Shown piece by piece: positions 1 through 64,000 of a stretch of 64,000 nucleotides of DNA. The notes under the pieces were generated by a model. It saw nothing but the letters and a program-made list of their open reading frames with translations, had not been told where the DNA came from and did no database searches. Origin of the DNA: Salinivirgaceae bacterium (GTDB lineage: Bacteria > Bacteroidota > Bacteroidia > Bacteroidales > SZUA-534); assembly GCA_017645945.1 (NCBI GenBank), contig JAGCNL010000053.1:133816-197815 (forward strand), written 5' to 3'. Numbering within the stretch: position 1 is the first letter of the stretch; every line of letters begins with the position of its first letter. A program made the position numbers and the translations under genes.

Positions 1-2
1 TG

Positions 3-1463
3 GCTTCGATGGCGGTGAGCCTTGCCGTGGGGCAAGCACCTGCCGACTCTGCAGCCAACAGCCTGGCTCTGACGGCCGACGCTGTGAAAGCCGACACCGC
101 TGGCACAATGCGGCTGACAATGAAAGATGCGCAGAACTACGCCATTGAGCACAACTACTCAATGCAGAACGCATCGCTCGACGTGCAGAAGGCCGAGGCC
201 GCACGCTGGGAAGCCATCTCGACAGTGCTTCCGCAGATTTCGGGCTCTATCGGCTACTCGAACTACTGCGGCTACGAAATGAGTTTCAGTATGGGCGGCG
301 GCATTATGGACTCGTTCGGGCCTATTTTTGAGGCCATTGGCAAGGACCTGGCGGCCGCTGGCTCGGGCACCAACTTCGCCAACACAATGGCGCAAATGGC
401 TGCGGCACAGCAGGCTGAGTCGGAAGAAAGCGGCGGTATGAAAATGCCGACTACGGCAACTTTCGGCGTGCAGGTGGCTGTGGCCTTGAGCGGAACACAG
501 TTTGTGGCAATGAAGTTGAGCCGTCTGGCACTTGAAATGTCGGAACTGTCGAAGCAGAAATCGGAACAGGACATCCGCAACCAAGTGAAGAGTCTTTACT
601 ACTCGGCTCTGGTTATGGAAGAGACGGTTGATTTGCTCGACCGCAATCTGGAAAATATGAAGAAACTGCTCGAATCGACCAACAGCGCCGTGAAGGTGGG
701 TGTGAGCGAACAGATTGACGCCGACAAACTGCAGGTGCAGGTGCTGACAATGGAATCGGGCATCAACTCAACAAAGCGCTCGCTTGAAATGGTGTATAAC
801 GCTATGCGTCTGCAACTTGGCGTTGACGTAAACACTAAAATCGAACTGACGCAGAAGATTGACGACCTGCTCAACCTTGAACTGACAATGCAGTTGCTCT
901 CGAACGAACTGAATCTTGACAACAACTACGACTATCAGTTGCTTCAGAAGAACGTTGAATTAAGCGGCAAGCAGGTGAGCATTGCCAAGTGGAACCACAC
1001 CCCCACGTTGAGCGCCTACTATCAGCACTCAATTGTGAAATACATTGGCGACAAGGGCTTCAGTATGACGCCGCCGAATATGATTGGCGCGACACTGTCG
1101 GTGCCGATTTGGTCGAGCGGAAACAAGTGGAACTCGCTGAAAGAAGCCAAGATAAACTATCAGGAACAGCAGAACACGCTTGAGAGCACCACCAATGCAC
1201 TTTTGGTGCAGCACAACCAACTGAAATACAATTTGGCGTCGGCTTACGAGACGTTTGAGAACCAAAAGCAGAACACCGAGGTTACTCAACGCGTGTTCGA
1301 CAAGACGAGCCAAAAATATGAGCAGGGCGTGGCTTCGAGCCTTGAGGTGACCAACGCGGGCACAAACCTGATTTCGGCGCAAAGCAGTTACGTTCAAGCA
1401 CTTATGGAACTTGTGACTGCGCAAATCGAACTAGAGAAACTTCTTAACATCGACAATAAATAA
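3..1463 (+). CDS. TolC-family outer-membrane efflux channel (5' end cut by window edge)
   Basis: This is the outer-membrane channel of a tripartite RND efflux pump. It would form the trimeric exit duct that docks on the adaptor encoded next. The frame is open to the left edge of the window. The first visible residues (ASMAVSLAVGQAPA) look like the tail of a signal peptide, so the true start lies upstream and the ATG at 9 is probably internal. About 486 residues are present. The chain has the two long heptad-rich, Gln/Asn/Leu-rich helical halves typical of the OEP family, and ends with a helix of the type TAQIELEKLLNI. It is followed after 26 bases by the adaptor and then the pump, the usual operon order. 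Family assignment is secure; the exported substrate cannot be read from the sequence. Confidence 0.9.
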   Translation, partial: ASMAVSLAVGQAPADSAANSLALTADAVKADTAGTMRLTMKDAQNYAIEHNYSMQNASLDVQKAEAARWEAISTVLPQISGSIGYSNYCGYEMSFSMGGGIMDSFGPIFEAIGKDLAAAGSGTNFANTMAQMAAAQQAESEESGGMKMPTTATFGVQVAVALSGTQFVAMKLSRLALEMSELSKQKSEQDIRNQVKSLYYSALVMEETVDLLDRNLENMKKLLESTNSAVKVGVSEQIDADKLQVQVLTMESGINSTKRSLEMVYNAMRLQLGVDVNTKIELTQKIDDLLNLELTMQLLSNELNLDNNYDYQLLQKNVELSGKQVSIAKWNHTPTLSAYYQHSIVKYIGDKGFSMTPPNMIGATLSVPIWSSGNKWNSLKEAKINYQEQQNTLESTTNALLVQHNQLKYNLASAYETFENQKQNTEVTQRVFDKTSQKYEQGVASSLEVTNAGTNLISAQSSYVQALMELVTAQIELEKLLNIDNK

Positions 1464-1489
1464 TAATCAATAATAAAAAAGATAAAACA

Positions 1490-2506
1490 ATGAAAACTAA
1501 ACAGTTGATCAGTTTTGCAGTTTTGGCTTGCGTGGCTTTGGCAGCCGTAAGTTGCAAGCAGGAAGAGAAAAAGGCAGAAAAAGCCCGCATTGAAAAGGTT
1601 AAGGTTCAGAAACTTAAGAAAGTGACCATCGACCGCGTGTATGAAGTTTCGACAACGCTCGAGGGCTACGAGACAATGAACATCGCGCCGTCGCTCACGG
1701 GAACCATTGAGCACATCTACGTTGAGATTGGCAGCAAAGTGACTGCAGGCCAGGACCTTGTGCGTATGGACCAGACACAGTACAAGACAACCAAACTCAC
1801 CGTTGACAACCTGACAACCGAAATGCAGCGTATGGACGCGCTGAAAGAGAGCGGCAACGTGTCGCAGCAGGTTTACGACCAGACCAAGGTGGCCTACGAC
1901 CAGGCCAAGCAGAACCTTGATTTTCTGCGTCAGAACACGTTTGTGAAGGCAAAATTCGCAGGCAGCATATCGGCCAAGAACTATGAGGACGGCGAACTCT
2001 ACGGCGGCGGCCCGATTCTGACTCTCACACAGATTGACAAACTCAAGGCCTACATCAACATTCCCGAATCGTACTTCCCGCACGTGAAGGAAGGAATGTC
2101 GCTGACCTTGAAATCAGACATCTACCCCGACAAAGAGTTCAAGGCCGTGGTTGAGATTGTTCACCCGACCATCGACGCGTCGAGCCACACGTTCCAGGCC
2201 AAAATCAAGATTGACAACAAGGCCAACTACCTGCGCCCAGGAATGTTTGTGCGCACCACAATGCCCATCTCGCAGCAGGAAGTCATCATCGCCCCCTATC
2301 AGGCAGTGCTGAAGCAGATTGGCTCAAACGACCGCTACGTGTTCGTCAACAACAACGGCCGCGCCAAACGCGTGCCAGTGAAAATGGGCCAGCGTTTCGA
2401 CGAGAATGTTGAAATCATCACCGACGGCATAACCGAGAACGACGAACTTGTGGTTGTCGGCCAGGGCCACCTGATTGACGACGTGCAAATCGACATTGTG
2501 AAATAA
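1490..2506 (+). CDS. RND efflux periplasmic adaptor (membrane fusion protein), lipoprotein
   Basis: A periplasmic adaptor of the HlyD/AcrA family, 338 residues, joining the inner-membrane pump to the outer-membrane channel. The N-terminus is a lipoprotein signal with lipobox AVSC (Cys22), so it is probably lipid-anchored. A lipoyl-type half motif (GTIEHIYVEIGSKVTAGQDLVRMD, split by a short helical hairpin) lies near residues 65-90. The second lipoyl half follows around 150 (FVKAKFAGSISAKNYEDG), then beta-barrel and membrane-proximal domains. The helical hairpin is short compared with AcrA, which is common in Bacteroidota. It lies between the channel and pump genes with gaps of 26 and 36 bases, consistent with one transcript. 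Confidence 0.93.
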   Translation: MKTKQLISFAVLACVALAAVSCKQEEKKAEKARIEKVKVQKLKKVTIDRVYEVSTTLEGYETMNIAPSLTGTIEHIYVEIGSKVTAGQDLVRMDQTQYKTTKLTVDNLTTEMQRMDALKESGNVSQQVYDQTKVAYDQAKQNLDFLRQNTFVKAKFAGSISAKNYEDGELYGGGPILTLTQIDKLKAYINIPESYFPHVKEGMSLTLKSDIYPDKEFKAVVEIVHPTIDASSHTFQAKIKIDNKANYLRPGMFVRTTMPISQQEVIIAPYQAVLKQIGSNDRYVFVNNNGRAKRVPVKMGQRFDENVEIITDGITENDELVVVGQGHLIDDVQIDIVK

Positions 2507-2542
2507 ACCAGCCATTTTGTTGGAAACAAACAAGATACAAAA

Positions 2543-5500
2543 ATGAGTATATATAAGACATCCATAAACCATCCAGTCACCACATCGCTGATATTTGTGG
2601 CTGTAATGATTATAGGCCTGTTCTCGCTAAAACAGTTGCCTATCGACCAGTTCCCCGAAATGGACCCGCCCTACGTAATGGTTATGACCACCTACGGCGG
2701 CGCCAACGCGAGCGAGATTGAGACCAACGTGTCGAGACTAATGGAAAACACGCTGAACTCGGTCGACGGACTGAAGGAAATGAACACCATATCGAAAGAC
2801 AACATTTCGGTGGTAACAATGGAATTTGAGTGGGGCCTGAACCTTGACGACATTGTGAACGACGTGCGTTCGTATGTGGATATGGTGAAGGACAACCTGC
2901 CCGACGGCTGCTCGACGCCGTTCATCTTCAAATTCAGTTCGAGCGCAATGCCGATTATGATGTACGCAGTGACGGCCAATGAGAGTTACTCGGGCCTTGA
3001 GAAGATTATCGACGACGACATCATTCCGCAACTGAACCGCGTGAACGGCATTGGCAACATCTCAATGTCGGGTCAGCCGACGCGCAACGTCTACATCGAT
3101 ATTGAGCAGGAAAAACTCGACGCCTACGGCATTCCGCTTGAACTTGTGGGTCAGGCCATCAGCGCCAACAACCTGAATATGTCGTCGGGCAACGTGAAAA
3201 TGAGCAAAGAGCAGTACGCCCTGCAGGTGCGCAGCGAGTATGCAAGCAGCGCCGAAATCAACAACATTGTGGTGACGACAACGCCCGCAGGAAAGCAGAT
3301 TTTTGTGCGCGACATCGCCACCGTGCGCGACACCATCAAGGACCTGTCGCTCGACGAGAAGATTAACGGCCGCGAGGGTGTGCGCCTTATGATTACCAAG
3401 CAGTCGGGCGCCAACGCGGTGCAGATTTGCAAGGACGTGCGCGAGACGCTTGAAGAAATGCGCCACGACCTTCCCGCCGACCTTAACATCGAACTCATCT
3501 ACGACTCGTCGGAAGAGATTCAGAACGCCATCAACAGCCTTGCCGAGTCAATTATGTACGCGCTGCTGTTTGTGGTGCTGGTGGTGCTGTTCTTCCTGGG
3601 CCGCTGGCGCGCCACGGTCATCATCGGACTCACCATCCCTATCGCCCTGATTGTGGCGTTCATCTACCTGCTGGCTGTGGGCAGTTCGCTCAACATCATA
3701 TCGCTCTGCTCGCTCACCATCGCCATTGGTATGGTGGTTGACGACGCCATTGTGGTGCTCGAGAACATCACCAAGCATATTGAGCGCGGCTCGAGTCCGC
3801 GTGAGGCGGCCATCTACGCCACCAACGAGGTGTGGATTTCGGTTATCGCCACCACGCTGGTTATTGTGGCCGTGTTTGTGCCGCTGACAATGCTTTCGGG
3901 TATGGCGGGCATCCTGTTCAAAGAGTTGGGCTGGATTGTCACCATCGCCGTCTGCACATCGACAACGGTGGCCATCTCGCTGACGCCTATGCTTGCGTCG
4001 ATAATGCTGAAGGGCAAGAACCTGGTGATTGAGAACGGCAAGATTGTTGAGAAGAAGGCGGCTGTGAAGAAGTGGTCGTATGAGAACACCGTGGTGCGCC
4101 TGCTCGACAAGATTGACGCCCTGTACGCCCGCCTGCTGCGCGTCTGCCTGAACCATAAGAAACTGACAATGACGGGCATTGTGGGATTCTTCGCGCTCTC
4201 GCTGCTGCCCGCCATTCTGGGCTACATCGGCACCGACTTTATGCAGCAGTCGGACAACGCCCGCGTGAACGTGACCATCGAACTTCAGCGCGGTACGCGA
4301 ATTGAAGAGACTCTGAAGACCGCCCGCAAACTTGAGGCGCGCTTCCGCGAACTGATTCCCGAAATCGAGATTATGTCGACATCGGCTGGTACCAACGACG
4401 ACGCAAGTGTTGGCGCACTCTTCGCTTCGACCAACAACAACAAGATTTCAATGATTGTGCGCTGCTCGAAAATGTACGACCGCGACCGCTCGATTTTCGA
4501 GATTGCCGAGGTGCTGCGCGAGGAAATGAAGCAGTATCCCGAAATCAACAAATACTTCTGCTCGACATCGGGCGGTATGGGTGCGCAATCGGTTGACGTT
4601 GAGATATATGGCTACGATTTCGACCAAACAAGCCTTCTGGCCGAGGAAATCCGCCAAATGATTAACGACAGCATTCAGGGCGCCCGCGACGCGCAAGTGA
4701 GCCGCGAAGAGGACCGCGCCGAACTGAACGTGAAGGTTGACAAAGAAAAACTGGCGCTGCACGGCCTGACATCGGCCACGGTGGCCACCTACGTCCGCAA
4801 CCGCGTGAACGGTATGACGGTGGGCTTCCTGAAAGAGGACGGCGACGAGTACAGCATCATCGTCCGCCTGAAAGAGGAAAACCGCAACTCTATCAGCGAC
4901 CTTGAGAATCTGACCATTCCGTCGGCCACGGGCGCGCAAATCAAACTGAAAGAGTTGGCCACCATTGAAGAGTACTGGTGCCCGCCGCAGATTGACCGCC
5001 GCAACCGTCAACGTATTGTAACCGTGAGCGTTACGCCTTACGAGACATCGCTTGGCGAACTTGCCGAAGACGTGAAGGCGCTCATTGCCCGCAACGTGAA
5101 GACCACGCCTGGCATCACCGTGAAAATCGGCGGTAGTTACGAGGACCAACAGGATACGTTTGCCGATATGGGCCTTCTGCTCGCGCTGATTGTAATGCTT
5201 GTATTTGTGGTTATGGCGTCGCAGTTCGAGTCGCTCAAAAAGCCGTTCATTATAATGATGGCAGTGCCGTTCGCCATTTCGGGTGTGATTCTGGCCTTGT
5301 GGATAACCAACACCACATTGGATATGATTGGCGCACTGGGTGTTGTAATGCTTGTGGGTATTGTGGTTAAGAACGGTATTGTGCTGGTGGACTACATCAA
5401 CCTTATGCGCGACCGCGGCTACGAGTTGAACGAGGCCATCGCCCTTTCAGGTCAGTCGCGTCTGCGCCCCGTGCTTATGACCGCAGCCACCACCATTCTG

Positions 5501-5737
5501 GGTATGCTGCCAATGGCGCTGAGCCGTTCTGAAGGTTCCGAAATGTGGATTCCAATGGGTATTGTGGTTATCGGCGGCCTTCTGGTTTCGACCGTGGTAA
5601 CGCTGCTGGTTGTGCCTGTGCTCTACTCGATTATGTCGCGCCACGGCGAACGCGATAAGGAAGAGGAAATCCGCCACTCGTTCATCTTCTTCGATATGGA
5701 CGAGGACTCGGTTTACGACAGCCGTGTGAACAAATAA
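2543..5737 (+). CDS. RND family efflux pump, inner-membrane subunit (HAE1/AcrB type)
   Basis: A proton-driven inner-membrane transporter of 1064 residues, close to the family norm of about 1030-1050. It has an N-terminal TM helix (TSLIFVAVMIIGLFSL), a first large periplasmic loop, the TM2-6 block starting near residue 335, a second periplasmic loop and TM8-12 near 880-1040. The proton-relay aspartates are visible as an adjacent pair in TM4 (VVDDAIVVLENI, D400 and D401). The N-terminal signature GGANASEIETNVSR and the HAE1-like TM4 favour organic substrates (drugs, bile acids, lipids) over metals, but this is an inference. It is third in the operon after channel and adaptor; a PII-like gene follows 31 bases later. 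Confidence 0.95.
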   Translation: MSIYKTSINHPVTTSLIFVAVMIIGLFSLKQLPIDQFPEMDPPYVMVMTTYGGANASEIETNVSRLMENTLNSVDGLKEMNTISKDNISVVTMEFEWGLNLDDIVNDVRSYVDMVKDNLPDGCSTPFIFKFSSSAMPIMMYAVTANESYSGLEKIIDDDIIPQLNRVNGIGNISMSGQPTRNVYIDIEQEKLDAYGIPLELVGQAISANNLNMSSGNVKMSKEQYALQVRSEYASSAEINNIVVTTTPAGKQIFVRDIATVRDTIKDLSLDEKINGREGVRLMITKQSGANAVQICKDVRETLEEMRHDLPADLNIELIYDSSEEIQNAINSLAESIMYALLFVVLVVLFFLGRWRATVIIGLTIPIALIVAFIYLLAVGSSLNIISLCSLTIAIGMVVDDAIVVLENITKHIERGSSPREAAIYATNEVWISVIATTLVIVAVFVPLTMLSGMAGILFKELGWIVTIAVCTSTTVAISLTPMLASIMLKGKNLVIENGKIVEKKAAVKKWSYENTVVRLLDKIDALYARLLRVCLNHKKLTMTGIVGFFALSLLPAILGYIGTDFMQQSDNARVNVTIELQRGTRIEETLKTARKLEARFRELIPEIEIMSTSAGTNDDASVGALFASTNNNKISMIVRCSKMYDRDRSIFEIAEVLREEMKQYPEINKYFCSTSGGMGAQSVDVEIYGYDFDQTSLLAEEIRQMINDSIQGARDAQVSREEDRAELNVKVDKEKLALHGLTSATVATYVRNRVNGMTVGFLKEDGDEYSIIVRLKEENRNSISDLENLTIPSATGAQIKLKELATIEEYWCPPQIDRRNRQRIVTVSVTPYETSLGELAEDVKALIARNVKTTPGITVKIGGSYEDQQDTFADMGLLLALIVMLVFVVMASQFESLKKPFIIMMAVPFAISGVILALWITNTTLDMIGALGVVMLVGIVVKNGIVLVDYINLMRDRGYELNEAIALSGQSRLRPVLMTAATTILGMLPMALSRSEGSEMWIPMGIVVIGGLLVSTVVTLLVVPVLYSIMSRHGERDKEEEIRHSFIFFDMDEDSVYDSRVNK

Positions 5738-5768
5738 TGTACGGACAACAGAATAAAAATTGACGACA

Positions 5769-6062
5769 ATGAAAGCAGTATTTATAGTTTACAATCAGGC
5801 AAATACAGAGCGTGTTGAGTATATGCTCGACCGCCTTGGCATAAAGGGATTCACCTACTGGGAAGACGTTCAGGGACGCGGTTCGGTTGACGGCGAGCCG
5901 CGCCGCGGAACTCACACTTGGCCCGAAATGAACTCGGCCATCATCACCGTTGTCGAGGACGAAATGGTGCCCGAACTCTTGAGCCGCATCAAACGCTTGG
6001 ACAACCGCAACAAAGAGGTCGGCGTGCGGGCGTTTGTGTGGAATGTGGAAGCGACGGTGTAG
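5769..6062 (+). CDS. PII-like small signalling protein linked to the RND pump
   Basis: A 97-residue protein with the PII ferredoxin-like pattern: strand (MKAVFIVYNQ), helix (NTERVEYMLDRLG), strand, an exposed loop rich in Gly/Arg (WEDVQGRGSVDGEPRRGTHT), strand (MNSAIITVVED), helix and a final strand. It lacks the classical GlnB uridylylation tyrosine context. From memory, a divergent PII group (called PII-NG in the literature) is genomically linked to RND exporters, which matches this setting. It may sense a small ligand and modulate the pump, but no function is shown here. A TTG at 5760 in the same frame could extend it by three residues; the ATG at 5769 is preferred because the first beta strand begins there. 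It is the last gene of the efflux operon. Confidence 0.7.
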   Translation: MKAVFIVYNQANTERVEYMLDRLGIKGFTYWEDVQGRGSVDGEPRRGTHTWPEMNSAIITVVEDEMVPELLSRIKRLDNRNKEVGVRAFVWNVEATV

Positions 6063-6069
6063 AACAAGT

Positions 6070-6085
6070 CCCGATAGCTATCGGG
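6070..6085. repeat. 16-bp perfect palindrome
   Basis: CCCGATAGCTATCGGG reads identically on both strands. It lies 8 bases after the PII-like stop codon. A decayed relative (CCCGACAGCTATCTGGG) occurs at 56169-56185, again behind a gene, so this is probably a dispersed intergenic palindrome. Confidence 0.8.
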
Positions 6086-6170
6086 AGATTAATTGAAGGA
6101 TTGAATGCGTGAAGGATTAAAGGATTCTCCGATTCCAAATTAAGCACCCACACGCTTCTACCCTATTTAC

Positions 6171-6201
6171 AGCCCCATTCGGTTTTCGAGTGGGGTTTTT
6201 T
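6171..6201 (+). terminator. Rho-independent terminator of the efflux operon
   Basis: A 9-bp stem (CCCCATTCG / CGAGTGGGG, one G-T pair) with a five-base loop is followed by a run of T. It ends the pump/PII transcript about 110 bases after the last stop codon. Confidence 0.85.
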
Positions 6202-6248
6202 GTTGTGTTTTCTAACCGATTTTTGCCGATTAAACCCGATTTAAACAT

Positions 6249-6328
6249 GTAGAGACGTGCCACGGCACACGTAGAGACGCGCTATATGCGCCATATATAC
6301 GTAGAGACGCGCCATGGCGCGTCTCTAC
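6249..6328. repeat. Tandem GTAGAGACG-family palindromic repeats
   Basis: Three successive units each begin GTAGAGACG (6249, 6271, 6301). The last, 6301-6328, is a perfect 28-bp palindrome. Related copies occur at 7279-7352 inside a coding region, at 39547-39607, and as a degenerate form at 63929-63953. They behave like short dispersed hairpin elements (REP or MITE-like). No transposase is nearby. Confidence 0.85.
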
Positions 6329-6353
6329 AACCAATATTATCAATTATTTGCGA

Positions 6354-9263
6354 TTATTTCTTGACCATTGCCTCGTACAATTCGAACAGCCGCGCCACAA
6401 TTTCCGATTCATCCATTGCTGCATCGAAGCCGTAGGCTGCCATTACAGCCTTGTCGTTGGCTTGGTGGGCTTTTCGAAGTTCAAGCGGCATAGAAAAATT
6501 ATCGTAAAGGTCGGCCAAAGAACAATCTTCCATTTTAGCACGAACATCAATTATTGTCTGTGCTGTTTGTTCAATTTTTCTGATTTGTTCATCGGTCGGA
6601 TTGCACCACGGGAAATTATTGTAGACCACTGCGTTAGAGTACCTATACCGCATTTCCAATCGACCGCAAACTGCACGCACCCAAGCCATATGGACAAAGG
6701 ATGTGAGCACTCCAAAATGGTAAAGATTTGCATTAGGCACAATATATACAAGATTGCTTGCTACAATACCGCTATCCAAAAATCCCATCGGAATATATTG
6801 CCTTTTTTCGGATGAAACGCTTGGCACAAGAAGGTATTGCCCGCTTTCGGGTTGGGCATCGTAGAAAAACAGATGCGGAATGTTGGCCTTCTCTCTTGTA
6901 GGTGCCGCTGAACTTTCGGAACGTATTTTATACACGTTTTGCACGCGTTGATATAACTCGGGACTATTCTTTATTTCCGCTGGCGATGCGTTTTTAAGCC
7001 ACAAACAATATCTGCGTTTCCCGTTTATAAATTCTTGTGCTCCCAAAAACACGCGAATGAATTTCTCCAATTTGGGCTCTTTTTGAAGAATGTCATTTTT
7101 CTCATCTTCTGTTAAAATGAAATTCCCGCCATCATTAGGCATACTGCCAAACGTCATTTCTGGAACATCGCAAAGCGGTTTTGAACGGTTATCAATAAAT
7201 GTGTTATCGGCATCAATCAAATAACCGTTTATGTTTTTAGCATTTATGACGGTTCCATCGGCGTTGAAAATATGCCGTGTAGGGACGTGGCGTGCCGCGT
7301 CCGCATTGTTTGCGACAATGGAATTTTCGGACGCCGCACGCGACGTCCCTACGTTTTCACACGAAAATCCTACAATCACACAATGAACGTGTGCCTTTTC
7401 AGTGCTTTCGCTATCCCAACGGAATGTGCGCCACGCAAAATCAAAATGTAATTGATAATCATTGAACAATGGTTTCCATAACGCAGCCACCGCTTGCCCT
7501 TGACATACCGAGTTAGTTGAAACAAGGGCTGCTTTGGTGTTTGCGTCTTGCATATATTCGGCTGCTTTTTTGTACCAACAGGAAACATAATCCATATTTC
7601 CAAGGTTTTTCCATTTTTTGCCGAAAATGAATATCATATCATTCTTTTGGCCTTCATCCATCATTTTTCCTCCCACAAACGGCGGATTACCAATAATATA
7701 ATCGTATTGGTGGCGTTCTCCGTCAGTTTCGGTGGTGAAACCGCTGAAAAGATTCGGTCCGTTCCCTTCGACATTGCTCTGGGAACGGTTGCTGAGCGTA
7801 GTCGAAGTAAGCGTTGCCCAATCCATACGCAGGGCGTTGCCTTCAACAACAAAGGCGTTGGTTGTGAGTGGCAGAAAATCAATGCTTTGGCTCAAAATGG
7901 CTTCGGTCTCGCGAATCATCTGGCTCTCGGCAATCCATAATGCGGTTTTGGCAACGGTCACGGCAAAATCGTTAATCTCAATGCCGTAGAACTGGCTGAT
8001 TTTCACTTGTATGAAGCAGTCGAGGCCCAATTTGCGCTCGCCATTGTTCAAGGCTAAAATTGCGCGGTTTTCAAGGCGGCGCAGGCTTAAATAGGTCTCG
8101 GTCAGGAAATTACCGCTGCCGCAAGCAGGGTCGAGGAATTTCAACGAGCCTAATTTCTTTTGAAAATCAGACAATTGCAGCCGCTGCGACGAGGTACGCC
8201 GCGACTCAACAATCGTCTCAAATTCCGCGTTCAAATCGTCAAGGAACAGCGGGTCTATCACTTTGTGAATGTTTGCGATAGATGTGTAATGCATTCCTCC
8301 TTTTCGGCGTGTTTCGGGGTTCAAAGTGGATTCAAACACCGCGCCGAAGATTGTTGGCGAAATGTCGGACCAATTGAATGGTGCGCAGTTGTCGCAAATC
8401 ACGTCAATGATTTCCTGCGTAAAGTTCGGTATTTCAATCTGTTCATCGCGGAACAGACCTCCGTTGACATATGGGAACGGTTGCAGTTTGGTGTCGTACT
8501 TGTCGCGCTGCGCCAAAGGCGTATCGAGCGCCTTGAACAATTCCATCAGCCCCTTGCGTGCATTTTCGATTGAAAACGAGCGCAGGTAATCCTCAAACGA
8601 GGTGCGTGTTGCAAACAATCCCGCATCCTCGGCATAAAAGCAGAATACAAGTCTGACACACAGAATGTTAAGCGAACGAAGACTCTGCTCGTCGGGGTCG
8701 ATATATTGCTTAATGAGCGCGTCGTAGAGTTTACCAACACGCTCACCTGCCTCCAACGATAGTTCTTCCTCGCGACGCAGATAGTCGTGGCGGCTGTCGG
8801 CAAGGAATTGCAGCCTATAATACTCTTTTTCAAGGTCTTTCAAGAAGATTTGCTCGGGCTCGTCGCCTGGCTTTTCAAGGTCGTAAACCAAAAATTCCTG
8901 AAAGTTGCAGACAACAATCCACCGAGGGCGCAGCGAGTTTGGCATTTCGTCGGCATAGCGTTTGGCCTGCTGATATGGCGTGAGTTCGGTTCCATCGCTC
9001 TGCGCATACGCTTTGTGCAGGTATATTTTCGCACCTTTCTGCTCAATAAGCACCTTTGTTTCAGGAATATACGCATCAATAAACGATGTGTGCGACAATT
9101 TCACACGCTTCTCAAACTCAATGTATTTGGCTGGATTGGCAATGCCTAAAACGTTCTGTAACAAGTCAATCCAGAAACGCGAAGTCTCTTGTTTCTCGTC
9201 GCCCTTCCCTACCCAAAACTCGGCGAATTGGGCGGCGGCTTGTTGCTGCTCGGTGGTTGTCAT
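6354..9263 (-). CDS. MmeI-like single-chain type II restriction-modification enzyme
   Basis: A 969-residue protein with the domain order of the MmeI family: N-terminal nuclease domain, helical spacer, N6-adenine methyltransferase and C-terminal target-recognition region. A candidate nuclease motif D63-x10-E74-Q-K76 lies in SFIDAYIPETKVLIEQKGAK. The SAM-binding motif DPACGSGNF is at 378-386 and the catalytic motif NPPF at 526-529, followed by VGGK as usual for this family. It would both methylate and cut one short asymmetric site. Two palindromic repeats lie inside the gene without breaking the frame, giving residues about 484-505 and 635-663. Whether the enzyme is still active is unknown. It lies 90 bases downstream of the ORF6N gene on the same strand, with its own -7 element at 9280-9287. 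Confidence 0.88.
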   Translation of the reverse strand: MTTTEQQQAAAQFAEFWVGKGDEKQETSRFWIDLLQNVLGIANPAKYIEFEKRVKLSHTSFIDAYIPETKVLIEQKGAKIYLHKAYAQSDGTELTPYQQAKRYADEMPNSLRPRWIVVCNFQEFLVYDLEKPGDEPEQIFLKDLEKEYYRLQFLADSRHDYLRREEELSLEAGERVGKLYDALIKQYIDPDEQSLRSLNILCVRLVFCFYAEDAGLFATRTSFEDYLRSFSIENARKGLMELFKALDTPLAQRDKYDTKLQPFPYVNGGLFRDEQIEIPNFTQEIIDVICDNCAPFNWSDISPTIFGAVFESTLNPETRRKGGMHYTSIANIHKVIDPLFLDDLNAEFETIVESRRTSSQRLQLSDFQKKLGSLKFLDPACGSGNFLTETYLSLRRLENRAILALNNGERKLGLDCFIQVKISQFYGIEINDFAVTVAKTALWIAESQMIRETEAILSQSIDFLPLTTNAFVVEGNALRMDWATLTSTTLSNRSQSNVEGNGPNLFSGFTTETDGERHQYDYIIGNPPFVGGKMMDEGQKNDMIFIFGKKWKNLGNMDYVSCWYKKAAEYMQDANTKAALVSTNSVCQGQAVAALWKPLFNDYQLHFDFAWRTFRWDSESTEKAHVHCVIVGFSCENVGTSRAASENSIVANNADAARHVPTRHIFNADGTVINAKNINGYLIDADNTFIDNRSKPLCDVPEMTFGSMPNDGGNFILTEDEKNDILQKEPKLEKFIRVFLGAQEFINGKRRYCLWLKNASPAEIKNSPELYQRVQNVYKIRSESSAAPTREKANIPHLFFYDAQPESGQYLLVPSVSSEKRQYIPMGFLDSGIVASNLVYIVPNANLYHFGVLTSFVHMAWVRAVCGRLEMRYRYSNAVVYNNFPWCNPTDEQIRKIEQTAQTIIDVRAKMEDCSLADLYDNFSMPLELRKAHQANDKAVMAAYGFDAAMDESEIVARLFELYEAMVKK
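7279..7352. repeat. GTAGGGACG-family inverted repeat inside the methyltransferase gene
   Basis: Two 25-base arms (7279-7303 and 7328-7352) are complementary at 23 of 25 positions. They enclose a 24-base centre that holds its own 6-bp hairpin (CATTGT/ACAATG). The arms match the GTAG(A/G)GACG repeats found between genes in this window. Here the element is translated, as about residues 637-661 of the enzyme, with no stop codon. Confidence 0.85.
7759..7807. repeat. Second palindromic repeat inside the methyltransferase gene
   Basis: It contains a perfect 8-bp inverted repeat (CCGTTCCC 7759-7766 / GGGAACGG 7781-7788) overlapping a second imperfect one (CTTCGAC 7766-7772 / GTCGAAG 7801-7807). From memory this resembles a dispersed intergenic repeat built on CTTCGACTACGCTCAG that occurs in many bacterial genomes. 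It is translated in frame just before the NPPF motif region. Confidence 0.7.
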
Positions 9264-9279
9264 ACGCCTAAAATTTGCT

Positions 9280-9287
9280 CAAATATA
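9280..9287 (-). promoter_or_regulatory. -7 element for the MmeI-like gene
   Basis: On the minus strand this reads TATATTTG, matching the Bacteroides -7 consensus TAnnTTTG. It lies 16 bases from the start codon, giving a very short leader. No clear TTTG -33 element is seen. Confidence 0.5.
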
Positions 9288-9353
9288 GGAATGGCGGCAG
9301 GAAAAAAGAAATTGTTTTTTTTGACAAGTGAGAGCATCGTTTCGATTGCAGTT

Positions 9354-10214
9354 TTACAATCTCGCCATAATATCGGCAATGAAACTGGAATCGAACACAT
9401 CGAAAGCGAAACAGCGCTTGCCCAAATCTTTAAGCGAGGCGCCAATGTGGTATAGCGTCTGGTTGTCGATAATCAGAAAGCGGTCGTGCATGGCGGAGGT
9501 GTGCTTCACTTCGAGTAGCGGATATTGCGCATTGAAACGTTGGATATCTTGTGCCATAATTGGTGTTTGCGGATTGGTGTAAATGGTTACCCGAACACCT
9601 GCGTTCTTTTTTGCGAAACGTTCAAGAACTGATAAATCGATATAATTATCAATCAAAACAATAGACTGCCTTGCTTGGGCAATGAAACTCTCGAATTTTG
9701 CGTATGCATCGAAAATCTGCCCTTGAAAGAATATGCCTTGCGTGTCGTCAATCGCATAACGGTCCATGCGGTCGAAAAGCTCATCGATGCGTTTGTCGGA
9801 CTCAATACGGTGCATTTCGAGCGAATCGAGTCGTTGAAATATTTGTGCGTTGTTGAGAAGAAATTTACGCATTGCCACAAAGGCCTTCATTATTTGTATG
9901 CTTGCTTGTATTGCGGTCTCACTTTTCAAAACGGCTGAAAGCATTGCTACTCCTTGTTCGGTGAAAGCATAGGGCATAACTGTTGAATGCTTCAATGTAT
10001 TGAACCGGTCGCAATTTGCGACCAGTTCGTCTTTCTCCGCTTTATTCAACGCAAACATAAATTCTTCGGGGAACCGCTCAATATTGCGTTTCACTTGCTC
10101 ATTTAAGCGTTTTGTTTCCACACCATACAACTCGGCAATATCGCGGTCAATCATAACTTGTTGGTTACGAATCACCAATATCTTGTTTTGTATGACTGTT
10201 ATTTCGTTTTGCAT
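9354..10214 (-). CDS. ORF6N-domain protein with PLD-like C-terminal domain
   Basis: A 286-residue protein. The first ~90 residues match the ORF6N DNA-binding domain known from phage antirepressor-like proteins (ILVIRNQQVMIDRDIAELYGVETKRLNEQVKRN, split here by description; FTEQGVAMLSAVLKS). A central coiled helical region (LDSLEMHRIESDKRIDELFDRMD) leads to a C-terminal half resembling phospholipase D-type nucleases. That half carries the variant motif HDRFLIID, with R where the usual HxKxxxxD has K, and GASLKDLGK. Such proteins are common in Bacteroidota accessory regions. The molecular role is unknown; nucleic-acid binding with a degenerate nuclease domain is an inference. It lies upstream of and co-directional with the MmeI-like gene. 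Confidence 0.75.
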   Translation of the reverse strand: MQNEITVIQNKILVIRNQQVMIDRDIAELYGVETKRLNEQVKRNIERFPEEFMFALNKAEKDELVANCDRFNTLKHSTVMPYAFTEQGVAMLSAVLKSETAIQASIQIMKAFVAMRKFLLNNAQIFQRLDSLEMHRIESDKRIDELFDRMDRYAIDDTQGIFFQGQIFDAYAKFESFIAQARQSIVLIDNYIDLSVLERFAKKNAGVRVTIYTNPQTPIMAQDIQRFNAQYPLLEVKHTSAMHDRFLIIDNQTLYHIGASLKDLGKRCFAFDVFDSSFIADIMARL

Positions 10215-10331
10215 TGATTATAAACACAGAGCAAGACAAATATATATAAGTCAGTTGGAAAACGGAAAATGTTTTTTCAAATTCGCTATCAGACATTTGG
10301 AAACAAATATTTTGAACTTAACAATCAATCA

Positions 10332-10364
10332 AAAAAAAAGCCCTGAAACCATTATTTGCAGGGC
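10332..10364 (-). terminator. Rho-independent terminator of gyrB
   Basis: On the minus strand a 6-bp stem (GCCCTG / CAGGGC) with a 13-base loop is followed by nine T residues. It lies about 30 bases after the gyrB stop codon. Confidence 0.85.
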
Positions 10365-10392
10365 ATTTTTCATATCAAGTAAACAAAGCCGA

Positions 10393-12366
<1,974 letters not shown>

Positions 12367-12423
12367 TTAAAATTTTGTGTTTCAATCATTTAATTGGCAA
12401 AAATACACCTTCGCCAAAACAAA

Positions 12424-12454
12424 CAAATATAGCCATTACCGCTCGCCGCCCAAA
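12424..12454 (-). promoter_or_regulatory. gyrB promoter
   Basis: On the minus strand a TTTG -33 element (12451-12454) and TATATTTG (12424-12431) are separated by 19 bases, the ideal Bacteroides spacing. A second -7-like element TATTTTTG lies at 12398-12405. The implied leader is about 50 bases. Confidence 0.7.
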
Positions 12455-12584
12455 CCGCCGCAAGGTCTATTTTCAATGACTTTTAAACACGAATTCAACA
12501 AAAAAATGTGGTGAATACATATTAATATTTTTATCGCCGCTGGCATAAATTTTGCTGTCGGGTTGGGCAAAATTTCAAAAAACA

Positions 12585-13319
12585 ATGGCAGACAAATTCA
12601 AAACCACCTTTCAGGTTTACACCAATAACGCCGATTCGCGAAAAATGGCCAAACCAGGCTCGCTGTTCGCTTATTTTATTGAGGCTGCAAGCATGCACGC
12701 CGAACGCCTTGGAATCGGCCACAAGAGCCTGCAGGACAATCACAACGCATTCTGGGCGCTTTCAAAAGTGCATTTCGATATTTACAAAACTCCCGTCTGG
12801 CATGATGTGCTGACCGTAACAACCTGGCCATCAGGCTACAACCGCCTGTTTGCACGCCGTTATTTCCAGATTTCCAATGCCAGCGGTGAGGTGATTGTTG
12901 AAGGCGCATCTGACTGGGTGATAATGAGTTTCGAGAATCGCAGCCTCTGCAATGTGCAGTCGATTGTGGAGAAAATCGCCCAGTTCAACCTTGAGCAGGA
13001 GCATCTGAACCTGAACACCGCCAAAGTTCAGCCCGCCAACGCCGAAACTGCCGTCAAAACCGTGCGCCGCGTGATGTTCAGCGACCTCGACATGAACAAC
13101 CACCTGACCAGCATGCGCTATCTGGACTGGACAATGGACTGCATCGATGTTGACTACCTTAACACGCATCTGGCAAAATCAGTGGATATAAATTTCTTGC
13201 ACGAAATGCCTGTAGGCGAAGATGTTACGCTTGCCTGCCAGCAAGATGGCGACACGTTTGTGGTGTCGGGAACATTGGCAAACGGAAAGACATCGTTCGC
13301 GGCAAAAATCGCTTATTGA
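12585..13319 (+). CDS. Acyl-ACP thioesterase-like protein
   Basis: A 244-residue double hot-dog protein resembling plant FatA/FatB-type and bacterial acyl-ACP thioesterases, which release fatty acids from acyl carrier protein. The first hot-dog has the helix GSLFAYFIEAASMHAERLGIG and the strand TTWPSGYNRLFARRYFQI. The second begins at VRRVMFSDLDMNNHLTSMRYLDW, where D/N/H residues match the family's catalytic region (DLDxNxHxNN-like). The ATG at 12585 is preferred over an in-frame TTG at 12552, because it starts directly at the first strand. It is followed after 66 bases by rsmE and probably co-transcribed. It may alter membrane or lipid A acyl supply. Confidence 0.85.
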   Translation: MADKFKTTFQVYTNNADSRKMAKPGSLFAYFIEAASMHAERLGIGHKSLQDNHNAFWALSKVHFDIYKTPVWHDVLTVTTWPSGYNRLFARRYFQISNASGEVIVEGASDWVIMSFENRSLCNVQSIVEKIAQFNLEQEHLNLNTAKVQPANAETAVKTVRRVMFSDLDMNNHLTSMRYLDWTMDCIDVDYLNTHLAKSVDINFLHEMPVGEDVTLACQQDGDTFVVSGTLANGKTSFAAKIAY

Positions 13320-13385
13320 TTGAATGCGAGAAGGACTGAACGCATCAAATCAAGAAAATCGTTTTCTTTGCTGAAAATTACGGTC

Positions 13386-14087
13386 ATGCACATTTTCTAC
13401 ACACCGCAGATAGCAAACGGACAATGCACCTTGTCGGAGGAGGAATCGAAGCACTGTATCAAGGTGTTACGACTTGTGCCTGGCGACAAAGTACAACTGA
13501 TTGACGGCGTGGGCGGCTACCACACGGCCGAAATCGCCGACCCGAATCCGAAACGCTGCACGCTGAACATCATCGACACCATAAATAATTACGAGCAACG
13601 CCCCTACCGCATCCACATTGCCATTGCGCCCACAAAAAACATCGACCGCACGGAATGGTTCGTGGAGAAGGCAGTTGAGATTGGAATTGATGAGATTACA
13701 ATGCTCGTCAGCCAGCACTCCGAGCGCCGAAATGTGAATCTGGACCGCATCGAGAAAATCATCGTTTCGGCCATGAAACAATCGGTTAAGGCTTACAAAC
13801 CTGTGCTGAACGACATCACCCCTTTCGACAAGTTTGTCAAGACACCGCGCGACGGCCGCAAACTGATTGCGCACTGCATTGAAAGTGAGAAACATCCGCT
13901 TAAAGCGATGGTTGACGAAGCAAGCGAATACACCGTGCTGATTGGACCAGAGGGCGACTTCTCACCCGAGGAGGTTGCGCTTGCCGAGGCCAACGGCTAC
14001 TCGTGCATCGACCTTGGGCCGTACCGCCTGCGCACCGAGACCGCCGCACTTGTGGCGTGCCACACAATCAATCTTCTGAAACAATGA
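13386..14087 (+). CDS. rsmE: 16S rRNA (uracil-1498-N3)-methyltransferase RsmE
   Basis: Methylates N3 of U1498 in 16S rRNA. The protein has 233 residues. The N-terminal PUA-like domain (MHIFYTPQIANGQCTLSEEE) and the SPOUT knot with the signatures ERSVKAYKP-type (MKQSVKAYKP), LIGPEGDFSPEEV and LGPYRLRTETAAL are all present. I start at the ATG at 13386; the in-frame upstream stretch from 13320 is spacer. The stop codon overlaps the start of the DUF4159 gene (ATGA), which indicates translational coupling. Confidence 0.95.
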   Translation: MHIFYTPQIANGQCTLSEEESKHCIKVLRLVPGDKVQLIDGVGGYHTAEIADPNPKRCTLNIIDTINNYEQRPYRIHIAIAPTKNIDRTEWFVEKAVEIGIDEITMLVSQHSERRNVNLDRIEKIIVSAMKQSVKAYKPVLNDITPFDKFVKTPRDGRKLIAHCIESEKHPLKAMVDEASEYTVLIGPEGDFSPEEVALAEANGYSCIDLGPYRLRTETAALVACHTINLLKQ

Positions 14088-14734
14088 GGCGTTTTGCTGC
14101 CATATTGATATTGATTTTCAGCGCAGTAATGGTGCAAGCACAACCCGTGCGCATCGCTCTGCTGAAATATGGAGGTGGCGGCGACTGGTACGCCAACCCC
14201 ACCTCGCTGCCAAACCTTATTGAGTTCTGCAACAAAAACATCGGCACAAACATCAACCCCGACCCAGCAACGGTTGACGTGGGCAGCGCCGACCTGTTCA
14301 ATTATCCGCTTGTGCACCTGACAGGTCACGGCAACATCGTCTTTTCAGAGTCCGATGTGCTGAACCTGCGCAAATATCTGGAGGCAGGCGGTTTTCTGCA
14401 CATCGACAACAACTACGGCATTGAGCAGTATGTTCGGCGCGAGATGAAGAAGGTTCTGCCCGACCAGGAATTTATTGAACTGCCGTTCAGTCATGCCATT
14501 TATCACACTGTTTATCAGTTCGATAACGGTCTGCCAAAAATACACGAGCACGACAATCTGCCGCCGCAAGGTTTCGGTCTGTTTGTTGACGGGCGGCTCG
14601 TCTGCTTCTTCAGCCACGAGTGCGACCTTGGCGACGGCTGGGAGGACCCGAGCGTCCACAACGACCCGATGGAAAAGCACATTGAGGCCCTGCAGATGGG
14701 CGCTAATATTGTGAGTTTTGTATTCAGTCACTGA
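14084..14734 (+). CDS. DUF4159 family exported protein
   Basis: A 216-residue protein with a cleavable signal peptide (MRRFAAILILIFSAVMVQA) followed by a DUF4159 domain. Visible features are IALLKYGGGGDWYANPTSL, PLVHLTGHGNIVFSESDV, GGFLHIDNNYGIEQYVRREM, and a C-terminal GDGWEDPSVHNDP. The fold is related to the glutamine-amidotransferase-like beta/alpha proteins (ThuA-type). It has no known catalytic role. In Bacteroidota it often accompanies housekeeping operons, here rsmE, with which it overlaps by four bases. Confidence 0.85.
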   Translation: MRRFAAILILIFSAVMVQAQPVRIALLKYGGGGDWYANPTSLPNLIEFCNKNIGTNINPDPATVDVGSADLFNYPLVHLTGHGNIVFSESDVLNLRKYLEAGGFLHIDNNYGIEQYVRREMKKVLPDQEFIELPFSHAIYHTVYQFDNGLPKIHEHDNLPPQGFGLFVDGRLVCFFSHECDLGDGWEDPSVHNDPMEKHIEALQMGANIVSFVFSH

Positions 14735-14887
14735 TAGATAGAGAGTTAGAGGGTTTGAGAAATAGTGAGAGATAGATTGTTAAACTTGCTTTACAGCTTT
14801 ACACCTAAAACTAACTCCTAACTCCTAATTCCTAACTCCTAATTCCTAACTCCTAATTCCTAACTCCTAATTCCTAACTCCTAAATA
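14735..14887 (+). repeat. Intergenic short-period tandem array, site A
   Basis: Directly behind the DUF4159 stop lies a purine-rich array with 8-nt period (GATAGATA, GAGAGTTA, GAGGGTTT, GAGAAATA). Then, at 14811-14887, come eleven heptamers alternating CTAACTC and CTAATTC. GAGTTAG (14743-14749) in the first array is complementary to each CTAACTC unit in the second, so the spacer can fold on itself. The same architecture is seen at 16222-16376, 43923-44059 and 63884-63997. Confidence 0.85.
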
Positions 14888-14893
14888 CCAAAG

Positions 14894-14914
14894 TGCAACC
14901 GATTGTTATTTTTG
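14894..14914 (+). promoter_or_regulatory. LacI-type operator overlapping a -7 element
   Basis: TGCAACCGATTGTT (14894-14907) has the half-site structure and central CG of LacI-family operators. It abuts TATTTTTG (14907-14914), a match to TAnnTTTG. Near-identical sites lie before susC (19684-19697 and 19746-19761), which suggests common control. Confidence 0.5.
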
Positions 14915-15006
14915 TTGCATTTTGTTCCGAGTGTCGATTTTTTGCATATTTTACAACCCAAAGCAATTTAACAAAAACTAATAGTAACACGTTAATTTTC
15001 AAGACT

Positions 15007-16221
15007 ATGAAACATCTAAAAACAATCAGAAACTATTGCTTGATTGCTTGCGCGATGATGGTTGCATCTTGTTCGCAGCAGTCTGCACAAAAAACCGACG
15101 CTCGCTGGGTTGGAACCTGGGGAACAGCCGTTCAGTTGACCGAGCCTCATAACTGCCCGCCAGAGCCTGGAATCAGCGGCAACACCATCCGTCAGAAAAT
15201 CCGCGTGTCGATTGGTGGCGAGACTGTGCGTTTGAAACTCTCGAACGAGTTCGGCAACGATGTGCTGAAAATTGCCGCCGTTAGCCTCGCTCCCGCCCTC
15301 GAAGGCAGCAAGATTGACGCCACAAAGGCCGTTAATGTGCTGTTCGACGGAAAGCAAGCCATCGATATTGAAAAGGGCAAATCAGTGATTTCCGACGCGC
15401 TGCCTTTTACGCTTACACCGCGTATGGATGTGGCCGTGACCATCGCCTACACCTTTGTGCCAAGCGACATCACTGGCCATCCAGGCTCACGCACAACATC
15501 TTACATCCTGACAGGTAACGAATTGAATAACACCGATTTTGCCGACGCCGTCACAACCGACCACTGGTACACCATTGAGCGCCTCGACGTTGTGGCCGAC
15601 GAACCGACGGCTGCCATTGCCATTGTAGGCAACTCAATTACCGACGGCCGCGGCTCGACAACCAACAAGGTGAACCGCTGGACCGATGTCTTTTCGGAGC
15701 GTCTGTTGGCCAATCCAGCAACAAGCAAACTTGCTGTGCTCAATATGGGCATTGGCGGCAACTGCGTCATTCGCGGTGGACTGGGGCCCAACGCTTCAGT
15801 ACGCTTTAACCGCGACGTTATCGAGCAACCTGGCGTTAAGTATGTTATTCTGTTTGAAGGCGTTAACGATATGGGCTACTCACCGAATCCGTCTATGACC
15901 GAGAAAGAACTGATTGCAGCCTACTCGAAAATGATTGACACTGCGCACGCTCACGGACTGAAGATTTACGGCGCAACTGTCACTCCGTTCAAAGAGTGCT
16001 TCTACGGCTCGCCCGAGAAGGAAGAGTGCCGCCTGGCCGTGAACAACTGGATTCGCACCTGCGGCAAGTTCGACGCCGTAATCGACTTTGAGAAAGCCAT
16101 TTGCAGCGATTCGGACACCACCGTAATGAACCCCAATCTGCACGACAACGACAACCTGCACCCCAACGCCAACGGACATAAGGCACTTGGCGAGTTTGTT
16201 GATTTAAAGTTGTTTGAGTAA
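15007..16221 (+). CDS. SGNH/GDSL-family esterase, lipoprotein (XynE-like)
   Basis: A 404-residue lipoprotein (lipobox VASC, Cys22), so probably attached to the outer membrane. The N-terminal ~185 residues are a beta-rich accessory domain (RWVGTWGTAVQ, FTLTPRMDVAVTIAY). The C-terminal SGNH hydrolase has block I AIVGNSITDGRG with the nucleophile Ser near 210, block III GGNCVIRGG, and block V DNDNLHPNANGH carrying the catalytic Asp/His. The two-domain form recalls XynE of Prevotella, an acetylesterase-like enzyme of xylan loci. It may remove acetyl groups from xylan. The start at 15007 gives the signal peptide; an upstream in-frame ATG at 14893 would begin inside the operator. GH43 follows. Confidence 0.85.
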   Translation: MKHLKTIRNYCLIACAMMVASCSQQSAQKTDARWVGTWGTAVQLTEPHNCPPEPGISGNTIRQKIRVSIGGETVRLKLSNEFGNDVLKIAAVSLAPALEGSKIDATKAVNVLFDGKQAIDIEKGKSVISDALPFTLTPRMDVAVTIAYTFVPSDITGHPGSRTTSYILTGNELNNTDFADAVTTDHWYTIERLDVVADEPTAAIAIVGNSITDGRGSTTNKVNRWTDVFSERLLANPATSKLAVLNMGIGGNCVIRGGLGPNASVRFNRDVIEQPGVKYVILFEGVNDMGYSPNPSMTEKELIAAYSKMIDTAHAHGLKIYGATVTPFKECFYGSPEKEECRLAVNNWIRTCGKFDAVIDFEKAICSDSDTTVMNPNLHDNDNLHPNANGHKALGEFVDLKLFE

Positions 16222-16376
16222 AAGAGGGTTGAGAAGTTAAGAGGTTAAGAAGTTGAGAATGATTAGTTATCTAAACAGCGAAGCGTCTAAACTTCTAAAC
16301 AGCGAAGCGACTCAACTTTTTCTAAACAGCGAAGCGTTTCAACTTTAAACTTATAACTTTTGAACTTATAACTAAA
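16222..16376 (+). repeat. Intergenic short-period tandem array, site B
   Basis: A purine-rich 8-nt array (GAAGTTAA, GAGGTTAA, GAAGTTGA) starts at the esterase stop. Three copies of CTAAACAGCGAAGCG follow at 16271-16285, 16295-16309 and 16322-16336. A pyrimidine-rich array of the type AACTTTA/AACTTAT then runs up to the GH43 start codon. AAGTTGAG (16250-16257) is complementary to CTCAACTT (16311-16318). The 15-base core recurs at 43966-43980. Confidence 0.85.
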
Positions 16377-17999
16377 ATGAAACACCTATCAATCACCCTG
16401 TTAGCCGCTGCCGCGATAATGTGCGGATGCAACGGCCAGAAAAGTGCAAGCACCGAAACGGGCTTCACCAACCCGATGATTTGGGCCGATGTGCCCGATA
16501 TGTCGATGATGCGCGTAGGCGACACCTATTATATGAGCAGCACCACAATGCATATGAACCCAGGCGTGCCAATTATGAAGTCGAAAGACCTGAGCAACTG
16601 GCAGATAGCGGGCTACGCATACGAGACTCTGGGCGACCAGGACGAGACGATGCTCTTGAACGGCAAAAACACCTACGGCAAAGGCTCGTGGGCAAGTTGC
16701 ATTCGCTACGTTGGCGGCAAATTCTTTGTCAGCACCTTCGACCAGGTGACGGGCAAAACCTACTTTTTCACAACCGACAACATTGAGAATGGCACGTGGG
16801 AACGCCATGAGTTCCGTCCTTCGCACCACGACCATACCATTGTGTTTGAAGAAGATGGACACATTTATATGATAAACGGCGGCGGCAAAATCTTCATTCG
16901 CGAAGTTGAGCCCGATTTCAGTGGAATCAAGCCAGAATCAGAGAAAGTTCTGATTGAGAACGCTGGTCTGCCCGCAGGCGAAAACCTGATGCTTGGCGCC
17001 GAAGGCTCGCAGATGTTCAAAATCAACGGCAAATACTATCTGTTCAACATTTGCTGGCCGCGCGGCGGTGTGCGCACTGTTATCTGCCACCGTGCCGACA
17101 GTTTGTTCGGTCCGTACGAAGGCCGCGTTGTGCTGCAAGACAAGGGCGTGGCTCAGGGCGGACTCATTGACACGCCCGACGGCCGCTGGTTCGCCTACCT
17201 GTTCGGCGACCGTGGCGCTGTGGGCCGTATCCCCTACCTTGTTCCCGTTGTTTGGGAAGATGGTTGGCCAGTTCTGGGTGTCGATGGCAAAGTGCCCGAA
17301 ACACTCGACCTGCCAGCAAACGGCAGCCTGATTCCAGGCATTGTCGATAGCGATGACTTCGACGGTGACCAGCCGAAAATTGTTTGGCAGTGGAATCACA
17401 ACCCTGTGAACAACCTTTGGTCAATGACCGAGCGCAAAGGCTTTATCCGTTTCCGCACCGACCGCACAGACACACTCTTTACCCAAAGCCGCAATATGCT
17501 CACACAGCGCACCATTGGCCCGAAATGCTCGGGCAGCGCTTGTCTCGATGCCTCGAACCTGAAAGACGGCGATGTTGCGGGACTTGCCCTGCTGGCTGGG
17601 AAATTCGGCTTTGTGGCCATTCAGAACGATGGCGACAAAAAATCGATTGTGATGGTTAACAACCAGCCCGAAGCCAACGCCGACGGTGCACCCTGGCCGC
17701 AACGCCGCGGCGTTCAGCACGTTGTGGCAAGCGTTCCTGTCGATGCCAGCACCGTCTATTTCAAAGCCGACTGCGACTTCAGCCGCATTGCCGACGAGAG
17801 CGCCATTGGCAGCCACGGCGTTGACAAGGCCGTCTTCCACTACTCGCTCGACGGCAAGCAGTGGAACCAAATCGGCGACACCCTGCCAATGTCGTACAGC
17901 CTCGACCACTTTATGGGCCAACGCTACGCACTCTTCTTCTACTCTACCAAAGAGCCAGGCGGCTATGCCGATTTCGACTGGTTTAGGATTAGTGAGTAA
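16377..17999 (+). CDS. Glycoside hydrolase family 43 (beta-xylosidase / arabinofuranosidase type), lipoprotein
   Basis: A 540-residue lipoprotein with a Cys in the lipobox region (MCGC, residues 15-18). The N-terminal ~310 residues form the GH43 five-bladed propeller. It contains the putative general base in NPMIWADVPDMSMM, the pKa-modulating acid in the HHDHTIVFEEDGHIYM region, and the general acid in LGAEGSQMFKINGKYYLF. The C-terminal ~200 residues form a concanavalin-like domain (RFRTDRTDTLFTQSRNML; YADFDWFRISE). It should remove xylose or arabinose from xylan-derived oligosaccharides. It follows the XynE-like esterase with an array-filled 155-base spacer and is closed by a terminator. Confidence 0.9.
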   Translation: MKHLSITLLAAAAIMCGCNGQKSASTETGFTNPMIWADVPDMSMMRVGDTYYMSSTTMHMNPGVPIMKSKDLSNWQIAGYAYETLGDQDETMLLNGKNTYGKGSWASCIRYVGGKFFVSTFDQVTGKTYFFTTDNIENGTWERHEFRPSHHDHTIVFEEDGHIYMINGGGKIFIREVEPDFSGIKPESEKVLIENAGLPAGENLMLGAEGSQMFKINGKYYLFNICWPRGGVRTVICHRADSLFGPYEGRVVLQDKGVAQGGLIDTPDGRWFAYLFGDRGAVGRIPYLVPVVWEDGWPVLGVDGKVPETLDLPANGSLIPGIVDSDDFDGDQPKIVWQWNHNPVNNLWSMTERKGFIRFRTDRTDTLFTQSRNMLTQRTIGPKCSGSACLDASNLKDGDVAGLALLAGKFGFVAIQNDGDKKSIVMVNNQPEANADGAPWPQRRGVQHVVASVPVDASTVYFKADCDFSRIADESAIGSHGVDKAVFHYSLDGKQWNQIGDTLPMSYSLDHFMGQRYALFFYSTKEPGGYADFDWFRISE

Positions 18000-18022
18000 A
18001 CTGAAAAAGTATCATACAATAA

Positions 18023-18050
18023 AGGTGAGTCACAACGGCTCACCTTTTTT
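18023..18050 (+). terminator. Rho-independent terminator after GH43
   Basis: A 7-bp stem (AGGTGAG / CTCACCT) with a nine-base loop is followed by a T run, 23 bases after the GH43 stop codon. It separates this operon from the opposing leucine-rich repeat gene. Confidence 0.85.
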
Positions 18051-18071
18051 ATTTTGCTGAATTTGTTAGCG

Positions 18072-19574
18072 TTACTGGTCGGAATTGCTGCCCCAAACAA
18101 CCTTTCCTCCTTCATAATATTCATCTTCTATATATTCATCATTCCAACTCCAATTCCATCCTTCAGGTTTCTCTGCAACCTCACAATTTATTGTTGCGTT
18201 TGTACAACCAACAAAAGCCGATTCACCAATGCGTGTGACCGATGCTGGAATGTTAACCGATGTAAGACTTTTACAATAGCGGAAAGCATTCGTTTCAATT
18301 TCCTCTACGGAATTGGGAATTATTATCGATGTAAGATATTCGCAAGAGCCAAAAGCGTCATATTCTATAATTTTAACAGTATTAGGGATTTTATAAGCGC
18401 CACTTTTCCCTTTTGAGCATAATAATAGAGCAGTTTTGTCTTTATTAAACAAAACTCCTTCTTCTAATGTGAGATTAGCATTTTCGCTATTCAATTCAAT
18501 TCTTCTCAATCGGCTGCAACCAGAAAACACATTAGAGCCCAGGTTGGCAGATTTACCAATACTGACATAAGACAACTTTTTGCAGTAATCGAAAGCGCCG
18601 CCTTCAATGCTTGTAACCGAGTTTGGTATAGTAACCGATATAAGACTTTCACAATCCCAAAATGCCATTTTATCTATTATTTCAACCGAATTGCCTAAAC
18701 ATAAAGACCTGAGTTCTTTGCAATTGTGAAAAGCCCGCTCCCCGATACTCTTTACCGAGTTGCCAATAACAACTGAAGTAAGGCTGTCACAATATTCGAA
18801 TGCATAACGTCCAATACTTTTAACTGAATTCGGAATAGTGATTGTTTTAAGTCCACTACAACGAAACGCGTATCCCTCAATTGTAATAACTGACTCTGGA
18901 ATTATTATGGACTTAAGATTTCTACAAACGTCGAAAGATTCATATTCAATAACACTAACTGAATTAGGAATGTTAATTGATTTTAGAGCGTAACAACAAT
19001 AGAACGCTTTATAACCAATTTTAGTTACTGATTCTGGAATAGTAACCGATTCTAAACTGTCACAACCATTAAACATCAAATCGTTAATTGTTTTTACAGA
19101 ATTCGGAATATTTACTGACTTCAAACTTTTGCAACTATGAAATGCGGCTTCACCTATTTGGGTAACGGAATTCGGAATATCAACCGAACTCAAACTATTG
19201 CAATCGCAGAACGCATAGCGTCCTATAATTTTAACTGAATTAGGGATGATTATTGATTTAAGGCTACTGCAATTATCGAACGCCTGGTCTCCAATTTTTA
19301 TTATCGTATTCGGAATGGTAACTGACACTAAATCATTGCAATAAGAGAATGCTGATTCGTCAATTTTAGTAACTGTATATGTTACACCTTCTTTTTCCAC
19401 TTCTGAAGGGATAACAAAATTTCCTTCGGGCTTCTTTTCTGTTTTATTAACAGACAAATAATGTTTCTCTGCATCGATTACTCTATACTTGAGATTATCG
19501 TCAGTGAATGTGACTTGTGCCAATACCTGCATCGCAAGCGTTGTTGCCAAAATAATGAATAACAGTTTCTTCAT
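18072..19574 (-). CDS. BspA-type leucine-rich repeat surface protein
   Basis: A 500-residue exported protein: signal peptide MKKLLFIILATTLAMQVLAQ, a short N-terminal beta domain, then about 15 LRR_5 repeats of roughly 23 residues. The typical unit is SVTIPNSVTKIGEAAFxxCxxL. Such BspA-like proteins are extracellular and often bind host proteins or other bacteria; that role is inferred from the family. The end (WNWSWNDEYIEDEYYEGGKVVWGS) is not a recognisable type IX sorting domain. The gene is AT-rich relative to the flanking polysaccharide genes and lies in opposite orientation between GH43 and susC, so it may be a later arrival. Confidence 0.88.
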   Translation of the reverse strand: MKKLLFIILATTLAMQVLAQVTFTDDNLKYRVIDAEKHYLSVNKTEKKPEGNFVIPSEVEKEGVTYTVTKIDESAFSYCNDLVSVTIPNTIIKIGDQAFDNCSSLKSIIIPNSVKIIGRYAFCDCNSLSSVDIPNSVTQIGEAAFHSCKSLKSVNIPNSVKTINDLMFNGCDSLESVTIPESVTKIGYKAFYCCYALKSINIPNSVSVIEYESFDVCRNLKSIIIPESVITIEGYAFRCSGLKTITIPNSVKSIGRYAFEYCDSLTSVVIGNSVKSIGERAFHNCKELRSLCLGNSVEIIDKMAFWDCESLISVTIPNSVTSIEGGAFDYCKKLSYVSIGKSANLGSNVFSGCSRLRRIELNSENANLTLEEGVLFNKDKTALLLCSKGKSGAYKIPNTVKIIEYDAFGSCEYLTSIIIPNSVEEIETNAFRYCKSLTSVNIPASVTRIGESAFVGCTNATINCEVAEKPEGWNWSWNDEYIEDEYYEGGKVVWGSNSDQ

Positions 19575-19596
19575 CTTCGAGAAATAATAATCAATT

Positions 19597-19604
19597 CAAA
19601 AATA
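19597..19604 (-). promoter_or_regulatory. -7 element for the BspA-like gene
   Basis: On the minus strand this reads TATTTTTG, a match to TAnnTTTG, 22 bases before the start codon. No clear -33 TTTG is seen at the expected distance. Confidence 0.4.
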
Positions 19605-19683
19605 GATAAAAAATAGCGTAAACAACATGAGAGATAACGAGCTGTTTTGCTTCGAAACGAACTAAACCCTACACCTTAGCACA

Positions 19684-19761
19684 ACAACCGATTGCAATCG
19701 TGCCAAAAATAGTATATCACTTATTATAAACATTTTAGCTAATTATTGCAACCGATTGCAA
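19684..19761 (+). promoter_or_regulatory. Paired LacI-type operators upstream of susC
   Basis: In the 443-base divergent spacer 19575-20017, the sequence CAACCGATTGCAA occurs twice (from 19685 and from 19749). The first overlaps a perfect 12-bp palindrome CGATTGCAATCG (19689-19700). The second sits in TTGCAACCGATTGCAA (19746-19761), whose halves are both TTGCAA. The 64-base centre-to-centre distance (about six helical turns) would allow looping. The rest of the spacer, up to the susC start, shows no further gene or clear promoter. Confidence 0.55.
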
Positions 19762-20017
19762 AATATGTTGCTATACAATTTTTTGCACAAATATCTAAAA
19801 TTAGAAACGAAATATCTGGATTTGAAAGCCCCTTTCCGCCCCACCTGGTACTTTTATCGTAATCAAAATCGCGAAAGTTGGGGTTAACGAGCGACAATGA
19901 TTCCGAAGTGGAAAACGCATCGGTTTGGGACGAAAAATTCGACATCTGCCACACCACGTTTGTTTGTGGCCGGCAAAAATGTGGAACTATACTATTTAAT
20001 AACTAAACACCAATTTT

Positions 20018-23000
20018 ATGATGAAACATCAATTATGGAGAAAGGCGGCTGTGATGCTGCCGACATTGTTGCTTTCATTCTGCACAATGGCACAGACTCA
20101 CAGCGTGAGCGGTACCATTACAGATGAGGAGCAGCTTCCGATTCCGGGAGCAAACGTAGTCATCAAAGGTACAACGACGGGTACAATCACCGCCGGCGAT
20201 GGCAAGTTCAGCTTGCAAGCCAACGACGGCGATGTGCTTCAGTTTTCCTACATTGGCTACGCAACTGAAGAAGTGATCGTTAGTGGTAATGGTCCTTACA
20301 ACATCAGTCTCACCCCTGACCTTGTTGGTTTGGAAGAGGTTGTGGTTGTTGGTTACGGTACGCAGCGTAAAGAGGCCGTTACCGGTTCTGTAGCTTCAAT
20401 GAAGGGCGATGTTGTCCGTGAAATGCCGGGCTCAAACATCACACAGTCGCTGCAAGGCCGTATTGCTGGTGTCAACATGCAGCAGTCATCATCGAAGCCG
20501 GGTGCAGAGATGCGGATTCGAATCCGTGGAGAACGCTCACTTACCAAGGACGGCAACGAGCCATTGATTATTTTGGATGGTGTTCCGTTCATTGGAGGTT
20601 CGCTTAGCGACATTGACCCGAACTCAATCAAGAGCATCGACATCTTGAAAGACGCCTCTGCAACTGCAATTTATGGTTCTCGAGGTTCCAATGGTGTTAT
20701 TTTGGTTACAACCACAAAAGGTAGCATTGCACAAGATGCTTCAATAGTGTACAGCGGATACTACGGTGTAAAAACTGTATTCTCGAAATATCCGATGATG
20801 AACGCTGCACAGCTTAAAGCATTGCGCGATTACAAGGGAACATTCAAAAGCAGCGCAATGGAAGAGAAAGGTATTGCCCAAGGAGTTGACACTGATTGGC
20901 AAGATCTTATGTACGACAAAGGTATGGTTACAAGCCACGACCTTTCGGTTACTGGCGGTACCAAAACAGCTGCCTACAGCTTTGGTGGTGGTTACTATCG
21001 TGAAGAGGCAGTTTTGCCATTGCAGAACTACACTCGTTTCTCAATGCGCGCCGCTGCTGACCAGAAAGTTGGCAATTACATCAAAGTTGGCTTCACAAGC
21101 AACAACAATTATTCTATAAACAACGGCAACAGCATCGGCATTTACGATGTTTTGGCAGCTTCTCCAATGGTAAGCCCTGTCGACTCTGTCGGCAACACCC
21201 GCCGCACAATTGACAACAACACTGTTGATGCCGGCGTTTGGATGCGCACTCGCGAAACATTAGAGAAAATTGATGAAGATGGCGACTTTGAAGACAAAGT
21301 TCAAAACTATGGTACATTCAACAGCGTTTATGCTGAGTTGTCAATTCCTCGCGTAGAGGGTTTGAAATTCCGCACAAACGTAGGTTTGAACTTGAAATAC
21401 ACTCAAAATGGTTACTATCAAGGTGTTGGCGTTTTTGCCACATCTCCGACATCGGCATCATCAGCATCACTTACAAAATCGCTCAACCTGAACTGGGCTG
21501 TTGAGAACCTGCTTACTTTCGACAGAACCTTTGGAAAACACACAGTCAACGCTGTTGGCTTGCTGTCGTTTGAGCGCACACAATACAACTCAACATCTGT
21601 TTCAGCAACAGGTATAGCATCTAAGAAATTCTTATACTACAACTTAGGCCGTATAAACGATGAAGGCGAAACATCAATAAGTCCTAATAATCAAGGCTAT
21701 AGTGAGTATGGTTTGAAATCAGTCATGGGACGTTTGATGTACTCTTACGACGACCGCTATATGCTGACTGTTGCCGTACGTAACGATAAATCATCGCGTC
21801 TTGCTCCGAGCAGCAATTCACACACCTATCCTGCCGTATCAGTTGGTTGGAACCTTGGTCGCGAAGCGTTTATGGAAGACTTTGAATGGCTGAACTCATT
21901 CAAACTCCGCTTCGGCTACGGACAGACATCTAACCAAGCTGTTGCTCCGTTCAAAACTCTTGGTGCTCTTGCCACACGTCCGTACAACTTTGGCGACGAC
22001 GTAATGAGCACAGGATACTATGTATCAGAACTTGCCAACGACAAACTTGGTTGGGAATACTCTCAAACATTTAACTATGGTGTTGATTTCAGTTTCCTGA
22101 GCCGCATCAGTGGTAGCTTCGAGTACTATGTTCAAAAAACCCACGATGTGCTGTTGTATGTCAATCTGCCGTCGACTTCCGGTGTTAGCGGTTATACTGA
22201 TAACATAGGTAAAACCCAAAACAAGGGTTGGGAGTTCAACGTAAACGCAACAATTCTGAAAGACTACAACGGATTCACTTGGGATGCTGGCATGAACATG
22301 TACAGCAACAAGAACGAACTTATTGAACTGGCTTCAGGCGCTGAGCGCGACGAAGGCAACTGCTGGTTTGTCGGCCACCCGATCAACTCTATCTACGACT
22401 ATGAGAACATCGGTTTGTGGATGCCTGAAGACTTCTACTATCAACCTGACGGCTACGAGAAATCGTATGGTAAGACTCTGGAGCCTGGTGGTGACGCTGG
22501 TATGATTCGCGTGAAATACACTGGTGATTTTGATGAGAACGGCATGCCGACTCGCTCAATTGGTCCTGAAGACCGCCAGATTATGCATATCGACCCAAAA
22601 CTGAATGGCGGTTTCAACACCCGCTTAGAGTGGAAAGGCTTTGACCTGACTGTTATTGGTGCATTCCAGGTTGGTGGCAAACTCATCAGCACACTGCACT
22701 CAGGCAACGGTTATTTGAACTTGCTGAGCGGTCGTCGTGGCAATGTCGATGTTGAATACTTCCAAGCAGAACGTGAAGGCCGTGGCACAAACGTATCTAT
22801 AGTGAAAGACGAAAGCGGCAATTATCTTGTTAAAAACAGAAACGCCAAATATCCTGACCCGAACGCCCGTCGTGACGGTGACAATGTTGGTTATGCATCA
22901 ACACTTGGTTACTTCGACGCTTCGTACTGCAAGATTCGCACAATCACCTTGGGCTATAACTTCAAAAACGACGGCAACGCTGTGTTAGACGAGATTGGCA

Positions 23001-23215
23001 TCAAGAAGATTCGCGTTTACGGTACAATTCAAAACCCGTGGGTTATTGCTTCAAAATTCAAGAAAGAGACTGGTCTTGACCCAGAGACGAACTCGTTTGG
23101 TAATCAGAACGTAGCTACCGGAACAACTGCCTATAGAGCAAGTTCAGTGCTTACCGTTGGTACCAACACTCCGTCAACACGTACTTTCTTAGTTGGATTA
23201 AACATAACTTTCTAA
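20018..23215 (+). CDS. SusC/RagA-family TonB-dependent outer-membrane transporter
   Basis: A 1065-residue TonB-dependent transporter for glycan import. After a signal peptide (to about AQ26) comes a carboxypeptidase-regulatory-like domain (VSGTITDEEQLPIPGANVVIKGT). A TonB-box/plug follows (EEVVVVGYGTQRKEAVTGSVASM, PLIILDGVPF, IDILKDASATAIYGSRGSNGVILVTT), then a 22-strand barrel ending in FLVGLNITF with the C-terminal Phe needed for barrel assembly. It pairs with the SusD lipoprotein encoded 12 bases downstream. Two methionines lie at the start; either is possible. Substrate cannot be read directly, but the neighbouring esterase and GH43 suggest xylan-type oligosaccharides. Confidence 0.97.
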   Translation: MMKHQLWRKAAVMLPTLLLSFCTMAQTHSVSGTITDEEQLPIPGANVVIKGTTTGTITAGDGKFSLQANDGDVLQFSYIGYATEEVIVSGNGPYNISLTPDLVGLEEVVVVGYGTQRKEAVTGSVASMKGDVVREMPGSNITQSLQGRIAGVNMQQSSSKPGAEMRIRIRGERSLTKDGNEPLIILDGVPFIGGSLSDIDPNSIKSIDILKDASATAIYGSRGSNGVILVTTTKGSIAQDASIVYSGYYGVKTVFSKYPMMNAAQLKALRDYKGTFKSSAMEEKGIAQGVDTDWQDLMYDKGMVTSHDLSVTGGTKTAAYSFGGGYYREEAVLPLQNYTRFSMRAAADQKVGNYIKVGFTSNNNYSINNGNSIGIYDVLAASPMVSPVDSVGNTRRTIDNNTVDAGVWMRTRETLEKIDEDGDFEDKVQNYGTFNSVYAELSIPRVEGLKFRTNVGLNLKYTQNGYYQGVGVFATSPTSASSASLTKSLNLNWAVENLLTFDRTFGKHTVNAVGLLSFERTQYNSTSVSATGIASKKFLYYNLGRINDEGETSISPNNQGYSEYGLKSVMGRLMYSYDDRYMLTVAVRNDKSSRLAPSSNSHTYPAVSVGWNLGREAFMEDFEWLNSFKLRFGYGQTSNQAVAPFKTLGALATRPYNFGDDVMSTGYYVSELANDKLGWEYSQTFNYGVDFSFLSRISGSFEYYVQKTHDVLLYVNLPSTSGVSGYTDNIGKTQNKGWEFNVNATILKDYNGFTWDAGMNMYSNKNELIELASGAERDEGNCWFVGHPINSIYDYENIGLWMPEDFYYQPDGYEKSYGKTLEPGGDAGMIRVKYTGDFDENGMPTRSIGPEDRQIMHIDPKLNGGFNTRLEWKGFDLTVIGAFQVGGKLISTLHSGNGYLNLLSGRRGNVDVEYFQAEREGRGTNVSIVKDESGNYLVKNRNAKYPDPNARRDGDNVGYASTLGYFDASYCKIRTITLGYNFKNDGNAVLDEIGIKKIRVYGTIQNPWVIASKFKKETGLDPETNSFGNQNVATGTTAYRASSVLTVGTNTPSTRTFLVGLNITF

Positions 23216-23227
23216 TCGATTACTACA

Positions 23228-25183
23228 ATGAAAAAGAATAATAAAATAACAATAATTGGTGCAGCGGCATTAGGATTGCTTGCTATCGGCAGCTGCTCTG
23301 ATGTCTTGGATGAGACACCACGTTCAACCTTCACCCTTGACTACTTCACAACTGATGAAGGCATCAAAGGTGGATTGACTCAGATGTACGCCCACTTGCG
23401 TAATTTCTATGGTGGCTACTATTTGGCTGCCTGCGAATGCGGTACTGACGAATACACATGGGGACAATCAGGCGACAACAACAACAAAGACAACGACTTC
23501 TCTGGTGTGGGCAATATCACATCATCTACAGCTCGTACCGACGCTCTTTGGAATCCTGCATTCATCAACATCAATACGGCAAGTGCCCTTATCGAGCAAG
23601 GTAATGCCAGCGGACTTGACGCTTCACTTGTTGCTGAAGCCAACTTCTTCCGTGCATACGACTATTTCCTTCTTGTTCAGCACTTTGGCGGTGTGCCATT
23701 GGATTTGGGTTCGGGCGAACTGAAATCGAACGTGGCACCTTCACGAAAATCGGTTCGCAACACTGTACCTGAGGTATATACCCGTTGCATCTTCCCCGAT
23801 TTGATTACAGCTGTCAACGATTTGCCGGAAAACCCGCGCGTAACAGGTGCTGTAACAAAAACCGTTGCACGTCTCTATCTTGCAAAGGCATATTTGACCT
23901 ACGCATGGTGGCTTGAGAATCCGAAAAACATCCCGACCTACCCTGCATGCGACCGCGTTGACCCTGATGGAAAAACAGCTGCTCAATACTTCCAAATGGC
24001 TTACGATTTTGCCATGGAAGGCATCAACAATCCTGGTCCTTACGGATTGCAAGAGACTTTCTACAATATGTGCGCCGCTCAATACGAGCGCAATCCTGAA
24101 ATGCTGCTTTGGGCTGACCACACTGCAACAGAATGGTTCTACAGTGGTGCAGGAAGCGCAGGCAATGCCAACAACTATGGTGACGACCCAGGTGGCAATG
24201 GCTCGAACAACAACTTCTGGTTCGAGAACTGGAACTACACTGAGGTTCAGATGGCTGACGGAACTGGCACACAACGTATCGACCGCCAGGGCTATGGCCG
24301 TCCATGGACTCGTATGGCTCCAACCTACAATGTGTTCAACGAGACATTTGCTGACGTAAAAGACTCTCGCCGTGACGCCACATTCCAAACCACAATTCAC
24401 GCAAACTGGCATATTGGTACTACTGACGATGCCGCCACTCACAAAAACGCCAACGATATGGATGTTGAGCAAGGAGGAATTATCCTGACATTCGTGCCGA
24501 AAGCAATTGAGGGAACCGTTTATGACAAAGCCAACGGCGCACTTGGTTTGGGTGCTGCTCCTGGCCGTGCCGACTGGGTTGTTGACCCTGAGCACATCAG
24601 CCGTAAAATCTTCCCCGGACCGTTCAAACTCAGCGGATTCAGCCAGGAGTCTGACGATGTTAAGCACACTCGTCCAATCGGTTCTCTGGGTGTTCCAAAC
24701 GCCAACAATGTTCGTCCGTACTACGTTGCTAAATTCTCAGAGTTCTACCTCGTAGCTGCTGAGGCTGCCGTTAAAGGTGCTACTGGTGAGAAATCTGCCC
24801 GCGACCTTGTGAACGTACTGCGTGCACGTGCCGGCAAATGGAATTATAGCGTAGCTGAGGACAAAGAAATTGAAGCCGACTACAGCGCCGACCTTGTTGC
24901 CGCCACTCCTGAAACTGTTGATATGAAATTCATCATGCTTGAGCGTTCACGTGAGTTCTTTGGCGAAGGTTACCGCCGCCTCGACCTCATCCGCACTCAA
25001 ATGTGGGAAGAATTGGCTGGAAGCTACAAAATCTGCGGCTCACAAGTAGGTGACTGGGATCTTGAGGAATTCCAACGCGAAATCAAACCAGAGTACTACC
25101 TCTCGCCCATTCCAATCGGCCAGCTCGATGGTCTTGAGATGAGCGCAGAAGAGAAAGCTGCTTACCAGAATCCGGGATATTGA
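23228..25183 (+). CDS. SusD/RagB-family glycan-binding lipoprotein
   Basis: A 651-residue surface lipoprotein (lipobox AIGSC, Cys23) that forms the lid of the SusC channel and binds oligosaccharides. It has the SusD start (CSDVLDETPRSTFTLDYFTTDEGIKGGL), TPR-like helices (EANFFRAYDYFLLVQHFGGVPL; VARLYLAKAYLTYAWWL) and the conserved C-terminal block (FYLVAAEAAVKGATG, RSREFFGEGYRRLDLIRTQMW, YLSPIP). It is longer than the usual 500-600 residues, with an insertion around residues 260-430 that probably shapes the binding site. It is 12 bases from susC, so co-transcribed. Confidence 0.97.
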   Translation: MKKNNKITIIGAAALGLLAIGSCSDVLDETPRSTFTLDYFTTDEGIKGGLTQMYAHLRNFYGGYYLAACECGTDEYTWGQSGDNNNKDNDFSGVGNITSSTARTDALWNPAFININTASALIEQGNASGLDASLVAEANFFRAYDYFLLVQHFGGVPLDLGSGELKSNVAPSRKSVRNTVPEVYTRCIFPDLITAVNDLPENPRVTGAVTKTVARLYLAKAYLTYAWWLENPKNIPTYPACDRVDPDGKTAAQYFQMAYDFAMEGINNPGPYGLQETFYNMCAAQYERNPEMLLWADHTATEWFYSGAGSAGNANNYGDDPGGNGSNNNFWFENWNYTEVQMADGTGTQRIDRQGYGRPWTRMAPTYNVFNETFADVKDSRRDATFQTTIHANWHIGTTDDAATHKNANDMDVEQGGIILTFVPKAIEGTVYDKANGALGLGAAPGRADWVVDPEHISRKIFPGPFKLSGFSQESDDVKHTRPIGSLGVPNANNVRPYYVAKFSEFYLVAAEAAVKGATGEKSARDLVNVLRARAGKWNYSVAEDKEIEADYSADLVAATPETVDMKFIMLERSREFFGEGYRRLDLIRTQMWEELAGSYKICGSQVGDWDLEEFQREIKPEYYLSPIPIGQLDGLEMSAEEKAAYQNPGY

Positions 25184-25256
25184 TAATAGTTTTTTCATAA
25201 TAAAAGTTTTCCCGATTAGAGTTGTTTGTAGTTCCTACCGAGAGGTTGGAACTAAT

Positions 25257-25287
25257 GAAGGCCGCCCGCCAGGACGGCCTTCTGTTT
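25257..25287 (+). terminator. Rho-independent terminator after susD
   Basis: A perfect 8-bp stem (GAAGGCCG / CGGCCTTC) is followed by a T-rich stretch, separating susCD from the regulator. A weaker 7-bp inverted repeat (TAGTTCC / GGAACTA, 25229-25254) precedes it. Confidence 0.8.
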
Positions 25288-25337
25288 TGTCTGCACGCGA
25301 CATGAATTTACCATGGCGCATAATTGCAGAATCGTAT

Positions 25338-25345
25338 TATCTTTA
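25338..25345 (+). promoter_or_regulatory. Candidate -7 element for the hybrid regulator
   Basis: TATCTTTA differs from TAnnTTTG only in the last base. If used, transcription would start near 25352, which supports translation from the ATG at 25384 rather than at 25345. Confidence 0.3.
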
Positions 25346-25383
25346 TGCGTTTTCCAGATGCGGATAATTATTGGCGAAAAAAT

Positions 25384-28300
25384 ATGGCGAGAAAACTGAT
25401 TCTGACTTGTGTGACCTTGCTGCTGCTGACCTTCAGCGGCTTTGACAGTATGGGCGCATCGCCAATATTTCACAACGTCAACAATCTGTATAACATATCG
25501 ATACGCGAGACAAACTCAGCCTGCAAAGATGCCGACGGCTTTGTTTGGGTGTCGTCGAAGATGGGCATTATGCGGTTTGCCAGCCACAACTACTGCATCT
25601 ACCAACTACCCTATTCCGAACACAACGCTCTGACAGTCAGACTTGAATGCCGAGGAAACATGCTGGTGGCTTACTGCAATTCGGGGCAGATTTTTGTCTA
25701 CAACCGCATCGCCGACCAGTTTGAGCTTCTCGCCAACCTGACCAGCTATATGATTAATAAGCAGCAGATTGTCTACAAGATAGCCATCGACTCGAAGCAG
25801 AATCTATGGATTGCCACAGCAAACGGCTTCTACAAATACACCGACGGCCAGATTGAAACTGTTGAAAGCGAAGGCGCCTTCTACAATCTGGTATGGCTGT
25901 CTGACAACAATCTGATTGTGGCCGGGAGGACCAAATTGCAAATCATCGACACTGGCGACACTGACGCGCACCCGCACGACATCGGCGCCAGCCTGCCACC
26001 AAGCATCAAAACCAGCCTTCTGTGCGACACTCGCCACAACCGGCTCTGGATTGGCACCAAAACCGACGGACTGATGATTTTCGACTTCGCAAGCCATACG
26101 GCGACAACGGTTGACGGTATTCCAAAGCTGCCTATTCTGGCTATCAGCCAATTCAATGACAGCACTCTGCTTGTCGGAATCGACGGACACGGAATCTGTG
26201 CAATCGACATTGAAACTGGACGAATCAAAAACACCTACCAGAGCGACCGCAACAACCCGCAATCGCTTGCCAGCAACGGAGTGTACGACATTCTATGCGA
26301 ACCAGGAAAGCGCGTGTGGGTTTGCACCTACGATGATGGCGTGCTGTTCAGCAACATTGAGTCGAAAAACGTCACGCAGCACCAGCACCTGATAAACAAC
26401 GACAACTCGATAAAAGACAACCACGTGAACGACGTCTGCGAGGATGCCGACGGCAATCTTTGGTTTGCCACAAACAACGGTGTCAGCCGCTATAATCCGC
26501 TAACTGACAAGTGGTTGCACACACTTCACAAAGGACGCGAGCACTCACCTGTATTTCTGTCGGTCTGCGCCGATGCCGACGGACTAATCTGGGCAGGCTC
26601 CTACTCATCAGGAGTTTATGTGCTCAACCGCGACGGCCTCACAGTGAGCCACTACACCAGCAGTACTAGCAGCATTTATGACAACGATTTTGTGTTCAGT
26701 CTGCTGAACGACTGCAACAACGACATGTGGATTGGCGGCACCAACAACGACATTTTCCGCTTCAACCGCAGCAGCCGCACCTTCAGTCGCTTCGACTACG
26801 TGCCCGTGAACACATTTGCCGAACTCGACAGTGACAATCTGCTCTTGGGCTGCACCAGCGGACTTTTCAAACTCAACAAAACAACAGGCGAAAGAACCGC
26901 CATGGTTGACAGCTGCATTGTGAACGACATTCTGGTACGCGACGACACAATCTGGGTGGCAACCCACGGCAAAGGCTTGCTGAGCATTAACAGAAAAGGC
27001 GAAACAATGGCTCATTACGATATGCGCGACGGACTGCCGTCGGATTTTGTGACCAGCCTACTCTACGCCGGCCACCACCTTTGGATTGGCACTGAAACAG
27101 GGCTCTGCAAATTTGCCCCATCAAGCGGAAAATCGTACATTTTCCCGTCAACGCCACAGCTGTCGGCATCGTTCAACCGCCACGCTGCGCTCGTAATGAG
27201 CAACGGCGATCTTATTTGGGGCACCAACAGCGGCGCTGTCTGTCTAAACCCCAATTTCGAACCCGACGAGCAGGCTATAGGCAAAATATTCATTCAAGAC
27301 ATAATTGTTGCAGGAAGTTCGATTCGCAACCAGGCCGACATGACAGGCAACTTGCCGATAAACCAACTCAACACACTGAAACTCAACTACACGCAAAACA
27401 CCGTCAAAGTTGAACTCGAAGCACTGGGGCGGATTGTCGGGCCGCGATTTGCCTGGAAAATGGACGGACTTGATGCCGACTGGAACCTGCCCACAACACA
27501 AAACATCATTTCGTACCCAAACCTGCCGTCGAGCAGTTTCAATCTGATTATCAGGCTCTACGACAACACAATGTCATACGTCATCGACGAGCGGCAGCTG
27601 AAAATCACCGTAAAGCCCGCCTTTTGGCGCACATGGCAGTTCATCGTCTTCTGCTACATTCTGGCTGCGGCTATAATCTTCACATTCCTAATGCGTTACA
27701 TATCAGAGATGAAACGCCGCCACAGCGAAGACAAAATCCGTTTTTTCACAAAAACTGCCCACGAGATGCGCACATCGCTGATGCTGATAAAAGCGCCTAT
27801 CGACGAGCTTTCAAAGGAGACGGGACTCAGCAAGCAGGGCGAGAAAAACCTCGACATCGCATCGCAACAAGCACGCCAACTGTCGGCCGTGGTAACGCAA
27901 CTGATGGATTTTCAAAAAGCCGACATCGGCAAAGAATACTTGAAACTTGTTGATACTGACATTGTTGAGTTTGTCAGCAGCAAGGTGCAGATGTTTGAGT
28001 CGCTTGCGCGGAAAAACAACTCACCAATCACCTTTGAGCATGATGTTGACAGCCTGACAACAGCCATCGACACTGATATGATTGGCAAAGTGATTGACAA
28101 TCTGCTGTCGAACGCCATAAAATACTCGCCCTACGGCGGCGCCATCAGCGTGAGTCTGCAAAACGGCAACGGACAATGGCGGCTTTCGATAGCTGACAAG
28201 GGCATCGGCATCAGTGAAAACGAGCAGCGGCACCTGTTCCGCGAGTTCTACCGTAGCGAGAATGCTGTGAACGCAAAGGTGATTGGCTCGGGAATCGGAC

Positions 28301-29238
28301 TGATGCTGGTGAAGAGTTACGTTGAGCTGCACGGCGGAAGAGTAACCTGTAAAAGCCAACCCAACCAAGGCTCAGTGTTTACTGTGGCCATTCCGATGGC
28401 TATTGTCGGCACAAAACTGGAAAAACGCAGGCTGAGCAAGCAGACACTCAAAAATGACGCAGCCAATCCCGTTCAAACCGACATAACACTGCTGATTGTT
28501 GAAGACAACGACAATCTGCTGCGGTTTATGAGCGACACGCTGGCCGACGAGTTCAACATTCTGACGGCTACAAACGGTAGCAATGCCTGGCAGACCATTC
28601 TGCAACAGCAGCCCGACATTGTCGTGTCGGACATTATGATGCCCGAAATGGACGGCTTTGAACTCTGCCGCATGCTGAAATCGACCTTCGAGACAGCGCA
28701 CATTCCAATCATCCTGCTCACTGCCCTCTCGGGGCGCGCCGAACTGCTGCAGGGTCTCGGTCTTGGAGCCGACGACTATCTGACCAAGCCGTTCGACATG
28801 GACATTCTGCGACTGCGGCTGAAAACTCTAGTACGCAACCGTCAGTTGATTAAATCGAAGATTATCAACAGTTTGTCGCACGGAACGCCCGTCGAACTAG
28901 GCAACAAGCAGAACGACGATTTTGTTCAGAAACTGCACCTTACGGTGAAGAACAATCTGGGCAACTGCGATTTCGACAAGGAGCAATTTGCCGCCGCAAT
29001 GAATGTCAGCTCATCGCTGCTTTACAAGAAGATAAAGGCGCTGACCGACCTCTCGCCTACCGATTTCATCAAAACCGCGAGACTTGAATACGCGCAACAA
29101 CTCCTTAAATCTCAACAATATAACATCACCGAAATCAGCGAGATGTGCGGTTTTGCAAGCCCCGCCTACTTCAGCACCGTCTACAAAAAGCAATTCGGTA
29201 TTCCGCCGTCAGATTTTCAGCAGACCGACACTGACTGA
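25384..29238 (+). CDS. Hybrid two-component system sensor/regulator (HTCS)
   Basis: A 1284-residue one-protein sensor, kinase and transcription factor typical of Bacteroidota glycan loci. Order: signal/anchor (MARKLILTCVTLLLLTF); a periplasmic double propeller of Reg_prop repeats (NLWFATNNGVSRYNP and similar) and a Y_Y_Y domain to about 745; a TM helix near 751-773; a HisKA box with AHEMRTSL (phospho-His near 792); HATPase_c (NLLSNAIKYSP near 905, GSGIGLMLVKSYVELHGG); a receiver domain with phospho-Asp in VVSDIMMPEMDG near 1083; and an AraC-type helix-turn-helix (about 1190-1283). The H-box reads HEMRTSL where HEIRTPL is usual. It probably senses a xylan-derived oligosaccharide and activates susCD. 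Confidence 0.96.
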   Translation: MARKLILTCVTLLLLTFSGFDSMGASPIFHNVNNLYNISIRETNSACKDADGFVWVSSKMGIMRFASHNYCIYQLPYSEHNALTVRLECRGNMLVAYCNSGQIFVYNRIADQFELLANLTSYMINKQQIVYKIAIDSKQNLWIATANGFYKYTDGQIETVESEGAFYNLVWLSDNNLIVAGRTKLQIIDTGDTDAHPHDIGASLPPSIKTSLLCDTRHNRLWIGTKTDGLMIFDFASHTATTVDGIPKLPILAISQFNDSTLLVGIDGHGICAIDIETGRIKNTYQSDRNNPQSLASNGVYDILCEPGKRVWVCTYDDGVLFSNIESKNVTQHQHLINNDNSIKDNHVNDVCEDADGNLWFATNNGVSRYNPLTDKWLHTLHKGREHSPVFLSVCADADGLIWAGSYSSGVYVLNRDGLTVSHYTSSTSSIYDNDFVFSLLNDCNNDMWIGGTNNDIFRFNRSSRTFSRFDYVPVNTFAELDSDNLLLGCTSGLFKLNKTTGERTAMVDSCIVNDILVRDDTIWVATHGKGLLSINRKGETMAHYDMRDGLPSDFVTSLLYAGHHLWIGTETGLCKFAPSSGKSYIFPSTPQLSASFNRHAALVMSNGDLIWGTNSGAVCLNPNFEPDEQAIGKIFIQDIIVAGSSIRNQADMTGNLPINQLNTLKLNYTQNTVKVELEALGRIVGPRFAWKMDGLDADWNLPTTQNIISYPNLPSSSFNLIIRLYDNTMSYVIDERQLKITVKPAFWRTWQFIVFCYILAAAIIFTFLMRYISEMKRRHSEDKIRFFTKTAHEMRTSLMLIKAPIDELSKETGLSKQGEKNLDIASQQARQLSAVVTQLMDFQKADIGKEYLKLVDTDIVEFVSSKVQMFESLARKNNSPITFEHDVDSLTTAIDTDMIGKVIDNLLSNAIKYSPYGGAISVSLQNGNGQWRLSIADKGIGISENEQRHLFREFYRSENAVNAKVIGSGIGLMLVKSYVELHGGRVTCKSQPNQGSVFTVAIPMAIVGTKLEKRRLSKQTLKNDAANPVQTDITLLIVEDNDNLLRFMSDTLADEFNILTATNGSNAWQTILQQQPDIVVSDIMMPEMDGFELCRMLKSTFETAHIPIILLTALSGRAELLQGLGLGADDYLTKPFDMDILRLRLKTLVRNRQLIKSKIINSLSHGTPVELGNKQNDDFVQKLHLTVKNNLGNCDFDKEQFAAAMNVSSSLLYKKIKALTDLSPTDFIKTARLEYAQQLLKSQQYNITEISEMCGFASPAYFSTVYKKQFGIPPSDFQQTDTD

Positions 29239-29435
29239 CATTGTCATTTGTTGTCGCGCCAAGCACAACCTCTGTCTCCGCGAATTTCATTTTTTTGAAA
29301 AAAATCAAAGCGCCTAATCGTTTTGCACGCTTTTTGTATGACTTTGCGCCGTCGGTTTCGAAAACCGGCTGATTAGTATGCTGCATCGGCATTCCGCGGT
29401 TGTGGCAAAACATTGAATCACATAATAATAAATAT

Positions 29436-30308
29436 ATGAAAGGACTAAAAATCATTGTCTTGGCCAAACAGGTGCCCGACACCCGCAACATCGGCAAAGA
29501 CGCTATGAAAGAGGACGGAACTGTGAACCGTGCCGCCCTACCGGCTATTTTCAACCCCGAAGACCTGAACGCTCTTGAGCAGGCTCTGCGGCTGAAAGAC
29601 CAGTTCCCCGGAACAGAAATCACCATGCTGACCATGGGCCCGGGACGTGCAAACGAGATTCTGCGCGAAGGTATCTATCGAGGTGCCGATGACGGAATTC
29701 TGCTTACCGACCGCGCTTTTGCTGGTGCCGACACGCTTGCAACTTCTTACGCTCTGTCGTGCGCCATCCGCCGCATTAAGGACTTCGACGTTATCATCTG
29801 CGGACGTCAGGCTATCGACGGCGATACCGCACAAGTTGGCCCGCAGGTTGCTGAGAAACTCAATATTCCGCAAATCACATACGCTGAGGAGATTGTGGCT
29901 GCCGACGACAAGAAAATCCGCATCAAACGCCGCCTTGAGCGCGGTGTGGAGACCGTTGAGTGCCAATATCCTGTGCTGGTTACAGTGAACGGCTCAGCCG
30001 CTCCCTGCCGCCCGCGCAACGCAAAACGCCTGATGAAGTTCAAACACGCCACAGGCAAGAGCGAGCGCGCCAACAACGAGGCTCTCGAGAAACTGGTTGC
30101 AGCAAAGCCTTATCTCGACATCAACGAGTGGACTGTGAACGACATTGAGTGCGATGTGAACCAACTCGGTCTGGCAGGCTCGCCAACCAAAGTGAAACAA
30201 ATCGAGAACATTGTTTTCCAGGCCAAAGAAGCCAAAGTCTTGGGCAACAGCGACGCTGAAATCGACGACCTGATGAAAGAACTGATTGCAAACCACACCA
30301 TTGGTTAA
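29436..30308 (+). CDS. etfB: Electron transfer flavoprotein beta subunit
   Basis: The 290-residue beta subunit of ETF, which with EtfA carries electrons from the acyl-CoA dehydrogenase encoded downstream. It shows the AMP/FAD-type ETF fold: IIVLAKQVPDT, NPEDLNALEQALRLKD, DVIICGRQAIDGDTAQVGPQVAEKL (the ETF-beta signature), and RAKxxN-like PCRPRNAKRLMKFK. The ATG at 29436 is chosen because MKGLKIIVLAKQVPD is the usual start. It is first in the operon, with etfA 47 bases downstream. Confidence 0.95.
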   Translation: MKGLKIIVLAKQVPDTRNIGKDAMKEDGTVNRAALPAIFNPEDLNALEQALRLKDQFPGTEITMLTMGPGRANEILREGIYRGADDGILLTDRAFAGADTLATSYALSCAIRRIKDFDVIICGRQAIDGDTAQVGPQVAEKLNIPQITYAEEIVAADDKKIRIKRRLERGVETVECQYPVLVTVNGSAAPCRPRNAKRLMKFKHATGKSERANNEALEKLVAAKPYLDINEWTVNDIECDVNQLGLAGSPTKVKQIENIVFQAKEAKVLGNSDAEIDDLMKELIANHTIG

Positions 30309-30355
30309 TGCGTTGGCAATCAATGATATTTAAGAATCAGTAAACACAAAAACAG

Positions 30356-31375
30356 ATGAACAACATTATAGTATATTGCGAATTTGAAGATGGCCGCGTT
30401 GCCGACGTAAGCCTTGAACTGCTTACCAAAGGCCGCAAACTGGCCAACAAACTCAACTGCAAACTCGAGGCGCTCATTATCGGCGCAAACCTTGACGGTG
30501 TTGAGAAACAAGTGTTCCCTTACGGCGTCGACACAGTCTATCTGGCTGCCGACAAGCGTCTGGAGCACTATCAGACACTGCCCCACACGTCAATCGTCTG
30601 CAAACTGTTTGAGGAGCAGAAACCGCAAATCGCCTTTATGGGCGCAACCACCGTTGGCCGCGACCTTGGCCCGCGCGTGTCGTCGAAACTGCACAGCGGC
30701 CTGACCGCCGACTGCACCAACCTTGAAATCGGCCCGCACACCGACGTGAAGACAGGCAAAAGTTACGAGGACCTTCTCTATCAGATTCGTCCCGCATTCG
30801 GTGGCAACATTATCGCCACAATCGTCAACCCCGAGTGCCGCCCGCAGATGGCCACCGTTCGCGAAGGCGTGATGAAAAAAGAGATTTTCAAGGCCGACTA
30901 CAAGGGCGAGGTTGTCAAACTCGATGTAAACAAATACGTTAGCGCCACTGATTTTGCCGTCAGCATTATCGACCGCCAGATTGAAAAATCGAAAATCAAC
31001 ATTAAAGGCTCGCCGATAATCGTGTCGGGCGGCTACGGAGTGGGCTCGAAAGAGAACTTCCAACTGCTATTCGATTTTGCGTCGCTAATCAACGCCGAAG
31101 TGGGCGCAAGCCGCGCCGCTGTTGATGCAGGTTGGGTTGAGCACGAGCGTCAGATTGGCCAGACAGGCGTAACCGTCCGTCCGAAACTCTACATTGCCTG
31201 CGGCATATCGGGCCAAATCCAGCACATTGCAGGAATGCAGGAGTCGAGTATGATTATCTCAATCAACAGCGACCCCAACGCCCCAATCAACAAAATTGCC
31301 GACTACGTGATTACAGGCACCATTGAGGACGTTCTGCCGAAATTGATTAAGTATTACAAACAGAACTCTAAATAA
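30356..31375 (+). CDS. etfA: Electron transfer flavoprotein alpha subunit
   Basis: The 339-residue alpha subunit of ETF. The N-terminal domain resembles EtfB (FEDGRVADVSLELLTKGRKLA). The C-terminal FAD-binding domain has the family signature (SGGYGVGSKENFQLL; VGASRAAVDAGW; QIGQTGVTVRPKLYIACGISGQIQH; ISINSDPNAPINKIADYVITG). It forms a heterodimer with EtfB. The gap to the dehydrogenase is only 11 bases. Confidence 0.96.
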   Translation: MNNIIVYCEFEDGRVADVSLELLTKGRKLANKLNCKLEALIIGANLDGVEKQVFPYGVDTVYLAADKRLEHYQTLPHTSIVCKLFEEQKPQIAFMGATTVGRDLGPRVSSKLHSGLTADCTNLEIGPHTDVKTGKSYEDLLYQIRPAFGGNIIATIVNPECRPQMATVREGVMKKEIFKADYKGEVVKLDVNKYVSATDFAVSIIDRQIEKSKINIKGSPIIVSGGYGVGSKENFQLLFDFASLINAEVGASRAAVDAGWVEHERQIGQTGVTVRPKLYIACGISGQIQHIAGMQESSMIISINSDPNAPINKIADYVITGTIEDVLPKLIKYYKQNSK

Positions 31376-31386
31376 ATCAGACAATT

Positions 31387-33084
31387 ATGGCTAATTTTTA
31401 TACAGACACCCCCGAACTCAAATTCCATTTGAACCACCCGCTGATGAAGCGCATTGTTGAGTTGAAAGAACGCAACTATGCCAATGCGGGCCAGTTCGAT
31501 TTCGCGCCAGCCGACTTCGACGACGCAATGGACAGTTACGATAAAGTGCTCGATGTTGTTGGCGAGATTTGCGGCGAGATTATCGCCCCGAACGCTGAAG
31601 GCGTGGACCACGAAGGCCCCGTCTGCGCCAACGGCCGCGTAACCTACGCAAGCGGCACGTCGGTCAATCTTGACGCAACACGCAAGGCAGGACTCTGCGG
31701 CGTGAATATGCCGTACCGCTACGGCGGACTGAACTTCCCGACCGTTCCCTACCTGATGGCCGCCGATATGGTGTCGCGCGCCGACGCAGGATTTGAGAAC
31801 CTTTGGGGCCTGCAGGACTGCGCCGAAACCATTTACGAGTTTGCCGACGACGACCAGAAGCAGCGCTACATTCCGCGCATTTGCGAGGGCGAGACAATGT
31901 CGATGGACCTGACCGAGCCCGATGCTGGTTCCGACCTGCAGTCGGTGATGCTCAAGGCAAGTTTCAGCGAGGCCGACAACTGCTGGTATCTGAACGGCGT
32001 TAAACGATTCATTACCAATGGCGATGCCGATATTCACCTTGTGCTTGCACGCTCTGAAGAGGGCACCCACGACGGTCGCGGCCTTTCAATGTTTATCTAC
32101 GACAAGCGCAACGGCGGAGTAACCGTGCGCCGCATTGAGAACAAGATGGGTATCAAGGGTTCGCCGACCTGCGAACTTGTGTTCCGCAACGCCAAAGCCG
32201 AACTCTGCGGAAGCCGCAAGTTGGGCCTTATCAAATATGTGATGTCGCTGATGAACGGCGCGCGTCTGGGCATTGCCGCACAGTCGGTTGGCCTGTCGCA
32301 AGCCGCCTACAACGAGGCTCTCTCTTACGCCCGCGACCGTCAGCAGTTTGGTCACCCGATTATCGAGTTCAGCGCCGTTGCCGAATTGCTGGCAACAATG
32401 AAGGCCAAACTCGACGCAAACCGCACAATCCTTTATGAGACAGCACGTTTCGTTGATATGTACAAGACATTGGAAGACATATCGAAGGAACGCAAACTCA
32501 CCCCCGAGGAGCGCGACGAGTGCAAGCGCTACAACCGTATGGCCGACGCCTTCACACCGCTGGCAAAAGGCCTGGGCAGCGAGTTCGCCAATCAGAACGC
32601 CTACGACTGCATTCAGGTTCACGGCGGCTCGGGCTTTATGAAGGACTACACCTGCGAGCGCCTTTACCGCGACGCCCGTATCACAAGCATTTACGAGGGC
32701 ACCACACAACTTCAGGTTGTTGCCGCAACACGCTATGCCACAACAGGTTTCTATCTTTCGATGATGAAAGACTACGCCGCACAGCCCGTTGCCGACGATT
32801 TGAAGCCGATGCACGACGTTCTTGACCGTATGACGGCAGAATACGAGGAGACGGTGGCCTACGTTATGGGCAAAGAGTCGCAGGAGTTCATTGAACTGCA
32901 CGCCCGCCGTATGGTTGAGATGGCAGGCTACACCATTATGGCCTACCTGCTGATGCTCGACGCCAACCGCGACGCAATGTTCCGCCGCTCAGCCGAAATC
33001 TTCCTGAAATTCGCCCGCACACAGAACGCACAGCGCTCAATCTTCATCAAGGAGACTGATGTTGACTTTAACTTTAAGTTTTAA
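31387..33084 (+). CDS. Acyl-CoA dehydrogenase
   Basis: A flavin acyl-CoA dehydrogenase of 565 residues, longer than the classical ~380 because of a C-terminal helical extension (PVADDLKPMHDVLDRMTAEYEE onwards). Family motifs are present: SMDLTEPDAGSDLQSV, GVKRFITNGDADIHLVLAR, NKMGIKGSPTCELVFRNA, RDRQQFGHPI, and QVHGGSGFMKDYTCERLYRDARITSIYEGTTQLQ, split across the catalytic region where IYEGT carries the base-position Glu. With etfBA it would oxidise or reduce a short-chain acyl-CoA. A similar gene trio exists in Porphyromonas, where it is linked to amino-acid fermentation to butyrate. Substrate chain length is not decided by the sequence. Confidence 0.94.
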   Translation: MANFYTDTPELKFHLNHPLMKRIVELKERNYANAGQFDFAPADFDDAMDSYDKVLDVVGEICGEIIAPNAEGVDHEGPVCANGRVTYASGTSVNLDATRKAGLCGVNMPYRYGGLNFPTVPYLMAADMVSRADAGFENLWGLQDCAETIYEFADDDQKQRYIPRICEGETMSMDLTEPDAGSDLQSVMLKASFSEADNCWYLNGVKRFITNGDADIHLVLARSEEGTHDGRGLSMFIYDKRNGGVTVRRIENKMGIKGSPTCELVFRNAKAELCGSRKLGLIKYVMSLMNGARLGIAAQSVGLSQAAYNEALSYARDRQQFGHPIIEFSAVAELLATMKAKLDANRTILYETARFVDMYKTLEDISKERKLTPEERDECKRYNRMADAFTPLAKGLGSEFANQNAYDCIQVHGGSGFMKDYTCERLYRDARITSIYEGTTQLQVVAATRYATTGFYLSMMKDYAAQPVADDLKPMHDVLDRMTAEYEETVAYVMGKESQEFIELHARRMVEMAGYTIMAYLLMLDANRDAMFRRSAEIFLKFARTQNAQRSIFIKETDVDFNFKF

Positions 33085-33105
33085 TTAAGCGATAAAATTT
33101 AAGTG

Positions 33106-33138
33106 AAACCGTCGGGTCCGTTGGGCTCGACGGTTTTT
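33106..33138 (+). terminator. Rho-independent terminator of the etf operon
   Basis: A perfect 9-bp stem (AAACCGTCG / CGACGGTTT) with a 13-base loop runs into a T tract, about 20 bases after the dehydrogenase stop. Confidence 0.88.
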
Positions 33139-33227
33139 AGTTTATAGGAAATCTTAGAAATCTACACTTTACAGTGTGATTCCGAACGTAAAAGAAAAAC
33201 GATTAGTTTGTGTTTCACTCAAACGAC

Positions 33228-33632
33228 CTACTCCTCTGACCTCCAATCGACAAGCGACAATCCATGCACGCGACTAAATTCGTTGGTATTGTGGGTTACG
33301 AGTGTGGCACCATTGGCAATTGCGATAGCGGCAATGAGCAAATCGTTCGGTCCTATGGCAGTTCCCTTTCGAGTTAGTTGCTCACGGATTTGCCCGTACA
33401 CAACAGCTTCTTTTTCTGTGAACGGGATTATTTTGTAGGGAGCGATAAAATCAAGGTACTGTTTCCTGCGTTTTTCATAATTATCGCTGTGAGCAGCTCC
33501 GAATTCCAATTCTGCCACAACAACAGTCGAAATGGCAATATCCGATGAGTTGTTTTTCTCAAAACAAGCCACAAGATGTGGGTATTTTCCCCTTATGGCA
33601 TCTATAATTACGTTAGTGTCAAGATGAAACAT
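33228..33632 (-). CDS. vapC: VapC-family PIN-domain toxin
   Basis: A 134-residue PIN-domain ribonuclease toxin. The acidic active-site residues are visible: D in MFHLDTNVIID, E in VVAELEFG, D in GPNDLLIAAIA and the C-terminal LVTHNTNEFSRV. VapC toxins of this kind cleave tRNA or rRNA when not bound by antitoxin. The start at 33632 is the canonical one (the antitoxin TGA and this ATG are one base apart). An in-frame ATG at 33656 would add eight residues. It is co-transcribed with the antitoxin upstream. Confidence 0.9.
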   Translation of the reverse strand: MFHLDTNVIIDAIRGKYPHLVACFEKNNSSDIAISTVVVAELEFGAAHSDNYEKRRKQYLDFIAPYKIIPFTEKEAVVYGQIREQLTRKGTAIGPNDLLIAAIAIANGATLVTHNTNEFSRVHGLSLVDWRSEE

Positions 33633-33633
33633 A

Positions 33634-33882
33634 TCAGAAGATTGCTTCGTTTCCATCTAATTCTATGGGTAATTCTTCTGGCTCCTCAAAAAAAGTAGGG
33701 TCACTTCCGAACAAATCGAAATAGCCTTTCGGATAGGAGCTTTGGCAATCCTTCTTCGTGGTTTTTGCTGTTTTCTTCCGCGATTTTCCCGACTTGATGG
33801 CATTCACCAGAACCTCCATCAAGTTCACTTGCTCCTCGTAGGTCATATTGGGAATGGCGTTTGCAATGCTCTCGTAACTCAT
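33634..33882 (-). CDS. VapB-like antitoxin
   Basis: An 82-residue protein with a short helical N-terminus (MSYESIANAIPNMTYEEQVNLMEVLVNAI), a basic linker (KSRKKTAKTTKK) and a C-terminal toxin-binding tail ending in ELPIELDGNEAIF. It lies directly before the PIN toxin, which identifies it as the cognate antitoxin. The sequence alone would not. A promoter element is at 33919-33926. Confidence 0.8.
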   Translation of the reverse strand: MSYESIANAIPNMTYEEQVNLMEVLVNAIKSGKSRKKTAKTTKKDCQSSYPKGYFDLFGSDPTFFEEPEELPIELDGNEAIF

Positions 33883-33918
33883 ATCTTATCCTCCGTCAGG
33901 TTAAATCTTTTTAACACA

Positions 33919-33926
33919 CAAATATA
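33919..33926 (-). promoter_or_regulatory. -7 element for the vapB-vapC pair
   Basis: On the minus strand this reads TATATTTG, a full match to TAnnTTTG, 36 bases before the antitoxin start. Confidence 0.5.
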
Positions 33927-34004
33927 CACAAAATCTTTTTTTTCATAAACATACACTTATGATTGTCCGAGATTCATAATTTTACAGCGAAAAACTAAAC
34001 GAAT

Positions 34005-35036
34005 ATGAAAAAGACAATCATCGCCACGCTGCTGGCTGTTGCTACCATCTCTGTGCAGGGACAAGTAAAATACCGACTCGAAGGAAACATCGGCCAGAAT
34101 TATACGGGCACCATGTATATCCGCAATCAGAGCGGCACAAACAACGAAATTGTTGATTCTGTTGAAGTTGTCAACGGCAATATAACGGCTCACAACGGCA
34201 GTTGCGCCAAACCTTTCCTTGGACATCTGGGAACCAAGAATTTCAGCCTGCAAATGGCTCCTTTGTTTATCGACAATGGTGTTATCCGAATTGATATGCA
34301 GAATGGTGCACCAGCCATCGGGACACCGCTGAACAACGACTGGACCAGCCTGTACCGCGAGCTGGTCAAGGCTGTGTCCGACTATCGCAGCAAAAGAATA
34401 TCAGAGGCCGATGCCAAGGCTGCAATGGACAAAAGCATAACACCCATGCTGAAAGCCCACTCCAATGACCCACTGGGATATTTCATTGTAACACAGTTCA
34501 ATGACGCCATAAGTGCACGTCGCGGACTTGAGTATATTGCCATGCTTTCGAGCGACTTGCAGCGCAATGATATGGTGAAACGCATCAAAGCTGACCTTGA
34601 AAAACGCGCCACTACCGAGCCTGGTGCGAAGTTCGTCGATTTTGCCGTGGAGTATAACGGCAAGACCACTCGCCTGTCTGACTATGTTGGCCGAGGCCAG
34701 TATGTGCTTGCCGATTTTTGGGCTTCGTGGTGCGGCCCTTGCCGTCAGGAGATTCCAAACATCAAAGCCGCCTACAGCAAGTACAAAGACCGTGGTTTGC
34801 AGGTGATTGGCATTGCCGCGTGGGACGAACCCCAAGCCACACTGAAAGCTATTGCCGAGGAGCAGATTGAGTATCCGCAAATAATTAATTCACAAAAGAT
34901 TGCCACCGACATCTACGGTATTAGCGGCATTCCGGAGATAATCCTTTTCGCTCCCGACGGCACCATTGTTGCCCGCGGCTTACGCGGCCAGGCCATCGGC
35001 AAAATGCTGGCGGAGATTTTTGATAAGAACGAATGA
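34005..35036 (+). CDS. TlpA-like periplasmic thioredoxin with DUF4369-type N-terminal domain
   Basis: A 343-residue exported protein (signal peptide MKKTIIATLLAVATISVQGQ). The N-terminal ~200 residues look like the beta-rich DUF4369 domain plus helical linker common in Bacteroidota. The C-terminal ~140 residues are a thioredoxin/AhpC-TSA fold with the redox motif FWASWCGPCRQEIPN and the cis-Pro loop GISGIPEIILFAPDG. It probably maintains or reduces periplasmic disulfides, with unknown partner. It lies between two toxin-antitoxin pairs. Confidence 0.9.
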   Translation: MKKTIIATLLAVATISVQGQVKYRLEGNIGQNYTGTMYIRNQSGTNNEIVDSVEVVNGNITAHNGSCAKPFLGHLGTKNFSLQMAPLFIDNGVIRIDMQNGAPAIGTPLNNDWTSLYRELVKAVSDYRSKRISEADAKAAMDKSITPMLKAHSNDPLGYFIVTQFNDAISARRGLEYIAMLSSDLQRNDMVKRIKADLEKRATTEPGAKFVDFAVEYNGKTTRLSDYVGRGQYVLADFWASWCGPCRQEIPNIKAAYSKYKDRGLQVIGIAAWDEPQATLKAIAEEQIEYPQIINSQKIATDIYGISGIPEIILFAPDGTIVARGLRGQAIGKMLAEIFDKNE

Positions 35037-35107
35037 ATAATAATATCAGCGCAAAATGGTTCGCAAATGAAACTTGCAAATCATTTTCATTTCACGCTGA
35101 ACATTTA

Positions 35108-35115
35108 TATTTTTG
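35108..35115 (+). promoter_or_regulatory. -7 element for the second toxin-antitoxin pair
   Basis: TATTTTTG matches TAnnTTTG and lies 17 bases before the antitoxin ATG. A TTTC at 35084-35087 sits 20 bases upstream in place of the -33 TTTG. Confidence 0.45.
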
Positions 35116-35131
35116 CAAAAACAGCAACAGT

Positions 35132-35368
35132 ATGACAACAGCACAACTTAACAGCGAAATCTGGCATAGTATGAGTATTATTGCTGACGATGAAGGACTT
35201 ATGCGCCGCGCCGCAAAATACTTGCGCAATTTGGCTGCCGAAAAAACAGCGGACCCGACAGAAATGAGCCGCGAGGATTTTTTTGCACGCGTTGATGCCG
35301 CAAAAAAAGGCAAATCAAAGGCATTCTCTAATGTTGCCGAACTCGACAATTATATCCGCAGCCTATGA
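35132..35368 (+). CDS. Antitoxin of a YoeB/Txe-type pair
   Basis: A 78-residue protein (MTTAQLNSEIWHSMSIIADD...) with an N-terminal helical region and a C-terminal tail (SKAFSNVAELDNYIRSL). It overlaps the toxin start by four bases (ATGA), which assigns it as antitoxin. The in-frame region upstream (from 35033) contains the promoter and is not taken as coding. The family is not certain; it does not show a clear YefM/Phd beta-sheet start. Confidence 0.75.
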   Translation: MTTAQLNSEIWHSMSIIADDEGLMRRAAKYLRNLAAEKTADPTEMSREDFFARVDAAKKGKSKAFSNVAELDNYIRSL

Positions 35369-35643
35369 GCCAGTATAATGTCGAGATTATGGAACAGGCT
35401 CAAGCCGACCTTAAACAACTATTGAAAAATGAACCTAACGCCTATAAGAAGGCATTGAAATTAATTGGAGAACTATATGAACATCCACGCACAGGCACTG
35501 GACATCCTGAAGCATTGAGCAGTGACCGTGCTGGACAATGGAGCCGCCACATTACAAAGAAACACAGACTGATATATGAAATCCATGATAGTGATGTGGT
35601 TGTTTTAGTTCTCACCGCCTACGGCCACTACGGCGACAAATAA
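35365..35643 (+). CDS. YoeB/Txe-family mRNA interferase toxin
   Basis: A 92-residue RelE-fold toxin that cuts mRNA on the ribosome. The family pattern is complete: QAQADLKQLLKNEP, KALKLIGELYEHPRTGTGHPE, WSRHITKKHRLIYEI and the C-terminal AYGHYGDK, in which the His-Tyr pair matches the catalytic end of YoeB. It is translationally coupled to its antitoxin and closed by a terminator at 35650. Confidence 0.92.
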   Translation: MSQYNVEIMEQAQADLKQLLKNEPNAYKKALKLIGELYEHPRTGTGHPEALSSDRAGQWSRHITKKHRLIYEIHDSDVVVLVLTAYGHYGDK

Positions 35644-35649
35644 ATCTGA

Positions 35650-35682
35650 AATCGACAATCGCACTTGTCGATTTTGTTTTTC
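35650..35682 (+). terminator. Rho-independent terminator after the YoeB-like toxin
   Basis: A perfect 9-bp stem (AATCGACAA / TTGTCGATT) with a six-base loop is followed by a T-rich tail, seven bases after the toxin stop codon. Confidence 0.88.
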
Positions 35683-35724
35683 CTCCCCACTAAAAAACTT
35701 TTTCCTTTTCCAATCTTCTTTTTA

Positions 35725-35998
35725 TACCTTTGTCTTGCTATGCGTTTTATGCCGCAAAGCGTATTATGCAGAGTGACATATAGAAAGACGTTTACTGACG
35801 TTTTCCTTTGGCGGACCAAAATCTCGCAAGTTTTGAAACTCAGTCAAAGAGAAAGCAATTGTGAACGCCTGCGTTAGTGTATATTGACCTATCAATCAAT
35901 ATATTCTTGCGTGGGCTTCGCGTTGCTCAATCTTACTGAGTTAGGCAATGCGAGAGCCGTGGTCCGTGGGAGCGAGTAACAGGATTCCCACGTTTTTT
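35725..35998 (+). ncRNA. Candidate structured leader or small RNA with its own promoter and terminator
   Basis: TACCTTTG (35725-35732) is a -7 match. The ~260 bases after it contain several hairpins: ATATTGA/TCAATAT (35881-35902), a bulged 12-13 bp stem from about 35917 to 35956 (GGCTTCGCGTTGC with GCAATGCGAGAGCC), and the terminator stem CGTGGGA/TCCCACG at 35965-35992 followed by six T. A second CGTGGG at 35910-35915 could pair with the same CCCACG, so two exclusive folds are possible. A 46-codon frame (35739-35877, starting MRFMPQS) lies within, but I see no evidence that it is a conserved protein. It may be a regulated leader of the surface-protein gene at 36106, or an independent small RNA. 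Confidence 0.5.
35965..35998 (+). terminator. Intrinsic terminator between the leader and the surface-protein gene
   Basis: A perfect 7-bp stem (CGTGGGA / TCCCACG) with a 14-base loop is followed by TTTTTT. It lies 108 bases before the next start codon, and no protein gene ends just before it. Confidence 0.8.
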
Positions 35999-36105
35999 AT
36001 ATGCATAGCCATCAAACGTTTTTTTCATTGCCTGACTGGGGAGTCGCAAGCACAAATTTTTGTTTAACAAGAAGTTGCACACGACACGAACAAGTGTAAC
36101 AGACA

Positions 36106-39100
36106 ATGAAAAAGTTGTTCGCTTTTTTATTCGGAGTTACGCTTGTCGGACAGGCGTGGGCGCAGACAACAACTATTCTGCGGCAAGATGATAATCAAAC
36201 AGCCGCTTGTTATTTCTCTAGCAATTACTTCCAGTTTGATTTTAATAATGGCGCGAGTTTTGAAATATCGTATGATGGTGTAATTATTTCTTCTACAGAA
36301 TGTTCCCCTGTTGAAGAATACAGCGCTACTTTTGGTGCTTGTGTTAGGAATTTCGTGAAAAATGGCGCGACCATAGAATTCGATTTGCTTGATGGCGAAT
36401 ACTCAACAACCCAATTTGCCCATTATATTACGAGATTCCCTGTGGCAGTTTCGGCGTTTGCTGAAAATGGAATTGTTAGCATAGAAGGCTCTAACGCGGT
36501 TGGTCAAACAATTACTCTCACTGTTACACCAAACGATGATTACGAGTTTAATTGCTGGAGCGATGGCAATACCGACAATCCGCGCACTATTAATATCACA
36601 AGTAACATGGATTTGAAAGCCGTTTGTCTGACAGAAGGACAAACACTTGTCAATTTGACCGTTACGGCTGGTGAGAACGGAACAGTATCAGGAGGTGGTG
36701 TTTATGGAAGTGGTATTGCGGCCTCGTTGCGAGCCACACCAAATACGGGTTACCATTTTGTGCGTTGGAGTGATGGTAACACCGATAATCCACGCACAGT
36801 TGCTGTTTCTGAAGATGCAACATTTACTGCCGAATTTGAAGAGCATACTGTTGTTATAGATGATGCCGCTGAGCCACCCACCACATTGCCTGGATATGGC
36901 TATAGCGAAGGCTCACATTGTTCTGTTTGTGGAGTAACTATAAATCAAGGAAATTATACTTATTGGAAGCAAATAACGACGTCTGCCGAAAATGGAAGTG
37001 TAAGTGGCGCAGGTATTTATTATTATGGCCAAACTGTTACGCTCACAGCAACACCTAACGAAGGCTGCTCTTTCAATTGCTGGAGCGATGGAAACACAGA
37101 AAACCCACGCACTGTATCAATTGACTGGGGAAGCGAAAATTCGGATTATAAAGCCATTTGCTTGACAGAAGGACAAACCATTGCCAATTTAACAGTATCG
37201 GCAGGCAACAATGGAACAGCAACTGGTGGCGGTGCTTTTATTAGCGGAACAGAAACAACATTTACATTGCAAGCCACACCCAACACAGGCTACCATTTTG
37301 TGCGTTGGAGTGATGGCAATACCAGTAATCCACGTACTGTTGCAGTTACCGAAAACGCAACATTTACTGCCGAATTTGAAGAGCATACTATTGTTATAGA
37401 TGCCGCCGAACCACCAACCACACTGCCTGGTTATGGTTATACTGAAGGTTCGCATTGTTCTGTTTGTGGAGTAACTATAAATCAACAAAATTATACTTCT
37501 GATTGGAAGCAAATAACAACGTCTGCCGAAAATGGAAGTGTAAGTGGCGCAGGTATTTGTCATTATGGCCAAACTGTTACGCTCACAGCAACACCTAACG
37601 AAGGCTGCACTTTCAGTTGCTGGAGCGATGGAAACACTGACAACCCACGAACTGTATCAATTGACTGGGTAGATTATAAAGCCATTTGCTTGACAGAAGG
37701 ACAAACCATTGCCAATTTAACAGTATCTGCAGGCAACAATGGAACAGCAACTGGTGGCGGTGCTTTTATTAGCGGAACAGAAACAACATTTACATTGCAA
37801 GCCAAGCCCAATACAGGTTACCATTTTGTGCGCTGGAGTGATGGTAACACTGATAATCCTCGTACTCTGACAGTTTCCACTGATAAGACACTAACAGCAG
37901 AGTTTGAAGCACATAACGCTGTTATAGATGCTGCTGTGCCAGCAGGAACCAGACCTGGTTTGACGCAAGGTTCGCATTGCTCTGTTTGCAATATGGTTAT
38001 GGAACCACAAGAAATAATTTATATAATAGGAGTTTATAGTTTCGAAATACATGGAGAGGACTATCACCCAGAAGTAAACCATGGCAATGATGATAGGTTT
38101 ATTGAACCTGATAGCCCAGTTTTCGCTATAAACACTTATGAAACCGATGTAAATGGTTGGGATTCTCAATTCTTTATTGTATTTGCTAATGAGAATGATG
38201 CACTTAGGGCGGATAATACGATTTCATTAAAATTTGAGTATAAAAGAACGGGCAGGGCAGCATTAAGTCTTATTCAAATTCACAGTACCCCACACCACGA
38301 TGCTAATACTTTTTTTGGTGTTTCTGCAGGAACTACTGAAGAATGGCAAACCTATGAGGAATCGTTTGAAATAAATTCGTCATATTATTCTGATGGGTAT
38401 CGTACCATTGCAATTGACGCTTCAACAGGCGAGAATGGAACTCTTCTATTGCGCAATATTGTAGTGAAAGTAAATGGAAATGAAGTGTTTAATACAATAA
38501 GTCCTACGGAGGAGTTTGCCATAGTTGCCGCAACCAATAGCGACACATACGGCAGCGCCGAAGTTATTGGCAAAACCACTTATAACAGCGAAGTCTCACT
38601 CAAAGCCACGCCTAACACTGGCTATCACTTTGTTAGTTGGAACGATGGCAATACGGAGAATCCACGCACTATAACAGTTACTGGCAACGCAGCATATACT
38701 GCTAATTTTGAGATAGATAATTATAATGTGTCGGCAACAGCCGATGCAACCACTGGCAATGCCTTTTGCAGTGCTTCGAAAGCCGACTATGGCAGCAACG
38801 TAACATTCTATGCCATACCCAAATACGGCTATTTCTTTAAAAACTGGAGCAATGGCAGCACTGCGGCAATGCAAAACGTAACCATTTCGGGCAATACAAC
38901 TCTAACCGCAATTTTTGAGCAATATCCGCCTGTTATCGTGAAAGATACAGTTATTCGTGACACAATAAAAGTGGAAGTGGAAGTGCCAGTGCCTATCGAA
39001 GTTGTAAAGGATACGGTCATTCATGATACACTAAAAGTTGATGTGTTAAAAACAGACACATTATATCTTCAAGAAAAAATCATCCGTGATACTGTTTTTG

Positions 39101-39537
39101 CAACCAAAACCGATACTCTTATCTATTACAAAGATGTAAAAATTGTGCACGACACGGTTAAAATCGAAATAGCCGTTCACGACACTGTATTAAACACCGT
39201 TCTTGACACCGTTTTCAATACCATTCACGATATTGTTGAAAACAAAATATTTATTCACGACACAATCTACATCACCAAAACCGACACTATTTATCTGCAA
39301 ACATCAGTTTCAGATTCAAAAGCCATCGGTTTGAGCATTTATCCGAATCCAACAGCATCGTTTGTAACGGTAACAGGCGAAGGGGTGTTTGGGTATGTGC
39401 TAACCAACGCTAACGGCAAAGTATTGCGTAAAGAGGAAGATGCCGCATCGTATATTGTTGATTTGTCGGAATATGCAGATGGTATTTATTTGCTGCACAC
39501 ATCAGATGGCATAACGCATAAGATTGTGAAGCAATGA
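36106..39537 (+). CDS. Large type IX-secreted InlB-type repeat surface protein
   Basis: A 1143-residue exported protein. Signal peptide MKKLFAFLFGVTLVGQAWAQ is followed by at least eight divergent InlB B-repeat units (PNTGYHFVRWSDGNTDNPRT and similar). These are interleaved with three cysteine-bearing segments (GSHCSVCGVTINQ, GSHCSVCNMVM). A region near 640-800 looks like a carbohydrate-binding jelly roll. Then comes a ~130-residue stalk built on DTV/HDT motifs (VKDTVIRDTIKV, VHDTVKIEIAVHDTV). The end (IYPNPTASFVTVTG ... GIYLLHTSDGITHKIVKQ) is a type A sorting domain of the type IX secretion system. It is probably a cell-surface adhesin or filament. Two ~530-bp DNA blocks from about 36900 are nearly identical, suggesting recent internal duplication. 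Confidence 0.9.
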   Translation: MKKLFAFLFGVTLVGQAWAQTTTILRQDDNQTAACYFSSNYFQFDFNNGASFEISYDGVIISSTECSPVEEYSATFGACVRNFVKNGATIEFDLLDGEYSTTQFAHYITRFPVAVSAFAENGIVSIEGSNAVGQTITLTVTPNDDYEFNCWSDGNTDNPRTINITSNMDLKAVCLTEGQTLVNLTVTAGENGTVSGGGVYGSGIAASLRATPNTGYHFVRWSDGNTDNPRTVAVSEDATFTAEFEEHTVVIDDAAEPPTTLPGYGYSEGSHCSVCGVTINQGNYTYWKQITTSAENGSVSGAGIYYYGQTVTLTATPNEGCSFNCWSDGNTENPRTVSIDWGSENSDYKAICLTEGQTIANLTVSAGNNGTATGGGAFISGTETTFTLQATPNTGYHFVRWSDGNTSNPRTVAVTENATFTAEFEEHTIVIDAAEPPTTLPGYGYTEGSHCSVCGVTINQQNYTSDWKQITTSAENGSVSGAGICHYGQTVTLTATPNEGCTFSCWSDGNTDNPRTVSIDWVDYKAICLTEGQTIANLTVSAGNNGTATGGGAFISGTETTFTLQAKPNTGYHFVRWSDGNTDNPRTLTVSTDKTLTAEFEAHNAVIDAAVPAGTRPGLTQGSHCSVCNMVMEPQEIIYIIGVYSFEIHGEDYHPEVNHGNDDRFIEPDSPVFAINTYETDVNGWDSQFFIVFANENDALRADNTISLKFEYKRTGRAALSLIQIHSTPHHDANTFFGVSAGTTEEWQTYEESFEINSSYYSDGYRTIAIDASTGENGTLLLRNIVVKVNGNEVFNTISPTEEFAIVAATNSDTYGSAEVIGKTTYNSEVSLKATPNTGYHFVSWNDGNTENPRTITVTGNAAYTANFEIDNYNVSATADATTGNAFCSASKADYGSNVTFYAIPKYGYFFKNWSNGSTAAMQNVTISGNTTLTAIFEQYPPVIVKDTVIRDTIKVEVEVPVPIEVVKDTVIHDTLKVDVLKTDTLYLQEKIIRDTVFATKTDTLIYYKDVKIVHDTVKIEIAVHDTVLNTVLDTVFNTIHDIVENKIFIHDTIYITKTDTIYLQTSVSDSKAIGLSIYPNPTASFVTVTGEGVFGYVLTNANGKVLRKEEDAASYIVDLSEYADGIYLLHTSDGITHKIVKQ

Positions 39538-39546
39538 TTATATCGG

Positions 39547-39607
39547 TAGGGACGCGATTCTTCGCGTCCGTGCAGAAATCTGTAGAGACGGTGCGTGCAC
39601 CGTCTCT
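39547..39607. repeat. GTAGGGACG/GTAGAGACG hairpin repeats
   Basis: Two hairpins: GGACGCG/CGCGTCC (39550-39569) preceded by GTA, and an 11-bp near-perfect palindrome at 39584-39607 (AGAGACGGTGC / GCACCGTCTCT). They belong to the same family as 6249-6328 and 7279-7352. The remaining spacer to 39748 is very AT-rich with no gene visible. Confidence 0.8.
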
Positions 39608-39748
39608 AGTGTTTTATGCCGCGCCCCATCGGGCGGAAATTGTAAGAAGATTTGGAAATAAAATCTTTATAAAATTTTATAAATCAATTTTTTATAAATT
39701 TTCAATATAATTTTCTAAAAATTTCTCGCGAAGCGACACCCTCAATCC

Positions 39749-41032
39749 TCACTCCTCCACTCCCATTGCCTTCAAAATGGCCTTGCGGCAGACGGGGCAG
39801 AAAGTTTTTGGCGTGTTTGAGCGCATAATGCAGTCCTGGAACGGGCTGTAGATGCCTTTGGTTTGGTAGCCGCCGCCCTCGAATACACCGATTTTTCCCA
39901 AATAATCTTTAGTTCGCGGCGTGGGCACTGGCGTTTGGGCATCGAGCATCGGTTTCCATTTCGAATCGAAATCAACAAGCGTGGTAAGGTTCGGCTCCCA
40001 AGGCTCGCGCTTGAGGCTGTACATCTCCTCGTTGGCTTCGTCGGCGTAGAAATATTCATCGGCCAAACCTGCAAAGGCATGTCCGAACTCGTGCACCAGC
40101 ACACGCAGCGACAAATCGTGGTCAGCCACGCACGACGAGTAGAAGTTGTAAAAACCGCCGCCGCCGTACTCTGCTGTATTGACAATGATGATGATGTGGT
40201 CGTACGGAACCACGGCGGCAATGTCGTGGATTGATTTCAGATCGAACGATGTCAGGTAGCGGTCCACATCGAAAGTGCTGAAAGTGAAGTTCATAGCCGT
40301 GTTGCGGAAGATGCCTTGGTTGGGAATGTCGGTACCACTCTCTGCCGACGGCGACTCAACGGCATAGACATTGAATCGGTCTTTATGGCTGCTATATGGC
40401 TCAACGCCAGACATATACTTCCAAAAACGGCTGACATCGGCGCGGAATTTGTCCATCTGCTCGGCAGTGTAGCCCTCTGCCAGAAAGGCGATGTCGATTT
40501 TGCCGTTCACATCATCACCACCGTGCACAACAGTGTATTTCAGCGGTTTAACGCTTTCGCGACGAATAAATTTGCTTTTCGGGTTGATGTAAAACTCAGC
40601 AACGGTTGAATGGCCGGGCGTGCTGTAATTGGTGCGCTCAAGGCGGAAAAGCACGGTGCGGCGCGGCATGGGCGTCAGGTTGACGTGGTAGAACGATGCT
40701 GTGGTGGTGAGCGCCGCGGGCGACTGCTGCCATTCGTTGAAAAGACCGCTGAAGCCGTTGCTGTAGATAAGCCGTCCTGACAAAGAGTCGATGAGCGAGA
40801 ACCGATAGTTTCCCAATTGCGCAGGTTGGCCGCTAATCGTCTTTGTACCAGCCCATTGCCCCTGCTCCATCAATCCTTTCAGAACAACGAATTCTGTATC
40901 GCGCCGCCCAACCATCTCATAATCGATGCGCAAGCAGGCATCGGTAAAAAACTGTTCATAATCAATGTTTTGAGCAAAAGCCACCTGAAAAGCTGACAGC
41001 AAAACCGCAAAAGTCCCGAAAAAGAATCTCAT
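39749..41032 (-). CDS. M64-family (IgA-peptidase-like) metallopeptidase
   Basis: A 427-residue exported zinc peptidase. Signal peptide MRFFFGTFAVLLSAFQVAFAQ precedes a beta-sandwich N-terminal domain (residues ~25-150) and the M64 catalytic domain. Zinc motif: VHEFGHAFAGLADEY. Other family features are DIAFLAEGYTAEQMDKF, NVYAVESPSAESGTDIP and the C-terminal CIMRSNTPKTFCPVCRKAI. The family includes an immunoglobulin A-cleaving protease, but most Bacteroidota members have no known substrate. The start at 41032 is chosen because it gives a clean signal peptide; a longer frame from 41083 is less likely. Confidence 0.92.
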   Translation of the reverse strand: MRFFFGTFAVLLSAFQVAFAQNIDYEQFFTDACLRIDYEMVGRRDTEFVVLKGLMEQGQWAGTKTISGQPAQLGNYRFSLIDSLSGRLIYSNGFSGLFNEWQQSPAALTTTASFYHVNLTPMPRRTVLFRLERTNYSTPGHSTVAEFYINPKSKFIRRESVKPLKYTVVHGGDDVNGKIDIAFLAEGYTAEQMDKFRADVSRFWKYMSGVEPYSSHKDRFNVYAVESPSAESGTDIPNQGIFRNTAMNFTFSTFDVDRYLTSFDLKSIHDIAAVVPYDHIIIIVNTAEYGGGGFYNFYSSCVADHDLSLRVLVHEFGHAFAGLADEYFYADEANEEMYSLKREPWEPNLTTLVDFDSKWKPMLDAQTPVPTPRTKDYLGKIGVFEGGGYQTKGIYSPFQDCIMRSNTPKTFCPVCRKAILKAMGVEE

Positions 41033-41140
41033 AGCCGTAATCTCAAAAAAAATGCAGAGCCACATCAACCCTGCACAAAACAATATGAAAACTTAAAAAC
41101 AAATAATTCTAAAAAGCAAAGCAACAAGCTGTTACGCTGC

Positions 41141-41524
41141 CTATTCCTCAACTATAAGATTGAACGGAAGATTAACCCTCTCCGAATAAATCTCGCCAGC
41201 CTCAAGCATCTCCTCATCGTCTTCCTTATAGTACCAGTTGATTATGCACTTGTTTCCGGCACGGCTGATAGCCTCAAATTTCTTCATCACATCCAGAAAA
41301 ACTTTCGAGCTCGATGTGTTGAAATAAATCATCATGAAACTAACCTCTGTAGTTGCGTTTGGTTGTGTGGCATATTCATCAATCCACTGTAAAACAGGCT
41401 TGTAGAATCCAAGCGGGTTTTCAGGCAACGATTTTCCTTTGAAAACAAACACATTGCTATCCTTATCGAGAACAATTTCGGGAGTTACCTCACTACTCTC
41501 AATAATTAAAGGAACAATTGACAT
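41141..41524 (-). CDS. SiaC-family (DUF1987) regulatory phosphoprotein
   Basis: A 127-residue cytosolic protein matching SiaC/DUF1987: TPEIVLDKDSNVFVFKGKSLPENPLGFYKPVLQWIDEY, then YFNTSSSKVFLDVMKKFE, then INWYYKEDDEEMLEAGE. In Pseudomonas the SiaC Thr/Ser region is phosphorylated by the SiaB kinase and the protein controls a diguanylate cyclase. The phosphorylatable NTSSSK segment is intact here. No kinase, phosphatase or GGDEF gene is adjacent, so its partners must lie elsewhere. A -7 element is at 41582-41589. Confidence 0.88.
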   Translation of the reverse strand: MSIVPLIIESSEVTPEIVLDKDSNVFVFKGKSLPENPLGFYKPVLQWIDEYATQPNATTEVSFMMIYFNTSSSKVFLDVMKKFEAISRAGNKCIINWYYKEDDEEMLEAGEIYSERVNLPFNLIVEE

Positions 41525-41581
41525 GATATATAAAAATTTATAAGTGTTCTGTATTTGCCTTTCGGCGACGTGTTACCGCGA

Positions 41582-41589
41582 CAAAGATA
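41582..41589 (-). promoter_or_regulatory. -7 element for the SiaC-like gene
   Basis: On the minus strand this reads TATCTTTG, a full match to TAnnTTTG, 57 bases before the start codon. The rest of the 226-base spacer to 41750 shows no gene. Confidence 0.45.
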
Positions 41590-41750
41590 AATAAAAGCAA
41601 TTAACCAATACTTTTTTTTGCTGAAAACGCTAAAAATATAGATGAAAAAAATATCGAGCCGTAATTCACTTAACGTGGCTTTTGGCTGACGCACCAACTT
41701 ACTTTCTAATGGCTCATTGATACGCTCATGTTTTCAAGGAAATTTATACA

Positions 41751-42233
41751 TTATTCTGGGTATATGACAAAGGTGTAAAACATAGTAACACTGTCATAAT
41801 CACAAAGTTCAAGAAGTTTATACCCTTCAGGCGTGATAAAGAATGTTCCTGCAATATTATGGTCATCATGTTCAACAATCAATCCACACAATCCAACAAT
41901 GTAGTTAACCTTAATGTATCTTTTGCGGTTAGCATCAAAATATCTTAAGTCAGAATACTCCTCGCCGGTATGGAAAAAATTTAATACGCTATCCTTTGAA
42001 AAAGAAAGAGTATCTTCCTTGTATATGATTTCTGTTACCGAGTGTTTATTGGCATAAGATTCATATTGTGTGTTATAAAACTTTAAAGTATCAATAAGAA
42101 TACCATCTTTAAACAATGTTGTTACGTTTGTAGCAAGGCATTCAAATTCATACCCATAGTCATTAATACCTCCGCAACTCTCTGCTAATAAAACAGCTGT
42201 AGATAATAAAAACGCAATATGATGTTTTTTCAT
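41751..42233 (-). CDS. Small hypothetical lipoprotein
   Basis: A 160-residue protein with a lipoprotein-type signal (MKKHHIAFLLSTAVLLAESCGG, Cys20) and a mixed alpha/beta body rich in Tyr and Asp. I do not recognise a family. The coding region is AT-rich compared with the neighbouring mtaB. It lies 14 bases downstream of the small frame at 42248-42436 and probably shares its promoter. Confidence 0.65.
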   Translation of the reverse strand: MKKHHIAFLLSTAVLLAESCGGINDYGYEFECLATNVTTLFKDGILIDTLKFYNTQYESYANKHSVTEIIYKEDTLSFSKDSVLNFFHTGEEYSDLRYFDANRKRYIKVNYIVGLCGLIVEHDDHNIAGTFFITPEGYKLLELCDYDSVTMFYTFVIYPE

Positions 42234-42247
42234 GGTTGCATTTTAGA

Positions 42248-42436
42248 CTATAAGTTTACTGGTATCAATATTTGGATGGAATTTCTTTTTACTGTTGGAA
42301 TAGGATTCCACTTCCTTGTTTCTTCACTACTACTTGAACTACCATTAGAACCTCCTCCACTATAGTCTACTTCTCTACCATCAGGATCCTTCATTCCCGA
42401 AGGTTTTTGATTAATTGTAACATTAGAAATTGGCAT
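42248..42436 (-). CDS. Small hypothetical protein
   Basis: A 62-codon frame with a Ser/Gly-rich middle (YSGGGSNGSSSSSEE) and the short stretch KDPDGREVDYS. It has no signal peptide and no recognised family. Support for being a real gene is its position: a good -7 element at 42472-42479 lies 36 bases upstream and the lipoprotein gene follows after 14 bases. The DPDGRE piece recalls the ends of RHS-type repeat proteins, so it could instead be a remnant. Confidence 0.4.
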   Translation of the reverse strand: MPISNVTINQKPSGMKDPDGREVDYSGGGSNGSSSSSEETRKWNPIPTVKRNSIQILIPVNL

Positions 42437-42471
42437 AATATATGTTAAAAAACTTTTTGAAATGGTTATTA

Positions 42472-42479
42472 CAAATATA
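42472..42479 (-). promoter_or_regulatory. -7 element for the small-protein/lipoprotein pair
   Basis: On the minus strand this reads TATATTTG, matching TAnnTTTG exactly, 36 bases before the small frame. Confidence 0.45.
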
Positions 42480-42550
42480 AGAAAAATAACATATTCTAGA
42501 TCCCATTATTATCATATTTGCAACCATCTTATCCCTTTTCAACTTATAAC

Positions 42551-42558
42551 TATATTTG
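42551..42558 (+). promoter_or_regulatory. -7 element for mtaB
   Basis: TATATTTG matches TAnnTTTG and lies 20 bases before the ATG at 42579. It supports that start over longer upstream frames. Confidence 0.5.
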
Positions 42559-42578
42559 CGGCTCGAAAAACAAACAAG

Positions 42579-43862
42579 ATGCCGAAAAAGGTTGCATACA
42601 TATCGTTAGGCTGCAAGTTGAATTTCTCCGAAACATCGTGGATTGTGCAGCAGTTCGAGAACGCTGGATATGAGCGTGCCGACAATGAAAGTCAGGCAGA
42701 TGTGACGGTTATCGACACTTGCACCGTGACCGAGCTGGCCAACAAGAAAAGCCGCCAGGCCATCCACAAGATTCTGAACCGCAACCCCGAAACCATACTG
42801 ATTGCTATCGGCTGCTACACACAGCTCAAACCCGATGAAGTGGCTGCTATTCAAGGTGTTGACTACATTTTCGGTTCCGACAACAAGATGGACCTGACGG
42901 ACACCATCGGCAACCTTCAAAAACAGCCAAAGCCTGTGATTTCCGTTTCCAACGAAAGCCGCATTTTCGAGCCGATTTATTCGTTTGGCGACCGCACACG
43001 CAGTTTCTTCAAGGTGCAGGACGGCTGCGACTATTTCTGCGCCTACTGCACCATTCCACACGCACGCGGACGCAGCCGCAGCAACACTGTGGCGCGCACC
43101 GTTGAAGTGGCTCGCGAAGCTGTGGCACGCGGAATCCGAGAAATTATTCTGACGGGTGTGAACATTGGCGATTTCGGCCGCGCCAACGGCGAAAATCTAT
43201 ACCAGCTTCTGCTTGAACTTGAGCGGATTGACGGCCTGAAACGGTTGCGCATATCGTCGATTGAGCCAAACCTGCTCACCGACCAGATAATTGAGCATGT
43301 GGTTGAATCAAAGGTTATTATGCCGCACTTTCACATTCCGTTGCAATGCGGCACCGACCGTCTGCTCACACTGATGCACCGCCGCTACACAACCGAATTT
43401 TATGCCAAGCGTATCGAGCTGATTAAAAGCCTGATACCCGATGCGTGCATTGCCGCCGACGTGATTGTGGGCGTGCCAACCGAATCGGAATCAGACTTTG
43501 ACGATGCCTGCCGTTTTGTGCGCTCGCTGCCACTGTCCTACCTGCACGTGTTCCCCTATTCCGAACGCGCCAACACCCTGGCTGTCAAGATGCAGATGGT
43601 GCCCAACGAGATTCGCAAGCACCGCAGTCAGCAAATGATTGCTATGGGCGCAGAGATGACAAAAGTGTTCATCGACAGCCAAATAGGCAAAATCCGCCCT
43701 GTTCTTTTCGAAGGCGAGCACGCCAGCGGCGAGATGTGCGGTTTCACCGACAATTATATAAAGGTGAAGGTGCAAACCAATCAAAACCTTGTGAATCAGA
43801 TTTGTAAAGTTGAGCTTTTGCAACCACTTGGCGGCGACGAAATGCGGGGAAGAATTATTTAG
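42579..43862 (+). CDS. mtaB: tRNA (t6A37) methylthiotransferase MtaB
   Basis: A 427-residue radical-SAM enzyme that converts t6A37 to ms2t6A in tRNAs reading ANN codons. It has the N-terminal UPF0004 domain with cluster cysteines (SLGCKLNFSET, VIDTCTVTELANKKSRQ, AIGCYTQ). The radical-SAM core carries C150-x3-C154-x2-C157 in GCDYFCAYCTIPHARGRSRS, and a C-terminal TRAM-like domain (PVLFEGEHASGEMCGFTDNYIKVKV). The GCKLN start motif distinguishes MtaB from MiaB. The ATG at 42579 follows a good promoter. Confidence 0.95.
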   Translation: MPKKVAYISLGCKLNFSETSWIVQQFENAGYERADNESQADVTVIDTCTVTELANKKSRQAIHKILNRNPETILIAIGCYTQLKPDEVAAIQGVDYIFGSDNKMDLTDTIGNLQKQPKPVISVSNESRIFEPIYSFGDRTRSFFKVQDGCDYFCAYCTIPHARGRSRSNTVARTVEVAREAVARGIREIILTGVNIGDFGRANGENLYQLLLELERIDGLKRLRISSIEPNLLTDQIIEHVVESKVIMPHFHIPLQCGTDRLLTLMHRRYTTEFYAKRIELIKSLIPDACIAADVIVGVPTESESDFDDACRFVRSLPLSYLHVFPYSERANTLAVKMQMVPNEIRKHRSQQMIAMGAEMTKVFIDSQIGKIRPVLFEGEHASGEMCGFTDNYIKVKVQTNQNLVNQICKVELLQPLGGDEMRGRII

Positions 43863-43922
43863 GATGTAGAATTTAGGATTTAATTACGAATTATGAACGT
43901 AAAGAATTAAAATGAAAAAGGA

Positions 43923-44059
43923 TGAGAGAGTTTAGAAAGTTGAGAAGGTTGAGACACTCAAATTCCTAAACAGCGAAGCGCTCAACCTTCTAAACTTTAA
44001 ACTTTTAACTTTTAACTCTTAACACTAAACTCTAAACCCTTACCTTTAAACTTTTACCA
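43923..44059 (+). repeat. Intergenic short-period tandem array, site C
   Basis: A purine-rich 9-nt array (GAGAGTTTA, GAAAGTTGA, GAAGGTTGA) is followed by one CTAAACAGCGAAGCG core (43966-43980). Nine pyrimidine-type heptamers follow (ACTTTAA, ACTTTTA, ACTCTTA, ACACTAA and so on), running up to the next start codon at 44062. AGAAGGTTGAG (43943-43953) pairs perfectly with CTCAACCTTCT (43981-43991), extendable to 16 of 17 bases. The stretch 43863-43922 before it is AT-rich with a few GGATTTA-like units. Confidence 0.85.
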
Positions 44060-44061
44060 AA

Positions 44062-44850
44062 ATGATTGATATAGAAAGAATTGAACAGCAGACAATCGGA
44101 CTTGTAAAGGAAGTGGGCCGTTTCATCCGTGAGCAGCGCGCGCAGTTCGATGCAAGCAAAATCGAGCACAAAGGTCTGCACGATTATGTGTCGTACGTTG
44201 ACAAAGGCTCTGAACGCCAACTGGTTGACGGATTGAGCAAGATTCTGCCTGGCTGCGGCTTCATTGTTGAAGAGAACACCGCTGGACACTCAACCGAAGA
44301 TAATATCTGGATTATCGACCCGCTCGACGGCACCACCAATTTTCTGCACAACGTCTATCCTTTTGCCATCAGCGTGGCGCTGCAGCACAAGGGCGAACTG
44401 GTGCTGGGGATTGTGTATGAGCTTGGCCGCGACGAGCTTTTCCACTCGGCAGGCAAAGGTGCTTTTTGCAATGGTCGGCCCATAAGCGCATCGGCAGCGC
44501 CCGATTTGGAGCAAAGTCTGATTGTAACTGGCTTCCCGATAAGCAAATACGGCCGTTTGGACGGACATGTTGCCACCGTGAAAGAGATTGTGCTGCACTC
44601 GCAAGGCATCCGCCGCACAGGTTCGGCTGCATCTGACCTTGCATACGTGGCCTGCGGTCGCTTCGACGGATATTTCGAGTATGGCCTGAACCCTTGGGAT
44701 GTGGCGGGCGGCGCATTCATCGCGCAACAGGCTGGCGCCATTGTCAGCGATTACCGCGGAGGCACCGACTATTTGTTTGGTGGTGAGATACTTGCGGCAA
44801 GCAAGAACGTTTATCCGCGATTGCTCGATATCTTAAAATCGAAGATGTGA
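44062..44850 (+). CDS. Inositol monophosphatase family protein
   Basis: A 262-residue magnesium-dependent phosphatase of the inositol monophosphatase/SuhB family. Metal-binding motifs are present: EEN in FIVEENTAGH, WIIDPLDGTTNFLHNVYPF and NPWDVAGGAFIAQQAGA. Possible substrates are inositol phosphates or the 3',5'-bisphosphate nucleotide pAp; the sequence does not decide. The upstream spacer is entirely array C, and the GWxTD-like gene follows after 46 bases. Confidence 0.93.
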   Translation: MIDIERIEQQTIGLVKEVGRFIREQRAQFDASKIEHKGLHDYVSYVDKGSERQLVDGLSKILPGCGFIVEENTAGHSTEDNIWIIDPLDGTTNFLHNVYPFAISVALQHKGELVLGIVYELGRDELFHSAGKGAFCNGRPISASAAPDLEQSLIVTGFPISKYGRLDGHVATVKEIVLHSQGIRRTGSAASDLAYVACGRFDGYFEYGLNPWDVAGGAFIAQQAGAIVSDYRGGTDYLFGGEILAASKNVYPRLLDILKSKM

Positions 44851-44896
44851 GAAATTCGCAGAAATCGCCTACATTTACACGCTAAAATAAACGGAA

Positions 44897-46312
44897 ATGA
44901 AACGGACATTGATTCTATTTTTCGCTTTGATGGGCAGCCTTCTTGCCTTCTGCCAAACGCAAACGCAGCCACAGCCACGTCTGCCTCAACAACTTAACGT
45001 CAATTTCGACTACTCGGTTTATATGCTGTCCGACAAGCGCCCGTATGTCGAAACTTATCTGTTAATCGACGGAGAATCAGTCAACTACACAGTGAAAGAC
45101 GTTAATCTGGAATCGAAAATCGATGTTACAATGATTTTCAAAAACGCCGACGACCTTGTGGAGTTCCGCCACTTCATTGTTGGCAATCCGCCCCTGCCCG
45201 ACACCACCGAGGTATTTCCCGACTTTACCGATGTGCAGCGAATCTTCATTCCTCAGGGAATCTATAATTTTGAACTGAAAATCAAAGATTTGAATGCGCC
45301 AGACGAGTTCAAGAAAACCATTACTCGGCACGAGATTATAGCCATCGACATTCCGCAGAAACAGGTGGCTTTGAGCGGTATTGAACTTCTTGAGAGTTTC
45401 ACGCCGAAACTTGAGCGCACCATCAATCTGAAAAATGGTTATGAGTGCATTCCGTATTGCCGCGATACCATTTCGCAAGACGCTGAATTTCTGCGCTTTT
45501 ATGTCGAACTTTACAACGTTGCAGCCGAACTTGAGGGCTTGGGCACTTGCAATGTCTACACCAGCATCCGCGATGCGCACTCATTACGCACCATGGCGGG
45601 CCATTCGTCGAGCACTTCAGTTAACGCATTGAATTACTATCAGTTCCTCAAAGAGATAAACATTAAAAAATTGCCTTCGGGGAAATATTTTCTGACTGTC
45701 GAGATTCAAGACAAGTACAATAAAACGGTGGGGAGAGCAACTAAATATTTTGAGTGCATTAAATCAACAGCCGTACTGAGCAAATACGCGCAAACAAACA
45801 AAACTCTGCGCAACGCATCGATGTATTCAAATGTTGATACACTAACTAACATTCTGAATGCCATGAAGATGCTGGCCGACAACACTGAGGTTGAAACACT
45901 TGACAAAGCCATTGCCGCATCTGACATAATTCTGATGCAGCAGACTCTGCACGACTTCTGGATACAACGCAACCAGTTCGACCCTGAAGGCGCCCTCTCC
46001 GACTTTGTGAATCGCGTCAACGCTGCCAACCGCCAGAATTGCAGCCCCGACCAAACTCTGCTGATGCTGCGCTACGGCTTTCCAAACACCATTGTCGACC
46101 GCACCGACGCGGCATCGCCATTTGTTGTTTGGCACTATTACAAAATCGGCAACCTGACCAACATCAAGTTTGTGTTCACTCCACAAAATGGCAATCTGAC
46201 ACTTTTGCATAGCAATATGCCATGCGAACGACAGGACGAAGGCTGGAAAACTGCATTGTTCGCAAACGGCGAGCCCGCGCAGAACGATACGGAAATATTT
46301 GAAGGACTGTAA
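44897..46312 (+). CDS. GWxTD-domain-like exported protein
   Basis: A 471-residue exported protein (signal peptide MKRTLILFFALMGSLLAFCQ). A beta-sandwich region (about 30-270) is followed by a helical C-terminal domain. The segment LHDFWIQRNQFDPEGALSDFVNRVNAAN, then LRYGFPNTIVDRTD and FVVWHYYKI, has the spacing of the GWxTD family found in Bacteroidota and Acidobacteriota. The namesake Gly-Trp-x-Thr-Asp is not exact. Function is unknown. A TACATTTA -7-like element lies at 44870-44877, 19 bases before the start. Confidence 0.7.
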   Translation: MKRTLILFFALMGSLLAFCQTQTQPQPRLPQQLNVNFDYSVYMLSDKRPYVETYLLIDGESVNYTVKDVNLESKIDVTMIFKNADDLVEFRHFIVGNPPLPDTTEVFPDFTDVQRIFIPQGIYNFELKIKDLNAPDEFKKTITRHEIIAIDIPQKQVALSGIELLESFTPKLERTINLKNGYECIPYCRDTISQDAEFLRFYVELYNVAAELEGLGTCNVYTSIRDAHSLRTMAGHSSSTSVNALNYYQFLKEINIKKLPSGKYFLTVEIQDKYNKTVGRATKYFECIKSTAVLSKYAQTNKTLRNASMYSNVDTLTNILNAMKMLADNTEVETLDKAIAASDIILMQQTLHDFWIQRNQFDPEGALSDFVNRVNAANRQNCSPDQTLLMLRYGFPNTIVDRTDAASPFVVWHYYKIGNLTNIKFVFTPQNGNLTLLHSNMPCERQDEGWKTALFANGEPAQNDTEIFEGL

Positions 46313-46344
46313 TTTAGTTAGGATTGGGGATTTTTGAATTATGA

Positions 46345-46405
46345 ATTACGACTTACACATTGCGGATTGTCTGGTGTCTGACGTCCGTAGTCTGTAGTCA
46401 ATAAA
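46345..46405 (+). repeat. Degenerate 7-nt-period spacer, site D
   Basis: The 107-base spacer after the GWxTD-like gene shows 7-nt phasing of variable units: ATTATGA, ATTACGA, then TCTGGTG, TCTGACG, TCCGTAG, TCTGTAG. No complementary left array is seen here. It is a weaker relative of sites A-C. Confidence 0.5.
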
Positions 46406-46419
46406 ATTCACTGAATAAA

Positions 46420-47307
46420 ATGAAGATACTGCAACATATCGGCTACTACCTCACGATGACGCTCTTTCTGGTGGTATGGATTCTGCCGAAACCGCTGCAA
46501 CATCTGCTTGCACTGATAATCTACGTGCTGGTGGCACACGTGCTTGGCTATCGCAAAAAGGTGATTATCACCAATTTGGCCAAATCATTCCCCGAAAAAA
46601 GCAAGAAAGAGATTAAACGCATCGCTCGTCGTTATTATAGGCACTTGTCGTATATGATTATTGAAGCCGTAAACCTCCGATTCTCTCCGCGTAAACGCAT
46701 TGCACAATGCATGGGCGTGCAGAATCCCGAAGCGCTCCAGCAACTCATCGACAAGAACCGCAACGTGCTCATCATCCTTGGGCACTACGGCAACTGGGAA
46801 TATGGCAGCGCAAAGATTGCAAATTTCGACATCCGCACAACTGCCGTTTACAAAAGGCTGAACAACCCGATTTTTGAGCGTTTTTATATGGAAATGCGCT
46901 CAAAAACAGGCGTTGAGCCGATTGAAATGCGCGACACAATGCGCAAGATGGTTGAGTTACGCGACAGCGGCCGACGTTTTGCCCTATTGAGCGTTGCCGA
47001 CCAAACTCCTACCCGCAGCCAAATACATTACTGGCTGCCGTTTTTGAACCAAGACACTGGCGTTTTCATCGGTCCCGAAAGGCTGGCAAAAAAATTCGAT
47101 ATGGCAGTTCTTTACTGCGAAATCAAACGTTTGGGTTTCAGCAAGTTCGACACAAAACTGACGCTCATCACCGAAACACCAAACGCTTGCCCCGAGCACT
47201 ACATCACCGACCGCTTCTATCAATTGCTCGAAGCGTCAATCCGTGAAGCACCAGAGAACTGGGTATGGTCACACAGAAGGTGGAAACACCAGCGTGAAAC
47301 GGTTTGA
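46420..47307 (+). CDS. LpxL/HtrB-type lysophospholipid or lipid A acyltransferase
   Basis: A 295-residue inner-membrane acyltransferase. An N-terminal membrane segment (YLTMTLFLVVWILPKPLQHLLALIIYVLVAHVL, two halves) precedes the catalytic domain with H122-x4-E127 in ILGHYGNWEYG, the form of the motif used by LpxL-type enzymes. KRLNNPIFERF and LLSVADQTPTRSQIHYW, with the later GPERLAKKF, match the family. It would add a secondary acyl chain to lipid A or a related lipid. It is convergent with uvrB. Confidence 0.9.
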   Translation: MKILQHIGYYLTMTLFLVVWILPKPLQHLLALIIYVLVAHVLGYRKKVIITNLAKSFPEKSKKEIKRIARRYYRHLSYMIIEAVNLRFSPRKRIAQCMGVQNPEALQQLIDKNRNVLIILGHYGNWEYGSAKIANFDIRTTAVYKRLNNPIFERFYMEMRSKTGVEPIEMRDTMRKMVELRDSGRRFALLSVADQTPTRSQIHYWLPFLNQDTGVFIGPERLAKKFDMAVLYCEIKRLGFSKFDTKLTLITETPNACPEHYITDRFYQLLEASIREAPENWVWSHRRWKHQRETV

Positions 47308-47346
47308 TTTGCAATATCTGCAGGCTGCCGAGATGCAGTTTCATAT

Positions 47347-49371
47347 TCAATTTTTGCTTTTGAACTTCTCCTCCATCACCTTCTGCAACTCGAACATCTC
47401 GTCGCGGAGGCGGGCGGCTTCCATAAAGTCGAGTTTGTCGGCGGCGCGCTCCATCTGTTTCTTGGTCTTGTCGATTGCTTTCAGAAGCGCCTCGCGGCTC
47501 ATATAGGCCACAACAGGCTCGGCGGCCAGGCCAACCTTTTCGGGTTCGCGGTAGTATGGTGTTGCAGTGTCGGCCTCGTCGGAGTTCATCGGGCGGCGTT
47601 TTGCCTTGACAATCTGCGTTGGAGTAATGCCGTGCTCTTCGTTGTAGCGCAACTGCTTCTCGCGGCGGCGGTTGGTCTCGTCGATGGTGCGCTGCATTGA
47701 GTCGGTGATTTGGTCGGCATACATAATCACAAGGCCGTTCACGTTGCGGGCGGCGCGGCCTGCGGTCTGCGTCAGCGAGCGCTCGTTGCGCAGGAATCCT
47801 TCCTTGTCGGCGTCCAAAATGGCCACGAGCGACACTTCGGGCAGGTCAAGGCCTTCGCGCAGCAGATTCACGCCCACAAGCACGTCGAAAAGGCCATTGC
47901 GCAGGTCGTCAAGAATCTTCACGCGCTCAAGCGTGTCCACGTCGCTGTGGATGTAGTTCGACCGTATCCCCATACGGGTCAGGTATTTCTGCAACTCTTC
48001 GGCCATACGCTTGGTGAGCGTCGTCACAAGCACGCGCTCGTCTTTGATGGCCCGCTTGTTGATTTCGGCCACAAGGTCGTCAATCTGGTTCAGGCTCGGA
48101 CGCACGTCAATCGGCGGGTCGAGCAGGCCTGTCGGGCGAATCACTTGGTCAACAATCACGCCGCCGCATTTCATTAGTTCGTAGTCGGCGGGCGTGGCGC
48201 TCACATACACGGTCTGGCCCGTCAGCGCTTCAAACTCGTCGAACTTGAGCGGACGGTTGTCGAGCGCGGCAGGCAGGCGGAATCCGTATTCCACAAGGTT
48301 TTCCTTGCGCGAGCGGTCGCCGCCGAACATTGCGTGAATCTGCGGCACGGTGACGTGACTTTCGTCGATGACCGTGATGAAATCCTTCGGAAAATAATCG
48401 AGCAGACAGAACGGCCGAGTGCCCGCCGCGCGCCCGTCGAAATAGCGCGAATAGTTCTCAATTCCTGGGCAGTGCCCCAATTCGCGTATCATTTCAAGGT
48501 CGTAGTTCACACGCTCGTCGAGCCGCTTGGCTTCAAGGTTTTTGCCGATGCTCTTGAAATACTCAACCTGCGCCACAAGGTCGTCCTGAATCATACGGAT
48601 GGCCTGCTGGATGCGCGTTTGCGTTGTCACGAAGATGTTGGCGGGGTAGATGGAAACCTGCTCGGGGCGGTCGATGACGCTGCCGTTCAGCGGGTCGAAA
48701 ACTTCGATTTGGTCAATCTCGTCGCCCCAAAACATTAGGCGGTAGGCCGAATCGCCGTAGGCAAGATATACGTCGACCGTGTCGCCCTTCACGCGGAACG
48801 TGCCGCGGCTGAAATCCACTTCGTTGCGCGAGTAGAGCGCGTCGACAAGGCGGCGCAGCAGTTGGTTTCGGCCAACGTTTTCGCCCACCTTCACGCTGAT
48901 GCTGTTGCTGTAGAAATCGTCGGGGTTGCCGATGCCGTACAGGCACGACACGGACGAAACCACAATCACGTCGCGGCGGCCCGACAGCAGCGACGACGTG
49001 GTGTGCAGACGCAGTTTCTCAATCTCGTCGTTGATGCTCAAATCCTTCTCAATGTAGGTGTCCGTCACGGGAATGTAGGCTTCGGGCTGATAGTAGTCGT
49101 AATACGAGACGAAATACTCAACCGCGTTGTTCGGGAAAAACTCTTTAAACTCGCTGTAGAGTTGCGCCGCGAGCGTCTTGTTGTGGCTCAAGATGAGCGC
49201 TGGACGCTGCGCCTGCTCAATCATATTGGCAATGGTGAACGTCTTGCCCGAACCCGTCACGCCAAGCAGCGTCTGATACTGCTGTCCGCAGTTCAGGCCG
49301 TCCACAAGTTGCCTGATGGCTTGCGGCTGGTCGCCCGTAGGCTTGAATGGCGAGTTAATCTCGAACGGCAT
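47347..49371 (-). CDS. uvrB: Excinuclease ABC subunit B
   Basis: The damage-verifying helicase of nucleotide excision repair, 674 residues, normal length. Walker A GVTGSGKT is at 37-44. The UvrB beta-hairpin region VEYFVSYYDYYQPEAYIP, the DEAH-type box VIDESHVT, the helicase motifs VSATPADYEL and QTAGRAARN, and the C-terminal UVR motif (ADKLDFMEAARLRDEMFELQ) are all intact. It is separated from the upstream nuclease/phosphatase gene by repeat site E. Confidence 0.98.
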   Translation of the reverse strand: MPFEINSPFKPTGDQPQAIRQLVDGLNCGQQYQTLLGVTGSGKTFTIANMIEQAQRPALILSHNKTLAAQLYSEFKEFFPNNAVEYFVSYYDYYQPEAYIPVTDTYIEKDLSINDEIEKLRLHTTSSLLSGRRDVIVVSSVSCLYGIGNPDDFYSNSISVKVGENVGRNQLLRRLVDALYSRNEVDFSRGTFRVKGDTVDVYLAYGDSAYRLMFWGDEIDQIEVFDPLNGSVIDRPEQVSIYPANIFVTTQTRIQQAIRMIQDDLVAQVEYFKSIGKNLEAKRLDERVNYDLEMIRELGHCPGIENYSRYFDGRAAGTRPFCLLDYFPKDFITVIDESHVTVPQIHAMFGGDRSRKENLVEYGFRLPAALDNRPLKFDEFEALTGQTVYVSATPADYELMKCGGVIVDQVIRPTGLLDPPIDVRPSLNQIDDLVAEINKRAIKDERVLVTTLTKRMAEELQKYLTRMGIRSNYIHSDVDTLERVKILDDLRNGLFDVLVGVNLLREGLDLPEVSLVAILDADKEGFLRNERSLTQTAGRAARNVNGLVIMYADQITDSMQRTIDETNRRREKQLRYNEEHGITPTQIVKAKRRPMNSDEADTATPYYREPEKVGLAAEPVVAYMSREALLKAIDKTKKQMERAADKLDFMEAARLRDEMFELQKVMEEKFKSKN

Positions 49372-49383
49372 AAACGATTGATA

Positions 49384-49515
49384 ATTTAGGATTTAGGATT
49401 TAGGATTTAGGAATTAGGATTTATATTGCTCGTATCTAACACCCACTGCTCATTGCTCACAGCTCATTGCTCACAGCTCATTGCTCACGGCTCACAGCTC
49501 ACAGCTCATAGCCAC
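49384..49515 (-). repeat. Heptamer arrays upstream of uvrB, site E
   Basis: Two exact 7-nt-period arrays. At 49384-49418 the + strand reads four ATTTAGG units and one AATTAGG. At 49447-49515 it reads ten units of the type TGCTCAT/AGCTCAC. In uvrB's direction the TCCTAAA-type units lie directly before the start codon, as at sites A-C and F. The two arrays here are not complementary to each other. Confidence 0.85.
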
Positions 49516-49533
49516 ATCTCAAATCCCCAAATC

Positions 49534-50568
49534 TTATTTCTTATAGAAAATCATATAAACTGGATAGTGGTCGCTATATCCTCCGTAGTATTTGCCTGAA
49601 TATGAGCGGGAAGGAGCAATGTCACCGTTGCTTTCCTTAAAGTTGATGAAATCGGGCGCAAAGATGTAGCCTGTGTTCTCGTACAGGCGGAAGCCGCTTG
49701 TGCGGGTGAGCAGCGGATTGCTGACAATCAGATTGTCGAGCATCGAGTATTCGCCTTTGTAATAATAAGTTCCACTGCCGAACTTGCCTTTGTTCTTGTT
49801 TTGCAGCGCGTACATAATATTGTTCAGACGGCTGTACTGGCTCGTCTCTTTGGCTTGCAGAATCTCATAGACGCTCTCGTCGGTTGGCTCATCATTCAAG
49901 TCGCCCATTATCAATATGTTGCATTGTGGCTCGGCTTTTATGAGCGAATCGGTGATTTCTTTCAGACGGTCGGCGCATTGAGTACGTTTGTTCTCGGTTT
50001 GCTGCTTGCCGCCAACCCTTGATGGCCAGTGGTTTACAAAAATGTGCAGAGTCTCCTTGTCAACCATTCCTTTCACATACAGAATGTCGCGTGTTGTCTG
50101 TCCCGATGGACGCAGTTTGACGCGGAAGGCGCGGTGCGATAAATATTTGAACGTCTTTGGATTATACAGCAGTCCGCAGTCGATTCCGCGGTTATCTGTG
50201 CCTTCCTCAAGAATGCACTCGTAACCAGCCGCGCTGATGGCTTCCTGTGCGGCCAAATCTTTGAGCACGGCAATGTTTTCCGCCTCAATAATGCCTACAA
50301 TATCAGGAAATTGACCATTTTCAGGATTGACAGCGGCAATCACTTCCGACAAATGCTTCAGTTTTGTGTGGTAGCGTTCCGAAGTCCAGTTTCTCTTGCC
50401 ACCAGGCGTGAACTCCACATCGTCCTTGCCTGCAGTGTCGAGCGTATCGAACAGATTCTCAACATTGTAACTCATCACCGTGAAAAACTTCTTCGACGAC
50501 CATTTGTCGGGTTGCGCATTGGCGGCCAGTGCCGCAACAATCAGAAAAGATGCAAAAATGTGTTTCAT
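49534..50568 (-). CDS. Endonuclease/exonuclease/phosphatase family protein, exported
   Basis: A 344-residue protein with signal peptide MKHIFASFLIVAALAANAQ and an EEP (DNase I-like) fold. Active-site elements are MSYNVENLFD, DIVGIIEAEN (catalytic Glu), VNHWPSRVGG, ILIMGDLNDEP and the final YSDHYPVYM with the catalytic Asp-His. The substrate could be DNA or a phosphoester/lipid; the family does not tell. The start at 50568 gives the signal peptide and follows a -7 element at 50587-50594. Confidence 0.92.
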   Translation of the reverse strand: MKHIFASFLIVAALAANAQPDKWSSKKFFTVMSYNVENLFDTLDTAGKDDVEFTPGGKRNWTSERYHTKLKHLSEVIAAVNPENGQFPDIVGIIEAENIAVLKDLAAQEAISAAGYECILEEGTDNRGIDCGLLYNPKTFKYLSHRAFRVKLRPSGQTTRDILYVKGMVDKETLHIFVNHWPSRVGGKQQTENKRTQCADRLKEITDSLIKAEPQCNILIMGDLNDEPTDESVYEILQAKETSQYSRLNNIMYALQNKNKGKFGSGTYYYKGEYSMLDNLIVSNPLLTRTSGFRLYENTGYIFAPDFINFKESNGDIAPSRSYSGKYYGGYSDHYPVYMIFYKK

Positions 50569-50586
50569 ATTTGTAAGAATAAAGTG

Positions 50587-50594
50587 CAAATATA
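50587..50594 (-). promoter_or_regulatory. -7 element for the EEP-family gene
   Basis: On the minus strand this reads TATATTTG (TAnnTTTG), 19 bases before the ATG. It lies downstream of any longer start, supporting the ATG at 50568. Confidence 0.5.
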
Positions 50595-50652
50595 GCTTGT
50601 GGACGCCATATTTTTTGCGGGTGTGGATATTTTTTGATGGCAAAAGGATGTT

Positions 50653-51171
50653 TCAATAAACCGTCGGCTTCCCATCGGACGAAAAACAGATTTTATATTT
50701 CATCGGGAAACGTTCGCCACTGTCCATCATGAACTCCTTATCCATTGATATATAATCAATTTCATCAAAATTCAGATCGCCGTTCTTTCGGTAATAATTG
50801 CAAAAAACAACAAAGTGGTAATAATTCACAACCCTTTCGTTCTTACTGTTAAGCAAATGTCTGATTCGAAATAAGATAGGTTTTTCAGGCACTTCGCTCA
50901 AAAGCCATTGCACGCCAGAAATCAGGCGTATATACGAGCTGTCTTTTAGTTGCGTGACTTTTGACTGACCGCTTGGGCCGTTTTCTGTTGATTTTGAGAG
51001 TACATACCGCAGTTCCGCCAACTTGGTTCGTTGGTTTATTCTTGATTGAACCTTCTTGATTGTGCTGTTGCTAACATATAAAGGCTCTCGGGAATTAAAA
51101 ATTTGAGCATTCAAATCCACTGTTCCAAACAAACTGAAAATCAGTATTATAAATATAATTATACGGTTCAT
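50653..51171 (-). CDS. Hypothetical exported protein
   Basis: A 172-residue protein with a hydrophobic signal (MNRIIIFIILIFSLFGTVDLNAQ). The body is rich in Ser/Lys/Tyr, includes a helical TIKKVQSRINQRTKLAELRYVL segment, and ends in KYKICFSSDGKPTVY. I do not recognise a family. A start at 51189 would overlap the CoiA-like gene by 11 bases; the ATG at 51171 places the signal peptide at the very N-terminus. It is AT-rich like the CoiA-like gene upstream, with which it is co-directional and nearly contiguous. Confidence 0.6.
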   Translation of the reverse strand: MNRIIIFIILIFSLFGTVDLNAQIFNSREPLYVSNSTIKKVQSRINQRTKLAELRYVLSKSTENGPSGQSKVTQLKDSSYIRLISGVQWLLSEVPEKPILFRIRHLLNSKNERVVNYYHFVVFCNYYRKNGDLNFDEIDYISMDKEFMMDSGERFPMKYKICFSSDGKPTVY

Positions 51172-51178
51172 CAATATT

Positions 51179-52264
51179 TCATTTTGCAATGGTGTATGCT
51201 GGCATATGATTGGCTATAGATTCTATAATTTCTTTGTTTTCACAATAATATTCACATTGTTGGGCATATGTGAGAATAGGATTTTTGGGAGTACCATATT
51301 TTTTATAAAAACGACAAAAAGAGCTTGTACCGAGATAAAATAAGTTTTTGTGATACTTGCAAAAACAACAAGCTCTTGTAATTATGCCTTGTTGTATTGC
51401 CAATAAATACCCTGATTTGTACGTTTTGAATTCGTCACTACTATCAATACTTGCTTCAAATGATGTTCTGCCATTAATTTTCGTATGAACATATAAACAA
51501 GGTTGAGGTTCTACAAAAGATTTTCCGTTTCCATACAAATAGAATTTATTTATTACTCTTGTATAAATAGGTTTAGATTCTTTCGATTGTCTTTTAAAAC
51601 AATAAAATTTGGCAAAACCAATGTTGTCAACATCTCTACTTGATTCATAATTTTCCTCAATAGTCTTGTTTAATAAATCTATAATTCCTTTTTCATCTTT
51701 TACCCGAATTTCAATAATGTGTAATTTGGATTTTTTCTTTTGCTCCTCACATTCGTGATTAACTTGTATTTCTATTAAAATGGGTTTTCTATCTGCATTT
51801 TTGGAATTTGTGAGTAGAAGGTCTGCTCTAAAACGCACATGTTCATCTTCTTTATAGACGACGACAGTTTGTTCTTCCTTGCAAGTATCATAATACTTTT
51901 TCAAATCAAATGTATTCAGCATTTTAGCATGACATTCTCTTTTTTTTGCAAAAACACAATTAGGTTTGAAAGAACATACAACATCTTGATAATAACTAAT
52001 TTCAAATGTATTTGAATTGTCAAATTTCTCTTTTATAAGGCGTTTCGCTAATTTGTGTAAATAGGTTTCGGGATCACAATGTTCTTCTGTTCCTTTATGG
52101 GCGAAGTGCCATTTTTTTATTTTACCTCTTTTTGGGATTACTGGTGCTCCACAGCTTATGCAGAAATATGTGTGCAACATTTTATATTCATCAGAAACAT
52201 CGTCTATACAAACAGTTCGGCCTTGTTCGTCAAGTGCGTAACGATATTTGATGTCTTTTACCAT
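51179..52264 (-). CDS. CoiA-like nuclease-domain protein
   Basis: A 361-residue cytosolic protein resembling competence CoiA-like proteins. An N-terminal zinc-finger-like region (FCISCGAPVIPKRGKIKKWHFAHKG) leads to helices (LHKLAKRLIKEKF). A restriction-endonuclease-like core follows with D and ExQ (FRADLLLTNSKNADRKPILIEIQVNHE), then a Cys-rich C-terminal part (ACCFCKYHKNLFYLGTSSFCRFYKKYG and QQCEYYCEN) that may bind zinc. Such proteins in Bacteroidota are associated with accessory DNA and may act in DNA uptake or defence; that is inference. The gene is strongly AT-rich, with Lys/Asn/Tyr-heavy codon use unlike uvrB or the peptidase gene on either side. Confidence 0.75.
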   Translation of the reverse strand: MVKDIKYRYALDEQGRTVCIDDVSDEYKMLHTYFCISCGAPVIPKRGKIKKWHFAHKGTEEHCDPETYLHKLAKRLIKEKFDNSNTFEISYYQDVVCSFKPNCVFAKKRECHAKMLNTFDLKKYYDTCKEEQTVVVYKEDEHVRFRADLLLTNSKNADRKPILIEIQVNHECEEQKKKSKLHIIEIRVKDEKGIIDLLNKTIEENYESSRDVDNIGFAKFYCFKRQSKESKPIYTRVINKFYLYGNGKSFVEPQPCLYVHTKINGRTSFEASIDSSDEFKTYKSGYLLAIQQGIITRACCFCKYHKNLFYLGTSSFCRFYKKYGTPKNPILTYAQQCEYYCENKEIIESIANHMPAYTIAK

Positions 52265-52284
52265 AAAACAATATCTATTTCATT

Positions 52285-52292
52285 CAAATATA
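52285..52292 (-). promoter_or_regulatory. -7 element for the CoiA-like gene
   Basis: On the minus strand this reads TATATTTG (TAnnTTTG), 21 bases before the start codon. Confidence 0.45.
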
Positions 52293-52339
52293 AAAAATAA
52301 AAAATAACTTGCAGACTATTATTTAGAAAACATAGGTAT

Positions 52340-54415
52340 ATGAATATCAAATCTTTAGCAATTATGGCATTAGCAGCAACTGCCACAGCATGCAGCACGG
52401 GCGAAGGACCGATTATCGGCCGCAGCCAAATGAAAATCGAGAACCGACGGATGTCGCCAGAAGCCTTGTGGGCTCTTGGACGCTTGGCCGATGCGCAGGT
52501 CAGTCCCGACGGCACACGGGTGCTCTACGGCGTCACCTACTACAGCGTGGAGCAGAACAAGAGCAACCGCGAGATTTTTGTGGTAAACACCGACGGCACG
52601 GGCAACAAGCAGATAACCCTTTCGGCCAAAAGTGAGTACGGTGCCAAATGGGTGAAAGGCGGCAGCCGCGTGGCTTTCCTTTCGTCGGAGAGCGGCTCGA
52701 TGCAGGTTTGGGAAATGAACCCCGACGGCACCAAACGCACGCAGGTGACCAACCACGAGGGCGGCGTTTCGGACTTCCTTTATGCGCCCGATGACTCGAA
52801 AATCCTTTTCATTGCCGATGTCAAATACGGCCAGCGCACCGTTGACGTCTATCCCGACCTTCCGCAATCGTCGGGGCGGATAATCGATGACCTGATGTTC
52901 AAGCACTGGGACGAGTGGGTTGAAACCGTTCCTCATCCGTTCCTGGTTGATTATGATGGAGTTAAGACTACCAACGAGCGCGATATTCTGCAAGGCGAAC
53001 CATACGAGTGCCCGATGAAGCCATTTGGCGGCGTGGAGCAGATTGCCTTCTCGCCCGACAGCAAGACCATTGCCTACACCTGCCGCAAAAAGACTGGCCT
53101 TGAGTACGCAATATCAACAAATTCAGATATTTACCTTTACGATATCGCAGCAGCGAAAACCGTCAAAAACCTGACTGAAGGCATGATGGGCTACGACATC
53201 AATCCTGCTTTCTCGCCTGATGGCACGCTGATGGCCTTCCAGAGTATGGAGCGCGACGGCTGCGAGTCGGACAAGAACCGCCTGATGGTGATTGATTTGG
53301 CCAGTGGCAAGCGCACCGATGTGAGCGACGGCTGGGACCAAAGCGTTGAGCAGTTTGCCTGGAGCACCGATGGCCGCAGCATTTACCTAATCAGCTGCCA
53401 GCACGGCACTGTTCAAATCTACAATGCCGACATTAAATCAAAGATGTTCAAACAGATAACTACTGGTCAGCACGACTACGAATCGGTTGCTGTGGCAGGC
53501 GACAAACTGGTGGCCGTCCGCCACTCGATGAGCGCGCCCAACGACATCTACGTGGTTGACCCCGTCGGCGGAAGTCAGCAGCAGATAACCTTCGAGAACA
53601 AGCCGCTGCTCGACCAGATGGACTTTGGCCGCGTTGAGGAGCGCTGGATGCCAACTGTCGATGGTCAGCAGATGCACGTGTGGGTTATCTATCCGCCAAA
53701 ATTCGACCCGAAAAAGAAATATCCGACGCTGCTCTACTGCGAGGGCGGTCCGCAAAGTCCTGTTAGTCAGTTCTGGAGCTACCGTTGGAACTTCCAGATA
53801 ATGGCAGCCAACGACTATATTATTGTGGCTCCCAACCGCCGCGGCTTGTACGGCTTCGGCAGCGAGTGGCTCGAGGAGATTAGCGGCGACTACGGCGGCT
53901 TGTGCATGCAGGACTATTTCACCGCCATCGACACCTACAGCAAGGAGCCGTGGGTTGACACCAACCATTTGGGCTGCGTTGGCGCAAGTTTCGGCGGCTA
54001 CTCGGTTTACTGGATTGCAGGTCATCACGAAAAACGATTCAAGGCTTTCATCGCCCACGATGGTATGTTCAACTTTGAGCAGCAATATCTTGAGACAGAA
54101 GAGATGTGGTTCGAGAATCACGACATTGGCGGCCCGTTCTGGGACAAGGATAACGAAGTGGCTCAACGCTCGTATGCCAACTCACCGCATCTGTTTGTCG
54201 ATAAATGGGATACACCTATTCTTTGCATTCACGGCGAGAAGGACTACCGCATTCTGGCATCGCAGGGAATGGCGGCCTTTGCGGCAGCCAAGCTGCGCGG
54301 CGTTCCTGCCGAACTGCTCATCTTCCCAGACGAGAACCACTGGGTGCTGAAACCGCAAAACGGAATCCTTTGGCAGAGAACGTTCTTTGCTTGGTTGGAT
54401 AAGTGGTTGAAGTAA
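52340..54415 (+). CDS. S9-family dipeptidyl peptidase (DPP5-like), lipoprotein
   Basis: A 691-residue prolyl-oligopeptidase-family exopeptidase. The lipobox region ATAC gives Cys18, so it is probably a periplasm-facing lipoprotein. The N-terminal ~430 residues are WD40-like propeller repeats (QVSPDGTRVLYGVTYY; AFSPDGTLMAFQS) including HWDEWVETVPHPF, a stretch I associate with DPP5. The hydrolase domain has the triad Ser550 (GASFGGYS), Asp635 (HGEKDYRI) and His667 (DENHWVL). DPP5 releases dipeptides with Ala or hydrophobic residues in second position and supports peptide feeding. The last 44 codons are duplicated at 56012-56143. Confidence 0.92.
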   Translation: MNIKSLAIMALAATATACSTGEGPIIGRSQMKIENRRMSPEALWALGRLADAQVSPDGTRVLYGVTYYSVEQNKSNREIFVVNTDGTGNKQITLSAKSEYGAKWVKGGSRVAFLSSESGSMQVWEMNPDGTKRTQVTNHEGGVSDFLYAPDDSKILFIADVKYGQRTVDVYPDLPQSSGRIIDDLMFKHWDEWVETVPHPFLVDYDGVKTTNERDILQGEPYECPMKPFGGVEQIAFSPDSKTIAYTCRKKTGLEYAISTNSDIYLYDIAAAKTVKNLTEGMMGYDINPAFSPDGTLMAFQSMERDGCESDKNRLMVIDLASGKRTDVSDGWDQSVEQFAWSTDGRSIYLISCQHGTVQIYNADIKSKMFKQITTGQHDYESVAVAGDKLVAVRHSMSAPNDIYVVDPVGGSQQQITFENKPLLDQMDFGRVEERWMPTVDGQQMHVWVIYPPKFDPKKKYPTLLYCEGGPQSPVSQFWSYRWNFQIMAANDYIIVAPNRRGLYGFGSEWLEEISGDYGGLCMQDYFTAIDTYSKEPWVDTNHLGCVGASFGGYSVYWIAGHHEKRFKAFIAHDGMFNFEQQYLETEEMWFENHDIGGPFWDKDNEVAQRSYANSPHLFVDKWDTPILCIHGEKDYRILASQGMAAFAAAKLRGVPAELLIFPDENHWVLKPQNGILWQRTFFAWLDKWLK

Positions 54416-54438
54416 CTAAAGGTTGAACCGACTGAACA

Positions 54439-55983
54439 ATGCAGCTTATAAAAATGCATAATCAACAACATGGAAATGTTAAAAAATGTGGCATTTCCAT
54501 ATTGTTTTTATTGTTATCTATAGTTGCCAACGCATCGGAAACCGTTATTGACACGTTGTCGCGAATTAATTTACCGCTGCTTACAATAGAAACCGTAAAC
54601 AACGAAATGCCTGTTTGCGATTACGTTGAAGCTCCAAATGGTTGCTGGGGTATTACTACTCAAAATGCCACTAAAGTCCCAGGACGATTGAAAATATCAC
54701 AAATGGGTAAAACTTTGTATGACAGTGGTGAATATGAGAAAAATGCGAGTGGAATTACAATAAAAATTCGAGGAAATACCAGTGCATATTTTGGTGAGAA
54801 AAAACCATACAAAATAAAATTACAACGTGAAGCTGATTTACTCTTGCGTGGCAATAACCAGAAATACAGCGACAGAGAATGGATTCTTATCAAAGACAAG
54901 AATCTAATGTATATGACAGGGTTTAAACTGAACGAGCTGCTGCAACTGCCATGGACACCATCCTGCGAATATGTTAACGTTGTTGTCAATGGAGAATATA
55001 TGGGCGTATATCTGCTGACTGAGGCCGTTTCGCTCAATCCAAGCTGCAGAATCGATGTTGATGAAACTGGCTATCTGTTTGAGTATGATGCATATTGGTG
55101 GAATGAACCCGTCTATGTGGAATGTGAGATTGTGAATAAACCTATGCATTACACATTCAAATACCCTGATATAGATGATTTGTCAACATCACAACTTACT
55201 TATTTCACTCAGACAATTCACTTGACAGAGCAATCAATAATCAATGGCACATACCCCGATTATATTGATATTGAGTCGTTTGCACGATGGATTTTGGGAC
55301 ACGATATTGTTGGCAACAGCGATGGTGGTGGTGCTAATTTTATTCTAACAAAACGGGATAACTCAAACAACTCAAAAATCCAGATGGCTTGTTTATGGGA
55401 TTTCGATGGCAATTACAGAAATGAAGACGATTGGGATGGTTGCCATAATGCATTCTATTTCAGTTTGTTGTTCGATAATAAAAACACTGATTTCCTTGAG
55501 CGCTATAAAGCCATATACAACGAAATATCGTCAACAATATTCGACAGCATCATCAATTATCTTGAAGATTTTGCAACTGCCGACATTGCGGACGCCTTGT
55601 CAGTTTCAATTGCCCTCGATAACAAAAAATATGGCACTGATAATTATGATGTCAATGGCTGTATCGATTTTGCTAAAAAATGGTTTTTGAAACGGCAGGA
55701 ATGGTTAAATAATTCAATACCGACAATAACCCCGAAATATCTTGATGTTAATGACGATGAAGCAGTAACTCCAATAATCTATGCCGTAGGCAAAAACATT
55801 GTGGTTATGAATGCCACAGATGATATTTGTATTTATGATGCCATGGGCAGATTAGTCTATCGCGAAGGCAGAGATGCACCATGGCTCAACTCTCCTGTAA
55901 CAGCACAAATAACCATCAACAATACGGGTATTTACATTATAAAAACAGGCGACATCGTTAAACGTGTAGTTGTGAATTTTTAA
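54439..55983 (+). CDS. CotH-kinase-family exported protein
   Basis: A 514-residue exported protein. After a signal region (KCGISILFLLLSIVANAS, from a start at 54439 or 54454) comes a CotH-like atypical kinase domain. It shows IKIRGNTSAYFGEKKPYKIKL, REWILIKDKNLMYMTGFKLNELL, VVVNGEYMGVYLLTE, FARWILGHDIVGNSDGG and MACLWDFDGNY with the metal-binding DFD-like motif. The end (NIVVMNATDDICIYDAMGRLVYREG ... GIYIIKTGDIVKRVVVNF) resembles a type IX sorting domain. CotH proteins phosphorylate secreted proteins in other phyla; here the substrate is unknown. The gene is AT-rich and sits between the DPP5 gene and a second copy of the DPP5 3' end, so it appears inserted. Confidence 0.85.
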   Translation: MQLIKMHNQQHGNVKKCGISILFLLLSIVANASETVIDTLSRINLPLLTIETVNNEMPVCDYVEAPNGCWGITTQNATKVPGRLKISQMGKTLYDSGEYEKNASGITIKIRGNTSAYFGEKKPYKIKLQREADLLLRGNNQKYSDREWILIKDKNLMYMTGFKLNELLQLPWTPSCEYVNVVVNGEYMGVYLLTEAVSLNPSCRIDVDETGYLFEYDAYWWNEPVYVECEIVNKPMHYTFKYPDIDDLSTSQLTYFTQTIHLTEQSIINGTYPDYIDIESFARWILGHDIVGNSDGGGANFILTKRDNSNNSKIQMACLWDFDGNYRNEDDWDGCHNAFYFSLLFDNKNTDFLERYKAIYNEISSTIFDSIINYLEDFATADIADALSVSIALDNKKYGTDNYDVNGCIDFAKKWFLKRQEWLNNSIPTITPKYLDVNDDEAVTPIIYAVGKNIVVMNATDDICIYDAMGRLVYREGRDAPWLNSPVTAQITINNTGIYIIKTGDIVKRVVVNF

Positions 55984-56011
55984 TCACAAAGAAGGCTGCC
56001 ACATCACAGCA

Positions 56012-56143
56012 GCAGCCAAACTGCGCGGCGTTCCTGCCGAGCTACTCATCTTCCCCGACGAGAACCACTGGGTGCTGAAGCCGCAAAACGGAATCCTTTG
56101 GCAGAGAACGTTCTTCGCCTGGTTGGATAAGTAGTTGAAATAG
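56012..56143 (+). pseudogene. Duplicated 3' end of the DPP5-like gene
   Basis: The 132 bases align without gaps to the last 44 codons of the DPP5-like gene (54284-54415), with ten differences. Eight are synonymous third-position changes, one swaps the stop codon (TAA to TAG), and one turns a Trp codon into an early TAG. There is no start or upstream coding part. The synonymous pattern means this copy evolved as coding sequence before it was stranded behind the CotH gene. Confidence 0.9.
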
Positions 56144-56168
56144 TTGATTTTCACACTGACAACACAGT

Positions 56169-56185
56169 CCCGACAGCTATCTGGG
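56169..56185. repeat. Degenerate copy of the CCCGATAGCTATCGGG palindrome
   Basis: CCCGACAGCTATCTGGG differs slightly from the perfect palindrome at 6070-6085. Both are preceded by AGT and followed by GA or GAA-type bases, so they are likely the same dispersed element. Confidence 0.6.
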
Positions 56186-56192
56186 AAATAAA

Positions 56193-56229
56193 AACGCCCA
56201 ATCAGTTTCAAACTGGTTGGGCGTTCTTT
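56193..56229. terminator. Strong terminator after the CotH/pseudogene segment
   Basis: A long hairpin (AACGCCCAA / TTGGGCGTT, extended by CAGTTT / AAACTG) is followed by TTTT on the + strand. It sits just before the 3' end of the opposing lipoprotein gene at 56244 and preceded by A-rich sequence on the other strand, so it may serve both directions. Confidence 0.85.
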
Positions 56230-56243
56230 TGTCTCGTTAGACG

Positions 56244-57056
56244 TTATTCCTCGTAGAAGATTTCGTAGGTTGTTGTTTCGGTTTCCCCCTCGTAGGTAAG
56301 GATGCTGGAAATCTTTCTTAAATAATCGCCGTCGTATTCGTATGAAAACTCATAACTTAGGGTTTCTTCTTCCCCATCATCGTTGCCCACAGCAACGCAT
56401 GAAGTTGGAAGTTTTACATATCTTTTACCCAATTTATCACCCAACATTGGTCCTGAGCCATAAATAACATACCATAGATCCACATTCAGATTGTTGAGAA
56501 TCGTGCTATTGTATTTAAACGACATCAAAACATCAGCATCGCTACCCTCGATGGCGCCTTTCCCTGATACTGAATTAACAACACCATTTTCAACAAAATA
56601 GTTTGCTTTGATATCAAAATTATTGTGTGTTCCTTCCACTGCTGACAAATATCCATCTGAAGAATAATTGTATTTTAAATTACCAGCGTCTTCAGCAACC
56701 CCATCATCTGTCGAAGTTGTATATTTAATACTTGTTATTCGTCCGTTTTCTGACTCCCATTGGGCAGTTGAGTAAACAACCCAACCTAAAAAATTAATAG
56801 AAGATCTAACGGAATTGTCGGAATATTGGTAAGCGTATACATATAATTCGCTTATTGATTCAGTAATTCTACCTTCAGCGTCAAATTTGTATGTGATTGA
56901 ATTGTCTTCATCATCCGTGCATCTTATTTCCGTAACTTTTTTAGGCAGAATTGACAATTCAATCACTTCTTCCTCATCATCATCTTTTGAGCAGCTTGTG
57001 AAGGTAACGGCTGCCACCATTGCGGCCATCAGGCCAAAATACAAAATGTGTTTCAT
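56244..57056 (-). CDS. Hypothetical lipoprotein of beta-repeat type
   Basis: A 270-residue lipoprotein (signal MKHILYFGLMAAMVAAVTFTSC, Cys22, followed by an acidic tether KDDDEEE). The body has YD-like strand motifs (ITYKFDAEGRITESISE; LKYNYSSDGYLSAVEG; YEFSYEYDGDYLRKISSI), as in DUF4595-type and similar Bacteroidota lipoproteins. Function unknown. The start at 57056 is chosen for the signal peptide; the frame upstream to 57092 overlaps the -7 element at 57090-57097. Confidence 0.75.
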   Translation of the reverse strand: MKHILYFGLMAAMVAAVTFTSCSKDDDEEEVIELSILPKKVTEIRCTDDEDNSITYKFDAEGRITESISELYVYAYQYSDNSVRSSINFLGWVVYSTAQWESENGRITSIKYTTSTDDGVAEDAGNLKYNYSSDGYLSAVEGTHNNFDIKANYFVENGVVNSVSGKGAIEGSDADVLMSFKYNSTILNNLNVDLWYVIYGSGPMLGDKLGKRYVKLPTSCVAVGNDDGEEETLSYEFSYEYDGDYLRKISSILTYEGETETTTYEIFYEE

Positions 57057-57089
57057 TGTTAGTTTTTTTTTATGATTAAAGTTGTTTTG

Positions 57090-57097
57090 CAAATATA
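57090..57097 (-). promoter_or_regulatory. -7 element for the lipoprotein gene
   Basis: On the minus strand this reads TATATTTG. A TTTG -33 element (57116-57119) lies 18 bases upstream, one base short of the usual 19-21. Confidence 0.55.
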
Positions 57098-57185
57098 ACG
57101 TCTGTTGCTATTTATCAAAAAAAAATAAGAAATCCGCTCAGCAGCAACACCAAGCGGATTACTCCCACAAAAATGAATCAATAAT

Positions 57186-61847
<4,662 letters not shown>

Positions 61848-61905
61848 AATATTTTCTATTTAAATGGTTATCTACACCACGGGTTGATGTACAAATTCAT
61901 CCTTA

Positions 61906-61913
61906 CAAAGATA
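61906..61913 (-). promoter_or_regulatory. -7 element for the fibre-protein gene
   Basis: On the minus strand this reads TATCTTTG (TAnnTTTG), 58 bases before the start. On the other strand of the same spacer a TATATTTA (62036-62043) may serve the LytS-like gene. Confidence 0.45.
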
Positions 61914-62084
61914 GAAAAAATCTTTGTTTATTGTATTTAGTTGCTTGTCTAAAAAAAACACGCATTTAGTGCCCGAAAACAATTATTCTTCGATGAATTA
62001 TTCCAAAAAAGGATTTTCGTTGGCATTTTTGTTACTATATTTACGAAACTTGCCACCTGAATATCGGCAATAAAAAGGAAGACT

Positions 62085-63146
62085 ATGAACAACGAGAAAT
62101 TTGAAAACAACACAATCCTGTACAAGGTGCTTGTACACATGTCAGTTTGCATTTTCATACTGATAATGCCCGTGCTGCTCTCGCTGCACAACAATTTCCG
62201 ATTCATCGGCATTCTCGAACACTCGTGGATTCCGACATTCTTCTACTTCATCGTATTCTATGTCAACTACTTGGTGTTGGTCGACAAGGTTTTCCTGAAC
62301 AAGAAGAAGCTGGTTTTCTTCCTGTCGAACGCCGCTCTGATGTTGCTTCTCGCCTATCTCGACCAGACGGTGAAGCCGTATCTGTTCCACCATTTTGTTT
62401 GGCAGATTCCGCACCGCCCGATGTTCTTTATTTACGGCATTCTCATGGATATGATAACGATGGTGCTGCCGCTAGTTCTGGCCGTCGCCTTCAAAACGTA
62501 CGACCGCTGGCAGGCAATGGAGCGCAAGCAGCAGGAAAGCGCCAACGCACAGCTGCAAACCGAGCTGAAACATCTTGAGTATCAGATACAACCGCACTTC
62601 TTCTTCAACTCGTTGAACAACATCTACTCGCTAGTCGACATATCGCCCGAACGCGCCAAGGAGACCATCCACAACCTGAGCAAGCTGATGCGCTATCTGC
62701 TCTACGAGACCAACAGCGCGCTTGTCCCGCTCGACGGCGAAATCAACTTTATGACGAAATACATTGAGCTGATGAAGCTGCGCACTGCCGCAAACACAAA
62801 GGTTGAATACTCGTTCCCCGAAATCACCAACGGCATTATGGTGGCTCCGTTGCTGTTCATCTCGCTCATCGAGAACTCGTTCAAGCACGGAATCAAGCCG
62901 ATGGGCACTTCCGACCTGATTTTCAAGATGGAAATCGATGGCAAGAAGGTCATCTTCACCACTGAGAACCCCTATTTCGAAAAGACCGGGCCAGACCTTT
63001 CGGGCGGCTCGTCAATCGGACTCGAAAACATCCGCAAGCGACTTGAACTGCTCTACAACGGAAAATCTGTTTTCAACACCCGCATCGAAAATGATAAATA
63101 TTTTGCATATTTGTCGATAGACACTGACACTGTTGAACACAAATAA
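62085..63146 (+). CDS. LytS-type membrane sensor histidine kinase
   Basis: A 353-residue kinase with four predicted TM helices (VHMSVCIFILIMPVLLSL; WIPTFFYFIVFYVNYLVLV; VFFLSNAALMLLLAYL; ILMDMITMVLPLVLAVAF) and no large extracytoplasmic domain. A short coiled coil leads to the His_kinase domain with the phospho-acceptor in LEYQIQPHFFFNSLNNIYSL (near His171). The ATPase domain contains LLFISLIENSFKHGI and the G-box GGSSIGLENIRKRLELLY. It is encoded 12 bases before its LytTR response regulator. Confidence 0.94.
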   Translation: MNNEKFENNTILYKVLVHMSVCIFILIMPVLLSLHNNFRFIGILEHSWIPTFFYFIVFYVNYLVLVDKVFLNKKKLVFFLSNAALMLLLAYLDQTVKPYLFHHFVWQIPHRPMFFIYGILMDMITMVLPLVLAVAFKTYDRWQAMERKQQESANAQLQTELKHLEYQIQPHFFFNSLNNIYSLVDISPERAKETIHNLSKLMRYLLYETNSALVPLDGEINFMTKYIELMKLRTAANTKVEYSFPEITNGIMVAPLLFISLIENSFKHGIKPMGTSDLIFKMEIDGKKVIFTTENPYFEKTGPDLSGGSSIGLENIRKRLELLYNGKSVFNTRIENDKYFAYLSIDTDTVEHK

Positions 63147-63158
63147 AACGCACCGATA

Positions 63159-63881
63159 ATGGAACAAAAAATAACCTGCCTGATTGCCGACGACGAGCCC
63201 ATGGCGCTCGACCTGATTGAAAGTTACGTCAACAAAACCCCGTTTCTGGAACTCAGGGGCAAATGCATCAACGGATTCGACGTGCTCGACCTGCTGGCCA
63301 AAGAGCAAATCGACCTGCTGTTTCTCGACATTCAGATGCCAGGACTGAACGGCCTTGAACTCTCAAAAACACTGCGCAAGAAGAACCGCGTCATCTTCAC
63401 CACGGCTTTCGACAAATATGCTCTCGATGGTTTCAAAGTTGAAGCGCTCGACTACCTGCTCAAACCGTTCGACTACAACGAGTTCCTGACGGCTGCCAAC
63501 AAAGCTCTCGAGTGGTTCTCACTTCAACGCTCTGGCAAACAGCCAGTTACAAGCAACGACTATATGTTTGTGAAGGCCGACTACAAGCAGATAAAAATCG
63601 ATTACAGCGACATCTACTATTTCGAAGGTCTGAAGGACTATGTAAAGATTTGGCTGAAGTCGCGGCCGCGCCCAATTCTGACACTGATGAGCCTGAAATC
63701 GCTCGAGGAGACTCTGCCTGCCGACCGATTCATGCGTGTTCACAGGTCATATATCATCGCGCTTGACGCAATCAAATCAATCGAGCGCAACTGCGTGATT
63801 ATCAACGACCAACCTATTGCCGTAGCTGATAAATACAAGGACATTTTCAACGAGTTTGTACAGCGGAAATCGGTGCAGTGA
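63159..63881 (+). CDS. LytTR-family response regulator
   Basis: A 240-residue regulator. The receiver domain carries acidic residues in CLIADDEPMALDLIE and the phospho-acceptor Asp57 in LLFLDIQMPGLNG, with the conserved Lys in ALDYLLKPFDYNEF. The C-terminal LytTR DNA-binding domain (DYMFVKADYKQIKIDYSDIYYFEGLKDYVKI; FMRVHRSYIIALDAI) binds direct-repeat promoter sites. It is coupled to the LytS-like kinase and followed at once by repeat array F. The target genes are not known. Confidence 0.95.
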   Translation: MEQKITCLIADDEPMALDLIESYVNKTPFLELRGKCINGFDVLDLLAKEQIDLLFLDIQMPGLNGLELSKTLRKKNRVIFTTAFDKYALDGFKVEALDYLLKPFDYNEFLTAANKALEWFSLQRSGKQPVTSNDYMFVKADYKQIKIDYSDIYYFEGLKDYVKIWLKSRPRPILTLMSLKSLEETLPADRFMRVHRSYIIALDAIKSIERNCVIINDQPIAVADKYKDIFNEFVQRKSVQ

Positions 63882-63883
63882 GG

Positions 63884-63997
63884 GGTGAGAGAATTAGAGA
63901 GTTAGAGAGTCAGAGGATTAGAAGTTTAGTAGGCACGCGGCATTGCCACGTCTGAAAGGCCAAAATTGCAATTCCTAATTCCTAATTCGTATTTCCT
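63884..63997 (+). repeat. Intergenic short-period tandem array, site F
   Basis: Directly after the regulator stop lies a purine-rich 8-nt array (TAGAGAGT, TAGAGAGT, CAGAGGAT, TAGAAGTT). A GTAG-type palindromic core follows (GTAGGCACGCGGC 63929-63941 with GCCACGTCT 63945-63953). Then come heptamers AATTCCT, AATTCCT, AATTCGT, ATTTCCT at the window end. GAATTAG (63891-63897) is complementary to CTAATTC (63975-63981 and 63982-63988). The array may continue beyond the window. Confidence 0.8.
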
Positions 63998-64000
63998 AAC

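Follow-up and report, generated by a model that had tools for sequence, protein, structure and literature searches.

In c-di-GMP (GEMM) riboswitches, many copies per genome precede surface genes and otherwise unrelated genes. Riboswitches of the cobalamin, purine and lysine types join a kissing-loop aptamer to an intrinsic-terminator platform. In the UpxY-regulated capsule leaders of Bacteroides, premature termination takes place within long 5′ leaders of surface-structure operons (PMC7819879). Structured RNAs of the same phylum are Bacteroidales-1 (RF01693) and 6S-flavo (RF01685) (PMC2864571). The DUF805 RNA (RF03081) is cis-regulatory by its Rfam type. The RNA studied here is located in the window, i.e. 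the whole stretch of 64,000 nucleotides of Salinivirgaceae DNA that was analyzed, upstream of a gene for a large secreted protein (Table 1). It belongs to a previously uncatalogued RNA family which matches no family of Rfam 15. Judging from the covariation of its homologues, the RNA forms a junction of four helices which a kissing loop closes, and it is best read as an orphan transcription-attenuation switch with a riboswitch-like build.

Table 1. Elements of the RNA, its promoter and the gene behind it (window positions)
Feature	Position	Strand	Basis
-7 promoter element TAnnTTTG (TACCTTTG)	35725..35732	+	sequence; same position in 117/143 homologues
P1, variable 5′ hairpin	35741..35770	+	fold; equivalent hairpins in the other copies of this genome
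ACATA motif in the P1-P2 interval	35776..35780	+	88/143 homologues vs ~6 expected
P2 hairpin (AAAGACGTTTACTGACGTTTTC); 3′ strand doubles as Z5	35784..35805	+	-6.4 kcal/mol; CGTT core in 129/143 homologues
Z5, alternative to P2; possible extension of helix E via the terminator 5′ arm region	35801..35811	+	covariation z -7.3, control -2.5
Helix E, 5′ strand (partner 35961-35966); closes the four-way junction	35812..35817	+	99% of cells paired; z -48, control -17
Hairpin K; loop UCUCGCA (35822-35828) kisses the loop of H	35817..35835	+	covariation
Helix D, 5′ strand (partner 35935-35942)	35837..35844	+	96.8% paired; z -59
F5, upstream partner of the switch strand; predicted antiterminator strand	35855..35873	+	94-99% paired; z -20, control -4
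G, variable apical hairpin; missing in the short class	35874..35907	+	fold; alignments
Switch strand F3; partner F5 or the 3′ arm (as A5 35909-35915 and B5 35922-35928)	35908..35928	+	covariation
Helix D, 3′ strand	35935..35942	+	covariation
Hairpin H, loop AAUGCGAGA; kissing partner of K	35943..35959	+	stem 95% paired; kissing pairs
Helix E, 3′ strand	35961..35966	+	covariation
Local terminator hairpin T, from the second CGTGGG	35965..35992	+	-11.0 kcal/mol; ≥5 bp in 112/148
B3 (GAGTAAC), partner of B5; surrounding segment is the alternative partner of Z5	35974..35980	+	covariation
A3 (CCCACGT), terminator 3′ arm; partner A5 or, shifted 5′, X3	35987..35993	+	helix A ≥5 bp in 147/148
U-run of the predicted intrinsic terminator (TTTTTT)	35993..35998	+	sequence; U-run in 138/148 homologues
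X3 (GGGAGTC), post-terminator; predicted to pair with GATTCCC (35983-35989) after read-through	36039..36045	+	covariation z -14.7
Led gene: 1143-aa secreted protein with InlB-type B repeats and T9SS sorting tail	36106..39537	+	Pfam PF18998, PF18962; TIGR04183

The original prediction of a structured RNA of about 260 nucleotides that contains no convincing gene was borne out on both points. The segment 35739-35998 folds with -101.1 kcal/mol, compared to -65.7 ± 4.1 kcal/mol for dinucleotide shuffles (z = -8.65), and none of 200 shuffled sequences folded as well. The antisense strand of the RNA folded less well (z = -5.1). A leader peptide was rejected because the open frame of the window is common only to near relatives and broken in homologues, as revealed by sequence inspection. 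Direct reading of the sequence placed the -7 element, the two CGTGGG segments (35910-35915 and 35965-35970), CCCACG (35987-35992) and the U-run exactly where they had been reported. The covariance-model search of Rfam 15 gave no match of the window RNA at the gathering score and none credible up to E 10, and the tested homologues had no match at the positions of the RNA. Thus, it falls into no described riboswitch class of Rfam. In the open-access literature, no earlier description of the RNA was found; an unnamed earlier entry may exist in supplementary motif lists (e.g. PMC8040213).

About 195 homologues were collected, in which the pairing is preserved by massive compensatory change. In 99 aligned homologues, 94.4% of the cells of the nested structure are paired (38-52% for slid partners) with a covariation score of 0.58 (0.06-0.09 in controls) and both-side changes at 42 of 47 pairs, where the counts lean towards the nested structure since the alignment was fitted to it (E, K, D, F, H, T). 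The kissing loop and the helices A, B, Z and X are all outside the covariance model. A second set of 98 sequences outside model building revealed 92.1% paired cells and a score of 0.54, hairpin H being uninformative there because this set was found by a pattern fixing H. The core comprises the closing helix E, with double changes at all six pairs, hairpin K, helix D, which bears the apical stem F/G and shows double changes at all eight pairs, and hairpin H. The stems of K and H are short yet covarying; those of K have 4-10 bp in nearly all homologues checked. The minimum-energy fold is a plain rod, which was replaced by a four-way junction with a kissing loop due to the covariation of the K and H stems and loops. 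Between the two loops (UCUCGCA with UGCGAGA), 99.4% of the cells are paired, and compensated changes occur in up to 32 sequences per pair. The kissing loop taken together with helices A and B gave 94.3% paired cells and a score of 0.28 (0.05-0.08 in controls). In divergent homologues, the kissing pair can be followed by eye: CTTGGAA with TTCCAAG in L086, CCTCGAAA with TTTCGAGG in L084 and TCTGGTAAA with TTTACCAGA in L100. Hence, a conserved structured domain, in which E, K, D, H and the kissing loop covary, lies apart from the expression platform, as in riboswitches.

The strand F3 (35908-35928) pairs upstream with F5. Alternatively, it can pair with the segment ending at the U-run, where GCGTGGG and CCCACGT make up helix A and GTTGCTC and GAGTAAC helix B; the strand is thereby common to the terminator hairpin and a competing helix. 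Permutation of partners among 148 representatives yielded z values of -20 (F), -11 (A) and -16 (B), compared to -4, -2.5 and -7 for reversed-strand controls, which keep relatedness and composition; as these controls reach z values of -2 to -17, the permutations are not phylogeny-free. Helix A is paired to 94-96% and helix B to 88%. Together with an adjacent helix of 7-12 bp, helix A builds a long hairpin of the terminator type that runs up to the U-run, which directly follows helix A in 138 of the 148 homologues. In the window, the A/B hairpin has -38.6 kcal/mol, F/G -32.5 kcal/mol and the local hairpin -11.0 kcal/mol. On the strength of covariation, the alternative helices are mutually exclusive.

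It had been suggested that one CGTGGG forms the terminator with CCCACG and that the other one removes it. Both pairings recur with at least 5 bp, the first in 147 and the second in 112 of 148 representatives, so that the pairing of CGTGGG is real, but the roles assigned to the two segments did not hold. The first CGTGGG is the near-universal partner of CCCACG, whereas the second one is not its conserved partner; it contributes an extra local hairpin in most members and is missing in the short class. Not the second CGTGGG but the apical stem's upstream strand competes with the terminator. To a more weakly supported degree, an extension of the closing helix may compete with the terminator as well: the segment 5′ of helix E, which is also part of P2, can extend E into the 5′ arm of the terminator (Z; z = -7.3, control -2.5). 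This extension has moderate support and its pairing is weak in the window copy.

Covariation extends beyond the terminator. Its 3′ arm (nnnTCCCA) covaries with TGGGAnnn located 20-50 nt past the U-run (z = -14.7, controls about -4), while other segments of the RNA gave z values of about 0 against the same downstream stretch. Examples of this helix X are TACAATCCC/GGGATTGTG (L093), CGGCTCC/GGAGCCG (L081) and TAACTCCCA/TGGGAGTTG (L210). As the X segment is present only in read-through transcripts, the RNA would work as part of an mRNA. On the other hand, X is made after the U-run and cannot itself decide on termination. In the simplest view, X would lock the fold reached on read-through, but its covariation could reflect a translational role instead. 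A helix with post-terminator sequence is unusual and makes the idea of a kinetic lock directly testable. A DUF805 RNA was considered for the post-terminator motif and rejected, as there is no match in the window. In one related locus, a Rfam DUF805 RNA is situated directly between the U-run and the gene (L101:704-773) and DUF805b further on (L101:2759-2791); here, two different leader elements occur in series. Another locus with a copy of the RNA also contains an abiF RNA (RF03085; L139:1254-1290).

The motif TAnnTTTG was detected 60-130 nt ahead of the core in 117 of 143 homologues, compared to 21 scattered occurrences in total in the control region, and a block of about 48 nt around the promoter is conserved among copies. 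By this pattern, the RNA has its own promoter of the Bacteroides type, and the transcript is expected to start near 35738-35740. RNA and next gene share the strand at 90 of 93 loci of the first set and at 96 of 104 loci of the second set. Overall, 186 next genes have the same and 11 the opposite orientation, several of the latter looking like spurious ORF calls; the RNA thus occupies the position of a same-strand 5′ leader, as attenuators do. The median gap between RNA and gene is 67.5 nt (second set). Upstream neighbours are random in direction (53/42). The attenuator or riboswitch layout put forward originally is thereby upheld by covariation in about 195 homologues, the same-strand gene and the fixed promoter; the original interpretation as a whole is partly supported.

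The downstream genes share no pathway. They encode surface proteins, lipoproteins, kinases, TerD, restriction-modification systems and small HTH proteins, besides FHA, UvrD, type III methyltransferases, vWA, DUF2971, BACON and FkbH-like enzymes. A metabolic theme was rejected, since BspA LRR proteins account for 14 of 126 downstream proteins and the others are scattered. By a crude rule, secreted-looking proteins are moderately enriched downstream (55%, compared to 33% of other genes at the same loci). A recurrent HTH-like protein of about 70 aa follows the RNA at L011, L065, L103, L091, L155, L175, L213 and L149; it is possibly a cognate regulator. The promoter block also occurs alone (80-90% identical) at 10222-10269 of the window (minus strand) and at L005:1501-1548, L006:1501-1541 and L007:1501-1548. 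In L005-L007, the genes behind it are of the toxin-antitoxin and KilA-N/ORF6N types, which looks as though a single kind of promoter were common to accessory cassettes. Upstream of the RNA, the window harbors two toxin-antitoxin modules, a VapC/PIN pair and a YoeB-type pair (33228-33882 and 35033-35643), and a separate terminator-like hairpin with T-run (35647-35676), shortly ahead of the promoter, ends the YoeB-type gene. In related genomes, many copies of the RNA have GNAT, zeta or PIN modules as neighbours, which in some cases separate the RNA from its gene (L025, L045).

DNA searches revealed further full-length copies in the same genome and up to ten copies per genome in relatives of the genus. 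A covariance model (R1) was built from 29 copies and has 196 positions. It matched in 11 of 11 genomes of the genus, where the matches listed reach about 14 in a genome (a few being antisense echoes), and in at least 56 of 295 genomes sampled from the order Bacteroidales; due to fast filters and scoring caps, these genome counts are lower bounds. With the same filters, R1 had no match in 295 further genomes of a phylum-level sample. By a DNA pattern scan, at least 117 stretches were found in GTDB species genomes (named or MAG), nearly all labelled Bacteroidales. Named carriers include Bacteroides caecigallinarum, B. bouchesdurhonensis, Paraprevotella clara and Prevotella ihumii. A MAG labelled Lachnospiraceae, probably misbinned, also contains one match (L198:4707-4944). 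A plasmid- or phage-borne element was rejected because plasmid and phage collections gave no match and only three viral-labelled contigs (L246, L247, L248) contain the RNA; these may be prophage or mislabelled host DNA. In a short class with a core of about 145 nt (L084-L091, L094, L095, L100-L102), neither the apical hairpin nor the second CGTGGG is present; this class offers a useful minimal form for experiments. At L018:1450-2299, a tandem pair of copies about 550 nt apart precedes a TerD gene.

By the sequence-based evidence taken together, the RNA is probably a cis-acting leader which controls the downstream gene by transcription attenuation. Transcription would start from the promoter at 35725, and the compact domain (E, K, D and H, held by the K-H kissing loop) would be the likely sensing part, a role suggested by its build alone. 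As long as F3 stays with F5, the terminator strand would be free and transcription would read on, whereupon the free arm could be captured by X beyond the U-run and the ON fold locked. If the 3′ strand, which is made late, captures F3 by A and B, in the genus with the help of the local hairpin T, a long hairpin would arise at the U-run and stop transcription. Which fold is probably ON can be told from the U-run lying immediately behind helix A; the U-run would terminate transcription, and a signal would presumably shift the balance of the folds. Some points count against attenuation. In the genus, hairpin T can form alongside F5-F3; F by itself may thus not be enough to avoid termination, and the weaker Z extension would be needed. 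Moreover, no pathway is common to the downstream genes; this points to a signal of a general kind (second messenger, stress) or to a factor, e.g. a NusG paralogue. A small signalling molecule appears slightly more likely than a protein factor, though a small-molecule switch as such can be proposed only tentatively. With similar caution, the RNA may be regarded as a new class of signal-sensing riboswitch, possibly for an alarmone or second messenger. It would act as a general ON/OFF leader with a post-terminator ON lock, and the accessory genes under its control in gut and rumen Bacteroidales would comprise adhesins, lipoproteins and genes for stress and anti-phage functions.

Other explanations have to be weighed against this. 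The folded domain might dock an RNA-binding or NusG-like factor by which the polymerase passes the terminator, as exemplified by UpxY on B. fragilis capsule leaders and by LoaP and the put/EAR RNAs elsewhere. A factor aiding accessory operons would fit the diverse, often surface or accessory, downstream genes, one copy precedes a flippase-like gene (L240), and UpxY does prevent premature termination in 5′ leaders of Bacteroides (PMC7819879). However, the co-evolving strands with two partners look like a self-contained RNA switch, which makes protein-dependent antitermination rather unlikely. RfaH-type and UpxY leaders are not known to need a large kissing-loop domain. It is less probable still that the alternative folds and the X hairpin near the start codon control ribosome access and not termination. 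Such a translational switch would agree with X lying 20-60 nt ahead of the ATG together with a hairpin that surrounds it (z = -9.3, control -2.7), whereas a U-run immediately behind helix A is the hallmark of intrinsic termination.

The original prediction had also allowed for a free small RNA, possibly 6S-like, and this part is not supported. Its own promoter and terminator, the strong fold and the multiple copies would suit a terminated RNA with a function in trans, for which read-through into the gene would be merely incidental. Yet a same-strand gene lies close downstream in nearly every copy, and the conserved helix tying the terminator arm to post-terminator sequence would be useless to a terminated RNA, so this explanation is very improbable. 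Virtually nothing speaks for a 6S-like RNA binding RNA polymerase apart from its size and the rod-like minimum-energy fold: neither the window RNA nor the tested homologues matched a covariance model of any 6S family, 6S-flavo included, covariation favours the kissing-loop junction over a rod with a central bubble, and the many divergent copies per genome (up to about 14 among those listed), nearly all leading a gene, contrast with the one or two free-standing copies expected for 6S.

If transcription attenuation by a common signal is correct, a single RNA absent from the catalogues places dozens of unrelated accessory genes under this signal in dominant gut bacteria (Bacteroides, Prevotella, Paraprevotella and relatives of Muribaculaceae). 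The identity of the signal would then reveal the cue to which these bacteria respond in bringing adhesins and defence genes into use, and the RNA could serve as a regulatory part for work on gut Bacteroidales. Compared to described systems, it has no covariance-model match with Bacteroidales-1 or 6S-flavo, and the DUF805 RNA, much smaller and different in structure, stands outside the family. The UpxY-regulated leaders are found in the same order and likewise combine termination with surface operons, but they are not known to carry this RNA. The c-di-GMP riboswitches are analogous in the breadth of their regulon, while their sequence, size and fold differ. Similar in architecture are the cobalamin, purine and lysine riboswitches, with which the RNA shares the location in a leader, a junction held by loop-loop contact, the mutually exclusive terminator and antiterminator, and the occurrence in multiple copies. 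What separates it from them is the missing match to a Rfam class, the downstream genes without a metabolic theme, the distribution, as found here, within Bacteroidales only, and the additional helix formed with sequence beyond the terminator.
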